Source of the DNA: Vibrio diabolicus
GTDB taxonomy: Bacteria; Pseudomonadota; Gammaproteobacteria; Enterobacterales; Vibrionaceae
DNA length: 64,000 nt
Assembly: GCA_001048675.1 (NCBI GenBank)
Contig: CCKK01000020.1
Coordinates: 496,001 to 560,000 of the forward strand
Direction of reading: 5' to 3'
Positions 1 through 64,000 of the stretch are shown in pieces. How positions within the stretch are numbered: position 1 is the first letter of the stretch; every line of letters starts with the position of its first letter. The translations under genes and the position numbers were made by a program. The notes beneath the pieces were generated by a model. That model saw only the letters and a list, made by a program, of their open reading frames with translations. It did not search any database and was not told where the DNA came from.

Positions 1-86
1 ACATGGTGTTCGCCTCTTTGACGGTCAAGAACAGCGGCTTGCTTCGCCATTTGTTCTAGGTTTTCCTGGAGTTGAGAAATGTTCAT
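1..86 (-). CDS. priC: Primosomal replication protein PriC-like, N-terminal fragment
   Basis: An open frame starts with ATG at 86 and runs off the window edge; the 28 visible residues begin MNISQLQENLEQMAKQAA. It overlaps the stop of the upstream TSUP gene in an ATGA arrangement, so the two are probably translationally coupled. A short amphipathic helical N-terminus after a TSUP permease gene fits the PriC/N'' family that I recall at this place in Vibrio, where it would help reload DnaB at stalled forks. The fragment is too short to show a diagnostic motif, so the product name is inference. Confidence 0.5.
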   Translation of the reverse strand, partial: MNISQLQENLEQMAKQAAVLDRQRGEHH

Positions 87-868
87 GACAAACCTACAAA
101 CCATGCGTCATAAGCCAATTTTATGGCCAGTATACTGACGACAGTAACAAATACAGGGCGAATGAATTTAGAACCAAACCGAATGGCGGAATGCGCGCCA
201 ACAAAAGCGCCAGCCATTAAACATACCCCCATTGTTAAGCCTAGCACCCAGTTGATATGACCGAGGACTGCAAACGTAATCAAAGAGGTAAAGTTGCTGG
301 TAAAGTTCATTGCTTTTGCTAAGCCAGAGGCGAGCAAGATATTCAGCCGATACAGAGCCATTGAACTGACCGTCCAAAAAGCCCCAGTTCCAGGCCCTGC
401 GAGCCCGTCATAGAACCCTATGGATAATCCTTGCATGTACTGTTTTCTATGAAGTTTTGGGCAAGGCTCGGGAATTGGACTTTGATGAGGAGAGTGCGGT
501 GTTTTATGGAAGACGGTGTATAACGCCGCCGCTAAAATAACAAGAGGTAACCCTTTTTCTAGCCAATCCGTGCTAATCGCGTCCACAAGTAGGGTACCTA
601 ATGTTGCTCCGACAAGCGTCGCTACAAATGCTCTTCCCCAGCATTGAGGCTTGAATAAACGTTTCTTGTAGTACGTAAATGCCGCAGTAGAAGAGGCAAA
701 GGTAGCCGCAAGTTTATTGGTGCCTAGTGCAATATGAGGCGGCAAGCCCAACGATAGTAGGGCAGGTACGGTTAGCATGCCACCACCACCGGCAACTGCA
801 TCAATAAATCCAGCGACAAAAGCGACAAGCGCCAACACCAACAGCATAGTTGGCTCAATCATTTCCAT
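83..868 (-). CDS. Sulfite exporter TauE/SafE (TSUP) family membrane permease
   Basis: This is a 261-residue polytopic membrane protein of the TSUP family. The N-terminal repeat carries the family-typical GFIDAVAGGGGMLTVPALL (about residues 19-38) followed by LGTNKLAATFASS. The second repeat has DGLAGPGTGAFW and AMNFTSNFTSL (about 155-195), so both halves of the inverted-repeat fold are present, with roughly eight membrane segments. Family members move organosulfur or other small anions across the inner membrane; the substrate here cannot be told from sequence. It lies 15 bp downstream of dinG on the same strand and overlaps the next gene by 4 bp, so the three are probably co-transcribed. Confidence 0.85.
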   Translation of the reverse strand: MEMIEPTMLLVLALVAFVAGFIDAVAGGGGMLTVPALLSLGLPPHIALGTNKLAATFASSTAAFTYYKKRLFKPQCWGRAFVATLVGATLGTLLVDAISTDWLEKGLPLVILAAALYTVFHKTPHSPHQSPIPEPCPKLHRKQYMQGLSIGFYDGLAGPGTGAFWTVSSMALYRLNILLASGLAKAMNFTSNFTSLITFAVLGHINWVLGLTMGVCLMAGAFVGAHSAIRFGSKFIRPVFVTVVSILAIKLAYDAWFVGLS

Positions 869-882
869 AAATGGTGATTCTT

Positions 883-2960
883 CTAATATTCTATTTTACG
901 TTTAAATGGAGGTAGTGAGTCGATTAAGGCTTGTCCGTATCGCTTAGTGACTAGGCGTCGATCAAGAATCGTTACTCTACCAGAATCTCTCTCTTTACGC
1001 AGTAAGCGACCTACGCTCTGGATCAGCTTTTTGCTTGCGTCAGGTACAGTTATTTGCATAAATGGGTTCCCTCCTTTTTTCTCGATATATTCGGAGTGAG
1101 CCTGTTCGACAGGGGAGGTTGGAACACCAAATGGAATTTTTGTTATCACCAAGTTTTCAAGTAATTCGCCAGGTAAATCTAGCCCCTCAGAGAAACTGCC
1201 AGTACCAAATAAGATGCTGGTTTTATTTGATTCTATTAGCTTTTTATGTTTTTTTAGAATTTCTTGACGTGAGCTTTCACCTTGAACTTGCAATGCCCAG
1301 CCTTTTTTTATTGAACTCCGAAGACAGCGCCTTCGCAACTTGGTTCATCTGCCAATAGGATGAGAATAATACTAAGTTGGCTTTCTTGTCTTCCAAGTAC
1401 TTAGGCAATATCTCGATAAGATATTCAGTAAATTGAGGCGCTGGTGGTTCATATTTCATCGCAGGGATGAGCAATTCTGCCTGGTTTTGGTAATCGAATG
1501 GTGACGCAAGCGCTAAAAACTGTGTGCCTGATTCTGGTTTTCCATCAATACCAACCTGATGGCAAAAGTAATGGAAGGAGTTTAATGCACGCATCGTTGC
1601 GGAAACTAAAATGGCGCCAATGCACCTGCTCCAAATTTGTTGGTCGAGTTGCCATCCAATTTCAAGCGGAGAAACACTCACAATGAAATCACCCTCGCGA
1701 TCGGGGTGGGTTTCTAACCAGCGAGCTAAAGGCGCACCTTTTTCACGAGTTGGCTCAGCCATCAAGTGCCATACTTGCGCTAGGTTTTCTAACCTTTGAA
1801 TGTAGAAGCCGAGCTCTGCAAGCGCTGGTTCAGCCAATCTTGTCGCAAGCTCCCCATCTTTTACTCTTTCCGCAATAAGGTCGGCAATTTTTGCCACACT
1901 TTGATTTGCTTTTTTACTGAACTGCTTTAACTCTTTGGATTGGTTCTCTAGCCATTCTGGTAGTTCACCGTGCTCAAAGCGGTAGATACTCTCTTCAAAT
2001 TGAGCTGGATCGAACTGTTTAGGCAGTTGAGTCAGTGCTGGTATCAAGTTCTGAACCGCGTCTTGAAGGTCGTTGCGAAATCGAGCTACGCGCTTCTCGT
2101 CTGCGAGCGACGAAAACTTGCTAATCGACTGATTTAACTTCTCAAGCCATGCTGCCGCACCTTTTAAGCTAGCAGATGCTGAAGCATGATCGCGGGCGAC
2201 GTGAGGTAAGTGATGTGCCTCGTCAAAGACGTATATCGTGTTTTCTGGCTCAGGTAAGATTACTCCGCCCCCCAACGTCTGCGTCTGCCATGACGAGAGA
2301 GTGGTTCGCAATGATGACATCATTCTTATCCAGCTCCGAGCGCGCTTTTTGAAATGGACAGCCGCGATGGCCCGGTAGACTGTTATTGCAACTGTGTTTA
2401 TCACTGACAATCAGTTGCCAAAGCTTATCATCGATGGTTTTAGGCCAAGAATCACGGTCACCATCCCATTTACCTTGCGCAAGAGAGCGATGCATTGTTT
2501 CCAACAGCTCTATATCTTTTTGCTTAGGCTTGGTTTCGAACATGGCTAACTGACCACCATCAGCACCACAAGCTGAAGCAAGTTTTTCTGCACAACAATA
2601 GCGTTGACGGCCTTTTGCCAAAATAAAAGAAAACTCTCGGTCGGTAATCCGACGAAAAAGAGGGAGGTCTTTATTTATGAGCTGCTCTTGCAGAGCTACG
2701 GTCGCCGTTGAGATAACCACTTTTCTATTGTTATGTACAGCCACGGGGATGGCAGCCATTAGATAGGAGAGCGACTTACCAATTCCAGTCCCTGCTTCTG
2801 CAACCAGTATTCGGTTAGATTTGTGGTACTGACCGCACAGCGTTTTTGCAATCTCTGCAACAAGGTAGTTTTGTGCTCTTCTAGGTACAAAGTTATCAAG
2901 TTGATCTTGCAGGTTTTGATAGCTATTACGAATCGATTTTTGAATGTTACTGGTCAGCAT
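883..2960 (-). pseudogene. dinG: ATP-dependent DNA helicase DinG, interrupted by two +1 frameshifts
   Basis: The reading frame of an XPD-like Fe-S superfamily 2 helicase is split across three frames. The first part (from ATG 2960) holds the Walker A motif EAGTGIGKS and the Fe-S cysteines (RYCCAEKL and SCNNSLPGHRGC). The second part holds the DEAH box VFDEAHHLP. The third holds motif VI (QSVGRLLRKERDSGR). The shifts fall at a C6 run (2268-2273) and a T7 run (1303-1309). Deleting one base at each gives a continuous 691-residue protein with intact junctions, close to the roughly 700-residue family length. DinG unwinds R-loops and other structured DNA. I chose ATG 2960, which gives MLTSNIQKSIRNSYQ, over the ATG 36 bp upstream because the extra residues do not look conserved. 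No full LexA box is visible upstream. Sequencing error is more likely than true inactivation. Confidence 0.9.
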
Positions 2961-3007
2961 ACGGGCCTCAAATGCGTTGGAGGCGAATAGTAGCACACAT
3001 CACTAGT

Positions 3008-3023
3008 TGTACAGTAGTTCACA
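3008..3023. promoter_or_regulatory. Candidate CRP-binding site upstream of the porin
   Basis: The sequence TGTAC-AGTAGT-TCACA has a perfect right half and a 3/5 left half compared with TGTGA-N6-TCACA. V. cholerae ompT is activated by cAMP-CRP from a distant upstream site, which fits the position some 460 bp before the start codon. It could equally serve dinG. Low confidence. Confidence 0.3.
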
Positions 3024-3085
3024 AAACGGAATGCTTTTATGAGGAATGTAGATCTTCTTCACAAAAAAATATTGAACCTTATCTA

Positions 3086-3103
3086 AATGAAATTAATTTC
3101 ATT
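3086..3103. promoter_or_regulatory. Perfect 18-bp palindrome, possible operator
   Basis: AATGAAATT is followed directly by its exact reverse complement AATTTCATT. It sits in the middle of the AT-rich porin control region, so it is a plausible dimer operator, although AT-rich DNA produces such palindromes more readily by chance. Confidence 0.35.
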
Positions 3104-3475
3104 ATATGAAAAATATAAAACTCCAAATATGATATTTGTATGGTTTTTTATTCTATATATTGTGTTTTTTAGTATTTGTTTTGGTTTTAAAATCTCATTG
3201 TTAATGGTTTTATAAATTATGAAAAATCAAGAGGATTGATTAGATGTTCGTCGAATAAATAAAGATAAACTTTTCAAGCTATTGTTTTTAAATGTTATTT
3301 TTGTTTTTTTACATTGGTATTTAGAAAATTTGACAGCCAGAATAATCTTTTGCACTCTTAGCTCCAGATTTTGAGAAGGCGCTGTATAACGTTTTGTTAA
3401 CGCTCTATCTCAAACATATAAAAAAAGGGAACCGGACAAGGATATCCCGAACTAAGAAAAGGCAGTGGATTAATT

Positions 3476-4507
3476 ATGAAAAAAACTCTATTAGCACTAG
3501 CTGTAGTTGCGTCTGCAACTTCAGTGAACGCAGCTGAAGTATTCAAATCTGAAGAAGGTTCTGTAGATTTCTACGGTCAGCTACGTCCAACTCTTCTATT
3601 CCTAGACAGCACAGACCACACTGCAGAGCTAAACACTAGCTCTTCTCGTATGGGTGTAAATGGTGTTTACGTTGTAAACGACAACCTAAAAGTTCTAGGT
3701 GAAGTTGAAATCGGTGTTGCTCTAGGTGACAACTACGGTGCAGGTGCTGATTCAAGCGAGCGTACTGATGACTCAGTATACGTACGCCGTCACATCTTTG
3801 GCTTCGACATGGGCGATATGGGTACACTTCGTTTTGGTAAAGAAGGTACTTGGGCTGATGACATCTACGGAGCTGATTACTCATACTTCTTCGGTGGTTC
3901 TGCACTTCTTTACGGACACGCGTGGAACAACTCTTCTCAAATTAAATACGCTTACGAAAATGACGCATTCTGGCTAAAAGCTGGTTACGCGCTAGGTGAG
4001 AAAGATCAAAACGAAGAAATCCGCGAAGTATTCGTAGGTAAGTCTTTCAATGACCTATCTGTACACGCTGGCGTTCTTTCTTCTGAGAACAAGATTGCTT
4101 CTAAAGGTAACAACACTGAGAACCTATCTTTCGAAGTAACTGCTGAATACGCTCTAGATGAGCACACTCTAGGTGCTACGTACTACTACAACGAAAATGA
4201 AGACAAAGCAGCTAACGAGACTATCGATTCTCACGGTATCTCTCTAGCAGGCATGTTCGCTGTAGCTCCTAAAACAACACTTTACTCTGGCTACGAGCTA
4301 GTAATGTCATCTTCTGACAAATCTGGCAAGAAAGATGGCGACCAATCTAAGTTTTACGCTGGCGTTGAATACAAGTTCTCTAAATGGGCTCGCGTATTCG
4401 CAGAAGCGGGTTACAATTTTGATGGTGATAAGCTAGAAGCTGGTAAAACAACTGCAGAAACTGATTCTAAAACTGACTTCGGTGTTGGTGCACGTTTCTA
4501 CTGGTAA
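3476..4507 (+). CDS. ompT: Outer-membrane general porin, OmpT-like
   Basis: A 343-residue trimeric-porin family protein. It has a 19-residue signal peptide (MKKTLLALAVVASATSVNA, cleaved before AEV), then VDFYGQLRPTLLF as the first beta strand and SRMGVNG/TLRFGKEGTW motifs typical of Gram-negative porins. It ends in the aromatic beta-signal VGARFYW. It forms a passive channel for small solutes in the outer membrane. Its place next to dinG matches V. cholerae ompT, and I use that symbol by synteny; OmpU-type paralogues are the alternative. Codon use is strongly biased towards highly expressed codons. A rho-independent terminator follows at 4531. Repression by ToxR and activation by CRP are known for V. 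cholerae ompT but are only inferred here. Confidence 0.85.
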   Translation: MKKTLLALAVVASATSVNAAEVFKSEEGSVDFYGQLRPTLLFLDSTDHTAELNTSSSRMGVNGVYVVNDNLKVLGEVEIGVALGDNYGAGADSSERTDDSVYVRRHIFGFDMGDMGTLRFGKEGTWADDIYGADYSYFFGGSALLYGHAWNNSSQIKYAYENDAFWLKAGYALGEKDQNEEIREVFVGKSFNDLSVHAGVLSSENKIASKGNNTENLSFEVTAEYALDEHTLGATYYYNENEDKAANETIDSHGISLAGMFAVAPKTTLYSGYELVMSSSDKSGKKDGDQSKFYAGVEYKFSKWARVFAEAGYNFDGDKLEAGKTTAETDSKTDFGVGARFYW

Positions 4508-4530
4508 TCAATACCCAGTTTGATATTGTA

Positions 4531-4557
4531 AGACCCAGCTATATGCTGGGTCTTTTA
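4531..4557 (+). terminator. Rho-independent terminator of the porin gene
   Basis: A 9-bp perfect stem AGACCCAGC/GCTGGGTCT with a 5-nt loop, followed by TTTT. It lies directly before the next gene's first possible start codon. Confidence 0.85.
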
Positions 4558-4559
4558 CT

Positions 4560-5261
4560 ATGAAGATAAGGATGAAAAACTCTATGCAGTTATCATTAAA
4601 AGTGGCAATGGCGTTGTCTATTCTTGCCAGTACAAACCTTTATGCTGCAACGACTTTAGTGGTTCCAGAAGACGTGAAGTTACTGGCCGTCAATATGGAG
4701 AAGCCAAAACTTGAGGGGGGACTTTTCTCTAGTGAGAAGACAATTGAGATCCCCGACGGAACTAACCAAATTGTCTTCAAATATCAACCTGCTTTTGAAA
4801 CAAACGAAAACCTTAAGACAGTTTACAGTGACGTGATCATCGCTAAGTTTGATGTTGAAAATGAAAAACTAAAGTTTGAACTACCAGAGTTTAAAACTCT
4901 TCGTCAAGCGCAAAACAACATCTCACCTTTAGATTGGCAACTGCTGGACACCAAAGGTCAACCTATTGCTTTGGTCGAAGATGTATTAGAGTCAGATGGT
5001 GTTCAAATTGGTCGTAATTACCCTCAAGAATCTCGTAACTACAATATTGCTGGCGGTATCGCGAGTGTTGCCGTTAGTTATGTAACTGTGAATCAGCATC
5101 AACAATCAGTAAGTGATATCGAGCCTCGAGTTGAGAGTAGTGATACCCGTTCAACAGTCGCATCGAACGACAGCCCAATGGTTGATGTATTAAAGACGAT
5201 GTACCAGAAAGCGTCTCCGGCGGAAAAAGAGGCATTTAAAAACTGGCTTGCTGAGCAGTAA
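4560..5261 (+). CDS. DUF2057/UPF0319 family periplasmic protein (YccT-like)
   Basis: A secreted protein of up to 233 residues. A hydrophobic signal segment (MQLSLKVAMALSILASTNLYAA) is followed by the family opening TTLVVPEDVKLLAVN and SSEKTIEIPDGTNQIVFKY. UPF0319 proteins are periplasmic; the E. coli member YccT was reported to inhibit curli assembly, but the Vibrio role is unknown. Three in-frame ATGs exist (4560, 4572, 4584). The first lies only 3 nt after the terminator tail and has no ribosome-binding site. The third is preceded by AAGGA about 11 nt upstream and gives the cleanest signal peptide, so the true start is probably 4572 or 4584. Because a terminator separates it from the porin, it may depend on read-through or on its own weak promoter. 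Confidence 0.8.
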   Translation: MKIRMKNSMQLSLKVAMALSILASTNLYAATTLVVPEDVKLLAVNMEKPKLEGGLFSSEKTIEIPDGTNQIVFKYQPAFETNENLKTVYSDVIIAKFDVENEKLKFELPEFKTLRQAQNNISPLDWQLLDTKGQPIALVEDVLESDGVQIGRNYPQESRNYNIAGGIASVAVSYVTVNQHQQSVSDIEPRVESSDTRSTVASNDSPMVDVLKTMYQKASPAEKEAFKNWLAEQ

Positions 5262-5306
5262 TCCCTTAGTTCATTAGATAGGGCTTAACTGAAAAAGTAC
5301 GAATCT

Positions 5307-5332
5307 AAAAAGCAGGCTTTAAGCCTGCTTTT
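5307..5332. terminator. Bidirectional terminator between the UPF0319 gene and rluE
   Basis: A 12-bp perfect stem AAAAGCAGGCTT/AAGCCTGCTTTT with a 2-nt spacer and A/T tracts on both flanks, lying between convergent genes. Confidence 0.85.
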
Positions 5333-5346
5333 ATCTTTTCTGCCTA

Positions 5347-6048
5347 TTAGAGAGAGATTTCTCTCCATTCACCAGGCATTAGGTCTTTAAGGACGATATC
5401 ACCCATCGAATGACGAATGAGGCGCAAAGTAGGGAAGCCAATGTGCGCAGTCATGCGACGCACCTGACGATTTCTTCCTTCAATAATGGTAATGGCTAAC
5501 CAAGTGGTAGGGATATTTGCGCGAAAACGAACAGGAGGGGTTCTATCCCAGACTTGTGGTTCTGGAATCACTTCAACTTCGGCTGGTAGAGTCATACCAT
5601 CTTTTAGCTCTACTCCCTTTCTCAATTTTTCAAGATCTTGCTCCTGAGGAGCGCCATCAACTTGAACCCAATAAGTCTTCGGCGATTTTGACTTTGGCTG
5701 CGTTAGCTTCGCCTGCAAGATGCCATCGTTAGTGAGTACCATCAAACCTTCGCTGTCTCGGTCCAATCGGCCAGCCGCATAGACATCTTTGATTGGGATA
5801 TAGTCCGCTAACGTTTTGCGACCATCGCCATCGGTAAATTGACTGAGCGTATCGTAAGGCTTATTGAAAATAATGACTTTACGATCTTTGGGGGCCACTT
5901 TTGGCTTTTGGCTTTTTGTTGGGCGATTAGGGCGACGGTCTTGCTGAGTACGAGTCTTCGAGCCATTGCGAGCTCCTGAGTGTTTAAAATGGCCCGTTTG
6001 GGATTGATTGCGACCGCGACCTTTTTCATGACCTGTACGAGATGACAT
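5347..6048 (-). CDS. rluE: 23S rRNA pseudouridine synthase RluE
   Basis: A 233-residue RsuA-family pseudouridine synthase. A basic, low-complexity N-terminus (residues 1-55, rich in R, K, Q and N) precedes the catalytic core. The catalytic aspartate lies in [15 protein letters not shown], followed by the [17 protein letters not shown] and [21 protein letters not shown] motifs. RluE makes pseudouridine 2457 of 23S rRNA in E. coli. The gene is divergent from icd, the same neighbour as in E. coli, which supports the RluE assignment over RluB or RsuA. There is no S4 domain, as expected for RluE. Confidence 0.88.
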
Positions 6049-8585
<2,537 letters not shown>

Positions 8586-8600
8586 AATAGATGAAAAGAG

Positions 8601-8627
8601 CACGTCGCTTTCGGCGTGTTTCTTCTT
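8601..8627 (+). terminator. Weak hairpin after icd
   Basis: CACGTCG/CGGCGTG pair with one G-U and a 4-nt loop, followed by a T-rich but interrupted tail. Possibly a first, inefficient terminator. Confidence 0.45.
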
Positions 8628-8681
8628 TTATCAATACTTTGTATGTGGTCTATCTGTATTTCATAAGCTACAAATAGTAAG

Positions 8682-8710
8682 AAACCCGCTATCTTGGCGG
8701 GTTTATTTTT
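8682..8710 (+). terminator. Terminator between icd and cspD
   Basis: An 8-bp stem AAACCCGC/GCGGGTTT with a 7-nt loop, then TTTATTTTT. It lies between convergent genes. Confidence 0.75.
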
Positions 8711-8772
8711 CTCTTCAGAACATCAAAATGACGTTTCGAGAGCAATATTTTTATTTTTCGACAGCGCTCTAA

Positions 8773-8991
8773 TTATTTGGCTTGACCTTCAAGAGGCACG
8801 ACGCTACTCGCGTGACAGCCTTTGGGACCTTTTTCAATCTCGTATGAGACTTGTTGGCCTGCTTTCAGTGTACGATAACCGTCCATCTGGATAGTTGAGT
8901 AGTGGGCAAAGATATCTCCCTCTTCTTCATCTGAACAAATAAACCCAAATCCTTTGGCATTGTTAAACCACTTTACTGTACCTGTAGCCAT
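8773..8991 (-). CDS. cspD: Cold-shock-like protein CspD
   Basis: A 72-residue single cold-shock domain. RNP1 (KGFGFI) and RNP2 (DIFAHYS) are both present after MATGTVKWFNNA. CspD of E. coli is a stationary-phase inhibitor of replication initiation. The start at 8991 gives the canonical N-terminus; an in-frame ATG 21 bp upstream adds a non-family MHEGCKS leader. Divergent linkage to clpS-clpA is the same as in E. coli and supports CspD over CspA-type paralogues. Confidence 0.92.
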   Translation of the reverse strand: MATGTVKWFNNAKGFGFICSDEEEGDIFAHYSTIQMDGYRTLKAGQQVSYEIEKGPKGCHASSVVPLEGQAK

Positions 8992-9695
8992 GCTTTTACA
9001 TCCCTCATGCATTTTTTACTGAGTTGTTACAACAACCAAGTTATACCTTTAACTTGGTACTACTATTGTCAGCGAACGCTAACAAACATCTAGTCAATGA
9101 GAAATCACATTCACCAAGCTGCTTAAAAACAAATGGATTTAAAATGACGATTTATGCATCAACACTTTCCACTGTAGTCAATGAATCCCGACAGTCAATA
9201 GCATTAAGCAACAAACAGAAACATAATTGAAAACAAATCACTTTTGAGATTAACAAATTTGCAAACAGTTTTTCGTATATACGCGGAAGTTTGGTCAATT
9301 AGCCTGCAAAGTAGTATTCACTGGAAAAACCATACTGTTCGTGTTGCTTATGATAGATGAATCCTCTAACTGAATAAAAAATGAAGTTTTCGTGATAATT
9401 ACCCCATTCTCAGTTAGGAAGTGTGATCTCGGTAGAAGACTGAGAGATGTTTCGCAATAGCTCGGAGGGGGTAAAAAGAAAGTTATTTTATAAGTAAAAA
9501 TGTGTAACTTATCGACAAGCATCTTTTATTTGCGCCCCCTCAAGACCTGCATTAGTCTCTATATTAGGTAGCAACTTTTATCGATCAAAGATCGAATTCG
9601 GTGCCATATCTCACTACACCGCGCTGCACGCTTGTGGTAGATTGTTTTTATAGGTCGAAAACATCAACCCTTTGATACGATATCTTTGAATTGCC
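8992..9695. other. cspD-clpS divergent intergenic region
   Basis: About 700 bp with no convincing gene; ORFs of 68 and 75 codons on either strand lack ribosome-binding sites and protein-like composition. It contains a small perfect hairpin CGATC-AAA-GATCG near 9581-9593, and a pyrimidine-rich stem-loop-like stretch followed by TTTTT around 9615-9650 that might act as a leader structure for clpS. I cannot name a specific regulator site. Confidence 0.55.
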
Positions 9696-10016
9696 ATGAG
9701 TAAAAATTTTGAATGGGTCACTCCGGACTCTGATCTTCTGGAGCGAGAAAGTACGAAAGTTCAGCCACCTAAGCTGTACAACGTTGTACTAAATAATGAT
9801 GACTATACACCTATGGATTTCGTCATAGAGGTACTTGAGCGTTTCTTTTCACATGACATTGATAAAGCGACTCAGATCATGCTCAAGATTCACTATGAAG
9901 GAAAGGCAATCTGTGGCACATACAGTGCAGAAATTGCCGAAACAAAAGTAGCGCAAGTTACGATGTACGCAAGGGAAAATGAACATCCGCTACTTTGCAC
10001 TATGGAGCAAGCGTAA
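9696..10016 (+). CDS. clpS: ATP-dependent Clp protease adaptor ClpS
   Basis: A 106-residue adaptor that recognises N-degrons (Leu, Phe, Tyr, Trp N-termini) and delivers them to ClpA. The family core [24 protein letters not shown] (about residues 25-48) holds the N-degron pocket residues of the [11 protein letters not shown] motif, and [20 protein letters not shown] follows. A flexible N-terminal extension (1-24) is as in E. coli. clpA starts 50 bp downstream, so they form an operon; aat and bpt, which create the degrons, lie just beyond infA. Confidence 0.95.
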
Positions 10017-10066
10017 ACAAAGAAGACTTGCTCGAACAACCCAAGTTGTTTTTTCGGGAGGTACTT

Positions 10067-12334
10067 ATGCTAAATAAAGAACTAGAGTCAAGCCTTAACG
10101 GTGCATTTGCTCGGGCGCGAGATAAACGCCACGAGTTTATGACTGTCGAACACCTCCTACTTGCATTATTGGAAAATGATGCAGCTAAGGAAGCCCTTTT
10201 AGCTTGTAAAGCGGATCTTGACGCTTTACGTAACGAACTCGATATATTCATCGATCAAACTACGCCTCTTATCCCAGACAGTGATGAGACGCGTGAAACC
10301 CAGCCGACTTTGAGTTTTCAACGTGTGCTACAACGCGCCGTCTTTCATGTACAGTCGTCTGGCCGCAACGAAGTAACAGGTGCAAACGTGCTTGTGGCGA
10401 TCTTCAGTGAGCAAGAGTCGCATGCCGCCTACCTACTGAAGAAAAACGACATCTCCCGATTAGATATTGTTAACTTTATCTCCCATGGTATTACTAAAGC
10501 GTCAGGTGCAAGCGAAGACCCATCATCAGATTCGTTCAGTTCAGAGAGTGTCGAAGAGCCGAATTCTGAAGAACGTTTGGAAAGCTTTGCGACTAACCTT
10601 AATCAGGTCGCTAAAGATGGCAATATCGATCCACTGATTGGTCGCGATAAAGAGCTAGAGCGCACTATTCAAGTACTTTGCCGCCGCCGCAAGAATAACC
10701 CATTATTAGTGGGTGAAGCCGGGGTAGGTAAAACAGCCATCGCAGAAGGTCTTGCTTGGCGAATTGTAGAAGGGCAGGTCCCGGAAGTTATTCAAAACAG
10801 CGTGATTTACTCATTGGATATTGGTTCTCTATTGGCTGGTACTAAGTACCGTGGTGATTTTGAAAAACGCTTCAAGGCGATTTTGAAACAGCTTGAAAAA
10901 GAAGAAGATGCAATTTTGTTCATCGATGAGATACACACAATCATCGGTGCGGGTGCGGCTTCTGGTGGTCAAGTTGATGCCGCAAACCTTATCAAACCTC
11001 TACTAAGTAGCGGTAAGTTGCGTTGTATCGGCTCGACTACATACCAAGAATACAGCAACATTTTCGAGAAAGAGCGTGCGTTGTCCCGTCGCTTCCAAAA
11101 GATTGACGTTGTAGAACCTTCTCTGGATGACACAACTAAAATCTTGATGGGCTTGAAGCCGAAGTACGAAGCACATCATGAAGTACGTTACACCAATAAA
11201 GCACTGCGTGCCGCGGTAGAACTTTCGGCGAAATACATCAATGAACGTCATTTACCAGATAAAGCCATTGATGTCATTGATGAAGCTGGCGCTCGCAGTC
11301 GTCTTGCTCCTGCAAGCCGCCGTAAGAAAACTGTTGGTGTTGCCGATATCGAAGCGATGGTTGCCAAGATGGCACGAATCCCAGAGAAGTCGGTTTCTTC
11401 TTCAGATAAAGACATCTTGAAGAACCTAGATAGCAAGATGAAGATGTTGGTATTTGGTCAAGATAATGCGATTGATGCATTATCCGAAGCGATCAAGCTG
11501 ACACGTGCAGGTTTGGGCGTGGATAACAAACCAGTTGGTTCATTCTTGTTTGCTGGCCCTACTGGGGTGGGTAAAACAGAGGTGACGGTGCAGCTATCTA
11601 AGCTTCTAGGGATCGAGCTACTTCGTTTTGATATGTCGGAATATGGTGAGCGTCACTCCGTGAGTCGCTTAATTGGTGCACCTCCTGGTTATGTCGGTTA
11701 CGACCAAGGTGGTTTGCTGACAGACGCTGTTATCAAGCACCCACATTCAGTCGTATTGCTTGATGAGATTGAGAAAGCGCATCCAGATATCTTTAATTTG
11801 CTATTGCAAGTGATGGATAATGGTACGCTAACGGACAACAACGGTCGTAAAGCAGACTTCCGTAATGTCATCCTCGTTATGACAACCAACGCGGGTGTGG
11901 CTGAAACTGAGAAGAAATCAATTGGTTTGATTCAGCAAGACAACAGTCACGATGCGATGGCGGAAATTAAGAAGGTATTCACTCCTGAGTTCCGTAACCG
12001 TCTTGATAACATCATCTGGTTTAACAGCCTTGATGAAAGCGTTATCCATCAAGTTGTTGATAAGTTTATTGTTGAACTGCAGGTGCAACTTGATGCTCGT
12101 GGCGTATCAATGGAGGTATCGCAAGATGCACGCCATTGGTTAGCGAATAAAGGTTATGATAAGGCGATGGGTGCTCGCCCAATGGGACGTGTTATCCAAG
12201 AGCAACTTAAGAAACCTTTGGCTAATGAATTGTTGTTTGGCTCTCTAGTCGACGGCGGCACTGTGAAAGTAACGCTAGTAAACGACACACTTAAATTTGA
12301 ATATTTGAGTGAGAAAGAGGCTGCGATGCATTAA
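10067..12334 (+). CDS. clpA: ATP-dependent Clp protease ATP-binding subunit ClpA
   Basis: A 755-residue double-ring AAA+ unfoldase. The N-terminal repeat domain ([33 protein letters not shown]) binds ClpS. Walker A motifs are GEAGVGKTA (D1, near residue 215) and GPTGVGKTE (D2, near 500), with Walker [11 protein letters not shown] and [11 protein letters not shown]. ClpA unfolds substrates for ClpP, which is not encoded here. I chose ATG 10067 because GGGAGG lies 6 nt upstream and the N-terminus matches E. coli ClpA (758 aa); the longer open frame to 9995 overlaps clpS and is spurious. Confidence 0.95.
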
Positions 12335-12352
12335 TTGCCCCGTAAGGGAAGT

Positions 12353-12384
12353 AAAAGCGCACGATTTTATCGCGCGCTTTTTGT
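12353..12384 (+). terminator. Terminator of the clpSA operon
   Basis: A 12-bp stem AAAAGCGCACGA/TCGCGCGCTTTT with one mismatch, then a T-tract. Confidence 0.75.
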
Positions 12385-12420
12385 TTGTCTGAACCTACTC
12401 GGAAGTAAAAATCATGCAAT

Positions 12421-12449
12421 AAAAAACGGAGCAGTTTGCTCCGTTTTTT
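12421..12449. terminator. Bidirectional terminator between clpA and infA
   Basis: A 13-bp perfect stem AAAAAACGGAGCA/TGCTCCGTTTTTT with a GTT loop; it works symmetrically and mainly ends the aat-bpt-infA transcript. Confidence 0.88.
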
Positions 12450-12471
12450 ATTTGCATCCGAAAATCAGAGA

Positions 12472-12690
<219 letters not shown>

Positions 12691-12771
12691 TTAATCCTCT
12701 TTAGAAATTAGGCAATATTAGCGGGCTATATTCTGCCGCTAAATAGTAATTATGTAAAGTTGAGGCGTATT

Positions 12772-13473
12772 CTACCCTCGCCAACGCTGATTTACTAGCC
12801 TTTGGTGGCGTTGAAAGCGTGTTTTGTAGCTCATTGCTGGGCACTCATCAATCTGATAACCCAAATAAAGCCACTGTTGTTTGTTTTCTTGGCAGTATTT
12901 TATTTGATAGAGCACTGCCAAAGTGCCAAGAGATAACGGGTAGTCAGGGTCAAAAAAAGTATAAAATGCACTCGAACATTGAGTCATTACATCCGTTACC
13001 GCAATGGCAAGTAATTGATTTGACTCATCGTAAATATGTAAAAACAAAGTAGTCAGCCAGCTGGTCTGGGCAAACCGAGAAAATTCATCACGCTTTGGTG
13101 GGTACATAGTGCCGTTTTTGTGTCGTTTGGCAATGTAACGACTGTAAAGCGCAAACCATTCCTCATCCATTTCGGGTTTCATTTCCCAACGTAAAGGCTG
13201 TGCTTTACTGAGCAGCCTCTTCTGGCTTTTTGATAGCGTCACATCCGGAATCGAGACTCGAATTGGCTGGCAAGCATTACAATGCTCACAGTGCGGTTTA
13301 TATATGGTATCTCCGCTACGACGAAAGCCGTTGGCCATCAGCAGTTGATAGTTTTCTTCAGTATGCAGCCCTGCATCAAGTGCCACCGCCACACGCTCTT
13401 GCCGTTCAGGCAAGTAACTGCAAGGGTGATTATTCGTTAATCCAATTCGAATATGTTGTATATCCGTACTCAT
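12772..13473 (-). CDS. bpt: Aspartate/glutamate leucyltransferase Bpt
   Basis: A 233-residue N-end-rule aminoacyltransferase of the ATE-like family. The N-terminus carries the short cysteine cluster CSYLPERQERVAVAL followed by YKPHCEHCNACQPIRVSI, which includes the conserved Cys-x2-Cys-x2-Cys. The C-terminal half is the acyltransferase fold (YTFFDPDYPLSLGTLAVLYQIKYCQ). Bpt, characterised in V. vulnificus, attaches Leu to proteins starting with Asp or Glu and so makes ClpS substrates. The ATG overlaps the aat stop by 4 bp, which indicates translational coupling. Confidence 0.93.
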   Translation of the reverse strand: MSTDIQHIRIGLTNNHPCSYLPERQERVAVALDAGLHTEENYQLLMANGFRRSGDTIYKPHCEHCNACQPIRVSIPDVTLSKSQKRLLSKAQPLRWEMKPEMDEEWFALYSRYIAKRHKNGTMYPPKRDEFSRFAQTSWLTTLFLHIYDESNQLLAIAVTDVMTQCSSAFYTFFDPDYPLSLGTLAVLYQIKYCQENKQQWLYLGYQIDECPAMSYKTRFQRHQRLVNQRWRG

Positions 13474-14177
13474 ACTGAATCCTGCAAAACTTGGGGCTTA
13501 TAGGTATCAAATAGTGTTTGTTTTTCTCTTAAAGATAGTAGTTTTTGCATAAACTCGTTACGCTCTAGTTCAAATGCGCCAAGTGATGCCAAGTGCGAGT
13601 TCATAACCTGACAATCGATTAATTGACCTTGCTTTGACGCCAAATGGTTGCATAAGTACCACAATGCAATTTTAGATGCGTTATCTTTTAGGCTAAACAT
13701 CGACTCTCCGCAAAAAAGTTGACCAACGCAGATGCCATATAGTCCCCCAATGAGCTCGTTGTCATGCCATACTTCTACAGAGTGACAGTGACCAAGTTTA
13801 GCTAACTCAATGTAAGACGCTTGCATTTCCTCGTTGAGCCAAGTTTCCTCTGCAGGACGTGTTGATGAACATAGTCTAATCACTTCTTCTGTCGCGAAAT
13901 TGAGCGTTACTTTATAGTTATGTTTACGCTGAAATTTTTTGAGACTTTTAGACGGTTTAAACGCTAAGGGATCAAAAACAGCGCGTGGGGAAGGGCTCCA
14001 CCATAGAATAGGTTCTCCAGGACCATACCAAGGGAAAATGCCTTGATAGTAACCATTGAGGATTCTCATGGGATCTAAGTCACCGCCAAAAGCAAGCAAA
14101 CCATTGGGATCGCTGAGTGCTTTATACGGAGAGGGAAAGTTGAACGTATCATCGAGTTCAGTTAAATAAATAGCCAT
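13470..14177 (-). CDS. aat: Leucyl/phenylalanyl-tRNA-protein transferase
   Basis: A 235-residue Aat. Recognisable motifs are DPNGLLAFGGDLDPMRILNGYYQGIFPWY near the N-terminus, WWSPSPRAVF, ETWLNEEMQASYIELAKLGHCHSVEVW and GGLYGICVGQLFCGESMFS. It transfers Leu or Phe from tRNA to N-terminal Lys or Arg, making primary N-degrons. It is the first gene of an aat-bpt-infA operon and is divergent from the next gene by 36 bp. Confidence 0.95.
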   Translation of the reverse strand: MAIYLTELDDTFNFPSPYKALSDPNGLLAFGGDLDPMRILNGYYQGIFPWYGPGEPILWWSPSPRAVFDPLAFKPSKSLKKFQRKHNYKVTLNFATEEVIRLCSSTRPAEETWLNEEMQASYIELAKLGHCHSVEVWHDNELIGGLYGICVGQLFCGESMFSLKDNASKIALWYLCNHLASKQGQLIDCQVMNSHLASLGAFELERNEFMQKLLSLREKQTLFDTYKPQVLQDSV

Positions 14178-14213
14178 AAGAAGTCGTTACCAACATTAGA
14201 GTCAGAGGAGTTT

Positions 14214-14693
14214 ATGATGACCTGGTCAAGAAATATTGTGAAAGTATGGCTTTGGATCATACTGTTTTTCCCACTTGCCGCCAACGCAGCATATGAAAGA
14301 AATGTTGCCAAGCCGGTAAATGAAGTGGTGTATGGGAAGATTGACTCTGTCCGTTATATTACTCAGCAAGAGGTCGTTCAATCGAAAAATAATGGTTGGA
14401 AAACGCTACTTGGTGCCACAATAGGCGGTTTAGTCGGCAATCAATTTGGTGGTGGTACTGGACGAGAAGTTGCGACGGCAGTGGGTGCACTTGCAGGTGC
14501 AGCGGTTGCACAAAATCAAAGTAATTACCAATACACGGTTGAATATAAGTTAGTTGAGCTACTCATCAAAGTGAAGGGCGACAAGCTGATTAATGTTATC
14601 CAAGATGTTGATAAAAATATGCTATTTAGTCGAGGGGATGAAGTTCGTATCTTATATTTTGATGATGGAGTCAGGGTTGATATCGCTTATTAA
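14214..14693 (+). CDS. Glycine-zipper 2TM-domain envelope protein
   Basis: A 159-residue secreted or envelope protein. A signal peptide (IVKVWLWIILFFPLAANAAYE) is followed by a linker and a glycine zipper, ATIGGLVGNQFGGGTGREVATAVGALAGAAVA (about residues 70-102). Such zippers occur in SlyB/OsmB/RcsF-neighbour outer-membrane proteins and pack helices in membranes. The C-terminal 55 residues form a beta-rich tail (YTVEYKLVELLIKVKGDKL). No lipobox cysteine is seen, unlike SlyB. Two adjacent ATGs (14214, 14217) share the ribosome-binding site AGAGGAG. The function is unknown; it is not obviously linked to its neighbours. Confidence 0.75.
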   Translation: MMTWSRNIVKVWLWIILFFPLAANAAYERNVAKPVNEVVYGKIDSVRYITQQEVVQSKNNGWKTLLGATIGGLVGNQFGGGTGREVATAVGALAGAAVAQNQSNYQYTVEYKLVELLIKVKGDKLINVIQDVDKNMLFSRGDEVRILYFDDGVRVDIAY

Positions 14694-14984
14694 TCCTACG
14701 TTATTTTAACCTAAGGTAGCCTAACCAGGCATGCACAGTAGGGCTGGCTTATCGTCAAATAAAGTCGAAATAGCTTGCTGTTTCGTCGCGCCTCTTTCGC
14801 TCTTATTTACATCGCTGGCAATGCCTTTAATTCTGCATCTTTAGGCTACTTGAGTATATTCATAAATTAGCGCCGATTTGCTCTGGTTTTGTCGTGTTTT
14901 TTTGGGTTAGTCTGAATTCACGAAGAATTGTTTAGCTCTCATAAAAAATCGTATGTTGAGGGCACAAAGGATTATCAACTTTTA

Positions 14985-16265
14985 ATGGAAAGCCTAACGT
15001 TACAACCTATCAATAAAATTCAAGGGGAAGTGAACCTTCCTGGCTCTAAAAGCGTTTCTAATCGAGCTCTTTTACTTGCTGCTCTTGCTAAAGGCAGAAC
15101 TCGCCTTACTAACCTCCTCGACAGTGATGATATCCGTCATATGCTGAATGCGCTGACTAAACTCGGCGTTCAATACCAACTTTCCGAAGATAAAACAGAA
15201 TGTCTCGTTGAAGGCCTTGGGCGTCCGTTTTCTGTCTCAGAACCGGTAGAGTTATTTCTCGGTAATGCTGGCACTGCTATGCGACCATTAGCTGCGGCTC
15301 TTTGTCTTGGAGAAGGGGAGTATGTACTGACGGGCGAACCTCGTATGAAAGAGCGTCCAATTGGTCACCTTGTCACGGCACTGAAAGATGCTGGTGCGAA
15401 GGTTGAGTACATGGAGAACGAGAACTTTCCGCCTCTCAAAATAGTCGGTACTGGCCTAAAAGCAGGTACAGTTTCTATCGATGGATCCATTTCAAGTCAG
15501 TTCTTGACCGCTTTCTTAATGTCTGCGCCATTGGCTGAAGGTGAAATTCGCATCAACATCGAAGGCGAGTTGGTTTCTAAGCCTTATATCGATATCACCC
15601 TGCATATCATGAAGCAGTTTGGGGTCGATGTGATCAACAACGACTATCAAGAGTTTGTGATTCCTGCCGGTCAGCAATACATCGCTCCAGGTGATTTCTT
15701 GGTTGAAGGTGACGCGTCTTCTGCTTCTTACTTCTTAGCGGCGGCAGCCATCAAAGGCGGAGAAGTTAAAGTCACGGGTATCGGTAAAAACAGCATTCAA
15801 GGTGATATTCAATTTGCTGATGCGCTTGAAAAAATGGGTGCAGAAATTGAATGGGGTGATGACTACGTAATTTCACGTGTTGGTCAATTGAAAGGCATCG
15901 ATATGGATTACAACCATATCCCTGATGCAGCAATGACCATCGCGACAACAGCGTTATTTGCCGAAGGCACTACTGCTATTCGTAACGTTTATAACTGGCG
16001 TGTAAAAGAAACAGACCGTTTGTCAGCTATGGCGACGGAATTACGTAAAGTGGGTGCGGAAGTGGAAGAAGGGGAAGACTACATCATTGTCAAACCTGTC
16101 TCTCAGTTAAAGCATGCTGCGATTGATACTTACGATGATCATCGAATGGCGATGTGTTTTTCGCTGGTGGCACTTAGTGATACGCCTGTGACGATTAACG
16201 ATCCAAAGTGTACGTCGAAAACGTTCCCTGACTACTTCGACAAACTTAAGGCTTTAAGCTGCTAA
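14985..16265 (+). CDS. aroA: 3-phosphoshikimate 1-carboxyvinyltransferase (EPSP synthase)
   Basis: A 426-residue EPSP synthase; E. coli AroA is 427. Signatures include [18 protein letters not shown] near the N-terminus, [22 protein letters not shown] (the PEP and glyphosate-site loop, class I) and [25 protein letters not shown] with [10 protein letters not shown] near the C-terminus. It catalyses step six of the shikimate pathway. The start ATG 14985 gives the conserved MESLTLQPI; the 19 upstream codons are open but not family-like. Unlike E. coli there is no serC immediately upstream. Confidence 0.96.
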
Positions 16266-16285
16266 ATATTCTGACCTGAAACAGG

Positions 16286-16317
16286 AAAGCCAGAGTGAAT
16301 AACACTCTGGCTTTTTT
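16286..16317. terminator. Bidirectional terminator between aroA and yciN
   Basis: A 12-bp perfect stem AAAGCCAGAGTG/CACTCTGGCTTT with loop AATAA, then TTT on the aroA strand and A-rich flanks; the genes are convergent. Confidence 0.85.
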
Positions 16318-16328
16318 GTTTTCCGCTA

Positions 16329-16577
16329 CTATTTAACCAGCGTAAATTCCTTGGAAAGGTGATGCGCTAAGTATTTGAACATATTGAATACTGCAGTCGT
16401 ATTTGAAGTTGGTAAACCTTTGTCATCAAGGAAGTATTCACCTTTAAAAACTAAAACACCTTCTTTTTCTTCTACGCTTGTTGCTCGCATCCCTTCGATG
16501 TAATCATCGTGTTCTTGGATGATTTGGTTAGCGATCAAAAGAAGGTCGAACTCTTCGATAAACGTTCTATCAGACAT
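16329..16577 (-). CDS. yciN: YciN family protein (DUF2498)
   Basis: An 82-residue soluble protein; E. coli YciN has 83. The family pattern is clear: LLIANQIIQEHDDYIEGM, VLVFKGEYFLDDKGLP, TAVFNMFKYLAHHLS. In E. coli it also lies beside topA, which supports orthology. The start at 16577 (MSDRTFI) matches the family length; the ATG 18 bp upstream has no better ribosome-binding site. The molecular function is unknown. Confidence 0.85.
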   Translation of the reverse strand: MSDRTFIEEFDLLLIANQIIQEHDDYIEGMRATSVEEKEGVLVFKGEYFLDDKGLPTSNTTAVFNMFKYLAHHLSKEFTLVK

Positions 16578-17016
16578 ACTTTTTCTACCATTCATTTCAG
16601 TTGAGAACGCTGAGTATACCTACAACTAAAATGGGTTTGCATGATTAATTCAGTCAATCGTTCACTTAGCCTAAACAGATCAATTTTTAGAGTGTAAGTA
16701 TGATTAGTTGGAGGATATGGAAGAGCCACTGAACGAAACTATTTTGTGATGGGTAACAAAATTTATTGCATTGGATTAGCGGATGCTAAGTTTGCCTGTT
16801 TAGATATGCCGCTCAATACCTTTCAGAACCCTGTCTCTTTGAAGTATAAAGACGATGAATTGTCAACCAATCGGATCTGAATTTACAAAAAAGCAGTTGA
16901 TCTTCTTTTCATCTCGCACAATAAGTAAAAAAAGAAGCAATGAAATAGAACATTATGCGGGTGGCCTTTAAACAAGGTTTCTACCCGCATTATTATGAAG
17001 GACGTTAGAGTCAGTT
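16578..17016. other. yciN-topA divergent intergenic region
   Basis: About 440 bp containing the topA and yciN promoters. An ATG at 16749 opens a 43-codon frame to 16880, but it has no ribosome-binding site and no recognisable similarity, so I do not annotate it. The 100 bases before topA contain GAAGGA some 20 nt upstream of the start. Confidence 0.5.
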
Positions 17017-19647
17017 ATGGGTAAATCACTCGTTATAGTGGAGTCACCAGCCAAGGCAAAGACGATAAATAAGTACCTTGGTAAAGACTTTATTGTTAAG
17101 TCTAGTGTTGGTCATGTGCGTGATCTGCCTACGGCCGGTCAAAGCACTGGTGAGAAAAAAGCCGCAGCCATCTCAACAAAAGGGATGAGTCCGGAAGAGA
17201 AAGCGCGCGTTAAAAAAGAGAAAGACCGCAAAGCGTTGATCAAAAAAATGGGGATTAACCCATATCATGACTGGGAAGCGAATTACCAAATCCTTCCAGG
17301 CAAAGAAAAAGTTGTCAACGAACTACAAAAACTCGCCAAAGACGCAGATTGCGTTTATCTCGCAACCGACTTGGACCGCGAAGGGGAAGCAATCGCATGG
17401 CACCTTCGTGAGATCATCGGTGGCGATGAAGAGCGATACAAACGTGTAGTTTTTAACGAAATTACGAAAAACGCGATCCAACAAGCTTTCCAAACACCTG
17501 GAGAGCTGAACATGGATGGTGTTAATGCCCAACAAGCGCGTCGCTTCATGGACCGTGTCGTTGGTTTTATGGTTTCACCTTTACTTTGGAAGAAAGTGGC
17601 TCGTGGTTTATCTGCTGGTCGCGTGCAGTCTGTTGCGGTGAAACTATTAGTTGAGCGTGAGCGTGAGATTAACGCGTTTGTACCAGAAGAATTCTGGGAT
17701 ATTCATGCGAATACGAAAACGAAAGACAAAGCGGACTTTAAACTACTTGTTGCTCAGAAAGATGGTTCTGCGTTTAAGCCAGTTAATGAGGCAGAAACCA
17801 AAGCAGCGATGTCTGTACTTGAGAATGCAAGTTATGAAGTATGTAAGCGTGAAGATCGCCCTACAAAGAGCAAGCCTTCAGCACCTTACATCACCTCTAC
17901 GCTTCAACAGGCAGCAAGTACACGTCTGGGCTACGGCGTGAAAAAGACCATGATGCTAGCTCAGCGCCTCTATGAGGCCGGTTACATCACTTATATGCGT
18001 ACGGACTCGACTAACCTAAGTGCCGAGGCTGTGGACGCTGTACGTGACTTTATTGGTTCTGAATTTGGTGATAAGTACTTACCAGCGAAACCGCTGACGT
18101 ATGGCAGTAAAGAAGGGGCACAGGAAGCGCACGAAGCGATCCGTCCTTCAAATGTGGGTGTTAAAGCGGAAGACCTGCAAGGTGTCGATGCTGATGCGCA
18201 CAAACTTTACGCTTTGATTTGGAATCAGTTTGTCGCGTGTCAAATGACGCCAGCAGAATACGATTCAACAACCATCAGCGTAAAAGCAGCAGAATACACG
18301 CTTAAAGCGAAAGGCCGTATCCTTAAATTTGACGGTTGGACTCGTGTACAACGTCCAATGGGCAAAAACGAGGATACAATCCTTCCTGCGGTACAACTTG
18401 GCGATAAGCTAAGCTTAGAGTCACTTGACCCTAAACAGCACTTTACAAAGCCACCTGCGCGCTACACTGAAGCAGCACTGGTTAAAGAGCTGGAAAAACG
18501 AGGTATTGGTCGTCCTTCGACTTATGCATCGATCATTTCTACGATTCAAGATCGTGGTTACGTAAAAGTTGATCAGCGTCGTTTCTACGCCGAAAAAATG
18601 GGCGAAATTGTTACCGACCGCCTTGATGACAGCTTTAACGATTTAATGAACTACGACTTCACCGCCCGCATGGAACAGAAACTGGACCAAATCGCTGAAG
18701 GTGAAGTGAACTGGAAAGCAGTGCTAGATAACTTCTTTGCTGATTTCACTGGCGATCTTGAAAAAGCGGAATTGGATGAGTCAGAAGGCGGTATGAAGCT
18801 AAACCATATCGTCATGACGGATATCGAATGTCCGACGTGTGGGCGCCCAATGGGTATCCGCACCGCTTCGACAGGTGTGTTCTTAGGCTGTTCAGGTTAC
18901 GCGTTACCACCTAAAGAGCGTTGTAAGACAACCATCAACTTGGGTGATGAAGAAGGCATTATTAACGTTTTAGAAGAAGACGTTGAAACGGCCGCGCTTC
19001 GTGCTAAAAAGCGTTGTCCGATCTGTGAAACGGCGATGGATGCATACCTGATTGATGACAAGCGTAAGATGCATGTTTGTGGTAATAACCCGAACTGTGA
19101 AGGCTACCTTGTTGAATACGGTGAGTTCAAAGTCAAAGGCTATGATGGTCCAGTTGTTGAATGTGACAAATGTGGCTCTGATATGGTGCTTAAGAACGGT
19201 CGCTTTGGTAAATACATGGACTGTACGAGTGAAACGTGTAAGAACACTCGTAAGATTCTGAAGAATGGCGAAGTCGCGCCACCGAAAGAAGATCCTGTTC
19301 ATTTCCCCGAGTTGCCTTGTGAAAACTCAGATGCGTATTTCGTACTTCGTGATGGTGCTTCAGGTCTATTTATGGCGGCAAGCAACTTCCCGAAATCTCG
19401 TGAGACACGAGCTCCTTTGGTTGCGGAACTGGCACGTTTTGAAGAGCGTTTGCCTGAGAAGTTCAAATACCTAGCGACAGCGCCGCAAGAAGATCCTGAT
19501 GGTCGTCCTGCAGTCGTACGCTTTAGTCGCAAAACAAAAGAGAACTACGTTCGTTCGGAAGAGAACGGCAAACCATCTGGTTGGACAGCGCTCTTTGTTG
19601 AAGGTAAGTGGGAAGTCACAGATAAGCGTAAAAAAGCGAAAGCATAA
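17017..19647 (+). CDS. topA: DNA topoisomerase I
   Basis: An 876-residue type IA topoisomerase. The TOPRIM domain begins [21 protein letters not shown] and includes the DxDxE motif in [15 protein letters not shown]. The catalytic tyrosine is in [14 protein letters not shown] (about residue 327). Three C-terminal four-cysteine zinc ribbons follow, at about residues 607-640 (CPTCGRPMG), 667-690 (CPICETAMD) and 713-745 (CDKCGSDM), then a basic tail ending KKAKA. It relaxes negative supercoils. The length agrees with E. coli TopA (865). Confidence 0.97.
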
Positions 19648-19670
19648 AAATTCACCATTAAAGTAATGTA

Positions 19671-19697
19671 AAAAGGCAGCGATATCGCTGCCTTTTT
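19671..19697 (+). terminator. Terminator of topA
   Basis: A perfect 26-bp palindrome, arms AAAAGGCAGCGAT and ATCGCTGCCTTTT, followed by more Ts. Confidence 0.88.
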
Positions 19698-20257
19698 TGC
19701 GTAGGGGCCGACAGTTTTCTCCTGCGTATTCTTCCTCTAATCGACCTTTCCTTACTTTAACAAGCACCATTGTCGCTAGAAAACACCAGAGTCACGATTT
19801 ATTGGTAGCGAACGTACTTTTTATGTAAAAAACATTCGTCGTAACTTTCATTTTGCGTTCATATATTTGTTATATATTAAGCTCAAAAAGTCGGTCGTGT
19901 AGTGAATCCGTTCGTAAATTGTTTTCATAATGTAATCGTTTGCTTTTGCATGTGTGATCTAGATATCGTCTTGAGTAAGCAAGAACTGTATGGAACACAG
20001 AATGGCGTATTAAAAATTGTAATTTAGAACCTGCTTAGATAATTTATTACAAAAATTAGTGCAACTGTGTGCATTTTGCGTCGAAAAATAAGAAAAGAGT
20101 GGACGTTGCATACTGGAAGTGCCGTAGCTTTTTTATCGTGTTGTAAGAGTTCAAAGAAACTCCTGATACGGTTACTAAATGTATTCGCTTGACTCCCCGA
20201 GTATGACTCATTCAAGCGAGTACCAAATCCAAGCTATAACGATATGGAGAACAACAA
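19698..20257. other. topA-glgC intergenic region
   Basis: About 560 bp with no credible ORF. It contains a half-matching CRP-like sequence, TGTGA-TCTAGA-TATCG, at 19953-19968, whose left half and centre fit the consensus but whose right half does not. The glgC ribosome-binding site (ATGGAGAACAACAA before ATG) is clear at the end of the region. Confidence 0.5.
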
Positions 20258-21475
20258 ATGGCTGGTGTTTTGGGAATGATTCTTGCTGGCGGTGAAGGCT
20301 CTCGTTTGAGACCTTTAACAGAATCTCGTAGTAAACCTTCGGTACCGTTTGGTGGTAGCTATCGATTGATCGATTTTGCTCTAAACAATTTTGTAAATGC
20401 GGATTTAATGCGCATTTACGTCCTCACCCAATTTAAATCTCAATCTTTGTTCCATCATTTAAAAAAGGGCTGGAACATTAATGGCATCACTGACCGCTTT
20501 ATCGATCCTATTCCTGCTCAAATGCGCACTGGTAAGCGTTGGTACGAAGGAACGGCGGACGCGATCTATCAAAACCTCCGTTTTATGGAACTAGAGGAAC
20601 CGGATCAAGTTTGTATTTTTGGTTCTGACCATATCTATAAGATGGATATCAAACAAATGCTGAACTTCCATTCAGAAAAGCAGGCTTCTCTGACGGTATC
20701 TGCATTGCGTATGCCACTAAAAGAGGCGTCTCAATTTGGGGTTATCGAAGTGGACAGTGAAGGTCGCATGATAGGCTTTGAAGAGAAACCAGCAAACCCG
20801 AAGTCAATTCCTGGCGATCCTGATTACGCTTTAGTTTCAATGGGTAACTACGTTTTTGAGGCTCAGGTGTTATTCTCTGAGTTGGTTGAAGATGCGGATA
20901 ATGAAGCTTCATCACATGATTTTGGGAAGGACATTATTCCTAAGATGTTCCCTCGAGGTGACGTGTTCGTGTATGACTTCAGTACTAACAAAATCAGCGG
21001 TGAAAGAGAAGAGGTGTACTGGCGTGACGTGGGAACCATTGATGCGTACTGGGAAGCGCACATGGATCTGCTAGAAAAAGACGCACCGTTTTCACTATAT
21101 AACCGTAAATGGCCGCTGCATACTTATTATCCTCCATTGCCGCCAGCGACATTTACAGACTCTGATAATGGCCGTGTTCAGATCATCGACAGTTTGGTAT
21201 GTAATGGCAGTTACGTCAGAGGCTCAAGAATAGAAAAGTCGGTGCTTGGGTTCCGCAGTAATATTGCATCTGCTTGCGATATCAGCGAATGTATCCTTCT
21301 TGGTGACGTGAAAATTGGCGAAGGCTGTGTTTTACGTCGTGTGATTGTCGATAAGGATGCCGATATTGCTCCTGGTACTCAGATTGGTGTGAATCTTCAA
21401 GAAGATAAAAAACACTTCCACGTGTCTGAGGAGGGCATTGTTGTTATTCCGAAAGGAGCTCGAGTTGGCTACTAA
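20258..21475 (+). CDS. glgC: Glucose-1-phosphate adenylyltransferase
   Basis: A 405-residue ADP-glucose pyrophosphorylase. The nucleotide-binding motif GMILAGGEGSRLRPLTESRSKPSVPFGG is at the N-terminus, FGVIEVD and EEKPANPKSIPGDPDYALVSMGNYVF form the sugar-phosphate site, and a left-handed beta-helix C-domain starts near residue 310. It makes ADP-glucose for glycogen synthesis. It overlaps the start of glgA by 11 bp, so the two are coupled. Vibrios of this group carry a second glgC on the other chromosome; which copy dominates cannot be told here. Confidence 0.95.
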   Translation: MAGVLGMILAGGEGSRLRPLTESRSKPSVPFGGSYRLIDFALNNFVNADLMRIYVLTQFKSQSLFHHLKKGWNINGITDRFIDPIPAQMRTGKRWYEGTADAIYQNLRFMELEEPDQVCIFGSDHIYKMDIKQMLNFHSEKQASLTVSALRMPLKEASQFGVIEVDSEGRMIGFEEKPANPKSIPGDPDYALVSMGNYVFEAQVLFSELVEDADNEASSHDFGKDIIPKMFPRGDVFVYDFSTNKISGEREEVYWRDVGTIDAYWEAHMDLLEKDAPFSLYNRKWPLHTYYPPLPPATFTDSDNGRVQIIDSLVCNGSYVRGSRIEKSVLGFRSNIASACDISECILLGDVKIGEGCVLRRVIVDKDADIAPGTQIGVNLQEDKKHFHVSEEGIVVIPKGARVGY

Positions 21476-22923
21476 CAACTTATCTATTCTGTTTGTAGCT
21501 TCTGAGGTTGAAGGTCTCATTAAAAGTGGTGGCTTGGCAGACGTTGCCAAGGCACTACCGGAAGCCCTTCAAAACCTACAGCAAGAGGTAAGAATTACCA
21601 TCCCTGCGTACAGCAGTATTGATAAGCTCGCTGACGCAGAAGTTGTATTAGAAACAGAACTAACATCATGGCCGCATACGGAGTATCGAGTTCTGCGGCT
21701 CATGCTAGGTCAAAATCCTGTTTATCTGATTGATTGTCAGCCGTATTTCAATCGACCATCGATGTATGCGGAGAACAACCAAGCGTATACCGATAACGGT
21801 GAGCGCTTTGCGTTTTTTAGTTGCAGCGTGTTTAGACATGTTGCCGAAGCTTGCTTTTCAGCCAGATATCATACACGCGAACGATTGGCACACTGGTCTT
21901 GTTCCATTTTTGCTCAAGCACAGGTATGGCAATGATCCGTTTTTTGCTCATACTAAAAGTGTCATTTCTATACATAATGCGGTTTTTAAAGGCGTATTTA
22001 GTTATGAAGACGTGCAGTGCTTGCCAGAGTTTCATTGTCGAAACGTTCCCGATGCTGCGGTGAGTGCAACGCATATTACTATGCTTAAAGCTGGTGTAAT
22101 GAATGCCGATAAGATAAACGCGGTCAGCCCTACGTACGCAGAGGAACTCAAAACAGAGCTTGGCAGTCATGGAATGGCTTGGGAGTTTCAGCAACGCGCG
22201 CAGGACTTAGTTGGTATTTTGAACGGTTGTGATTACAGTGCTTGGAACCCGGAAACGGATACTTACTTGCCAGTTAATTACTGCGCTGACCAACAAAGTA
22301 TGACGCAAGGCAAGAAAGCGTGTAAACAAGCATTACAACTGCGGCTAAATTTGCCTGAAAAAGATGTAGCCATGTTCGGTATGGTTTGTCGGTTGACCCA
22401 GCAAAAAGGTGTGCATTACTTGTTGCCTGCTTTGGCCGATTTTTTGAAGCACGATGTTCAACTAGTTGTCGTTGGGACCGGAGACCCTGTACTAGCCGCT
22501 CAGCTAGAAGAGGTTGCTGCACAGTTTTCTAGTAAATTTGTCTTCGTAGAAGCTTATGATAATGAACTTGCGCATATCGTTGAAGCGGGTTCTGATTTCT
22601 TTCTGATGCCTTCTGAGTTTGAACCATGTGGTTTAAACCAAATCTATAGTATGGCTTATGGGACATTGCCGATAGTACGTGGTGTCGGTGGTCTAAAAGA
22701 CAGCGTCAACGATTATGATGTGAACCCTTCTGAAGCGACGGGGTTTGTTTTTTTCGAACCGACACCGCAGGCATTGTTGTTAACGATGCTAAGGGCACTG
22801 TTGCTCTATGCTCAAAACGAACCTGAAGTGAATAAAGTACAGTTGCACGCGATGCAACAAGATTTTTGTTGGCAAAAGGCCGCAGAAGCTTATTTGCAAC
22901 TTTACAATTCGGCGTTAAATTAA
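21465..22923 (+). pseudogene. glgA: Glycogen synthase GlgA, interrupted by one +1 frameshift
   Basis: A GT5 glycogen synthase split in two frames. The first part has the ADP-glucose-binding ASEVEGLIKSGGLADVAKALP; the second has QPDIIHANDWHTGLVPFLL, FGMVCRLTQQKGVHYLL and the catalytic region MPSEFEPCGLNQIYSMAYGT. The shift lies between 21813 and 21822, in or beside a T6 run. Removing one T joins ERFAFF to the AACLDMLPKL sequence and gives 485 residues, a normal length. Translation probably starts at TTG 21465, 6 nt after AAAGGAG, inside the glgC end. With the frameshift taken literally, glycogen synthesis from this locus would be lost; a sequencing over-call is more likely. Confidence 0.9.
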
Positions 22924-22938
22924 CTTAAAATTGTAACG

Positions 22939-22966
22939 AAAGGCACCGAATGAGGTGCCTTTATTA
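22939..22966 (+). terminator. Terminator of glgCA
   Basis: A 9-bp stem AAAGGCACC/GGTGCCTTT with a 6-nt loop and a T-rich tail. Confidence 0.8.
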
Positions 22967-23033
22967 TCTTGAGTAAGGGGAGTGTGGTAGGATGGCTTTT
23001 TACTCAATAGCACGACCTTTTTGATACTTGAAT

Positions 23034-23837
23034 ATGACCCAGCCGCTACTTTTTCATAAAACCTATTTGCACCCTACTAGTCATGAGTGGGTTGTATTTG
23101 TGCATGGTGCTGGCGGTAGCTCTTCTATCTGGTTCAAGCAAATCAAAGCTTACAAGCAACACTTTAACTTATTGCTGATCGATTTAAGAGGTCATGGAAA
23201 GTCAAATCAGTTACTTAAAGAGCTCATTGCCAGCCGTTATACCTTTACGGAAGTTACCCAAGATATTTTGAAAGTATTGGATCATTTAAAGATCCAATCC
23301 GCTCATTTTGTCGGTATGTCACTTGGTACCATTATTGTTCGAAACCTTGCTGAATTATCAGCAGAGCGCGTGCGTTCAATGGTACTCGGTGGCGCTGTCA
23401 CAAGGCTCAATACTCGTTCTCAAATATTGGTTAAATTAGGTAATTTTTGTAAGCATATCCTGCCGTACATGTGGCTCTACAAACTTTTTGCGTACATTGT
23501 TATGCCACAGAGAAGCCAGCGAGAGTCTCGCCATCTTTTTATTCGTGAGGCCAAGAAGCTTTGCCAAAAAGAATTTAAACGTTGGTTTATTCTTGCTGCT
23601 GATGTAAACCCTTTAATGAAGTATTTTAAAGATCGAGAGTTACCCATTCCCACACTCTATTTAATGGGCGACAGAGATTACATGTTTATTAAGCCTGTTA
23701 AAGAAATGGTTGCGGCGCATAAGCTTAGTGTTTTACGAGAGATCCCCAACTGTGGTCATGTTTGTAATGTTGAGCGCCCTGAAGATTTCAATCAACATTC
23801 CATCGAATTTATTAAGCAGCAAACGGTTTCTGCTTAG
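23034..23837 (+). CDS. Alpha/beta-fold hydrolase
   Basis: A 267-residue alpha/beta hydrolase. The oxyanion-hole segment is WVVFVHGAGGSSSIWF. The nucleophile elbow is HFVGMSLGTIIV (Ser near residue 98). An acid is likely in LMGDRDYMF and the catalytic histidine in NCGHVCNVERPEDF, so the triad is complete. A lid-like insertion with aromatic residues (ILPYMWLYKLFAYIVMP) could contact membrane or hydrophobic substrates. No signal peptide is present. The substrate is unknown. ATG 23034 is preferred over the in-frame TTG two codons earlier; the ribosome-binding site is weak. Confidence 0.8.
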   Translation: MTQPLLFHKTYLHPTSHEWVVFVHGAGGSSSIWFKQIKAYKQHFNLLLIDLRGHGKSNQLLKELIASRYTFTEVTQDILKVLDHLKIQSAHFVGMSLGTIIVRNLAELSAERVRSMVLGGAVTRLNTRSQILVKLGNFCKHILPYMWLYKLFAYIVMPQRSQRESRHLFIREAKKLCQKEFKRWFILAADVNPLMKYFKDRELPIPTLYLMGDRDYMFIKPVKEMVAAHKLSVLREIPNCGHVCNVERPEDFNQHSIEFIKQQTVSA

Positions 23838-23863
23838 CGCTGAATAAATCGATTGAGTAGGAG

Positions 23864-23888
23864 TAGGGGAGTTATTAAGGCTCCCCTA
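23864..23888. terminator. Convergent hairpin between the hydrolase and DUF2007 genes
   Basis: A perfect 8-bp stem TAGGGGAG/CTCCCCTA with a 9-nt loop. The stop codon of the minus-strand gene is inside the structure. There is no long T-tract, so termination efficiency is uncertain. Confidence 0.55.
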
Positions 23889-24195
23889 TTTGATGTCCAC
23901 ATTGCCAACAAGCACCAAACTGCCCCTCGTTTACCTCATGGCACTTCGGGCACTGCCAATCTTGATACTCATTTCCATCGGATTGTTTGCGGTAGGCTTG
24001 TACTATTCCTTCTGCTTTTACTTGTTGTTTGGCGTCAAAAAGCCAGACATAAGGATCGGTATCATCACTAAACGGCAGCTCTCCTTTTAAACCGAAAATA
24101 CCTTCTCCGCGGACTTCACAGTAGACTTGCTCGGTTTTCAATAATTCGCACACGATATGCGCTTCTGCTGGGTTTTTAGCAATGAATATTTTCAT
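23875..24195 (-). CDS. DUF2007 domain protein with C-terminal zinc ribbon
   Basis: A 106-residue protein. Residues 1-70 form the DUF2007 (putative signal-transducing) fold: MKIFIAKNPAEAHIVCELLKTE, then PYVWLFDAKQQVKAEGIV. Residues 78-102 form a four-cysteine ribbon with the pattern W-x-C-P-x-C-x-E-x8-C-W-x-C-G, close to RanBP2-type zinc fingers. DUF2007 resembles PII-like or ACT-type small-molecule-binding folds, but no ligand is established. It sits 20 bp downstream of a TVP38-type membrane protein gene on the same strand, so the two are probably an operon. Confidence 0.8.
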   Translation of the reverse strand: MKIFIAKNPAEAHIVCELLKTEQVYCEVRGEGIFGLKGELPFSDDTDPYVWLFDAKQQVKAEGIVQAYRKQSDGNEYQDWQCPKCHEVNEGQFGACWQCGHQIGEP

Positions 24196-24215
24196 TAAAC
24201 ACGTCCACTTACTAA

Positions 24216-24902
24216 TTATGAGTTTTGCTGACTCGGTGTTGGCCTTACTTTATTCATAACCCATTTAGTGATGATTGGAAACAGCCCCAGTAACGCAAAA
24301 GAGGCCAATACCGCAGGTGAAATAATGCCTGACAGGCTTTCAATTGTTGCTAACTGAGTACCGGCGTTTAAGTAAACTGCAGTGCCTGGCAACATACCTA
24401 CTTGGCTAGTAAGGTAAAATCGACCTACAGACATTGGCGTTAAGCCCATCAACAAGTTGATAAGAAAGAAAGGGAATACCGGAATGAGACGCAAGGAAAA
24501 TAGATAAAATGCACCATCTTTTTCGACACCTTGATTAATTGCGATTAACTTATTGCCAAACTTGTTTTGTACCCAGTCACGCAGCAAATATCGGCTGCTT
24601 AAAAATGCTAGTGTTGCACCCATAGTACTGGCGAAAGAAACCAGTAATAAGCTCGTCCAAAAACCAAATAGAGCCGCACCAAGTAATGTAACCACAGCTG
24701 CCCCAGGAATAGAAAAAGCGGTAATTGCAATGTAGGCAAAAAAGTAAATAGCTGCCGAAAAAACAAAGTTCTGATCGATGTATGTGGTCAGCGCTTCTTG
24801 TTGGGCTTTTGCATTTTCCAACGTTAAATACTGACTAAAGTTAACGCCTAAAAAGATAATGATCGCGACCAGGATTAGGCCTAATATCAGTTTCTTATTC
24901 AT
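24216..24902 (-). CDS. TVP38/TMEM64 family (VTT domain) inner-membrane protein
   Basis: A 228-residue polytopic protein with an N-terminal signal anchor (LILGLILVAIIIFLGVNF) and the VTT/SNARE-associated core: ITAFSIPGAAVVTLLGAALFGFW, the GATLAFLSSRYLLRDWV segment, and LRLIPVFPFFLINLLMGLTPMSVGRFYLTSQVGMLPG. The family (YdjX/YdjZ, distantly DedA) has been linked to lipid scrambling or transport in membranes. The substrate is not known. It is followed by the DUF2007 gene. Confidence 0.85.
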   Translation of the reverse strand: MNKKLILGLILVAIIIFLGVNFSQYLTLENAKAQQEALTTYIDQNFVFSAAIYFFAYIAITAFSIPGAAVVTLLGAALFGFWTSLLLVSFASTMGATLAFLSSRYLLRDWVQNKFGNKLIAINQGVEKDGAFYLFSLRLIPVFPFFLINLLMGLTPMSVGRFYLTSQVGMLPGTAVYLNAGTQLATIESLSGIISPAVLASFALLGLFPIITKWVMNKVRPTPSQQNS

Positions 24903-24963
24903 ATTTATGATTCCAATTTGGGATATATGTAATAAGACAGAAGGAAAGTCGAAAAAATTTCAC

Positions 24964-24992
24964 AAAAAAACCGCAGATTAGACTGCGGTTTT
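24964..24992 (-). terminator. Terminator of tfoY
   Basis: A 10-bp perfect stem AAAACCGCAG/CTGCGGTTTT; on the minus strand it is followed by a run of seven Ts. Confidence 0.85.
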
Positions 24993-25017
24993 ACAAGATA
25001 GTTTTTAAGGCCGACTT

Positions 25018-25608
25018 TTATTGGAGGCCGTTCATCAACTCATCTCGGCGAGCTTGAGGTACAACGCTCCAATGAGTACCGTTAATAGCCCCTTCTAGTG
25101 CCCATAACAGCTCAATGTTGACGGTTGCAGAGTGCGTATCTCTTATCGCTTTATAAGCGTTAAGTGCACCTTCCTCTTCCAGTTTTTCTACTGACTCAAT
25201 GCCTGCTTTTTTCAGCATGCGTTCAGTCGCCAGTCGTAAGTTAGGCAAATCTTTTAAGCGATTAGGCTTTGTAGTTGCTTGCTGTTCTTTTTCAAGCTTT
25301 GCCTTTTTCAACGATTGGTTAGCTACTTCGATTAAGCGTTCGCTAGACTCCCATAAATCGTTGGAAATTGCGTAGTACTTAGTAACGACTGGGAAGCCAC
25401 GTTTCTTATAAACGTAAGGCTTTAGCCCTTGTTTCTCGAAGTCAGATGAAGTTTGTTGGTCTGCTCTTATATGAAGCTGATTATTTACAACTAGTGCAAA
25501 CATTGTTTCATCAGCGAATAGTCCGAAGCCACCAAACATTGAGCGCGACTTGATATTACCAAGTGCCTCAAATAGCTTCATAGAGTCTTTGAGTATCGGT
25601 TTATCCAT
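25018..25608 (-). CDS. tfoY: TfoX/Sxy family regulator TfoY
   Basis: A 196-residue protein with the TfoX N-domain ([31 protein letters not shown]) and C-domain ([49 protein letters not shown]). I call it TfoY rather than TfoX because a c-di-GMP-I riboswitch of the well-known Vc2 class lies just upstream, as in V. cholerae tfoY. TfoY there controls motility and type VI secretion rather than chitin-induced competence, and is made when c-di-GMP is low. The ribosome-binding site (GAGAT, about 13 nt before ATG) is weak and adjoins a hairpin at 25622-25644. Confidence 0.93.
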
Positions 25609-25621
25609 GTTTTGTTATCTC

Positions 25622-25644
25622 GGTGTAATTAATATTACGCCACC
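25622..25644 (-). promoter_or_regulatory. Hairpin before the tfoY ribosome-binding region
   Basis: On the minus strand GGTG-GC-GTAAT pairs with ATTAC-ACC around an AT loop. The 3' arm ends next to the GAGAT ribosome-binding sequence, so it could be part of the riboswitch expression platform. It has no T-tract, which suggests translational control. Inference. Confidence 0.4.
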
Positions 25645-25722
25645 AAAAGTCAGGTCCGAGAGAGTAGCAAACATGCGCAAAAGCAATGTCATTACAGGGT
25701 AAAGTCATCGCTTGCACACTTG

Positions 25723-25813
25723 CCATCGGTAACCCCGCTACCTTCCATATAGTACTATGGTTCAGGCCGGAGGCTTTGCGTCCCACCCTTTCGAATGGTT
25801 TGCCCTGTGCGTG
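25723..25813 (-). promoter_or_regulatory. Cyclic-di-GMP-I (GEMM-I, Vc2-type) riboswitch
   Basis: Read on the minus strand from 25813, the aptamer begins CACGCACAGGGCAAACC. It continues with the GAAA tetraloop in CATTCGAAAGGGTGG and the conserved GACGCAAAGCCTCCGGCC junction, and closes with GGTAGCGGGGTTACCGATGG. These are the P1, P2 and P3 features of the Vc2 aptamer, including the tetraloop and its receptor. The only large difference is the variable apical part of the second hairpin. It is about 115 nt upstream of tfoY and should couple TfoY production to c-di-GMP. Confidence 0.96.
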
Positions 25814-26047
25814 ACAGAATGAGCATACTTCGTATATTGAATTAACATCACGTTTTACCCGTAAAAGTGTGATTCTGGTTCAATAAAAAGTGTCGACAAG
25901 CGCATATTTGTGCATATTTGAGAATAAGGCGGGATGATCTCGAGGTTGTGAGGGAGTGTGATTTACCTACATATAAAACAGAGACTTAGAGATTCGAGAT
26001 TTTTTGTCTAACAAACCTAAGTCAGGAAAAAGTTATTTAGAGATAAA
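25814..26047. other. tfoY promoter region upstream of the riboswitch
   Basis: 234 bp between the riboswitch and the purR terminator. No ORF. It must hold the distal tfoY promoter; I could not single out a convincing -35/-10 pair. Confidence 0.45.
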
Positions 26048-26076
26048 AAATAAGCGCCCTTTTAGAGCGCTTATTT
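26048..26076 (-). terminator. Terminator of purR
   Basis: A 10-bp perfect stem AAATAAGCGC/GCGCTTATTT with a 9-nt loop; T-rich on the minus strand. Confidence 0.8.
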
Positions 26077-26099
26077 GACATCGTTATATTTGGCGAATT

Positions 26100-27104
26100 T
26101 TAGTTCATTTTCTTCACGGTGTTTCGAATTACAAGCTCAGGTTGCATTTCGAAAATTCGCTTTTCGTGTTCTTTATCTTTGATTCGCTCAAGTAGGATCT
26201 CGAACGCATTTTTACCCACACGACGTTTAGGTTGGTGGATAGTTGTTAACGGTGGAGAGAAGTATTCCGCAAGCTCGATGTTGTCGTAGCCGATCACTGA
26301 AATATCATCAGGAACTTTGATACCGTTTTGTTGTAGGCGGCTCATTAGGCCCAGAGCCATTGTGTCGTTAAAACAGAATACCGCTGTCGGACGTTTGTCC
26401 ATTGCTGTAATTTTATCTGCGACTAATACGGCCGTATCACATTCAAAGTTACCTTCAAGGATCCAGTCCTCATTTACAGTTAGGTTCGCTTCGCTCATCG
26501 CGCGACGGAAACCTGCAATGCGCTCTTGGCAAGCAAGTTTTTCAAAATGACCGCTTAGACAAGCAATATCAGTATGGCCATTGTCGATCAGATGTTTGGT
26601 TGCGATGTAGCCACCTTCTTCTGAGTTATCCATGATCTTGTCCGCTTGTGAGCTTTCTGGACCCCAATCCATGACCACTTTAGGGATGTCGGCATGACGG
26701 TCAAGCATCTCTTTAAGCTCTTCGGTTAAGTCAGAACACATCACTAGGATGCCATCAACACGTTTTTCAGCCAGCATACGGATGTAATCGCGTTGTTTTT
26801 CGTAAATCCCACCCGTATTACACAGAATCAGAGTGTAGCCTTGGCGGTAACAGTAGCTCTCAACCCCGTCAATCACTTCTGAGAAGAATAGGTTGGTTGA
26901 CTGCGTTACTAACATGCCAATCGTACGAGTTGAGTTGCACTTTAGGCTGCGTGCAACCGCACTTGGCGCGTAATTCAACTCGTCCACGGCTTTCATTACT
27001 TTTTCTTGCGTTGCTTCTGCAACGAAACGCGTTTTATTGATAACGTGCGAAACTGTCGTAGTGGAAACGCCGGCTAAGCGAGCAACGTCTTTTATAGTGG
27101 CCAT
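26100..27104 (-). CDS. purR: HTH-type purine repressor PurR
   Basis: A 334-residue LacI-family repressor. The helix-turn-helix and hinge are [23 protein letters not shown] and [18 protein letters not shown]. The periplasmic-binding-protein-like core has [25 protein letters not shown] and the corepressor region ends [20 protein letters not shown]. PurR binds hypoxanthine or guanine and represses purine biosynthesis genes. I chose ATG 27104, preceded by AGGACACC, which gives the canonical N-terminus; the open frame extends 26 codons further without similarity. Confidence 0.93.
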
Positions 27105-27571
27105 AAATGGTGTCCTGTATCGAGCTACTGAAATATGTCGTGTTGGATGTACCTGATGCTCTAATGGTTTTACACCCAGCAATCTAAGGTTGGCGCTAAG
27201 TGTTTCGGCAGCGGTTGGTCCAAGTACGACAAAAGGGTACGTAGCAGCATCGGTCGATGAATTTTATCTTTTTTCTTATCTGATGAGAAATTGCCATCAA
27301 CCTGTTAAAAAACACAAAAACCGCTATATTTCAGCGGTTTACATATAAATCATATTTAATCGTTTGCGCTCACATTTTAGCCCTATGTGGACTGACTAGC
27401 AATGTTTTCAGCAAGAGATTTGTGTATTTGAAGTCACATTTTGACTGCTAAATAACCAAGCGTCTTTGAGCTAAGTTAAGGCAAACGAATAATATACCCA
27501 ACTTATTTACATTCAGTTATTTCAGGTATACAGGAAGCCCGATAGGCGGGCTCCTTAAAAATAGGCGGCAA
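27105..27571. other. purR upstream region and torD-purR gap
   Basis: 467 bp. It contains the torD terminator (27311-27340) and, around 27360-27369, CGTTTGCG, which is one half of a PUR box (consensus ACGCAAACGTTTGCGT). A second half-like GCAAACG lies near 27481. These could be autoregulatory PurR sites but neither is a complete palindrome. Confidence 0.45.
27311..27340 (-). terminator. Terminator upstream of purR, ending torD transcription
   Basis: An 8-bp stem AAACCGCT/AGCGGTTT with a 7-nt loop; on the minus strand it is followed by TTTTTGTGTTTTTT. It would stop read-through from torD into purR. Confidence 0.7.
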
Positions 27572-28219
27572 TTATTCACCAAGAAGGTAAGCGCTGTCTA
27601 GTTTACAAAATGCAACTAATAGTTTCGCGACGCTCGAGTAGAACCCAAATTCGTCGAATTGTTTACATTTGTCTGCAAACCGAGGTAACCAAGACATTAA
27701 CTGTTTCTGGATAAAGTCGTTTTGTTTAACGAAGGCTTCTTCCATGTGTTTTTCTTGCTCAAGTTCGTTTGAGCGGATAATCATGTTGCCGAGAAAGTCG
27801 AGTTCAACGGCTAAGTGGTCCGCAGGCTCTTTTAGATTTTCATCTACTTGAACGCCAAATTCTGCCATCAACTTTTCCATTTCCTCGGCTGGCTTGTCAT
27901 TCAGCAAACCTGATTCACCGATGTACATCGATGCGTAAGGAAGAGCGCCGTATTTTTCTGTCTTCAAAAACAGTTCACAAAAGTCAGCAGCAAGCTCCAA
28001 TTGAGCGTCTTCACGATCTTGCAATCGGTTTAGCGCATCAACGAGGCTATCAACGGCTGGTTTCAGCGACTCATTTTCACCTAAACCTGCTAGAAAACTG
28101 CGAATTTCAACACTGTGGTAGGCTTCCAGCTCTTTCTCTGTTAGCTCTTTTGCGAACAAGCTCGAAAACCACCAGTAAATTTCAGCGCGTTTTTCATTAA
28201 AAGCTTTCACTTCTTGCAT
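27572..28219 (-). CDS. torD: TMAO reductase chaperone TorD
   Basis: A 215-residue all-helical TorD/DmsD family chaperone. It shows the N-terminal [18 protein letters not shown], the family motif [17 protein letters not shown] and the aromatic-rich [15 protein letters not shown]. It matures the molybdoenzyme TorA in the cytoplasm before Tat export. It is divergent from torR with 266 bp between them; torA itself is not in this window. Confidence 0.9.
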
Positions 28220-28485
28220 TTTGGGCTCCTGAATGATGCTTTAAGTTGTGCATCACAAAGTCAATTAGGGATATCCCCTAAGTGTAATCAATTAAAATGA
28301 ATAGCAGTAACTATAATTATTATGTTTTATGGTCAAAAATTAACGTTTATTAATAGCGATGGGTAAGCTTGTTTTGAATCAATAAAAACGCTAAATCTTG
28401 CTTTTTAATGTATCTATGACTAGAAATGTTACTAGTTATGAATAGAATACGTCTTGGATAATAAGAAGACAGAAAAGTGGTGTAA

Positions 28486-29196
28486 ATGAGCTATCACGTA
28501 TTAGTCGTAGAAGATGATGTTGTAACTCGTAGTAAGCTTGCGGGATATTTCCAAAATGAGGGTTACCAAGTCAGCGAAGCAGAGAGTGGCGCAGAAATGC
28601 GTGAGGTCCTGCAAGCGGGCGATGTAGACCTGATCATGCTGGATATCAACCTGCCGGGTGAAGACGGCCTGATGCTTACTCGTGAATTACGTAGCCAATC
28701 GGATATTGGTATCATATTAGTAACAGGACGCACGGATAGCATTGATAAAATCGTAGGCCTAGAAATGGGCGCTGACGATTATGTGACAAAACCTTTTGAA
28801 CTGAGGGAATTGTTGGTTCGCGTTAAAAACTTGCTGTGGCGTATTTCAGCAGCGCGTAGCGGTAGCGCGAAAGCGAACGAAACCAGTGAAGAACATATTG
28901 TACGTTTTGGAGAGTGGACATTCGACATTCAACGTCGTGCGCTGAGCCGTAACGGCGAACCCGTAAAATTGACCAAAGCGGAATACGAACTTTTGGTGGC
29001 ATTATCGTCTTACCCTAACCAGGTGTTAAGTCGCGAGCGTATTTTGAATATGATCAGCCACCGAGTTGATGCTCCCAATGATCGTACTATCGATGTTCTT
29101 ATTCGACGTATGCGCGCAAAAATGGAGTTTGATCCAAAGAACCCACAAATTTTTGTGACGGTGCACGGCGAAGGCTATATGTTTGCTGGTGATTAA
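28486..29196 (+). CDS. torR: Response regulator TorR
   Basis: A 236-residue OmpR/PhoB-type regulator. The receiver has acidic residues E9 and D10, phosphoacceptor D53 in LIMLDINLPGEDGL, the conserved Thr in LVTGRTD and Lys in DDYVTKPFELREL. The winged helix occupies about residues 135-236 (LTKAEYELLVALSSYPNQVLSRERIL, DRTIDVLIRRMRAKME). Similarity along the whole length is to TorR rather than ArcA, and the divergent torD agrees. It senses TMAO through TorS/TorT, not present here. A strong terminator follows. Confidence 0.9.
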   Translation: MSYHVLVVEDDVVTRSKLAGYFQNEGYQVSEAESGAEMREVLQAGDVDLIMLDINLPGEDGLMLTRELRSQSDIGIILVTGRTDSIDKIVGLEMGADDYVTKPFELRELLVRVKNLLWRISAARSGSAKANETSEEHIVRFGEWTFDIQRRALSRNGEPVKLTKAEYELLVALSSYPNQVLSRERILNMISHRVDAPNDRTIDVLIRRMRAKMEFDPKNPQIFVTVHGEGYMFAGD

Positions 29197-29222
29197 ACTG
29201 AATAAACCTAAGTCTTAAAAAG

Positions 29223-29254
29223 AAAAAGGAGAGCTTCGGCTCTCCTTTTTTGTG
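29223..29254. terminator. Bidirectional terminator between torR and elyC
   Basis: A 12-bp perfect stem AAAAAGGAGAGC/GCTCTCCTTTTT closed by a UUCG tetraloop, with T-tracts on both strands. Confidence 0.92.
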
Positions 29255-29268
29255 GTTTCAAGATAGTA

Positions 29269-30054
29269 CTACTTTGCTTCAACCATTGGTGTTTGGCCGA
29301 CAGTATCACGCAACCTTTGCCAAATACTGCCCAAGTACTCATGCCAATAAAGCTCCGTTTGTTCTAAGTAACGGGCTTTAGGTGAGTATTTATCCCAAGG
29401 TTGACTGATTTCGCTAATAGCCAAGAAGTTGGTCGGGGCTGGGGTTGGTTTAATGCCTGCTGCGTTGAACTCATACAATGCACGGCTCATGTGGCTCGCA
29501 GAAGTGACTAACACAATCTCCTTTTGTTGAACGAATGCAGCCGCTTGACGCGCCTCTTCCCACGTATCTTTCGCATCTTCTAATAAAATGATATCGGATT
29601 TCGCGACTCCCAACGCAAGGGCAACGTTCGCCATCATTCTCGCATGGCTAATTTCAGAACCGCCAGCATAGCCAGACAAAATTAATTTAGCACCTGGATA
29701 CATTCTTAAAATACGAATGCCTTCAGTTAAGCGCATTAATGCTGCACGGCTTAACTGCGAGGTGGGTGGAATTTCGTCATCGATAACATGACCATTCCCT
29801 AGAACCATCACGTAGTCGATGGTGCCAGAAACTGGCAAAAAGGCTTTATGCTCTCGCTCTAATGGCATAAGAAGCTTGGTTGAAACAGGTTGGAAGGCAA
29901 CAAGAAAAATGCCAACAAAAGAGAATAGAACAACGAAGCAGCCAGTTTTACGTTTTGTGGTAAAACTAATGAGAGCAAGACCCAACAAGCCTATCAGCAG
30001 CAATGCCGGAAGTGGCATAAGCAAGGCTGACACTACTTTTTTCAGCTCAAACAT
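29269..30054 (-). CDS. elyC: Envelope biogenesis factor ElyC (DUF218/YdcF family)
   Basis: A 261-residue protein with two N-terminal membrane helices (about 10-28 and 33-53) and a periplasmic DUF218 domain: IDYVMVLGNGHVID, LTEGIRILRMYPGAKLILSGYAGG, EDAKDTWEEARQAAAFV, LVTSASHMSRALYEF. In E. coli ElyC (YcbC) supports peptidoglycan assembly through the undecaprenyl-phosphate carrier. Its neighbours cmoM-mukFEB are the same as in E. coli, which favours ElyC over SanA or YdcF. Confidence 0.88.
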   Translation of the reverse strand: MFELKKVVSALLMPLPALLLIGLLGLALISFTTKRKTGCFVVLFSFVGIFLVAFQPVSTKLLMPLEREHKAFLPVSGTIDYVMVLGNGHVIDDEIPPTSQLSRAALMRLTEGIRILRMYPGAKLILSGYAGGSEISHARMMANVALALGVAKSDIILLEDAKDTWEEARQAAAFVQQKEIVLVTSASHMSRALYEFNAAGIKPTPAPTNFLAISEISQPWDKYSPKARYLEQTELYWHEYLGSIWQRLRDTVGQTPMVEAK

Positions 30055-30168
30055 ACATAAATAGTCCGAAAAAACATCAATTGATAATAAAAATGAGGGT
30101 ACCCCTCTTTATTCCTGCTTTCCTTGTGCCAGAATAGCGGCACAATCCGTTATGATAACTCAGCAGAA

Positions 30169-30960
30169 GTGACAGAAGACCGCAATTTCGACGATATCGC
30201 CCACAAATTTGCAAAAAATATTTACGGCTCCGACAAAGGGGAGATCCGCCAAATCATTGTGTGGGAAGATTTTCTACAGATTCTAAGTGAATTAGATGCT
30301 GACCAGCAACCCCTAGAGGTGTTGGATGCTGGTGGTGGTTTGGCACAAATGTCGCAAAAGCTTGCTAAGCTCGGACATCGAATCGCTTTATGTGATCTAT
30401 CTTCGGAAATGCTGCAGTTGGCTAAGCAGGATATTGAAAAAAACGGTTTGCTTGAGCAGTATCGCCTGATTCATTCGCCTGTCCAATCCATTGGTGAGCA
30501 TATGGATGAACAGGTGGATCTTGTTATGTTTCACGCCGTCATGGAGTGGTTGGTCGATCCTAAGGCCGCACTTGAAACGGTACTAGAACAAGTAAAACCG
30601 GGAGGCATCGCATCAGTGATGTTCTATAACCACCATGGTTTAGTCTATAAAAACGTGGTTTGTGGCAACATTCCTCATATATTAGACGGCATGCCTCACC
30701 GAAAAAGATTTAAACTACAGCCGCAAAAAGGCTTAAAACCTGAAGAAGTCTACCAATGGATAGAAGATTCAGGCTTTAGTATTTGTGGCAAATCTGGTAT
30801 CCGCTCATTTAGTGATTACATAGGCAATATGCAATACATGGGCGATTACGAGTTTGAAGATGTGTTGGCGCTAGAAAAACAACTTTGTCGACAAGAGCCA
30901 TACCTCTCATTAGGCCGCTACATTCATGTGTGGGCTAAAAAGAACGATAAACAGGAATAA
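30169..30960 (+). CDS. cmoM: tRNA 5-carboxymethoxyuridine methyltransferase CmoM
   Basis: A 263-residue SAM-dependent methyltransferase, formerly SmtA. Motif I is [18 protein letters not shown], followed by [12 protein letters not shown] and [15 protein letters not shown]. It methylates cmo5U34 to mcmo5U34 in some tRNAs. I start it at GTG 30169 ([16 protein letters not shown] follows), matching the family; the frame is open 45 bp further but unlike relatives. It is the first gene of the cmoM-mukFEB operon; mukF begins 2 bp after its stop. Confidence 0.9.
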
Positions 30961-30962
30961 CA

Positions 30963-32300
30963 ATGAGTGAGATGACTCTCAATGCTGCAGAGCAACCAAT
31001 CGATGAGTTGGTTGGCTGGGTTAAGCAGCACGATTTCTCGTTGAACCTGACCACAGAGCGATTGGCATTCTTGATAGCCATTGCCGTACTGAGTAATGAA
31101 AGGTTCGATGAAGAATTGGGTGAAGGTGAATTGCATGATGCGTTTGCCATCGTCACTCGATTATTTGATGAGACTGGCGAAGCATCCGCTTTTCGTGCTA
31201 ACAACGCCATCAACGAGATGGTAAAGCAGCGCCTTATTAGCCGTTTTGTCAGTGAGATTACTGATGGAGCGAGCATTTACCGCTTGTCGCCTTTAGCGAT
31301 AGGAATTACCGATTACTACGTGCGTCATCGTGAGTTCTCGAAACTGCGCCTTTCTATTCAACTGTCTATGGTGGCAGATGAAATGGCGAAAGCGATTGAG
31401 GCAGCACAAAAAGGTGGCACACCGGGCCACTGGAAGAAAAACGTATACGGAGTTTTAAAATATTCTGTAGGCGAAATCTTCGATCAAATCGATCTTAACC
31501 AACGTGTGATGGATGAGCAGCAGCAATCTGTAAAACAACAAATTGCCGACCTGCTAAATAAAGACTGGCGCGAAGCGATCAACAACTGTGAAGCGCTCCT
31601 ATCAGAAACATCAAGCACGTTGCGTGAACTTCAAGATACGCTGCAAGCCGCCAGTGATGAACTGCAAACTCAGATCCTAGATATTCAAGAAATTGTGTAC
31701 GGCGATCCTGAGCTAGAGTTCATCGAAGAAGCGTTGTTTGGTCTGCAAATGAAGCTGGATCGAATCACAAGCTGGGGCCAGCAAGCGATCGACCTTTGGA
31801 TTGGTTACGACCGACATGTGCACAAGTTCATCCGTACTGCAATTGATATGGATAAGAACCGTGCGTTTAGCTCGCGTCTGCGTCAATCCGTCAAAGATTA
31901 CTTCGATGCGCCTTGGTATCTGACTTATGCAGATGCGGAAAGGCTTTCTGACCTTCGTGATGAGGCTCTAGTACTGCGTGATGACGAGGTAACGGGTCAA
32001 GTTCCGATGGAAGTAGAATACGAAGAGTTTCAACAAGTCAATGATGAGTTGTCTGAACGAATTGGTGACATGCTAAAAGCGCATAAAGATCAAGGCACGC
32101 CAATCGACTTGAGTGTGGTATTGCGAGATTACCTTGCACAGCATCCTTACACTCATCATTTTGATTTAGCTCGCATTATCGTCGATCAAGCCGTACGTCT
32201 GGGGTATTCAGAATCGGATTACCAAGCGATTCAACCGGACTGGAAAGCAATCAACGAATTTGGGGCAAAGGTACAAGCGAATGTCATCGACCGATACTAA
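30963..32300 (+). CDS. mukF: Chromosome partition protein MukF (kleisin)
   Basis: A 445-residue kleisin subunit of the MukBEF condensin. The N-terminal winged-helix dimerisation domain starts [32 protein letters not shown]; a central helical region (about 185-290) is coiled-coil-like; the C-terminal winged helix that binds the MukB head ends the protein. It bridges MukB heads and recruits MukE. It overlaps mukE by 20 bp. Confidence 0.96.
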
Positions 32301-33006
32301 TGAATACATGTCAGAGAATCTGGCAAAAGCAATCTCTAACCCTCTGTTCCCAGCGCTAGACAGCATGCTTCGGGCAGGGCGTCATATCTCAAGTGAAGAT
32401 CTGGATAACCACGCGTTGTTGTCGGATTTCGAACTTGAGCTTTCTTCTTTCTACCAACGCTACAACACCGAATTGGTGAAAGCGCCAGAAGGTTTCTTCT
32501 ACCTTCGTCCTCGTTCAACTTCTTTGATTGGCCGCAGTGTGCTTTCTGAGCTGGATATGCTGGTGGGTAAGGTACTGTGTTTCCTTTACCTAAGCCCTGA
32601 GCGTCTTGCGCACGAAGGTATCTTCACTAACCAAGAGCTGTACGACGAACTGCTTGCGCTAGCAGATGAAAACAAGCTGATGAAGCTGGTGACCAACCGT
32701 GCTACCGGTTCTGACCTTGATAAAGAAAAGCTGTTTGAAAAAGTACGTACGTCACTTCGTCGTCTGCGTCGTCTAGGCATGATCATCAACATTGGTGAGA
32801 CCGGTAAATTCAGCATCAGTGAAGCGGTATTCCGCTTTGGTGCCGATGTACGTATTGGCGATGATATGCGTGAAGCGCAGCTACGTCTGATCCGTGATGG
32901 TGAAGCGGTAGTGCACACCAAGGAGCCAAGCCAAGGCAGCCTATTGTCTGAAGAAGATCAAGACGACCAAGCCCAAGAAGAAACAACAGAAGAGGGTGAA
33001 GCATGA
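32281..33006 (+). CDS. mukE: Chromosome partition protein MukE
   Basis: A 241-residue KITE protein. The core [32 protein letters not shown], then [27 protein letters not shown], is nearly identical to enterobacterial MukE. The C-terminus is highly acidic (about residues 222-241). ATG 32281 gives the family start MSSTD; the frame extends 7 codons upstream. The stop overlaps the mukB start as ATGA. Confidence 0.96.
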
Positions 33007-36000
33007 GCATGATTGAACGCGGTAAATACCAATCGCTGACCATGGTCAACTGGAACGGCTTCTTTGCCCGTACGTTTGACATCGATGGTCTGGTCACCAC
33101 ACTATCAGGTGGTAACGGTGCAGGTAAATCAACCACAATGGCGGCGTTCATCACCGCATTGATTCCTGACCAAACGCTACTGCACTTCCGTAACACGACA
33201 GAAGCGGGCAGCAGCCAATCGTCTCGCGATAAAGGTTTATACGGTAAGCTGCAGCCGGGCGCATGTTATGCGGCGCTAGATGTGGTGAACTCACGTAACC
33301 AACGCCTACTGTTTGCAGTAAAACTGCAGCAAGTTGCGGGTCGTGATAAGAAAGTAGACATCAAACCGTTTGTTATTCAAGGCCTTCCAAGCCATGTAAA
33401 ACCAACAGATATTTTGGTTGAAAGCGTATCTGCGACTCAAGCTCGTGTACGTCAAATCAACGAAGTAAAAGAATCGATCGCGGAATTTGAAGGTGTTCAA
33501 TTCAAAGCCTTCTCTTCTATTGTTGATTACCATGCGCAGATGTTTGAATTCGGTGTTATTCCGAAGAAACTGCGCAACTCTGGTGACCGCTCTAAATTCT
33601 ACCGTCTGATCGAAGCATCGCTTTACGGTGGTATTTCAAGTGCGATTACGCGCTCGCTACGTGACTACCTTCTGCCACAAAACGGTGGTGTGAAGAAAGC
33701 GTTCCAAGATATGGAATCGGCGCTGCGTGAAAACCGCATGACGCTAGAAGCGATCAAAACTACGCAAGCAGACCGTGACTTGTTCAAGCACTTGATTACA
33801 GAGTCGACCAACTACGTGGCAGCAGACTATATGCGCCATGCCAACGAGCGTCGTAAAAAACTAGAACAGACACTGTCTTTGCGTTCAGAGTTATTTGGTT
33901 CTCGCGAGACCTTGATTGAGCAAAACAACCTGCTTAACCGCGTTCAAGAAGAGCTGGAACTGCTGATCGAATCAGAATCTTCTTTAGAGCAAGACTACCA
34001 AGCGGCTTCGGATCACTTGCAACTGGTGCAAAACGCGCTGCGTCAGCAAGAGAAGATCGAACGCTACCAAGAAGATCTTGAAGAGCTGAGCGAGCGTCTT
34101 GAAGAACAAATGATGGTAGTGGAAGAAGCGCAAGAACGCGTGATGATGGCTGAAGAGCAAGCGACCGTTGCAGAAGAAGAGGTGGACAGCCTTAAGACGC
34201 AACTTGCTGATTACCAGCAAGCTCTTGACGTTCAGCAAACTCGCGCGCTTCAATACCAACAAGCCGTTCAAGCGCTGGAGAAAGCGAAGCAGCTACTTGG
34301 CGATGACAGCCTAACGGCAGAATCCGCACAAGCGTTAGTGGCGGAGCTTAAAAACAAAGAGTCAGAAAATACCAATACGTTGTTGTCTGTGAAACATAAG
34401 CTCGATATGTCATCAGCTGCGGCAGAGCAGTTTGATACTGCATTGAAGCTTGTACAGAGCATCGTTGGCCCTGTTGAGCGCAAAGAAGCCTCTGAGCACG
34501 CAAAATCGGCAATCGCTAAAGCTCGAGAATCACAGCAAATTGCACAAAACGAACAGCAATGGCGAGCACAACACCGTGATCTCGAACGCAGCCTTAACCA
34601 GCAGCGTCAAGCACGTGAACTGGTTGCTGAATACAAAAAGCAATATCACGTCGAGCTAACCGATGAAGTTACGTTTGAACAAGAACGTGAACGTCATGCG
34701 ATGCAAATCGAATCACTAGAGATAGCTCAAGAGGAAGTTCGTGATCAGCGTGGTGAACAGCGCCGTCTAGAGCAAAACGCGGCGGCAGAAATCAGTAAGT
34801 TTGAAGCGATAGCGCCAGCTTGGATTGCGGCGAACGATGCGCTAGAGAAACTGAGAGAGCAGAGCGGGGCAGACCTTGAGGATCGCCATGCGGTAATGAA
34901 CCACATGCAGGTTGTTCTTGAGCAAGAAAGGGAGCTGTCCTTAGCTAAAGATAAACTTGCTGAGCGTCGCAGTCAGCTTGACACTGAGATTGAACGTCTT
35001 GCTTCTCCTGGTGGTTCAAACGACCCTCGCCTGAAAGGTTTGGCTGATACTTTAGGCGGTGTATTACTGTCTGAGATCTACGATGACATCACGATTGATG
35101 ATGCGCCTTACTTCAGTGCGATGTACGGTCCGGCTCGTCACGCTATCGTTGTTTCTGACCTGTCAGGTATCGAAGAGAAACTGGTAGAGCTAGACGACTG
35201 TCCAGAGGACTTGTACATCATTGAAGGTGACATCGATGCCTTTGATGACAGCTCGTTCGATGCAGAAGAGTTAGAGGGCGCGGTTTGTGTTCGCATGAAC
35301 GATCGCCAAATGCGTTACTCTCGCTTGCCTGAGATCCCATTGTTTGGTCGTGCAGCACGTGAGCAGCGTCTTGAGTTGCTGCGTAACGAACGAGAAGAAG
35401 TGGTAGAGAAACACGCAAAAGCGGCGTTTGATTCTCAGAAAATGCAGCGTTTGTACCAAGCATTTAACCAATTTGTGTCTAACCATATTCAAGTTGCTTT
35501 TGACGCCGATCCAGAACAAGCACTCGCAACCATTCGTGATAAGCGTAACCAAATCGCTCGCGTGCTGGCGGATCTGGATGCAAAAGAGCAGCAGCAACGC
35601 TCTCAGCTTCAAACTAGTAAGCAAGCACTGTCTTCTCTGGACAAGTTATCATCACACATGGTGCTTGTTGAAGATGAATCATTGCAAGCGCGTTTTGATG
35701 AGCTAGAAGAGAAAATCGCTCAGCTTGCAGAGGCGAAAAACTTCTTAAACAACCATGCAAAAGCCGTCGCGCAACTAGAGAATATTGCGTCTGCGCTTGA
35801 TGCTGACCCAGAGCAATTTGATGCACTAGAAGCAGAATACAAAGCGGCAGATGAACAGTTACAAGATCTTAAGAAGCAAATCTTTGCACTCTCGGATCTG
35901 GTTGAACGTCGTCACTACTTCGCTTACTCAGATTCAGTAGACCTATTGAACAAGAGCAGCGAACTGAGCGAGCAGCTAAAAGCGAAGTTGGTTCAAGCTG

Positions 36001-37472
36001 AACAGACTCGTACTCGTTCTCGTGAAGAGTTGAAGCAAGCACAAGGACAAATGAACCAATACAACCAAGTATTGGCGTCTTTGAAGAGTTCGCATCAAGC
36101 TAAGCAAGAAACCGTACAAGAGTTCAAACAAGAGCTGCAAGAGTATGGCGTAAATGCCGACGAAGGTGCGGAAGAGCGTGCAATGCGCCGTCGTGACGAG
36201 CTGCACGAACGCTTACATACTTCACGTAGTCGTAAGAGTGAATACGAGCGCACGATAACGTCGACCGAGCTTGAGATGAAAGGCTTAGCGAAACGTCTGA
36301 AGAAAGTGCAGAAAGAATACGCAGAGCTGCGCAAATTTGTCGTTGCAGCGAAAGCGGGTTGGTGTTCAGTACTTCGCTTAGCGCGTGAAAACGATGTTGA
36401 GCGTCGTCTACACAAACGTGAACTGGCGTATATGTCGGCAGATGAATTGCGTTCCATGTCGGATAAATCATTGGGTGCGCTGCGTCTTGCTGTTGCAAAC
36501 AATGATGACTTGCGTGATGCACTCCGTTTGTCTGAAGACAACGCTCGCCCAGAGCGTAAAGTTCTGTTCTACATTGCGGTATACCAACACCTTCGTGAGC
36601 GTATTCGTCAGGATATCATCCGTACTGATGACCCAGTTGAAGCAATCGAAGAGATGGAAGTGGAACTGGCGCGTCTAACGGAAGAGCTAACGCAACGTGA
36701 AAACCGCCTAGCGATCAGCTCTGAGTCGGTAGCGAGCATCATCAAGAAGACGATTCAGCGTGAGCAAAACCGTATTCGTATGCTGAACCAAGGCTTGTCG
36801 AACATCTCGTTCGGTCAGGTCAAGGGCGTACGTCTAAACGTGAAAATTCGCGAAAGTCACGAAGTGCTACTGAACGGTCTAGCGACACAACAAGAGCAGC
36901 ATAAAGATCTGTTCGAATCGACTCGCTTTACCTTCTCTGAAGCAATGGCGAAACTGTTCCAACGTGTGAACCCACATATCGATATGGGTCAACGTTCTCC
37001 TCAGGTTCTGGGTGAAGAGCTACTGGATTACCGTAACTACCTAGAGCTAAGTGTAGAAGTGAACCGTGGTACAGATGGCTGGCTACAGGCTGAGTCTGGC
37101 GCACTATCGACAGGTGAAGCGATCGGTACCGGTCAGTCAATCCTACTGATGGTAGTGCAAAGCTGGGAAGAAGAGTCTCGTCGTCTACGCAGCAAAGACA
37201 TTGTGCCTTGTCGTTTACTCTTCTTGGATGAAGCAGCGCGTCTGGATGCGAAATCGATCGCGACATTGTTCGAATTGTGTGACCGTCTGGATATGCAACT
37301 TCTTATCGCGGCACCAGAAAACATCAGCCCAGAGAAAGGTACTACCTACAAGTTGGTGCGTAAGGTGTTTAAAGACCATGAGCACGTACACGTAGTTGGT
37401 CTACGTGGTTTTGGTCAAACAGATAAGCCTAAGACCGAAGCGCAAGAGATGATCGAAGAGTTTGAATCGTAA
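33003..37472 (+). CDS. mukB: Chromosome partition protein MukB (SMC-like ATPase)
   Basis: A 1489-residue SMC-like protein; E. coli MukB has 1486. The Walker A motif GGNGAGKST is at residues 36-44. Two long coiled-coil arms (about 285-650 and 850-1120) flank the hinge (about 660-790, [21 protein letters not shown]). The ABC signature [15 protein letters not shown] is near 1367 and Walker [15 protein letters not shown] near 1405. It compacts and segregates chromosomes with MukE and MukF and binds topoisomerase IV. The start overlaps mukE; an alternative ATG two codons later gives MIERGKYQ, the E. coli start. Confidence 0.97.
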
Positions 37473-37486
37473 ACTTCGAATCTAGC

Positions 37487-37516
37487 AAAACGCCCGCATT
37501 TATTGCGGGCGTTTTT
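37487..37516 (+). terminator. Terminator of mukFEB
   Basis: An 8-bp GC-rich stem CGCCCGCA/TGCGGGCG flanked by AAAA and TTTTT. Confidence 0.88.
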
Positions 37517-37549
37517 GTATTTGTTAGAGGGAGGCTTCAAAGCGTATAA

Positions 37550-37587
37550 AATAAGCCGAGACTGTAGGACGACAGTCTCGGCTTATT
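37550..37587. terminator. Perfect 16-bp inverted repeat, probable terminator of the 50-residue ORF
   Basis: AATAAGCCGAGACTGT and its exact reverse complement flank a 6-nt loop. It is just downstream of the minus-strand ORF at 37615-37767 and 33 bp past the mukB terminator. It lacks a long T-tract, and the length and perfection of the stem are unusual for a terminator, so an RNA-processing or sRNA structure is possible. Confidence 0.6.
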
Positions 37588-37614
37588 AATAGAACTTAGC
37601 GGGGAGGCTAAGTT

Positions 37615-37767
37615 TTATTCCTCTGAAATGTCGTCTCTGATATCGATCATTTCAGCAAGCTCTTCAAGTGCTTGGACAGAAAGCTCAGACAAGCGTTGTA
37701 AATGCTGGTCTAAGCTCTCTTGTTCTTCAAGCTCTGGTTCATCGTTATCTGTTTCTTTTGTTAGCAT
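37615..37767 (-). CDS. Small acidic hypothetical protein, 50 residues
   Basis: ATG at 37767 opens a 50-codon frame ending at TAA 37617-37615. The protein begins MLTKETDNDEPELEEQE and continues as an amphipathic, Glu/Leu-rich helix (QHLQRLSELSVQALEELAEMI). A good ribosome-binding site (GAGAGG, 7 nt spacing) precedes it and a strong hairpin follows it, both marks of a real gene. It is very acidic and could be a coiled-coil partner or antagonist of another protein. I do not recognise the family. It lies between mukB and the ATP-grasp ligase operon. Confidence 0.65.
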   Translation of the reverse strand: MLTKETDNDEPELEEQESLDQHLQRLSELSVQALEELAEMIDIRDDISEE

Positions 37768-37934
37768 TTCTCAACCTCTCAAGTTGAGTAAGGGGAGACC
37801 TCATCATACTCAAAAGTTAAAGGAGAAAAGAAACGATCTATGTTGATTCTGTTAGCTCGATCATTGATTCAAGTTATAGGTGAGATAGGTTTGTTTAATA
37901 AGATGAGTAGGTAGACGGTTTTGGAAACGGAAAC

Positions 37935-37967
37935 AAAAAACGCCAGCAATCCGAACAATTACTGGCG
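37935..37967 (-). terminator. Terminator of the ligase-7TM-protease operon
   Basis: A 10-bp stem CGCCAGTAAT/ATTGCTGGCG on the minus strand with one wobble and a 7-nt loop, followed by TTTTTTGTTT. Confidence 0.82.
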
Positions 37968-37987
37968 AATGATATTGTGATTGGCGA

Positions 37988-38956
37988 TTAGAACTGCGGT
38001 TTTACCCCAAACTGCTCTGCTGCGTAGGCGACACGTTCAATCGGCTTTGGATACTCGGCAGGTGTGCCGAGGCTCTCTATGTGTTTCAAACGAGGAAGCA
38101 AGCCTGCACCATTAGCGATTTGGATTGCTAAGCCAGGACGAGCGTTGAGCTCTAAAACCATAGGCCCTTCCTCTTTATCTAACACCATATCAGTGCCCAT
38201 GTATCCCAACCCTGTCATCTCCCACGCACTAGACGCAAGCTCAAGCAAGCGCTCCCAGTGCGGGACTTGGAGGGTAGAAAGGTCTTTGCCGGTATCCGGA
38301 TGGTGGGTGACTGGATGGTCGAATTGCACCGCTCGGATTGCTTTACCTGTGGCGATATCAATGCCCACGCCCACAGCGCCTTGGTGGAGGTTTGCTTTAC
38401 CGTCCGACGCCGCCGTAGAACAGCGCATCATTGCCATAACAGGGTAGCCTTTAAATACGATGATTCGAACATCAGGCACGCCTTCATAACTGAAGCCATC
38501 GAAACAATCATCAAACTTAATCAGGTTCTCAACGACTGCGACGTCGTTTTTACCACCAAGAGAGAAAAGGCCTGCAAGCGCATTACTGATATGACGTTCA
38601 ACTTCGTCCTTACCAATTGTAGAGCCGGAAGGTTTGGTATAGACCCCATCTTTATGCGAGGTAATAACCAAAATACCCTTACCACCACTACCTTGAGCGG
38701 GTTTGATAACAAAACCAGGCCAATCTTGCACCATCTTATGGATGGTCTTTACTTCTGCTTGGTTATGAATAACGCCGATCAGGGCAGGGACTGTCGCCCC
38801 TGCTGCCTGCGCAATGATTTTAGTCTTGAGCTTGTCATCAACTAATGGGTATTTAGAACGATCATTGTAACGGCCGATATAACTGTGGTTACGTTTGTTC
38901 ATTCCCATAATGCCTTTATGGCGAAGCTTAGCTGGCGAAGTAAAACTTTCGAACAT
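37988..38956 (-). CDS. RimK-like alpha-L-glutamate ligase-like protein (ATP-grasp)
   Basis: A 322-residue ATP-grasp amidoligase. The ATP-binding lysine region is GFVIKPAQGSGGKGILVIT (about residues 80-98). A glycine-rich loop and FSYEGVPDVRIIVFKGYPVMAMMRCST follow, and the Mg-binding motif is VLELNARPGLAIQIANGAGL near 270. The family is annotated as alpha-L-glutamate ligase-like, but the acceptor substrate is unknown. It is the last gene of a three-gene operon with a 7TM inactive transglutaminase and a retropepsin-like protease, a linkage seen across proteobacteria and proposed by comparative genomics to build or trim peptide tags. Confidence 0.88.
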   Translation of the reverse strand: MFESFTSPAKLRHKGIMGMNKRNHSYIGRYNDRSKYPLVDDKLKTKIIAQAAGATVPALIGVIHNQAEVKTIHKMVQDWPGFVIKPAQGSGGKGILVITSHKDGVYTKPSGSTIGKDEVERHISNALAGLFSLGGKNDVAVVENLIKFDDCFDGFSYEGVPDVRIIVFKGYPVMAMMRCSTAASDGKANLHQGAVGVGIDIATGKAIRAVQFDHPVTHHPDTGKDLSTLQVPHWERLLELASSAWEMTGLGYMGTDMVLDKEEGPMVLELNARPGLAIQIANGAGLLPRLKHIESLGTPAEYPKPIERVAYAAEQFGVKPQF

Positions 38957-38959
38957 CGT

Positions 38960-40465
38960 TTAGTCCTCCGCTAGTGGTTTGAAACGACGTAACTCAGTTA
39001 GACGGTAACCTGTGTAAGTACCTAGCAATAGAATACCGGCCAGAACAATCAACTGTAGACCAATGAAATTAAAGGTTAGGTGCTGAATGTATGAGTTCGT
39101 CATCGCTAAGTAAACCAATACTGCGGTGAGCAGTGAGCCCCCACCTTGCAGAGCGACTTCTTTCGCGCCTTCTTCTTCCCATAGGATAGACATACGTTCA
39201 ATTGTCCAAGACAAGATGATCATCGGGAAGAACGTAATTGTTAAGCCTTCCGTTAAGCCCATCTTAAATGCGACTACTGTGAACACCGAAATGATCATAA
39301 TAACGGTAATAATGACCGCTGATATCCGTGCTACAAGCAGTAAGTTCAACCTCGATAAGTAACTTCGAATAATCAAGCCTGTGCCAACGATTAGTAAGAA
39401 ACCGACAATACCCGTTAATAGCTGGGTTTGAACAAACGCAACAGCAATCAGTACTGGCATGAAAGTACCGGATGTTTTCAGACCGATAATCACACGCAAG
39501 AACACCACGATAAGGGCACCGATAGGGATCAGCATGATAGTCTTAAACATCGCTTGTTCTTCAAGAGGCAAGCTATGAATTGAAATATTCAGAAGCCCAT
39601 CAGCTTCTATCTTGTTGTTCGTCGCTTGCTGTGGAGTCATTTCTTGCTTGATCATTGAGAAATGAACTTGGCTATTTTTACCACCAACAAGATCAAGCAG
39701 GGATACATTCGACTCATCCCAAACTAATAAGTTTGGTTTCACGGCTTTCTGTTCGGAATTTGGTGAGAACAGTACCCAATCTTTACCTGACCAAACCTGA
39801 ACCATTGGTTGAATGGTTTGGCGTCGACGGCCATCTTCTAGTTCGATAACACCGACAGTTTTGCTCTGTATACCTGCGGTAAGCAAAATATTATGTAGTG
39901 CATCAGTACGGCTGAAGTCATTCAGTAGTAGCGATGAGTTTTGACTGTCTGGGTCATTAAGCGCTTTGATGAGTTCACGAGTAAAGGTCACATTGTCGGC
40001 AGAACGACTCATCGCACGCTCAACAAGGGCATTTGCCGCCGCAGCTTGTGGCGCTGATAGAGTTGGTGGCGTAATGTCTTCAGTTGGTGGTAGAGGCGTA
40101 ACTTTAGCCTGAGGGTCCACTAAGAACTGCGCTTTGTAGTAAATGGTTTGAGGACCTTTGGCCTGACGAATTGACCACTCGGCACGACGTCCAGAATCAG
40201 AATTAATGTAGGAAACGCCATAACCAGAAGAGGAAGCGGATTCACCGATAAGCGTATAACCACTTTGTGTATGAGGTGCTGCGAGTGAAGCTTTGACTTC
40301 ATTGCCGTTAGCATTGAACTCAATACGTGCCTCTACATCCCATACCTGACGAGTTTCGCCTGGTGTCCAAGGCACGCCGTAGTTTTCATGTCTGAAAACA
40401 CTCAAAGCAATGCCCGCAATCACCAATAAGATGATTGAAAGGTAAAACGGTATTTTTGACGTCAT
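38960..40465 (-). CDS. Inactive transglutaminase fused to seven transmembrane helices
   Basis: A 501-residue protein. An N-terminal helix (FYLSIILLVIAGIALSVF) anchors a periplasmic part (about 25-300) that contains a transglutaminase-like fold lacking an obvious catalytic Cys-His-Asp triad (LLNDFSRTDALHNILLTAGIQSKTVGV, WSGKDWVLFSPNSEQ). Seven hydrophobic segments fill about 300-490 (for example TIMLIPIGALIVVFLRVIIG, LLTGIVGFLLIVGTGLII). It starts 11 bp after the protease gene and ends 3 bp before the ligase gene. A membrane scaffold or substrate-binding role is inference. Confidence 0.85.
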   Translation of the reverse strand: MTSKIPFYLSIILLVIAGIALSVFRHENYGVPWTPGETRQVWDVEARIEFNANGNEVKASLAAPHTQSGYTLIGESASSSGYGVSYINSDSGRRAEWSIRQAKGPQTIYYKAQFLVDPQAKVTPLPPTEDITPPTLSAPQAAAANALVERAMSRSADNVTFTRELIKALNDPDSQNSSLLLNDFSRTDALHNILLTAGIQSKTVGVIELEDGRRRQTIQPMVQVWSGKDWVLFSPNSEQKAVKPNLLVWDESNVSLLDLVGGKNSQVHFSMIKQEMTPQQATNNKIEADGLLNISIHSLPLEEQAMFKTIMLIPIGALIVVFLRVIIGLKTSGTFMPVLIAVAFVQTQLLTGIVGFLLIVGTGLIIRSYLSRLNLLLVARISAVIITVIMIISVFTVVAFKMGLTEGLTITFFPMIILSWTIERMSILWEEEGAKEVALQGGGSLLTAVLVYLAMTNSYIQHLTFNFIGLQLIVLAGILLLGTYTGYRLTELRRFKPLAED

Positions 40466-40476
40466 AATCTACCTTA

Positions 40477-41224
40477 TTATTTTTTATCTTCGTCCGTTTG
40501 GATATAGGTACGACTTACATCGACAAGTGCGATGTCGCGCATAAATTCTCTACCCAGTAAAATAGGATGGTTCATATGCGAGCGATCTGCCAACGTAAAT
40601 TGCGCTTTTTCATGAATTTTTCCAACGCGCACCCAAAGTTCTACTACAGCGCGACGTTCTAGTTCTTCACTGGTAACTTGGCGAATTTTTACGTAACGAA
40701 TGACAGGCGCTTCAATCCAAGTATTTTTTTCTTTCTTCGGATTTACTGGTATCTGCCAGGTGGAATCGAACCCAGTTTTTGCCGTTTCTTTCGAACTCTT
40801 CAATATCAACTGCATTTAAAGATGAGGTTGCGGCACCGGTGTCGACACGTGCATCAAAAGTCTGCTTAATGGAGTCAATAGTGACCTTTTCAATTGAGCC
40901 AAGGACAATATCATGAGTTGGTGTTGGTTCCACAGGAGCAGGAGATTGGACAATAATCGGCTCTTTTGGCTTTTTCACTTCTGCCATTGCTTCATCACGA
41001 AATGTCAGAAGTTCAACCTGTAGTTTATCGACTTGTTCTTCAAGGCTGTCGATATAGTCCGATTGGTTGCTGAGCTGAAGCTCTAAGTTAGTAATGCGAT
41101 TATTGACATTCGCTTCTGAAGTTTGAATAGCCGCTAACGTTTCTTGGTGGTACTGTTCGCCTTTGGTTAGTGAGCATCCAGATAGTAAGGCGATGGCAAC
41201 AATCGGGGTCAATCGTAATAACAT
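40477..41224 (-). pseudogene. Retropepsin-like (ATP-dependent zinc protease family) lipoprotein, one +1 frameshift
   Basis: The first frame begins with a lipoprotein signal (lipobox LLSGC, Cys17). A coiled-coil stretch (about 25-75) and a proline-rich linker follow, then the protease domain with the aspartic motif ARVDTGAATSSLNA. The second frame supplies the rest of the domain (TWIEAPVIRYVKIRQ, NHPILLGREFMRDIALVDVS). They meet at a T7 run (40724-40730). Removing one base gives 248 residues with a smooth join, EERKNTWIEAP. The family name mentions zinc, but the fold and DTGA motif are those of retropepsin-type aspartic proteases. It is the first gene of the ligase operon. Confidence 0.85.
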
Positions 41225-41451
41225 TGAAAACCTTGGGATTGGATTAAGTTGTTTATTTTTTAGGAGTTTAGCTCATATCGATAAAGCCTCACAAGTAAGA
41301 ATGTTTCTCTATTACTTATTGTTTGAGGAATAGTGATGAAAAGCTAAAAATCAAGGACATAAAAGCGCATCCTTATTTAGAGCGTGCTTATGTTTTGATG
41401 TAACAAATGGACTCGAAAAACAAACACGCTCAGTACGAGGAAAGAGGGTAA

Positions 41452-41480
41452 TGTCTTAACTCGTAAAATGAGTTAAGACA
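41452..41480 (-). terminator. Terminator-like hairpin after cmoB
   Basis: An 11-bp perfect stem TGTCTTAACTC/GAGTTAAGACA with a 7-nt loop but little of a T-tract. Confidence 0.6.
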
Positions 41481-41500
41481 ATGTCAGGAATCTCAGCGAA

Positions 41501-42472
41501 TTATGGTTTGCGAGCGACAAGAACCGCGCGGCGAGGGGCAGGGTAACCTTCTACAGTCTTGCTTGGGTCGTTCGGATCTAGATAGTCTGGCAGAGAGTTA
41601 TGCGTCATCCAATCTGTGGTACGTTGTTCATCAACCGAAGTGACGTTTTCATCAACGATGCGTACATCTTCAAATCCTACCAACTCTAACCACACTTTCA
41701 GCGCTTTTGCTGAAGGGAAGAAATAGACATTGCGCATTTGTGCGTAACGAGAAGTTGGAACCAACACTGAATTCTCATCACCTTCAATCACTAGTGTTTC
41801 TAGTACGAGTTCACCACCGGACACTAATTGATCTTTTAGCTGCACCAAGTGATCCAGTGGAGAGCGACGGTGGTAAAGCACGCCCATGCTGAATACCGTG
41901 TCGAACGCTTCTAACTTAGGTAGTTGTTCAATACCCAACGGCAGTAGGTGCGCACGTTGGTCATCTCCCATGAGTTTACGAATTGCTTCGAACTGAATTA
42001 GGAACAGGTGAGATGGATCGATACCGACGGTTAAGCGTGCACCTTCACCCAGCATACGCCACATGTGGTAGCCGTTACCACAACCAACATCGAGTACGCT
42101 GCGGCTCTTTAATGGAGAAATATGCGGAAGCACGCGGTCCCATTTCCAATCACTGCGCCACTCAGTATCAATATGAATGCCGTGTACGTGGTATGGCCCT
42201 TTGCGCCACGGATGGAATGTACGAAGTAAGTTCTCTAATTTCTTCAGCTCACCTTCATGGAAAGGAGTGTCGTTGCTGATGGTCACTGAATTCTTGATGT
42301 CAATTTGATCCGGTGAGCCTTCTGGAATCTTGTTCAGTGCTTTCAACCAGCGACCAAAGTCACCGTGCTCTGCATTTTGCCAATCCGTTAGCTGTTGTGG
42401 TAGCACATTGAGCCAAGGTTGAAGACGTGTGTCTTGGGCAATCAATTGGTAGAAGTTTGCAAAGTTAAACAT
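41501..42472 (-). CDS. cmoB: tRNA U34 carboxymethyltransferase CmoB
   Basis: A 323-residue methyltransferase-fold enzyme, the same length as E. coli CmoB. It has [27 protein letters not shown], motif [19 protein letters not shown] and [17 protein letters not shown]. It uses carboxy-SAM to convert ho5U34 to cmo5U34 in tRNA anticodons. It follows cmoA, which makes carboxy-SAM, 85 bp downstream on the same strand. Confidence 0.95.
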
Positions 42473-42557
42473 AGTTAGTTAATCGCTGAGTTGATGGTAT
42501 TAAAATTATTAAATAACAGCCTAAATCGGCGTGATTCAGGGCATTTGTATGCAAGGT

Positions 42558-43376
<819 letters not shown>

Positions 43377-43388
43377 TCATGTGTTGCG

Positions 43389-44255
43389 TTAGAACATCTG
43401 CAACTGCGAGTTGCCATCGTTAGCCGGGAAAGATGCCAAGTCAGGAAGTGTTATACGCTTCTGTATGTCTTTATACAGATTGGCTGCCAACTCCGGCGCA
43501 ATTATATTGTCCGCAGTATGGATCATGACATACGGCTGTTTACCTTCTGCAACCCATTGCGGCAACTTGCTGAGCCATGGTGTAAAAAACTCGTAATTTT
43601 GCTGTTCTTCTGGATGACCAATAAAGCGAATCAAAGGGTGTGAAGCGGTAGCAATGGCGTGGACTGGTACTCTTGGTTTTTTCATTTGCGCATCAATGAT
43701 CGCTTCATTGTTTGGCTTAGCGGCAAAGACAGGGCGGCTATCCATAATAATGCGGTCAATGTTATTTTCTACTAACCATTGGTTAAGCGCTCGCTCTTCT
43801 TCATCTTTGGAGAAAAATGCCATATGACGAACCTCAACACCAAGAGGGAAGTTAGGTGGAAAGCTCGCACAGAACTTTTTCAATCGATCAAGGTGCTCAG
43901 GACCAAAAGCGGCTGGCAATTGAATTGTCCATTGCCCCACACGGTCATGCAACGGCTCCATGATTTTCATGAAGTCTCTCAGTTGTTCGCTGCAACCTCT
44001 TAGCATTTGCTCATGAGTGATGGCTTTAGGAAGTTTGAAAGTAAAGCGAAAATCATCGTGGGTTGCTGCTCTCCAGTTTTGCACCGTGTTGAGCGTCGGC
44101 GTGGCATAAAATGTCGTGTTGCCTTCTACGGTATGGAACACCTGTGCATACTTTTCTAAACGTTCAGCGGGCTTTGTTCCGCTGCCGTAAAAGCTTTGCT
44201 GCCATTGATTATGCGACCACATTGTCAATCCAAGTCGAAGAGGTAAGTTATCCAT
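43389..44255 (-). CDS. DUF72 family protein (YecE-like)
   Basis: A 288-residue TIM-barrel-like DUF72 protein. It opens LRLGLTMWSHNQWQQSFYGSGT, then KYAQVFHTVEGNTTFYATPTLNTVQNWRAAT and FRFTFKLPKAITHEQML, all family hallmarks, and carries the PLGVEVRH motif. YecE lies beside cmoAB and aspS in E. coli as well. The biochemical function is not established. Confidence 0.88.
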   Translation of the reverse strand: MDNLPLRLGLTMWSHNQWQQSFYGSGTKPAERLEKYAQVFHTVEGNTTFYATPTLNTVQNWRAATHDDFRFTFKLPKAITHEQMLRGCSEQLRDFMKIMEPLHDRVGQWTIQLPAAFGPEHLDRLKKFCASFPPNFPLGVEVRHMAFFSKDEEERALNQWLVENNIDRIIMDSRPVFAAKPNNEAIIDAQMKKPRVPVHAIATASHPLIRFIGHPEEQQNYEFFTPWLSKLPQWVAEGKQPYVMIHTADNIIAPELAANLYKDIQKRITLPDLASFPANDGNSQLQMF

Positions 44256-44528
44256 TATTCTTTACTGCTTGCTACTCGTGTGAATACTTTACGAGAGTTT
44301 TGCTGAAATAGGTAATTTCACGCTATAATCCCCACCAATTTTTTCGCTTTGGTGCGCTTTTGAACATTTGTTGTACTAAAAAGCACCAGTGAATGATAAA
44401 ACACACGTAATTGTATGTTGAGTAGTCGATTTTCGTGGACATTCAGCGTATAACTGAATCTTTACTCTGCTTGGCAATGAGGCTGACAGAGCGTAGTTAA
44501 CAACATTTGAGAGATTGGGAATTTCATT

Positions 44529-46307
44529 ATGCGTACCCATTACTGTGGTCACCTGAACAAGTCCCTTGCAGGACAAACTGTAGAACTTTGCGGCTGGGTT
44601 AACCGTCGTCGTGATTTAGGCGGTCTTATTTTTATTGATATGCGAGATCGCGAAGGTATCGTTCAGGTAGTTGTTGATCCAGATATGGCGGATGCGTATG
44701 AAGTGGCTAACACACTTCGTAATGAATTCTGTATCAAACTAACGGGTGAAGTACGCGTTCGTCCAGAAAGCCAAGCAAACAAAGACATGGCAACAGGTGA
44801 AGTTGAGATCCTTGCGACAGGTCTTGAAATCATCAACCGCAGTGACGTTTTGCCTCTAGACTTCAACCAAAAGAACTCTGAAGAGCAACGTCTGAAGTAC
44901 CGTTACTTAGACCTTCGTCGTCCAGAAATGAGTGACCGCATCAAGCTACGTGCTAAAGCATCTAGCTTTGTTCGTCGTTTCCTAGATGACAACGGCTTCC
45001 TAGATATCGAAACACCAGTACTAACGAAAGCGACACCAGAAGGTGCGCGTGACTACCTAGTACCTAGCCGTGTTCACAAAGGCAGCTTCTACGCGCTTCC
45101 TCAGTCTCCACAGCTATTCAAACAGCTTCTAATGATGTCTGGTTTTGACCGTTACTACCAAATCGTTAAGTGTTTCCGTGATGAAGACTTACGTGCTGAC
45201 CGTCAGCCAGAATTCACTCAGATCGATATCGAAACGTCATTCATGACGGCTGACCAAGTACGTGAAGTGACGGAAAACATGGTTCGCGATATGTGGCAAG
45301 AGCTACTAAACGTAGACCTAGGTCAGTTCCCAGTAATGCCATTCAGCGAAGCGATTCGCCGTTTCGGTTCTGACAAGCCAGACCTACGTAACCCACTAGA
45401 GCTAGTAGACGTTGCTGACCTAGTGAAAGACGTTGAGTTCAAAGTATTCTCTGGCCCAGCAAACGACGAGAAAGGCCGCGTTGCCGTTATTCGCGTTCCA
45501 GGTGGTGCATCTTTGACTCGTAAGCAAATTGATGGCTACGGTGAATTCGTTGGTATCTACGGTGCGAAAGGTCTAGCTTGGATGAAGGTTAACGACCGTG
45601 CTGCAGGCATGGAAGGTATCCAATCTCCAGTAGCTAAATTCCTAAACGAAGACGTGATCAACGGCATCCTAGATCGCACTCAAGCGGAATCTGGCGATAT
45701 CATCCTATTTGGCGCTGATAAAGCGGGCATCGTTGCAGAAGCTATGGGCGCACTGCGTCTGAAGCTAGGTAAAGATCTAGAGCTAACTGACGAATCAGCA
45801 TGGGCTCCACTATGGGTTGTTGACTTCCCAATGTTCGAAGAAGATGACGAAGGCAACCTACACGCGATGCACCACCCATTCACGTCACCTCTAGGTGTGA
45901 CTGCGGAAGAGTTAAAAGCGAACCCAGCTGCGGCAAACTCTAACGCTTACGATATGGTTCTAAATGGTTACGAAGTTGGCGGCGGTTCTGTTCGTATCCA
46001 CAACGCAGATATGCAAGAAGCCGTATTTGATATTCTAGGCATCACACCTGAAGAGCAACAGCTTAAGTTCGGCTTCCTGCTTGATGCACTGAAATTCGGT
46101 ACGCCTCCACACGCTGGTCTTGCATTCGGTCTTGACCGTCTAGTGATGCTGCTATGTGGTACTGAGAACATCCGTGATGTTATCGCGTTCCCTAAAACAA
46201 CAGCAGCGGCGTGTCTACTAACAGACGCACCAAGCATTGCGAACCCAGCAGCGCTAGAAGAGCTAGCAATCGCAGTGACTGCAGCGAAAGAAAAAGACGC
46301 AGAATAA
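44529..46307 (+). CDS. aspS: Aspartate-tRNA ligase
   Basis: A 592-residue bacterial-type class II synthetase. The OB-fold anticodon domain ([27 protein letters not shown]) is followed by the catalytic core with [21 protein letters not shown] and motif 2 [18 protein letters not shown]. The bacterial GAD insertion spans about 290-420, and motif 3 [15 protein letters not shown] is near the end. A TATAAT hexamer at 44324-44329 may be its -10 element, giving a leader of about 190 nt. Confidence 0.97.
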
Positions 46308-46324
46308 GCGCACAACATTTGAAG

Positions 46325-46352
46325 AAAACTCCCGCAACTGCGGGAGTTTTTG
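46325..46352 (+). terminator. Terminator of aspS
   Basis: An 11-bp perfect stem AAAACTCCCGC/GCGGGAGTTTT with loop AACT and trailing Ts. Confidence 0.9.
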
Positions 46353-46449
46353 TTTAAATAAACCTAAGAAACTTCCAAAGCAATTTCCCAAGCAACGCTT
46401 TTTAGCTCATGTTTGCTATTAAGCGTCAAAATACATTAAAAGGTGAATT

Positions 46450-47196
46450 ATGGCAGGTCATAGTAAATGGGCGAATATTCGTCACCGTAAAGCAGCGCAA
46501 GATGCGAAGCGCGGCAAAATCTTTACCAAATTAATCCGTGAAATCGTTGTTGCGGCAAAAGAGGGAGGCGGTGAGCCAGAAAATAACCCACGTTTGCGAG
46601 CTGCAATTGATAAAGCGTTGTCTAACAACATGACGCGTGACACTGTCAACCGCGCTGTCAGCCGAGGTGCTGGTGGTGAAGGCGATGACAATATGGAAAC
46701 CGTAATCTATGAAGGTTATGGTCCGGGTGGCACTGCGGTCATGGTCGAATGTATGACGGATAACCGAAATCGCACAGTATCTGGCGTACGCCATGCGTTC
46801 TCGAAGTCAGGAGGCAATCTGGGTACGGATGGTAGTGTAAACTATCTTTTCGACAAGAAAGGCGTGATCTCATACGCCCCAGGTTTAGATGAAGATGCGG
46901 TGATGGAAGTGGCGTTAGAAAGTGGCGCTGATGACATCGAAACATCAGAAGATGGCTCGATTGATGTTTACACCGCGCCAAGCGATTTTGGACTCGTAAA
47001 AGATGCCCTTGATGCTGCAGGTTTTGAGGCGGAGAACGCCGAAGTGTCGCTTATCCCTTCAACGAAAGCAGAGCTGGATGTGGGCACTGCGCCAAAACTG
47101 CTTCGTTTGATTGACGCTTTAGAAGATCTGGACGATGTTCAGGAGGTTTATCACAACGGTGACATCTCTGACGACGTTGCAGCCTCTCTAGAGTAA
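46450..47196 (+). CDS. yebC: YebC/PmpR family protein
   Basis: A 248-residue TACO1/YebC-family protein. It begins with the invariant [23 protein letters not shown] and carries [22 protein letters not shown] and the acidic third-domain end [16 protein letters not shown]. Members were called transcription regulators and more recently have been tied to translation of difficult peptide stretches. It precedes ruvC as in E. coli. Confidence 0.95.
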
Positions 47197-47287
47197 ACTC
47201 AATGTGCAGTGAGCGGTATTCGCTCCGAAATTAGAAAGTAATAATAAGAAATTGAGGTCGCATTCGGCCTCATTTTTAGGAACATTC

Positions 47288-47809
47288 ATGTCAATTATTT
47301 TGGGCATTGACCCAGGTTCACGCATTACCGGTTATGGGGTCATTCGTCAAAATGGACGCCATTTGCAATACCTTGGTAGTGGCTGTATTCGTACTTCAGA
47401 AAAAGAACTTCCGGGCCGTCTTAAGCAGATTTACGCTGGCGTCACGGAAATCATTACTCAGTTTCAACCGGACGTATTTGCGATTGAACAAGTGTTTATG
47501 GCTAAAAATGCGGATTCAGCATTAAAGCTTGGCCAGGCTCGTGGCAGCGCAATTGTTGCTGCTGTGAATGCAGAGTTGCCGGTATACGAATACGCCGCGC
47601 GTCTTATTAAGCAAGCTGTAGTCGGTACTGGTGGTGCGGACAAAGCGCAAGTTCAGCATATGGTTCAGCAGATGCTTAAACTGCCCGCCAAGCCTCAAGC
47701 GGATGCAGCCGATGCTTTAGGTGTGGCGATTTGTCATGCCAATACGAACAAAACTCTCGTTGCCTTAGCGGGCAAAGCAACCAGTGCCAGAAAAGGGCGC
47801 TACCGATAA
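47288..47809 (+). CDS. ruvC: Holliday junction resolvase RuvC
   Basis: A 173-residue resolvase, the exact E. coli length. The four catalytic acids are visible in [13 protein letters not shown] (D7), [14 protein letters not shown] (E) and [14 protein letters not shown] (two D). ATG 47288 with TAGGA upstream gives the canonical [10 protein letters not shown]. It cuts Holliday junctions that RuvAB migrates. Confidence 0.97.
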
Positions 47810-47815
47810 AATTAA

Positions 47816-47831
47816 CTGGATGTCTATCCAG
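47816..47831. promoter_or_regulatory. LexA (SOS) box before ruvA
   Basis: CTGG-ATGTCTAT-CCAG is a perfect-armed inverted repeat with the CTG-N10-CAG spacing. It differs at one central base from the E. coli ruvA SOS box as I recall it (CTGG-ATATCTAT-CCAG). It is 6 bp after the ruvC stop and 45 bp before the ruvA start, so ruvAB should be damage-inducible independently of ruvC. Confidence 0.88.
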
Positions 47832-47876
47832 TTCTTTATTATCCTGTCGCAAATTCATTTCCAAAGAGTATTTATA

Positions 47877-48488
47877 GTGATTGGACGTCTTCGTGGCACA
47901 CTGATTGAAAAACAACCACCTGAAGTGTTAATTGAAGTTAATGGCATTGGTTATGAAGTCCAGATGCCAATGAGCTGTTTTTACGAGCTGCCAAATGTTG
48001 GCGAAGAAGCCGTTATTTATACTCACTTTGTCGTCCGTGAAGATGCACAATTGCTATACGGTTTCAACACAGTAAAAGAACGAGCACTTTTCCGTGAAGT
48101 GATCAAAGCCAATGGCGTTGGTCCTAAACTCGGTCTTGGTATTCTCTCTGGTATGACAGCAACGCAATTTGTTACTTGTGTGGAACATGAAGACGTTTCT
48201 ACGCTGGTTAAGCTTCCAGGCGTTGGCAAGAAAACCGCAGAGCGATTGGTTGTTGAAATGAAAGACCGCTTGAAAGGGTGGGGCGCTGGCGATCTATTTA
48301 CACCATTTACGGATGCTGCTCCTGCGGATTCTGGTGCGACATCCAACAACGCGGAAGAAGAGGCAATTAGCGCGCTTCTAGCTTTGGGTTACAAGCCGAC
48401 TCAAGCGTCGAAAGTGGTGTCTCAGATCGCTAAACCGGACATGAGCAGTGAGCAAATGATCCGTGAAGCTCTAAAATCAATGGTGTAA
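47877..48488 (+). CDS. ruvA: Holliday junction branch migration subunit RuvA
   Basis: A 203-residue RuvA. The N-terminal OB fold ([30 protein letters not shown]) is followed by helix-hairpin-helix motifs ([40 protein letters not shown]) and a C-terminal RuvB-binding domain. The start is GTG 47877, giving the E. coli length exactly; the frame opens further upstream across the SOS box, which rules the longer form out. A repeat element separates it from ruvB. Confidence 0.95.
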
Positions 48489-48567
48489 CGCTGGTTTCAC
48501 AGTGAGCATTTGTTCAAGATAACTCATTCTCTAAGGTTAACGCCAATCGCTTAACGATATTTTTTGT

Positions 48568-48698
48568 GTCATTCCAGCGAGCCTAGCGAGACTGGGAATC
48601 TAATAGCAGCACGCTGAGCGGTTAATGAAACAATTTGACCATAAACCGCTCGGATAGAAGATCCTGTATCACGCTCCTTCGTCGCTGTACAGGATGAC
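48568..48698. repeat. REPIN-like palindromic intergenic repeat
   Basis: The unit begins GTCATTCCAG and ends CAGGATGAC. The first end is itself a hairpin (ATTCCAG with CTGGGAAT, 48571-48599) and the last end is another (ATCCTGTA with TACAGGAT, 48661-48695). Between them GAGCGGTTAATG and CATAAACCGCTC pair with one mismatch. Two inverted REP-like hairpins joined by a palindromic spacer fit the GTCATTCC-type REP sequences mobilised by RAYT transposases. It splits ruvA from ruvB. I see only this copy in the window. Confidence 0.7.
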
Positions 48699-48774
48699 GA
48701 GATACAGAAATATGCCACTTGCTGTTAAACGAGCGGCATTATTCTCTCAGGTAACCATTTTTCAAGGTAAAAAG

Positions 48775-49779
48775 ATGATTGAAGCCGATCGTTTAATCGC
48801 GCCAGAAAACCCTGCCTTTCGTGATGAAGATGTCATTGACCGTGCTATTCGACCAAAAAAATTAGCGGATTACCAAGGTCAGGACCATGTCCGTGACCAA
48901 ATGGAGATCTTCATTAAAGCTGCTCAGTTACGTAGCGAAGCACTTGATCACCTGTTAATTTTTGGTCCTCCAGGTTTGGGTAAAACCACACTTGCGAATA
49001 TCGTTGCCAATGAAATGGAAGTGAACATTCGCACCACTTCGGGCCCTGTACTTGAGAAAGCAGGGGATTTGGCCGCGCTGTTAACTAACCTAGAAGAAAA
49101 CGATGTGTTGTTCATCGATGAGATTCACCGCTTGAGCCCGATGGTTGAAGAGGTGCTGTATCCGGCGATGGAAGATTATCAACTGGATATTATGATCGGT
49201 GAAGGTCCGGCCGCTCGTTCTATTAAGATCGATTTACCACCATTTACGTTAATTGGTGCGACGACCCGAGCGGGCTCTTTAACGTCACCATTGCGCGACC
49301 GCTTTGGTATTACTCAGCGCCTTGAGTTTTATAAGATAAAAGACCTCCAAGATATTGTGCAGCGCAGCGCGGATTGTTTAGGTTTGTCAATGGAACCTGA
49401 AGGTGCATTGGAAGTGGCAAGACGTGCACGTGGCACACCACGTATTGCTAACCGTCTACTACGTCGTGTTCGCGATTATGCGGAAGTGAAAGGAAATGGT
49501 CACATTTGTGCAGAGGTTGCCGACAAAGCGCTGAATATGCTTGATGTGGACGCCGAAGGTTTCGATTATATGGACCGCAAACTGCTACTCGCAATTATGG
49601 AGAAATTTGGTGGTGGTCCGGTCGGACTCGATAACATGGCGGCAGCGATTGGTGAAGAAAAGGATACTATCGAAGACGTTCTTGAGCCTTATCTTATTCA
49701 GCAAGGTTATTTACAACGCACTCCACGTGGAAGAATCGCGACAGATCGTGCGTATTTGCATTTCGGAATTGAAAAATAA
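48775..49779 (+). CDS. ruvB: Holliday junction branch migration helicase RuvB
   Basis: A 334-residue AAA+ motor. It shows [17 protein letters not shown], Walker [13 protein letters not shown], Walker [13 protein letters not shown], sensor [18 protein letters not shown] and the winged-helix tail. It drives branch migration with RuvA. ATG 48775 gives the family start MIEADRL; the frame continues 27 codons upstream into the repeat and is not credible there. Confidence 0.96.
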
Positions 49780-49961
49780 GATTCCCTCGCTGGGCCTTTG
49801 CGGCCCAGCGCTTCATTAAAGTTGACCAAACTCACATTTTTTGAATTTCTTCTCATACCAGTTTAGTAAGTAAAAAGCATTGATTGTTAACTCTATGTTT
49901 GCTCACAACTGGTTAATTTCTCCCCTGATTACTCTCTCTTAACATCCGTATCTAATACTGG

Positions 49962-49975
49962 TTGATCTGGATCAA
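49962..49975. promoter_or_regulatory. FNR box 1 upstream of cydA
   Basis: TTGAT-CTGG-ATCAA matches the FNR consensus TTGAT-N4-ATCAA at all ten positions. Confidence 0.85.
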
Positions 49976-50011
49976 TGTGATGGATTTTTGTGCAAATTCC
50001 GCGCATAAACA

Positions 50012-50025
50012 TTGATGTATATCAA
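50012..50025. promoter_or_regulatory. FNR box 2 upstream of cydA
   Basis: TTGAT-GTAT-ATCAA again matches all ten consensus positions, exactly 50 bp downstream of box 1. Confidence 0.85.
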
Positions 50026-50240
50026 AGCGCATTCCGGCTATAAACCTTTTGAAACAATCTGTTTTTACAAGTAATATTAGCCCTAGCTATATTAGCTGAT
50101 GCTTAACAATTAACTAACCAATGAAGCACATTTTTGCAACAATGAGTTGTGATAATTCAACATTTTTCAAGTGTAAATAACACTTGAATATGGATTGCAA
50201 TATGTAGAGAGTGTCATTCAGCCGACACATAGGAGTTACC

Positions 50241-51827
50241 ATGATTGACGTAGTTGATCTATCGCGGTTGCAGTTTGCACTGACAGCGATGTATCACTTC
50301 CTATTCGTACCATTGACCCTTGGTATGGCCTTCCTTCTGGCCATTATGGAATCGATGTACGTAATGACGAACAAGCAAATCTATAAGGACATGACCAAGT
50401 TCTGGGGTAAGCTATTCGGTATTAACTTTGCACTTGGTGTGGCGACAGGCCTTACCATGGAATTCCAGTTTGGTACGAACTGGTCTTACTACTCCCACTA
50501 TGTAGGTGACATCTTCGGTGCGCCGCTAGCGATCGAAGCCCTTGTCGCATTCTTCCTGGAGTCAACTTTTGTTGGTCTATTCTTCTTCGGGTGGGATCGT
50601 CTATCTAAACGTCAACACTTAGCGGTTACTTGGCTTGTGGCGCTGGGTTCTAACTTCTCTGCACTTTGGATTCTTATCGCAAACGGCTGGATGCAAAACC
50701 CAGTAGGCGCGGACTTCAACTTCGAAACTATGCGAATGGAAATGGTGAGCTTCTCTGAGGTTGTACTAAACCCAGTAGCTCAGGTTAAGTTCGTGCATAC
50801 GGTTGCTTCTGGTTACACTTGTGGCGCAATGTTTATTCTAGGCATCAGTTCATACTACCTATTAAAAGGTCGTGACATTGCGTTTGCTCGTCGTTCATTT
50901 GCTATCGCTGCTTCTTTCGGTATTGCGGCTATCTTATCTACCATCGTTCTTGGCGATGAATCTGGCTACGAGCTTGGTGAAGTTCAAAAAGTGAAGCTTG
51001 CTGCAATTGAAGCAGAGTGGCACACAGAACCAGCTCCAGCAGCGTTTACGTTGTTTGGTGTTCCTAACCAAGAAACCATGCACACAGATTACGCAATCAA
51101 GATCCCTTACGTAATGGGTATCATCGCGACACGTTCTTTTGATGAGCAAGTAACAGGTCTTCGTGACCTACGTGATGAGCACGTCGATCGTATTCGTGAC
51201 GGTATGTACGCTTATGAACTTCTTGAGAAGCTTCGTGCGGGCGACAAGTCAGAAGAAAACATGACTGCGTTTGATGAAGTGAAGGGTGACCTAGGTTACG
51301 GTCTACTTCTAAAACGCTACACAGACAATGTTGTTGATGCGACAGAAGAGCAAATCCAAGCTGCTGCGGATGACTCAATCCCAACAGTATGGCCGCTATT
51401 CTGGTCATTCCGTATCATGGTTGCTTGTGGTTTCATCATGCTATTCGTTTTCGGTGCGGCGTTTATTCAAACGTGTCGTCAGAAGATCGAACAGAAACAA
51501 TGGATTCTTAAAGCTGCACTATTCAGCATCCCACTACCGTGGATTGCGATTGAAGCGGGTTGGTTCGTCGCTGAGTACGGTCGTCAGCCATGGGCTGTTG
51601 GTGAAATTTTACCAGTGCACGTTGCAGCTTCTGCATTAACTGCTGGCGAAATCTGGACTTCACTATTCGCAATTCTGGCGCTATACACGGTATTCCTGGT
51701 TGCAGAAGTTTACCTAATGTTGAAATTCGCTCGTAAAGGCCCAAGTAGCCTGAAAACGGGTCGCTACCACTTCGAGCAAAATGCTGACTCTGTTGAAGAC
51801 AAAGTTAGTCGCCAAGTAGAAGCGTAA
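50241..51827 (+). CDS. cydA: Cytochrome bd-I ubiquinol oxidase subunit I
   Basis: A 528-residue integral membrane oxidase. Haem ligands are visible: His19 in [13 protein letters not shown], the His in [14 protein letters not shown], and the Met in [11 protein letters not shown]. The quinol-binding Q-loop lies between about 240 and 390, and [18 protein letters not shown] is conserved. It oxidises quinol and reduces O2 at low oxygen tension. ATG 50241 with AGGAG upstream is preferred; the frame extends 10 codons further. Confidence 0.97.
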
Positions 51828-51844
51828 GGTAAGGAGATAACAAG

Positions 51845-52981
51845 ATGTTTGATTACGAAATCTTGCGACTCATCTGGTGGGTACTAATCGGTGTTCTACT
51901 AGTTGGTTTTGCAGTAACAGACGGTTTCGATATGGGTGTAGGCGCGCTTGTACCTATTATCGGTAAAAACGACACGCAACGTCGCGTCATGATTAACTCA
52001 ATAGCCCCTCACTGGGATGGTAACCAAGTTTGGCTTATCACTGCTGGTGGTGCATTGTTTGCAGCTTGGCCTTTGGTTTATGCAACGTCATTTTCAGGCT
52101 TCTACTTAGCGATGATTTTGACACTAGCAGCGCTATGGCTTCGTCCTCTGGGCCTAGACTACCGCTCTAAAATCGAAGATCCAAAGTGGCGTAATACCTG
52201 GGATATATGTATCTCAATCAGTGGTTTTGTTCCACCAATCATCTTTGGTGTAGCGTTTGGCAACCTACTACAGGGTGTACCATTCCAATTGAGTGAGTTC
52301 TTGATGCCAACATACCATGGCTCATTCTTTGGTCTTCTAAACCCATTTGCACTGCTGTGTGGCTTAGTTAGTTTGTTCATGATTTTGATGCAAGGTTCGA
52401 CTTGGCTACAAATGAAAACAACGGGCGAAGTGCATGTGCGTGCTCGCAACGTTGCTCAGTTGGCTGGTTTACTGACGGTTGCAGCGTTTGTAGCTGCTGG
52501 TTTCTGGATCCAAAATATTGATGGTTACGTCATTGTTGGCGGTATCGACACTAATGCAGCTTCTAACCCTCTAAACAAAGAGGTAATCCGTGAAGCTGGT
52601 GCGTGGATGAAGAATTTTGAAAGCTACCCACTACTATGGGCTGCTCCTGTACTAGGTGTCGCAATGCCGCTTCTTGCCGTATTGGCATCTCGTCTTGAAA
52701 AATGTGCGATTTCGTTCATTACTTCAAGTCTGGGTGTTGCTGGCGTTATCTTTACTGCAGGTTTTGCGATGTTCCCATTCATCATGCCTTCAGACTTAAT
52801 GCCAAGCCACAGCTTAACAATGTGGGATGCAACGTCATCTGAACTGACTCTGAACCTAATGACAGGCGTTGCGTTTGTTATGGTGCCAATCATCCTTGGT
52901 TACACGTCTTGGACTTACTACAAGATGTTTGGTCGCCTTGATGATCAGTACATTGAAGACAACAAAAACTCACTTTACTAA
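51845..52981 (+). CDS. cydB: Cytochrome bd-I ubiquinol oxidase subunit II
   Basis: A 378-residue membrane protein with MFDYEILRLIWWVLIGVLLVGFAVTDGFDMGVGAL, then NSIAPHWDGNQVWLITAGGALFAAWPLVYA, the CydB signature. It lies 17 bp after cydA and 12 bp before cydX in one operon. Confidence 0.97.
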   Translation: MFDYEILRLIWWVLIGVLLVGFAVTDGFDMGVGALVPIIGKNDTQRRVMINSIAPHWDGNQVWLITAGGALFAAWPLVYATSFSGFYLAMILTLAALWLRPLGLDYRSKIEDPKWRNTWDICISISGFVPPIIFGVAFGNLLQGVPFQLSEFLMPTYHGSFFGLLNPFALLCGLVSLFMILMQGSTWLQMKTTGEVHVRARNVAQLAGLLTVAAFVAAGFWIQNIDGYVIVGGIDTNAASNPLNKEVIREAGAWMKNFESYPLLWAAPVLGVAMPLLAVLASRLEKCAISFITSSLGVAGVIFTAGFAMFPFIMPSDLMPSHSLTMWDATSSELTLNLMTGVAFVMVPIILGYTSWTYYKMFGRLDDQYIEDNKNSLY

Positions 52982-52993
52982 GGAGCATTTACT

Positions 52994-53101
52994 ATGTGGT
53001 ATTTCGCATGGATTCTAGGTGTACTACTTGCTTGTGCATTCGGTATCATCAACGCTCTTTGGTTAGAGCACTCAGAAATGATGGACAAAGACAGTGAGTA
53101 A
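52994..53101 (+). CDS. cydX: Cytochrome bd-I oxidase subunit CydX
   Basis: A 35-residue single-helix subunit: MWYFAWILGVLLACAFGIIN, then ALWLEHSEMMDKDSE. It matches the CydX pattern MWYFxWILG...A...LWLE. It stabilises the haems of the CydAB complex. An AGGAG precedes it. It overlaps ybgE by 8 bp. Confidence 0.95.
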   Translation: MWYFAWILGVLLACAFGIINALWLEHSEMMDKDSE

Positions 53102-53396
53102 TCTCGCTGATAAGGTAGCGCAACTTCACGCTCCGATGGATAAGACTCTGTTAAGAGTCTTATCTCTCATCCTTGGCTTTATGCATGTAGGATTGGTGAT
53201 GTGGGACCCTGAAGCTTACCATCAAGCAATTGGTGGTTTTAACTCAATCATCGCACCGGCACTGATTTGGTCTGTATGCTCAAGCATGGTTTACGGTGTG
53301 GGCTTCAAACCGAGAAACTGGTACTGGCAAGTTTTGTTTAGTCCCTACTTTTCGTTAGCTATCTTAATTTATTTAACGGCACTTTATTTCTTTTAG
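53094..53396 (+). CDS. ybgE: Cyd operon protein YbgE
   Basis: A 100-residue membrane protein with about three hydrophobic segments (LLRVLSLILGFMHVGLVMW, ALIWSVCSSMVYGVGF, FSLAILIYLTALYFF). Its position after cydX and the WDP/GFKPR motifs identify YbgE; the role is undefined. It starts at GTG 53094 inside cydX. Confidence 0.88.
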   Translation: MSNLADKVAQLHAPMDKTLLRVLSLILGFMHVGLVMWDPEAYHQAIGGFNSIIAPALIWSVCSSMVYGVGFKPRNWYWQVLFSPYFSLAILIYLTALYFF

Positions 53397-53438
53397 GCTG
53401 AAATACGCTGTAATAAAGTCGGTTACTAAATCATCGAA

Positions 53439-53467
53439 TAAAAGCTAGGTATTTCGCCTAGCTTTTA
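53439..53467 (+). terminator. Terminator of the cydABX-ybgE operon
   Basis: A 10-bp perfect stem AAAAGCTAGG/CCTAGCTTTT with a 7-nt loop, then ATTTTTTT. Confidence 0.9.
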
Positions 53468-53568
53468 TTTTTTCTACAAATTTCAAAAATATTCCCTTAG
53501 CTCGGTACCAATTGCTGTCGCTTCAGTTATAGTAATTACTTTAAAGAATTGAATATATTGGGACTCCC

Positions 53569-53988
53569 TTGCAAGGCACATCAAATCTCTTTCGCTGGCC
53601 GATCACCGTTTACTATGAAGACACCGATGCGGGCGGCGTTGTATATCATTCTAATTATCTAAAATTCTTTGAGCGCGCGCGGACAGAAATGTTACGTGCC
53701 AAAGGCATTTCTCAACATGTGTTACTGGAACAAAATATCGGCTTTGTTGTTCGACACATGGATATTGATTTCAACCAAGGGGCAAGGCTGGACGAGCATT
53801 TGACAGTATTAACCCGAGTGTCAGAAATAAAACGTGCTTCCCTGCAATTCTGTCAAGAGTTGGTCAATGATCAAGGCAAGATATTGTGCAAGGCCTCTGT
53901 TAAGGTAGCATGTATCGATAATAAGAAAATGAAACCAATAGCTATTCCAACCTTTATAAATTCGGAGCTAACAAATAGTGACTGCTGA
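53569..53988 (+). CDS. ybgC: Acyl-CoA thioesterase YbgC (Tol-Pal associated)
   Basis: A 139-residue 4-hydroxybenzoyl-CoA-type hot-dog thioesterase. It shows [35 protein letters not shown], with the catalytic Asp in EDTDAGG. It acts on short-chain acyl-CoA or acyl-ACP and is always first in the tol cluster. No suitable ATG exists, so the start is TTG 53569 with GGGA 5 nt upstream. It overlaps tolQ by 11 bp. Confidence 0.92.
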
Positions 53989-54676
53989 TATTTCCATTTT
54001 AGATCTCTTTCTTCAGGCCAGTCTGTTGGTAAAGCTTGTGATGCTGACGTTGCTTGGCATGTCAATTGTGTCATGGGCAATGATCATCAAGCGCAGCAAA
54101 GTGCTTTCTCAAGCGTCAAAGAATGCAGAGCAGTTTGAAGACAAATTCTGGTCGGGTACTGATCTTTCTCAGCTTTACCAAAAAGTAAAAGCGCGTAAAG
54201 ACGAAATTGAAGGCACAGAAGAAATTTTTTACGCGGGTTTCACGGAGTTTGCTCGTCTACGTAAGAGCAACGCAAACTCACCAGCGTACATCATGGAAGG
54301 CACTGGCCGCGCAATGCGCGTTGCTGTCTCTCGTGAAGTTGATGAACTAGAAACAAGCTTACCATTCTTAGCGACAGTCGGTTCTATCAGTCCTTACATC
54401 GGCCTATTTGGTACCGTTTGGGGCATCATGCACGCTTTTATTGCGTTGGGTGAAGTAAAACAAGCTACGTTGTCTATGGTTGCACCGGGTATCGCCGAGG
54501 CATTGATCGCGACAGCGATGGGTCTATTTGCGGCTATCCCGGCTGTAATGGCCTACAACCGCCTAAGCAATAAAGTGAGCAAACTAGAGCACACTTACGC
54601 AACATTTTCTGAAGAATTCCACAGCATCCTTCATCGTCAAGCGATGGCTGGCCGAGACAGCGCGGATAAGGAATAA
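53978..54676 (+). CDS. tolQ: Tol-Pal system protein TolQ
   Basis: A 232-residue inner-membrane protein with three helices. The first is near 15-37 ([17 protein letters not shown]); helices two and three lie in [26 protein letters not shown] and [26 protein letters not shown], which hold the ion-channel threonine and glycine residues. With TolR it makes the proton-driven stator of the Tol machine. The start is GTG 53978. Confidence 0.96.
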
Positions 54677-54679
54677 AGC

Positions 54680-55123
54680 ATGGCGGGTTATCAACCTAAA
54701 AAGCGAAAAATGACAGCGGAGATCAACGTTGTTCCGTACATTGACGTAATGCTCGTACTGTTGATCATTTTTATGGCGACCGCTCCATTTGTGACTCAAG
54801 GCGTCGATGTTGATCTTCCGAAAACATCGACCGCTGAATCTATGCAAGACCTTGCTGGCGAAACTGACAGTAGTTTTATCATCATCGAAATTGATAGCGA
54901 GGGTAATTTAGGCCTAAGCGTAAATGATGAAGAAGTTCAGCGAGGTTTGTCGTTGCAAGATGTTATTGTGCGAGTGAAAGCGGAGCGAGAGGTTAAGCCA
55001 GATTCACCAGTTGCGGTAGGTGGCGACGCGGCAACACCATATGCCGATGTTGTTCTATTACTGGATGAACTAAGTCGAGCTGGTATCCCTAAGGTAGGTC
55101 TAATGACCGATATCAGGGAATAG
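54680..55123 (+). CDS. tolR: Tol-Pal system protein TolR
   Basis: A 147-residue ExbD/TolR protein. The single membrane helix contains the proton-binding Asp22 (INVVPYIDVMLVLLIIFM); the periplasmic domain includes SPVAVGGDAATPYADVVLLLDELSRAGIPKVGLMT. It starts 3 bp after tolQ. Confidence 0.96.
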   Translation: MAGYQPKKRKMTAEINVVPYIDVMLVLLIIFMATAPFVTQGVDVDLPKTSTAESMQDLAGETDSSFIIIEIDSEGNLGLSVNDEEVQRGLSLQDVIVRVKAEREVKPDSPVAVGGDAATPYADVVLLLDELSRAGIPKVGLMTDIRE

Positions 55124-55136
55124 ACATCAATTATCT

Positions 55137-56205
55137 ATGAAAGATCACAAGAAGAAGCCCAACCAATACGCCAAACCGATAGCAATATCGGTTGGTTTGC
55201 ATGCAATTCTCGTTGCAGCCCTGCTTTGGGGGACGGACTTCAACATGTCTAAACCAGAGCCTACAGGGCAAATGGTTCAAGCTGTTGTCATCGATCCAAA
55301 ACTTGTGCAGCAACAAGCGAAAGAAATTCGCCAGCAACGCGAAAAGGCAGCAAAAAAAGAACAAGAGCGTCTTGATAAATTGAGACGCGAAGCAGAGCAG
55401 CTAAGAAAAAAACCGTAAAGCTGAAGAAGAGCAAATTCGCAAGTTGAAAGAACAGCAAGCGAAAGATGCTCAAGCGGCACGAGAAGCAGAAGCTGCACGT
55501 AAGAAAAAAGAGCAAGAGCGCAAGCAGGAAGAAGAACGCGTTCGCAAAGAAAAAGAGCGAGCTGCTAAGCTAGAAAAAGAGCGTAAGGCAAAAGAAGAAG
55601 CTGTGCGTAAAGCTGAGCAGGAGCGTTTAGCAAAAGAAGCCGCTATTGCAAAAGCAGAGCAAGAACGTCTAGCTCGTGAAAAAGCGGCAAAAGAAGCGGA
55701 AGAAAAAGCACGTCGTGAGCGTGAAGCTGCTGAAAAAGCTGAAAAAGAGCGCATTGCAAAAGAGAAAGCGGCAAAAGAGGCGGCAGAGCGAGAGCGCAAA
55801 GCGAGAGAAGCTGCGGAACGTGCAGAGCGCGAGCGTAAAGCGCAAGAAGCCGCGCTAGATGATATTTTTGCAGGCCTTGAGGATGAGGTTAGTAAAAATA
55901 GTGCTGCTCGAAATCAATTTATTGACGACGAACTTTCTCGAATGTCATCCATCTATACTCAAAATATTCAGCAAAAGTTGATTAAGGATGACTACTTGCT
56001 GGGAAAGGAGTGTAGGGTAAACATCAAATTGATTCCGACAGGAACTGATATGATGGTCTCTGGTGTTACCGTTTTGAGTGGCGATACTCGAGTATGTGCA
56101 GCGGCGAAGAGAGCGATAGCTCAGGTAGGGACGTTCCCTAAATCTTCAGAAGCTGCGGTAAACGAAAGACTAAAAGACATCAACATAACTGTTGCTTTGG
56201 ACTAA
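55137..56205 (+). pseudogene. tolA: Cell envelope integrity protein TolA, one +1 frameshift
   Basis: The first frame has the TolQR-contacting membrane helix (AIAISVGLHAILVAALLW, about residues 17-34) and the start of the coiled coil. It breaks at an A7 run (55406-55412). The second frame holds a long Ala/Glu/Lys/Arg helical domain (about 100-235) and the C-terminal domain that binds TolB and Pal (YTQNIQQKLIKDDYLLGKECRVNIKLIP ... VNERLKDINITVALD). Removing one A gives 355 residues and a smooth LRKNRKAEEEQ join. TolA links the TolQR motor to Pal. A literal loss would weaken the outer membrane, so an assembly over-call is more likely. Confidence 0.9.
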
Positions 56206-56217
56206 AAGGAATAAGAC

Positions 56218-57570
56218 GTGATTAGACGCCTTTTACTAGGAATGTTTGTACTGTTTAGCAGTATGACAAATGTGGCGAATGCCGCATTAGAGTTGGTCAT
56301 TACCGATGGTATTGATTCAGCACGACCAATTGCTGTTGTTCCGTTTAAGTGGGAGGGCACTCAAGCGCTTCCAACGGATATTTCTGCTGTTATTGCCTCG
56401 GATTTGCAACGCAGTGGTAAGTTCAGCCCCGTTCCAACGAGCAAGATGCCACAAACTCCGTTCAGCGAATCAGAAGTCAATTTTGACGCCTGGACTAATT
56501 TAGGTGTAGATGCTCTGCTGACTGGCTCAATCAAACAAAACGCTCAAGGTGATTACGTTATCAACTATCAACTTGTTGATATTGTGCGTGGCCAGCTAAC
56601 GGGTGGAAAAAGTAAAGCGCTTGGTAGCGATGGCGAATTAGTACTGTCAAAAGATCATGTGCTGTTCAATAAGGTCGCGACCGTTCAAGGCCCTCGCATG
56701 CGTGAGTACGCTCACCGCATATCTGATTTGGTGTATGAGCAGTTAACGGGTGACCGTGGTGCCTTCATGACCCGTATTGCATACGTGGTGGTGAATGATA
56801 AAGACCGTTTCCCTTACCAACTTCGTGTGGCTGATTACGATGGTTACAACGAGCGCTTGGTTTTACGTTCTAAGCAACCATTAATGTCACCAGCATGGTC
56901 GCCAGATGGTAAAAAGCTTGCGTATGTTAGCTTCCAAAATGGTCAAGCAGAAATCTTTATCATGAACATCTACACCGGTGAGCGTGAGAAGATCACTTCA
57001 TACCCACGTCATAATGGTGCGCCAAGATTTTCGCCTGACGGCAATAAGTTAGCGATTGTTCTCTCTAAGACAGGCTCGCTTCATGTTTACACGTTCGATC
57101 TTAACACTCGCAAGCTGACGCAAATTACGCGTGGCAGATCAAATAATACTGAACCGTTCTGGCATCCAGATGGAAAATCGTTGATTTTCACATCGGATAG
57201 GGGTGGTAAACCACAGATTTATCAAGTAAATTTGGGCAGCGGTTCTATTGACCGTTTGACTTGGCAAGGCAGCCAAAATTTGGGTGGCCAGATTACTCCT
57301 GATGGGCGATTCCTAGTAATGGTGAACCGCAGCAACGCAGGATTTAACTTGGCGAAACAAGATTTGGAAACTGGTGCTCTTCAAGTCTTAACTAAGACCT
57401 TGCTTGATGAGTCTCCTAGTATTGCCCCAAACGGTGGCATGGTTGTGTATAGCTCGATTTACAACAAGAAAAACGTACTATCGATGGTGTCAATTGATGG
57501 TCGATTCAAAGCTAGATTACCGGCAACAAATGGGCGTGTTAGAGCGCCTGCATGGTCACCGTTTTTGTAG
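56218..57570 (+). CDS. tolB: Tol-Pal system protein TolB
   Basis: A 450-residue periplasmic protein with a signal peptide ([18 protein letters not shown]), an N-terminal domain with [23 protein letters not shown], and a six-bladed beta-propeller with repeated [27 protein letters not shown] and [15 protein letters not shown] blades. It binds Pal and TolA. The start is GTG 56218, 7 nt after AAGGAA. Confidence 0.96.
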
Positions 57571-57600
57571 TAATAAGTTTGATTAATAAAGGAAAATAAG

Positions 57601-58125
57601 ATGCAACTGAACAAGGTTCTAAAAGGGCTACTAATCGCGCTTCCTGTAATGGCTGTTACAGCGTGTAGTTCAAGCGACGACGCTGCTTCTAACACTGGTG
57701 CAGCAACAAACAACAATGGCGCAGTTGAAACAACAGTAGCTACGCCAATTGATCAAAGCGGTCAGCTAACAGAGCAAGAGCTAAAAGAGCAAGCGCTACG
57801 CGAAACTCAAACAATCTACTTTGCTTTTGATAACTCAACAATTGCAGCAGATTACGAAGAGATGCTTGCAGCTCACGCTTCTTACCTAAGTAAGAACCCA
57901 GCACTTAACGTAACTATCGAAGGTCACGCTGATGAGCGCGGTACACCTGAGTACAACATTGCTCTAGGTGAGCGTCGTGCACAAGCAGTAGCGAACTACC
58001 TGCAAGCACTAGGTGTTCAAGCTGATCAAATCTCAATCGTTAGCTACGGTGAAGAGAAGCCACTTCTTCTAGGTCAATCAGATGAAGTTTACGCTAAGAA
58101 CCGTCGCGCGGTTCTAGTATACTAA
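57601..58125 (+). CDS. pal: Peptidoglycan-associated lipoprotein Pal
   Basis: A 174-residue OmpA-like lipoprotein. The lipobox is AVTAC (Cys22). The peptidoglycan-binding domain has [19 protein letters not shown] and [31 protein letters not shown], with the Asp and Arg that hold meso-diaminopimelate. It anchors the outer membrane to the wall. Confidence 0.97.
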
Positions 58126-58140
58126 TTCGAGGTAATCCTC

Positions 58141-58893
58141 ATGTTCAGTAACACTAAGCGCGCTGTTGCGCTTACGTTACTGGCAAGTGCAGCGAACTTT
58201 GCGTTCGCTGCACCAGCTCCAGTATCCGATCTCAACAGCACATCATCCGTCTCTAAGAGCCGTTCATCTGAAACGGAAGTAGAGCGTCTAGAGCGCTTGC
58301 TACAAAACCGCAATCGCGTCCAGCTCCAAATGCAGCAACAAATTGACCAAATGTCACAAGAGATCAGTGAATTACGTGGTCAATTAGAGCGAAATAGCTA
58401 CGAAATGAAGCAAATGTTGCAACGTCAACGAGAGTTGTTTGTCGAGCTAGATCGTGTGCGTGGAGAAATCAAATCCGCGCCTGCGCAAGAAGCGAAACCG
58501 GCTAAAACAGGTGGTCAGTACACACCAAATGTTGATGAGCAAACGGCATACCAAAATGCAGTCGACCTCATTCTCAAGAAACGTGACTACACTGGCGCAA
58601 TTGCAGCGTTCCAGCAGTTCCAGAAAGATTATCCTGATTCCACATACTCAGCGAATTCTCACTATTGGCTAGGCCAATTGTACTTCGCTAAGAAGCAGGA
58701 CAAAGATGCTGTAAAGAGCTTTGCAGCGGTGGTGTCTTATAAAGACTCCAATAAGCGAGCCGATGCTTTGCTCAAGTTAGGTGAAATCGCTGAGCGTAAT
58801 AACAATGCAGCTCAAGCGAAAAAGTACTACCAACAAGTGGTTGATGAATACCCAGGTAGTGCATCTGCAAAACTTGCCAGCTCTAAGCTGTAA
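58141..58893 (+). CDS. cpoB: Cell division coordinator CpoB
   Basis: A 250-residue periplasmic protein (YbgF). The signal peptide ends SAANFAFA; an N-terminal trimeric coiled coil (about 38-105, rich in Q, R and E) precedes TPR repeats (AYQNAVDLILKKRDYTGAIAAFQQF, ANSHYWLGQLYFAKKQ, ADALLKLGEIAERNNN). It coordinates PBP1B with Tol during constriction. It is the last gene of the tol operon. Confidence 0.94.
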   Translation: MFSNTKRAVALTLLASAANFAFAAPAPVSDLNSTSSVSKSRSSETEVERLERLLQNRNRVQLQMQQQIDQMSQEISELRGQLERNSYEMKQMLQRQRELFVELDRVRGEIKSAPAQEAKPAKTGGQYTPNVDEQTAYQNAVDLILKKRDYTGAIAAFQQFQKDYPDSTYSANSHYWLGQLYFAKKQDKDAVKSFAAVVSYKDSNKRADALLKLGEIAERNNNAAQAKKYYQQVVDEYPGSASAKLASSKL

Positions 58894-58906
58894 GACGTTA
58901 TGTTTT

Positions 58907-58932
58907 AAAAAGGAAGCTTCGGCTTCCTTTTT
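58907..58932 (+). terminator. Terminator of the tol-pal operon
   Basis: An 11-bp perfect stem AAAAAGGAAGC/GCTTCCTTTTT closed by a UUCG tetraloop. No tRNA genes follow, unlike E. coli. Confidence 0.92.
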
Positions 58933-59146
58933 CTTTTCCGTTTCTTTATCGGTGGTGATCGAATAAATCGAGAGGAATGGCATCGAGCCTTTTATCCCCA
59001 TCTTGCAACGGATCCTTTCAATCAGAAATGCTACCTGTAACAAAGATATACGGCTAGATAGCTAGAAATCCCCGCGACAAGTTGGTTTTTGAAAATTAAC
59101 GAGGTTACAATACTCGGATTAAAGGAAGTTGCGTAGAGCAAGAGCA

Positions 59147-60208
59147 ATGAGCCATATATTAGATAAAATCGACACTGTTTACCCATTCCCACCGAAGCCA
59201 GTTCCATTAAGCGAAGAAGAAAAAGCGTCTTACATTGAGCGCATTAAAAAGCTGCTAAAAGAGAAGGATGCGGTACTTATCGCGCACTACTATACCGATC
59301 CTGAGATTCAAGCCCTAGCGGAAGAAACGGGTGGTTTTGTTGGTGACTCGTTGGAAATGGCGAAGTTTGGTAATCGTCATCCTGCAAGCACACTGATCAT
59401 TGGCGGTGTTCGCTTTATGGGCGAGTCGGCCAAAATCCTAACACCAGAAAAGCGAATTCTAATGCCAACGTTGGAAGCGGAATGTTCGCTCGATCTTGGC
59501 TGTCCAGCGGATAAGTTCAGTGAGTTCTGTGATGCTCACCCTGATCACACGGTTGTGGTTTATGCAAATACCTCAGCAGCGGTTAAAGCCCGTGCCGACT
59601 GGGTCGTTACATCAAGCATTGCGCTTGAAATCGTAGAACACTTAGACGCTGAAGATAAGCCAATTATTTGGGGACCGGACCGTCACCTAGGGTCGTACAT
59701 CGCTAATAAAACTGGCGCAGACATGCTGCTATGGCAAGGTGAGTGTGTGGTTCATGATGAGTTTTCTGCTGATGCGCTACGCAAAATGAAGAGCGTGTAT
59801 CCAGATGCGGCTATTTTGGTTCACCCTGAATCACCAGCAAGTGTCGTAGAACTTGCCGATGCCGTTGGCTCGACGAGTCAGTTGATCAAAGCAGCGAAAG
59901 CGCTGCCTCATAAACAAATGATCGTTGCAACAGACAAAGGCATTTTCTTTAAAATGCAGCAACTTGTGCCAGAGAAAGAACTTATCGAAGCGCCAACCGC
60001 AGGTGCTGGCGCAACATGCCGTAGCTGCGCACATTGCCCTTGGATGGCAATGAACGGTTTGAAAGCGATAGAGAAAGCGCTTAGTGAAGGCGGTGAAGAA
60101 CACGAGATCTTTGTTGATGAAGAATTGCGTGTTAAATCGCTCACTCCGTTAAATCGTATGTTGGACTTTGCTGAGCAGCTAAATATGCAAGTGAAAGGTA
60201 ATGTTTAA
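59147..60208 (+). CDS. nadA: Quinolinate synthase NadA
   Basis: A 353-residue [4Fe-4S] enzyme that condenses iminoaspartate with dihydroxyacetone phosphate in NAD synthesis. The three cluster cysteines are seen in [14 protein letters not shown], the WQGECVVHD segment and [44 protein letters not shown] is the substrate region. ATG 59147 is chosen; an in-frame TTG six codons earlier sits directly behind AAAGGA and cannot be wholly excluded. Confidence 0.96.
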
Positions 60209-60236
60209 AAAGTAGGCGTAACTGAAAGTAAATCTC

Positions 60237-60266
60237 AAAAACCAGCCGAATATGGCTGGTTTTTTT
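60237..60266 (+). terminator. Terminator of nadA
   Basis: An 11-bp perfect stem AAAAACCAGCC/GGCTGGTTTTT with a 6-nt loop and further Ts. Confidence 0.9.
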
Positions 60267-60326
60267 GTGTCTTACTATCAATGAGTTACTATTGATGCAA
60301 TCAATGAATGTCGAGGTTATAAATTT

Positions 60327-61370
60327 ATGGCGGTGTGGTTAGTAGTTAAAAAGTGGCTTAGTTCACACCTTTTTAAATTGAGCAACCGAAGTCTTCTCAT
60401 CTTTAGTGGCTTATATGTGAGCGTTTCTTGGGGGGTGCTCATTCTCGCTGGTGAAACCGCATTAACAGACAGCTTCTCTAACTTTATCTATTACCTTATG
60501 GTTACGGCGAGTACGGTTGGCTATGGCGATTATTCTCCAGTGACAGATTTGGGTAAATGGGTTGTTGTACTGTTTGTGATCCCAGGCGGCTTGAGCCTAT
60601 TCGCTGCATTATTGGGACGTGTCGCTGGAGCAGCGATGGATTACTGGCGAGCGGGTATTTTAGGAAAACGGAGAGTAAGAGTGGAAAACCATATTGTATT
60701 GTTGGGTTGGAATGGATCGAGAACGATGCACCTTATTCGCATGTTACAACATGAAGAAGAGGGGAAGCGTCCGATTGTTTTGTGCAGCCGTTCAGAAATA
60801 GAAAACCCGTTACCAGGCGAGATCAGTTTTATCAAAGTGACCAGCTACACGGATTCACAAGAGATGAAAAACGCCAACATTGCGGAAGCCGCTTGCGTTA
60901 TTGTTGATAACCTCTCGGACGATATTACGCTGTCAGCCGCGCTGTACTGCGCTTCTGTGAATCCTTCCGCACATTTGGTCGCTTACTTTAAAGATGAGGC
61001 GTTAGGCCGTCTTTTAAGTCAACATTGTCCGAAAGCGGAATGCATACCTGCAGTTGGCGCGGAAATGCTGGCAAAAGCGGCGGTAGATCCGGGCTCAAGT
61101 GCACTTCACCAAGAGCTATTAGCTTCAACACGAGGTATGACTCAATACTCGGTCATTTATCCTGAAAGGCTGCCAGTAACTACTGTTGAGAGTCTCTTCG
61201 TTTTTCTCAAAAGGCGTCATCATGCCACGCTAATTGCTTTTGACATTGGCCATGGTATCCAACTCAACCCAGATTTAGATGCAGAAGTACCACCGAGTAC
61301 CAAGCTGTTTTACATTGCAGATGAACGTATTGAAGATTTTGCATGGAAAGAAATGAACAAGGAACAATAA
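60327..61370 (+). CDS. Two-TM potassium channel with RCK/TrkA-N domain
   Basis: A 347-residue ion channel. Two membrane helices (about 21-42 and 78-105) flank a pore helix and the selectivity filter TVGYGD (residues 63-68), the K+ signature. A cytoplasmic RCK domain begins VENHIVLLGWNGSRTMHLIRML (about 118-140), although the usual GxGxxG nucleotide-binding loop is replaced by GWNGS. It resembles Kch/MthK-type channels. Its stop overlaps the next start (TAATG), so the channel is coupled to the DUF350 protein. A gating ligand is unknown. Confidence 0.9.
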   Translation: MAVWLVVKKWLSSHLFKLSNRSLLIFSGLYVSVSWGVLILAGETALTDSFSNFIYYLMVTASTVGYGDYSPVTDLGKWVVVLFVIPGGLSLFAALLGRVAGAAMDYWRAGILGKRRVRVENHIVLLGWNGSRTMHLIRMLQHEEEGKRPIVLCSRSEIENPLPGEISFIKVTSYTDSQEMKNANIAEAACVIVDNLSDDITLSAALYCASVNPSAHLVAYFKDEALGRLLSQHCPKAECIPAVGAEMLAKAAVDPGSSALHQELLASTRGMTQYSVIYPERLPVTTVESLFVFLKRRHHATLIAFDIGHGIQLNPDLDAEVPPSTKLFYIADERIEDFAWKEMNKEQ

Positions 61371-61786
61371 TGCACATGATTGCTGACCTGTTAGCAGGTT
61401 TTCCCAATTTTTTACTCTATTTTTCTGTTTCTATTATTTTCGTTTTGGCGTTTAAGTTCATCTACGTCAAGCTTACGCCTTACGATGAATGGCACCTGAT
61501 CAAAGAAAAGCAGAATACAGCGGCAGCGATTGCACTAAGTGGTGCATTTCTTGGTTATTGTATTGCGATTTCGGGGGCGGCAAAAAACTCAGTCAACATT
61601 GTCGATTTTATGGTGTGGGGCGTTGTTGCAATGCTGGCGCAGATCATTGCATTTGCGATTGTACGTTTTGTTTTACTTCCAAAAGTGACTGAGCGTATCG
61701 AAAAAGATGAGCTGCCTGCCGGTATTGTATTAGCGGCTGTTTCTATATCGGTCGGTGTATTAAATGCCGCTTGTATGACCTACTAG
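61370..61786 (+). CDS. DUF350 family membrane protein (YjfL-like)
   Basis: A 138-residue protein with four hydrophobic segments (NFLLYFSVSIIFVLAFKFIYV, AAAIALSGAFLGYCIAISGAA, MVWGVVAMLAQIIAFAIVRFVL, GIVLAAVSISVGVLNAACMTY). The NTAAAIALSGAFLGYCIAISGA motif is the DUF350 hallmark. The start ATG 61370 follows AAGGA in the end of the channel gene. E. coli YjfL, the relative, also sits beside DUF1190 and glutathionylspermidine-synthase-like genes. The function is unknown. Confidence 0.87.
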   Translation: MHMIADLLAGFPNFLLYFSVSIIFVLAFKFIYVKLTPYDEWHLIKEKQNTAAAIALSGAFLGYCIAISGAAKNSVNIVDFMVWGVVAMLAQIIAFAIVRFVLLPKVTERIEKDELPAGIVLAAVSISVGVLNAACMTY

Positions 61787-61794
61787 GAGGAACG

Positions 61795-62364
61795 ATGAAG
61801 CGGAGTTTTAACGTTAAACGTTCTTCCATGGACAAAAGTTTAAAGCTTGGGAAAATTATTCCCTTTGCTGCTTTTGGCGGTATTTTCTTCTTTGCGACAC
61901 AAGAATCGAAAACCGAAGGCTACATTTTTTCTGACGCTGATGAATGCAAATCAAACTCGCCAGAGTTCAGTGAGCAGTGCGATATTGCTTATCAAGAAGC
62001 TTTGGCTCGCGCTGAACGAAATGCCCCTCGCTACAACAATGAGTTCGAATGTGAAAATGATTTTTACGAAGACGATTGTTACTACAGTTCGAGTTCCCAA
62101 GCTTATGTGCCTCACTTTGGGGGCTTCTTTTACAGTCGAGCACTGAGCGGTTTGAAAGGTTACAACAAGAGCTATTACTCTGAACCAATGTATCGCTATA
62201 AATCCAAATTCTATAATGGTGCCGGACAATTTTTTGGTTCCTATCGTAATCAGCCGACGAAGGTTGCGACCAGTAACCTAAATAAACGTGGTGGTGGAAC
62301 TATTGGTAGAGCGATGTCTCGAGGCGGGTTTGGTAAAGCGGTATCGGTCAGCCGAGGCGGTTAA
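61795..62364 (+). CDS. DUF1190 family protein with C-terminal Gly-Gly (YjfM/YgiB-like)
   Basis: A 189-residue protein. A basic N-terminus and one hydrophobic segment (IIPFAAFGGIFFFAT, residues 21-35) suggest a signal anchor. The family region has DADECKSNSPEFSEQCDIAYQEALARAERNAPRY and ECENDFYEDDCYY, with four conserved cysteines that could form disulfides outside the cytoplasm. The C-terminus is Gly/Arg/Ser-rich, with SRGGFGKAVSV, and ends in Arg-Gly-Gly. It has a perfect AGGAGG ribosome-binding site and lies 8 bp before the ATP-grasp gene. The function is unknown. Confidence 0.87.
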   Translation: MKRSFNVKRSSMDKSLKLGKIIPFAAFGGIFFFATQESKTEGYIFSDADECKSNSPEFSEQCDIAYQEALARAERNAPRYNNEFECENDFYEDDCYYSSSSQAYVPHFGGFFYSRALSGLKGYNKSYYSEPMYRYKSKFYNGAGQFFGSYRNQPTKVATSNLNKRGGGTIGRAMSRGGFGKAVSVSRGG

Positions 62365-62372
62365 TAAGCACT

Positions 62373-63539
62373 ATGTTTCGACGAGAAATACAAGAACGAG
62401 AAAACTGGCGTGAGTTAGCACGCCAGTTTGGTTTTGGCTTCCATTCCATGTATGACCAACCGTATTGGGATGAGAGTGCTTACTATCAATTCACGCTTGA
62501 GCAAATAGAGAACGATATTGAAGCGCCCACTGAAGAGCTGCATCAGATGTGCTTGGCTATTGTGGATGAAGTAGTTCGGAGTGAGAGGTTGCTGACGCAA
62601 TGTGCGATCCCTGAATTTATGTGGGAGCAGGTTGCTTCTTCGTGGCACCGAAATGAACCCTCACTCTATTCGCGTCTGGACTTTGCATACAACGGAACTT
62701 CGCCAGCTAAGTTACTGGAGAACAATGCGGATACGCCGACCAGCCTGTTTGAAACGGGTTTTTGGCAGTGGGTGTGGTTAGAGGATGTTGTAAATAAAGG
62801 TCTAATTCACCAGAGCGCGGATCAATTCAACATTCTTCAAGACTTTTTGATTGAGCGTTTTTCCGAGATAGCCAAATATCAACCCGGGCAAACCCTTCAC
62901 TTTAGCTGCTGCAAGTACACTGAAGAAGATAAAGGGACTGTCCAGTATTTAGAAGACTGCGCGCGCGAAGCTGGGTTAGCGACGGCGTTTGTTTATGTCG
63001 AAGATATTGGTGCGACGGAAGATGGTCTGTTTGTGGATGCAGGTGACAGAGCGATTCGTTGGATGTTCAAGCTTTATCCGTGGGAGTTTATGTTTGAAGA
63101 GGAATATGCGAAATACCTAGCGACCGCGAAAGTGAATTGGTTAGAACCCATGTGGAAGTCGATTCTATCCAACAAAGCACTTTTACCGTTATTGTGGGAG
63201 CGCTTTCCGAATCATCCTAATCTTTTACCTGCCTATTTTGCTAACGATTCAAAAGCGAACACTTTGAAAGACTATGTAATCAAACCACTATTCTCTCGAG
63301 AAGGCGCGAATATTGAGATCGTCAAAGGTGGGAAACGCATACTCAAAACAGCAGGGCCTTATGAATCTAAATTCAATATCGTCCAGCAGTATCGTCCGTT
63401 ACCCAAGTTTGGGCAAAGCCATACGTTAATTGGCAGTTGGCTAGTCAACGATAGAGCCGCTGGGATTTCGATTCGGGAAGACACTAGCTTAGTCACGCAA
63501 GATATGGCGCGATATATTCCACATGTGATTTTAACATGA
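62373..63539 (+). CDS. Glutathionylspermidine synthase family ATP-grasp ligase (YjfC/YgiC-like)
   Basis: A 388-residue C-terminal GSP-synthase domain alone, with no amidase domain. Landmarks are YWDESAYYQFTLEQIENDIEAPTEELHQMCLA, SLYSRLDFAYNGTSPAKLLENNADTPTSLFE (substrate and ATP loop), YVIKPLFSREGANIEIV (ATP-binding lysine) and VQQYRPLPKF with IGSWLVNDRAAGISIRED. The family forms an amide between a C-terminal glycine carboxylate and an amine; E. coli YgiC and YjfC do not make glutathionylspermidine as far as I recall. The true substrate here is unknown; see the DUF1190 neighbour. Confidence 0.9.
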   Translation: MFRREIQERENWRELARQFGFGFHSMYDQPYWDESAYYQFTLEQIENDIEAPTEELHQMCLAIVDEVVRSERLLTQCAIPEFMWEQVASSWHRNEPSLYSRLDFAYNGTSPAKLLENNADTPTSLFETGFWQWVWLEDVVNKGLIHQSADQFNILQDFLIERFSEIAKYQPGQTLHFSCCKYTEEDKGTVQYLEDCAREAGLATAFVYVEDIGATEDGLFVDAGDRAIRWMFKLYPWEFMFEEEYAKYLATAKVNWLEPMWKSILSNKALLPLLWERFPNHPNLLPAYFANDSKANTLKDYVIKPLFSREGANIEIVKGGKRILKTAGPYESKFNIVQQYRPLPKFGQSHTLIGSWLVNDRAAGISIREDTSLVTQDMARYIPHVILT

Positions 63540-63543
63540 TCAA

Positions 63544-63569
63544 AAAAGCTCTCCATCCAGAGAGCTTTT
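63544..63569. terminator. Bidirectional terminator after the ATP-grasp gene
   Basis: A 10-bp perfect stem AAAAGCTCTC/GAGAGCTTTT with a 6-nt loop, between convergent genes. Confidence 0.85.
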
Positions 63570-63612
63570 GTCTATTCAGCGGTTCAATCTTGATGGTCGA
63601 CAGCGTTGTGTC

Positions 63613-64000
63613 TTATTGTTCTTCAGCTAATGCAACACCGCGCTGAGTAAGACCACATAGCATCACTGGCATGGCATTGAAGATCTCTTCAAACTGTTCT
63701 AAGCCTTCCATGCCTTGTTCTGCCAACGTTTCAATGGTCGTTTCTGGATCGTAAAGCATCGTAAGAGAAAGCAAAACACCGCCGAGTAGAGCATTATCTT
63801 CGCTGTCCTCTGGCATTAGCGTTTCCCAGTCATCACGAGCAAGTTGCCAACCTTGTAATACACCTTCACAGAAATCACGGGTCTGGCTTGTTACAATATC
63901 TTGTTCATCTAACGCGCATCCTTCAGGCCACTGCCAAGATCCTTCTAGAAGAGTAGGACGAGTTTGGTTCCACATTTGTACAATCTCATCAATGTATTGC
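63613..64000 (-). CDS. UPF0149 (YecA-like) family protein, 5'-truncated by the window edge
   Basis: The frame is open to the right edge (QYIDEIVQMWNQTRPTLLEGSWQW at the visible start), so the N-terminus is missing. The remaining 129 residues have the helical UPF0149 pattern: DFCEGVLQGWQLARDDWETLMP, DNALLGGVLLSLTMLYD, FNAMPVMLCGLTQRGVAL. There is no SEC-C zinc motif at the C-terminus, in contrast with E. coli YecA. The function is unknown. Confidence 0.75.
   Translation of the reverse strand, partial: QYIDEIVQMWNQTRPTLLEGSWQWPEGCALDEQDIVTSQTRDFCEGVLQGWQLARDDWETLMPEDSEDNALLGGVLLSLTMLYDPETTIETLAEQGMEGLEQFEEIFNAMPVMLCGLTQRGVALAEEQ

Follow-up and report, generated by a model that had tools for sequence, protein, structure and literature searches.

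The closest described relatives of the locus analysed here are a PspA-linked operon and two operons of E. coli. In the portions of Ravi et al. 2024 that were available (PMC11237479), a K+ channel, DUF350, DUF1190, DUF2491, and an ATP-grasp ligase are placed in a PspA-linked operon, and the four-gene combination with the channel is already published there. In E. coli, ygiB-ygiC encodes a DUF1190 protein with an RGGFG...GG tail and then directly the ligase, as in the present locus, and differs from it in having neither DUF350 nor a channel adjoining. The yjfIJKLMC operon has DUF350, DUF1190, and the ligase in the identical order, and YjfM carries an RGGYG...GG tail; unlike the present locus, it has DUF2170, PspA, and DUF2491 upstream and lacks the channel. 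The E. coli proteins end in SRSMGG (YgiB) and GHWGG (YjfM).

In RefSeq, the homologues from E. coli, YgiC and YjfC, bear the name 'peptide--spermidine ligase', and both are said, by the title of a 2023 study by Pederick et al., to be peptide-spermidine ligases. The sequence-only reading that no function had been shown for the combination therefore fails, given this assigned activity and the published channel combination. YgiC is without glutathionylspermidine synthetase/amidase activity according to Sui 2012, as cited in the available part of PMC12506659. In the open-licence literature consulted, as far as its accessible text goes, no natural substrate of YgiC or YjfC is stated. A more distant likeness is offered by SUMO- and ubiquitin-spermidine conjugation, in which a polyamine is placed on a protein C-terminal Gly-Gly by eukaryotic E1/E2 enzymes (PMC12270671, available in part). 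The likeness lies in the C-terminal Gly-Gly and the polyamine, the difference in the eukaryotic E1/E2 enzymes.

The window, the whole stretch of 64,000 nucleotides of Vibrio diabolicus DNA that was analysed, contains the following features.

60237..60264, + strand: terminator-like hairpin between nadA and the channel gene (pattern match)
60327..61370, + strand: two-helix K+ channel with RCK-like cytoplasmic part, 347 aa (PF07885, 2.6e-14; MthK alignment)
60513..60530, + strand: TVGYGD selectivity filter, channel residues 63-68 (translation)
61370..61786, + strand: DUF350 helical membrane protein, YjfL type, 138 aa (PF03994, 6.4e-42; AlphaFold2)
61795..62364, + strand: DUF1190 protein, 189 aa, candidate ligase substrate (PF06693, 2.3e-26)
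61846..61899, + strand: DUF1190 hydrophobic anchor, about residues 18-35 (alignment A3)
61909..62268, + strand: DUF1190 folded domain, about residues 39-158 (AlphaFold2 model; invariant columns)
62320..62334, + strand: DUF1190 tail motif RGGFG, residues 176-180 (26-sequence alignment)
62356..62361, + strand: DUF1190 C-terminal Gly-Gly codons, residues 188-189, candidate conjugation site (tail-end comparisons)
62373..63539, + strand: YgiC-type ATP-grasp ligase, 388 aa (PF03738, 1.5e-157, full length; 7uk8)
63544..63569, strand not assigned: inverted repeat, possible terminator, between the ligase and a convergent UPF0149 gene (by eye)

The last of these is absent from the list of the hairpin pattern scan. 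The neighbours of the set in the window are nadA and UPF0149 (Pfam). The channel stop and DUF350 start share one base (TAATG), and gaps of 8 bp separate DUF350 from DUF1190 and DUF1190 from the ligase. Translation and Pfam thus agree with the sequence-only reading on the four genes, their coordinates, and their spacings of -1, 8 and 8, and the spacing supports a single gene unit. The strong ribosome-binding sites that it described are seen by eye before DUF1190 (AGGAGG) and DUF350 (AAGGAA), which are good, but the site before the ligase (GAGGCGG) is weak. The arrangement is not due to chance, since the identical gene order is found in other genomes. The window set shares the channel, DUF350, DUF1190, and ligase with the third group of Ravi et al. 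and lacks its CesT/Tir (DUF2170)-PspA pair and its DUF2491, as far as the available text of PMC11237479 describes that group. No PspA, DUF2170, or DUF2491 is present in the set, and the single strong PspA match of the genome lies about 97 kb past the window end on the same contig. The window set is a reduced version of the seven-gene operon, minus DUF2170, PspA, and DUF2491.

The ligase matches GSP_synth (PF03738) over its full length as its sole Pfam family. Its closest solved relatives are E. coli YgiC and YjfC, with an E-value of 5.4e-154 to the YgiC structure 7uk8. Like GspSA, it belongs to PF03738 and keeps the positions aligned with R316, D318, E330, N332, K498, K533, and R598, which we take to be the ATP-grasp catalytic residues. 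The two differ in that the N-terminal amidase domain of GspSA is missing from the window ligase, and in that serines 335 and 337 of GspSA, presumably with a role in glutathione binding, are aligned with threonines.

The DUF1190 protein consists of an N-terminal anchor, a folded domain, and a C-terminal tail. Cysteines 51, 62, 86, and 95 of the domain are invariant in alignment A3. The lipobox cysteine is missing: Thr35 stands where most aligned relatives carry Cys, and none of 12 other relatives from nadA loci (L111, L112, L117, L119, L121, L143-L149) has Cys in this column. YgiB, in contrast, has a lipobox-like LAGC. In the AlphaFold2 model, the domain scores near 90, and both the anchor and the tail, with block means of 57-62, are of low confidence. 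The model has no structural match with Z > 2.5 and no Foldseek match under E 0.001, and the DUF1190 profile finds nothing better than E 0.1 among sequences of solved structures. Export would leave the tail on the side of the membrane without ATP, a point against the tail as a ligase substrate. Across 26 aligned sequences, R176, G178, F179, and G180 are invariant and G177 nearly so. In GlyGly-CTERM sorting signals, a transmembrane helix and basic residues come after the GG; the DUF1190 protein does not have such a signal, its GG being the last two residues.

The tail is found across ligase loci. A tailed protein is encoded in the same locus as 151 of 154 distinct ligases, a set that is not random, since many loci were picked via channel or DUF1190 matches. 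By a pattern rule with seven loci reassigned by eye, the 151 tails end in GG (136), GS (9), SS (2), and GA, LA, AS, or GE (1 each). Among control open reading frames, the tail pattern occurs in 10 of 4860, none of these 10 with a GG end. In a sample of the phylum, the YgiC-type ligase is present in 38 of 249 genomes and accompanied by a tailed protein in all 38; the ends are GG in 28, GS in 6, SS in 2, and AS and GE in 1 each, under a slightly looser rule that also accepts RGGF and was devised after inspection of L134 and L135. In 130 ligase-adjacent DUF1190 copies, no other positions among the last 30 are as uniform as the final two, which hold G in 120 and 126 copies, even though the distance past GGFG ranges from 9 to 37 residues. 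GG is the majority end in 20 of the 27 clusters formed by these copies at 45% identity. Where the slot holds no recognisable DUF1190, a shorter protein there retains the tail. An origin of these shorter proteins as entirely unrelated carriers was considered and rejected, because many of them, judged by eye, have a K/R-rich N-terminus and one hydrophobic stretch in common with DUF1190; they may be worn-down DUF1190 relatives. The Gly-Gly tail on DUF1190 is not mentioned in the available parts of PMC11237479, PMC12270671, PMC12568646, PMC12506659, and PMC10948618, all open-licence literature, and relative to this text the tail-and-end pattern beside the ligase is new.

Exceptions occur. The DUF1190-like neighbour in L245 lacks the RGGFG motif and ends in AG, and no tailed gene adjoins the ligases of two Photobacterium loci (L161, L162), the genomes of which have a GG-ended DUF1190 elsewhere. 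The tail of L145, a member of the genus, ends in GA. L174 and L240, identical in sequence, have a tail ending in STLA, which was counted as an exception and possibly reflects a frameshift in a draft genome. DUF1190 copies near but not adjacent to a ligase end in GG in 7 of 10 cases and otherwise in 3; of five without a ligase in the stretch, one ends in GG (L242). A GG end is also found in L246 and L247, with the ligase not directly downstream. The 15 of 151 tails without GG mean that glycine is not strictly required or that those proteins are unmodified. The C-terminal ends of DUF350 and the ligase are conserved in the relatives compared as well, and a conserved end by itself is thus no proof of modification.

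The channel behaves differently from the other three genes. It matches Ion_trans_2, and residues 19-312 align with MthK, RCK part included (E 1.9e-17); its TrkA_N score is 19.7 bits against a cut-off of 23.8. The two-helix pore, TVGYGD filter, and alignable RCK part are MthK-type features, in line with the channel with an RCK domain that had been read from the sequence. Among 148 genomes of the genus, DUF1190 and the ligase occur in an identical set of 35 and strong DUF350 in those 35 plus one, and all 35 genomes with the three genes fall among the 111 that have the channel; 76 of the 111 are without any ligase or DUF1190. In the channel tree, loci without the other three genes are interspersed among four-gene loci. 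Of 80 named ligase loci, selected by the ligase alone as the best 80 of at least 592, 23 contain the channel, and these include Alteromonadaceae, Halomonadaceae, Xanthomonas, and two alphaproteobacteria. Co-occurrence beyond close relatives was the check proposed with the sequence-only reading, and it is found. The related PspA-linked neighbourhoods that it mentioned also exist, the full operon form having the channel, PspA, and DUF2170 alongside the set; ygiBC-type enterobacterial loci lack the channel. The channel is an associated gene, separable from the rest of the set. A block of the K+ channel by a polyamine tail was left out as unsupported, the channel being separable. The DUF350 model consists of helices only (mean pLDDT 92.9); its best structural match, Z 9.2, is below the meaningful level for helical bundles, no Foldseek match has E < 0.001, and its profile finds nothing better than E 0.1 among sequences of solved structures. 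Neither these negative results nor those for DUF1190 count as evidence.

A loose DUF1190 tail that usually has two terminal glycines, encoded beside a ligase, suggests that the tail is the ligase's own target. From sequence comparison, we slightly favour an enzyme-substrate core of the ligase and DUF1190, in which a polyamine would be joined to the C-terminal glycine of this putative substrate before export, with the channel separable. The ligase would use ATP to activate the DUF1190 C-terminal carboxylate and then form an amide bond with a primary amine of the polyamine, which would be spermidine or, in this vibrio, norspermidine, in parallel with glutathionylspermidine synthetase acting on the glycine of glutathione. 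The loose tail from RGGFG to the final Gly-Gly would serve as recognition handle and acceptor. Joining would take place in the cytoplasm, probably before or during export of DUF1190, because the ligase needs ATP and DUF1190 has an export signal or anchor followed by cysteines. The product would be an anchored periplasmic protein bearing a cationic polyamine tail, and DUF350 might provide a membrane step in the handling or assembly of this product.

Three other readings bear on the same evidence. The tail could instead be a docking or pseudo-substrate arm that holds the ligase at the membrane or its active site closed, the true products being small peptide-spermidine conjugates. The names of YgiC and YjfC refer to peptides as what they act on, RGGFG sits well upstream of the C-terminus as would suit a docking site, and 15 tails end otherwise than in GG; docking alone would, however, not call for so uniform a last residue after a stretch of variable length, and this reading is considered unlikely. 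A tail end kept independently of the ligase, as a signal for sorting, assembly, or turnover, or as a by-product of the ligase ribosome-binding site, would fit the conserved ends of the other set proteins and the few bases between DUF1190 stop and ligase start in most of 117 GG-ended copies. The ribosome-binding-site artefact was tested on these copies and is disfavoured by codon choice: the codon pair begins with GGA in 16 and with GGC or GGT in 90, so it is rarely a GGAGG site. The end is also kept where no ligase directly follows (the 7 of 10 linked non-adjacent copies, L246, and L247), and among the 148 genus genomes the presence of DUF1190 matches that of the ligase without exception, which together leave this explanation quite improbable. 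Nine GG-ended copies listed without a directly downstream ligase were picked for GG and are examples, not a rate, and one of the nine, L092, does adjoin a ligase.

The sequence-only reading itself proposed one system for envelope stress or membrane potential, coupled to the channel, with the ligase under the control of ion flux. The channel, PspA, and DUF2170 do join the set in the full operon, and the combination is listed in the available text of PMC11237479. Nevertheless, the 76 channel-bearing genomes without ligase and DUF1190, the channel-free ygiBC-type loci, the scattering of three-gene-less loci in the channel tree, and the missing PspA in the window set make such coupling very unlikely. 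The part of that reading in which the ligase modifies an envelope protein may hold, but a drive by ion flux is not directly supported, the channel being in 111 of 148 genomes and the other three genes together in 35 of these. An envelope-stress role of the set would be deduced from gene context alone.

For the ligase-substrate pair in E. coli K-12, the tail pattern yields one candidate substrate each, YgiB for YgiC and YjfM for YjfC. More broadly, and more tentatively, Proteobacteria could possess a dedicated C-terminal modification in which a polyamine is attached to the terminal glycine of an anchored RGGFG...Gly-Gly protein by that protein's own, adjacently encoded ATP-grasp ligase and is then displayed in the periplasm, as a single-enzyme counterpart, of independent origin, of ubiquitin-like Gly-Gly-spermidine conjugation. 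If true, DUF1190, and perhaps DUF350, would gain a function, and polyamine-based protein modification would be added to the bacterial envelope.

The four-gene set proposed by the sequence-only reading, with gaps of -1, 8 and 8 bp, is confirmed by gene coordinates in the window, and this spacing suggests a putative unit. The genes are flanked by nadA and a convergent UPF0149 gene:

60327-61370, plus strand, K+ channel, opening the set between nadA and the UPF0149 gene
61370-61786, plus strand, DUF350 protein
61795-62364, plus strand, DUF1190 protein
62373-63539, plus strand, YgiC-type ATP-grasp ligase

A pattern scan places a terminator-like hairpin upstream of the set, and an inverted repeat is seen by eye downstream. 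An 11-pair inverted repeat (62402-62429) close to the beginning of the ligase gene is terminator-like on both strands by pattern scan, and internal regulation of ligase expression is possible.

The C-terminus of the window DUF1190 is ...SRGGFGKAVSVSRGG. Across 26 aligned sequences, there is no variation at R176, G178, F179, G180, or the penultimate G188, and G177 and the last G189 are nearly invariant. In 130 distinct ligase-adjacent copies, the last residue is Gly in 120, the penultimate in 126, and both in 119, while Gly accounts for 13% of positions -40 to -3 and GG for 3.7% of neighbor pairs there. A GGFG-type motif is present in 129 of the 130, with 9 to 37 residues from motif to end. Clusters with a GG majority number 43/51 at 60%, 20/27 at 45%, and 17/22 at 40% identity. 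Among named loci selected on the ligase only (the best 80 of 592), DUF1190 lies within the locus in 77 and is GG-ended in 73; the exceptions end in GS (loci L170, L179, L235) or LA (L174). In the AlphaFold2 model of DUF1190, confidence is high over a domain at about residues 39-158 and low in the tail, consistent with the tail being loose. Most aligned relatives have an export signal with a lipobox-like cysteine. The window protein has an anchor lacking this cysteine, and the alignment places four invariant cysteines after the anchor.

The ribosome-binding site of the ligase was considered as the origin of the GG codons and is disfavored, as GGA encodes the first Gly in 16 of the 117 GG-ended copies with a ligase start downstream, against GGC or GGT in 90. 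Of 10 DUF1190 copies near a ligase but not adjacent to it, 7 are GG-ended; the remaining three are one of the two copies in L074 and a pair of small, divergent paralogues in L106. Where the fetched stretch contains no ligase, 1 copy of 5 is GG-ended. Locus L074 (genome G144; 3985-5010 and 2560-3480, minus strand) has two DUF1190 copies in one operon, and only the ligase-adjacent copy is GG-ended.

Loci L123-L133, L136, and L233 contain no DUF1190 match, and a short protein stands in its place, in many cases beginning K/R-rich and containing a single hydrophobic segment. Examples of the ends of these slot proteins are QRGGFGSFGHAIGFSGG, TRGGFGHSGARFSGGG, KRGGFGRSGRGGS, and SRGGFGTTASSAPHSAVGHSAGG. 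Those of L123-L127, L136, and L233 share an N-terminal FGKR motif. A tailed protein, either DUF1190 or a slot protein, is present in 151 of 154 distinct ligase loci, by a rule with seven loci reclassified by eye: L077, L096, L154, and L155 were chance matches with a GG-ended DUF1190 elsewhere in the locus, and L126, L134, and L135 were missed by the rule. The 151 tails end in GG (136), GS (9), SS (2), and GA, LA, AS, and GE (1 each). In L245, the DUF1190-like neighbor of the ligase has no tail motif and ends in AG, and the Photobacterium ligase loci L161 and L162 have no tailed gene; in the genomes of the latter two, a DUF1190 with the GG end lies at another site, accompanied by DUF350 and DUF2491, and the stretch fetched there contains no ligase. 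In Photobacterium L161, L162, L246, and L247, the ligase is thus detached from DUF2491-DUF350-DUF1190, which sit elsewhere in the genome and retain the GG tail. Among 4860 control ORFs (>=60 residues, >1.5 kb from the ligase, outside all profiled families), the tail pattern occurs in 10, one of them the slot protein of L126, and a GG end in 0 of these 10.

The phylum sample of 249 genomes, less biased than the 154 loci, has DUF1190 in 26, the YgiC-type ligase in 38 (GspSA-like and weak matches left out), and both in 25. A tailed slot protein is present in each of the 13 ligase genomes that lack a Pfam match to DUF1190, and also in G331, whose DUF1190 matches are located elsewhere. By a looser rule, picking one protein per genome, a tailed protein is near the ligase in 38/38 (GG 28, GS 6, SS 2, AS 1, GE 1). 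DUF1190 occurs without the ligase in one genome of this sample, G233 (L107), and there it lacks the tail.

The solved structures closest to the window ligase are E. coli YgiC (7uk8, E 5.4e-154) and YjfC (7uk6, E 2.9e-128), both named 'peptide--spermidine ligase' in RefSeq. This naming appears to come from Pederick et al. 2023 (Biochemistry 62:899), and the activity class of the ligase is already in print. The window ligase retains the residues aligned with GspSA R316, D318, E330, N332, K498, K533, and R598, but differs in having Thr at S335 and S337; all nine are functional positions in GspSA. Glutathionylspermidine synthetase links spermidine to glutathione through the carboxylate of the glycine. 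Sui et al. (2012) found YgiC to lack GspSA activity, according to PMC12506659. Longer GspSA-like proteins occur in a few genus members (G098, G102, G142).

In fetched relatives, the full form of the operon is DUF2170, PspA, channel, DUF2491, DUF350, DUF1190, and ligase, and the Pfam identities of its three extra genes are confirmed in L078. Patterns were scored within 4.5 kb of the ligase in the 154 loci, which are not a random sample: DUF1190 + ligase (52), full form (38), channel + DUF350 + DUF1190 + ligase (18), DUF350 + DUF1190 + ligase (16), DUF350 + ligase without a recognised DUF1190 (11), full form without the channel (10), only the ligase recognised by these profiles (6), and three further patterns of one locus each. 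DUF350 lies within this distance in 96/154 and is absent from the 52 DUF1190 + ligase loci; a search with its fold gave no informative match. Two genus members have a further DUF350 away from the ligase (G043:C9:133425-133799 and G134:C2:496429-496803). The channel is present in 23 of the 80 named loci selected on the ligase only (the best 80 of 592), in families from Alteromonadaceae to Stappiaceae, and therefore the conserved co-occurrence outside close relatives, on which the sequence-only reading had staked its proposal, is borne out.

The channel is separable, and the three other genes travel together. Among 148 genus genomes compared one by one, the channel (E < 1e-40) is present in 111, the ligase in 35 (leaving out G098 and G102, with GspSA-like matches only, and the weak match of G097), DUF1190 in 35, and strong DUF350 (E < 1e-25) in 36 (leaving out G001 and G096, weaker and over the Pfam cut-off, and G146, under it). 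The ligase and DUF1190 genomes are identical (35/35), all have DUF350, and all fall within the 111; the extra DUF350 genome is G043. The three genes stand away from the channel in some of the 35, e.g., G074, G077, G105, G111, and G134. At the nadA locus, examined in detail in 25 loci including the window, they follow the channel in 13 and are all absent in 12 genus members (L063-L066, L082, L113-L116, L118, L120, L122), with no intermediate carrying one or two. In a midpoint-rooted channel tree with some long branches, the 25 channels form one group (99/99) whose neighbors are the genus channels from full operons; inside this group, loci that carry the three genes are intermingled with loci that lack them, and the nearest channel to that of the window, 89% identical, lacks them. 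This is read as a full operon that was reduced and then probably lost the three genes repeatedly as a block, although gains may also have occurred. A channel-driven stress system is not supported, with 111 channel genomes against the three genes in only 35 of these.

The combination of K+ channel, DUF350, DUF1190, and ligase is already described by Ravi et al. 2024 (PMC11237479). Like the ligase class, it is known; the tail ending in Gly-Gly is the new observation here. No mention of this tail as a ligase target was found in the openly accessible passages covered here, a scope outside which the key biochemical paper falls. Attachment of a polyamine to a C-terminal Gly-Gly has a precedent in SUMO and, in vitro, in ubiquitin, where E1 and E2 enzymes carry it out (PMC12270671).

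Because glutathionylspermidine synthetase, of the same family, uses the Gly of glutathione, the ligase is named for activity on peptides and spermidine, and the genes adjoin, the ligase would most simply act, by analogy, on the neighboring DUF1190 tail with its mostly free Gly-Gly end. Since ATP is cytoplasmic and DUF1190 carries an export signal, the ligase would act in the cytoplasm, and joining would come before or during export. Candidate amines are spermidine and norspermidine, given the carboxynorspermidine decarboxylase gene nspC (E 1.9e-160) in the genome of the window. The earlier interpretation is partly supported: the idea of a ligase modifying an envelope protein gains weight and takes concrete form with the Gly-Gly tail, and the channel-driven stress system gains no such support. 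The cationic tail of the finished product would have LPS, the membrane, or porins as candidate partners.
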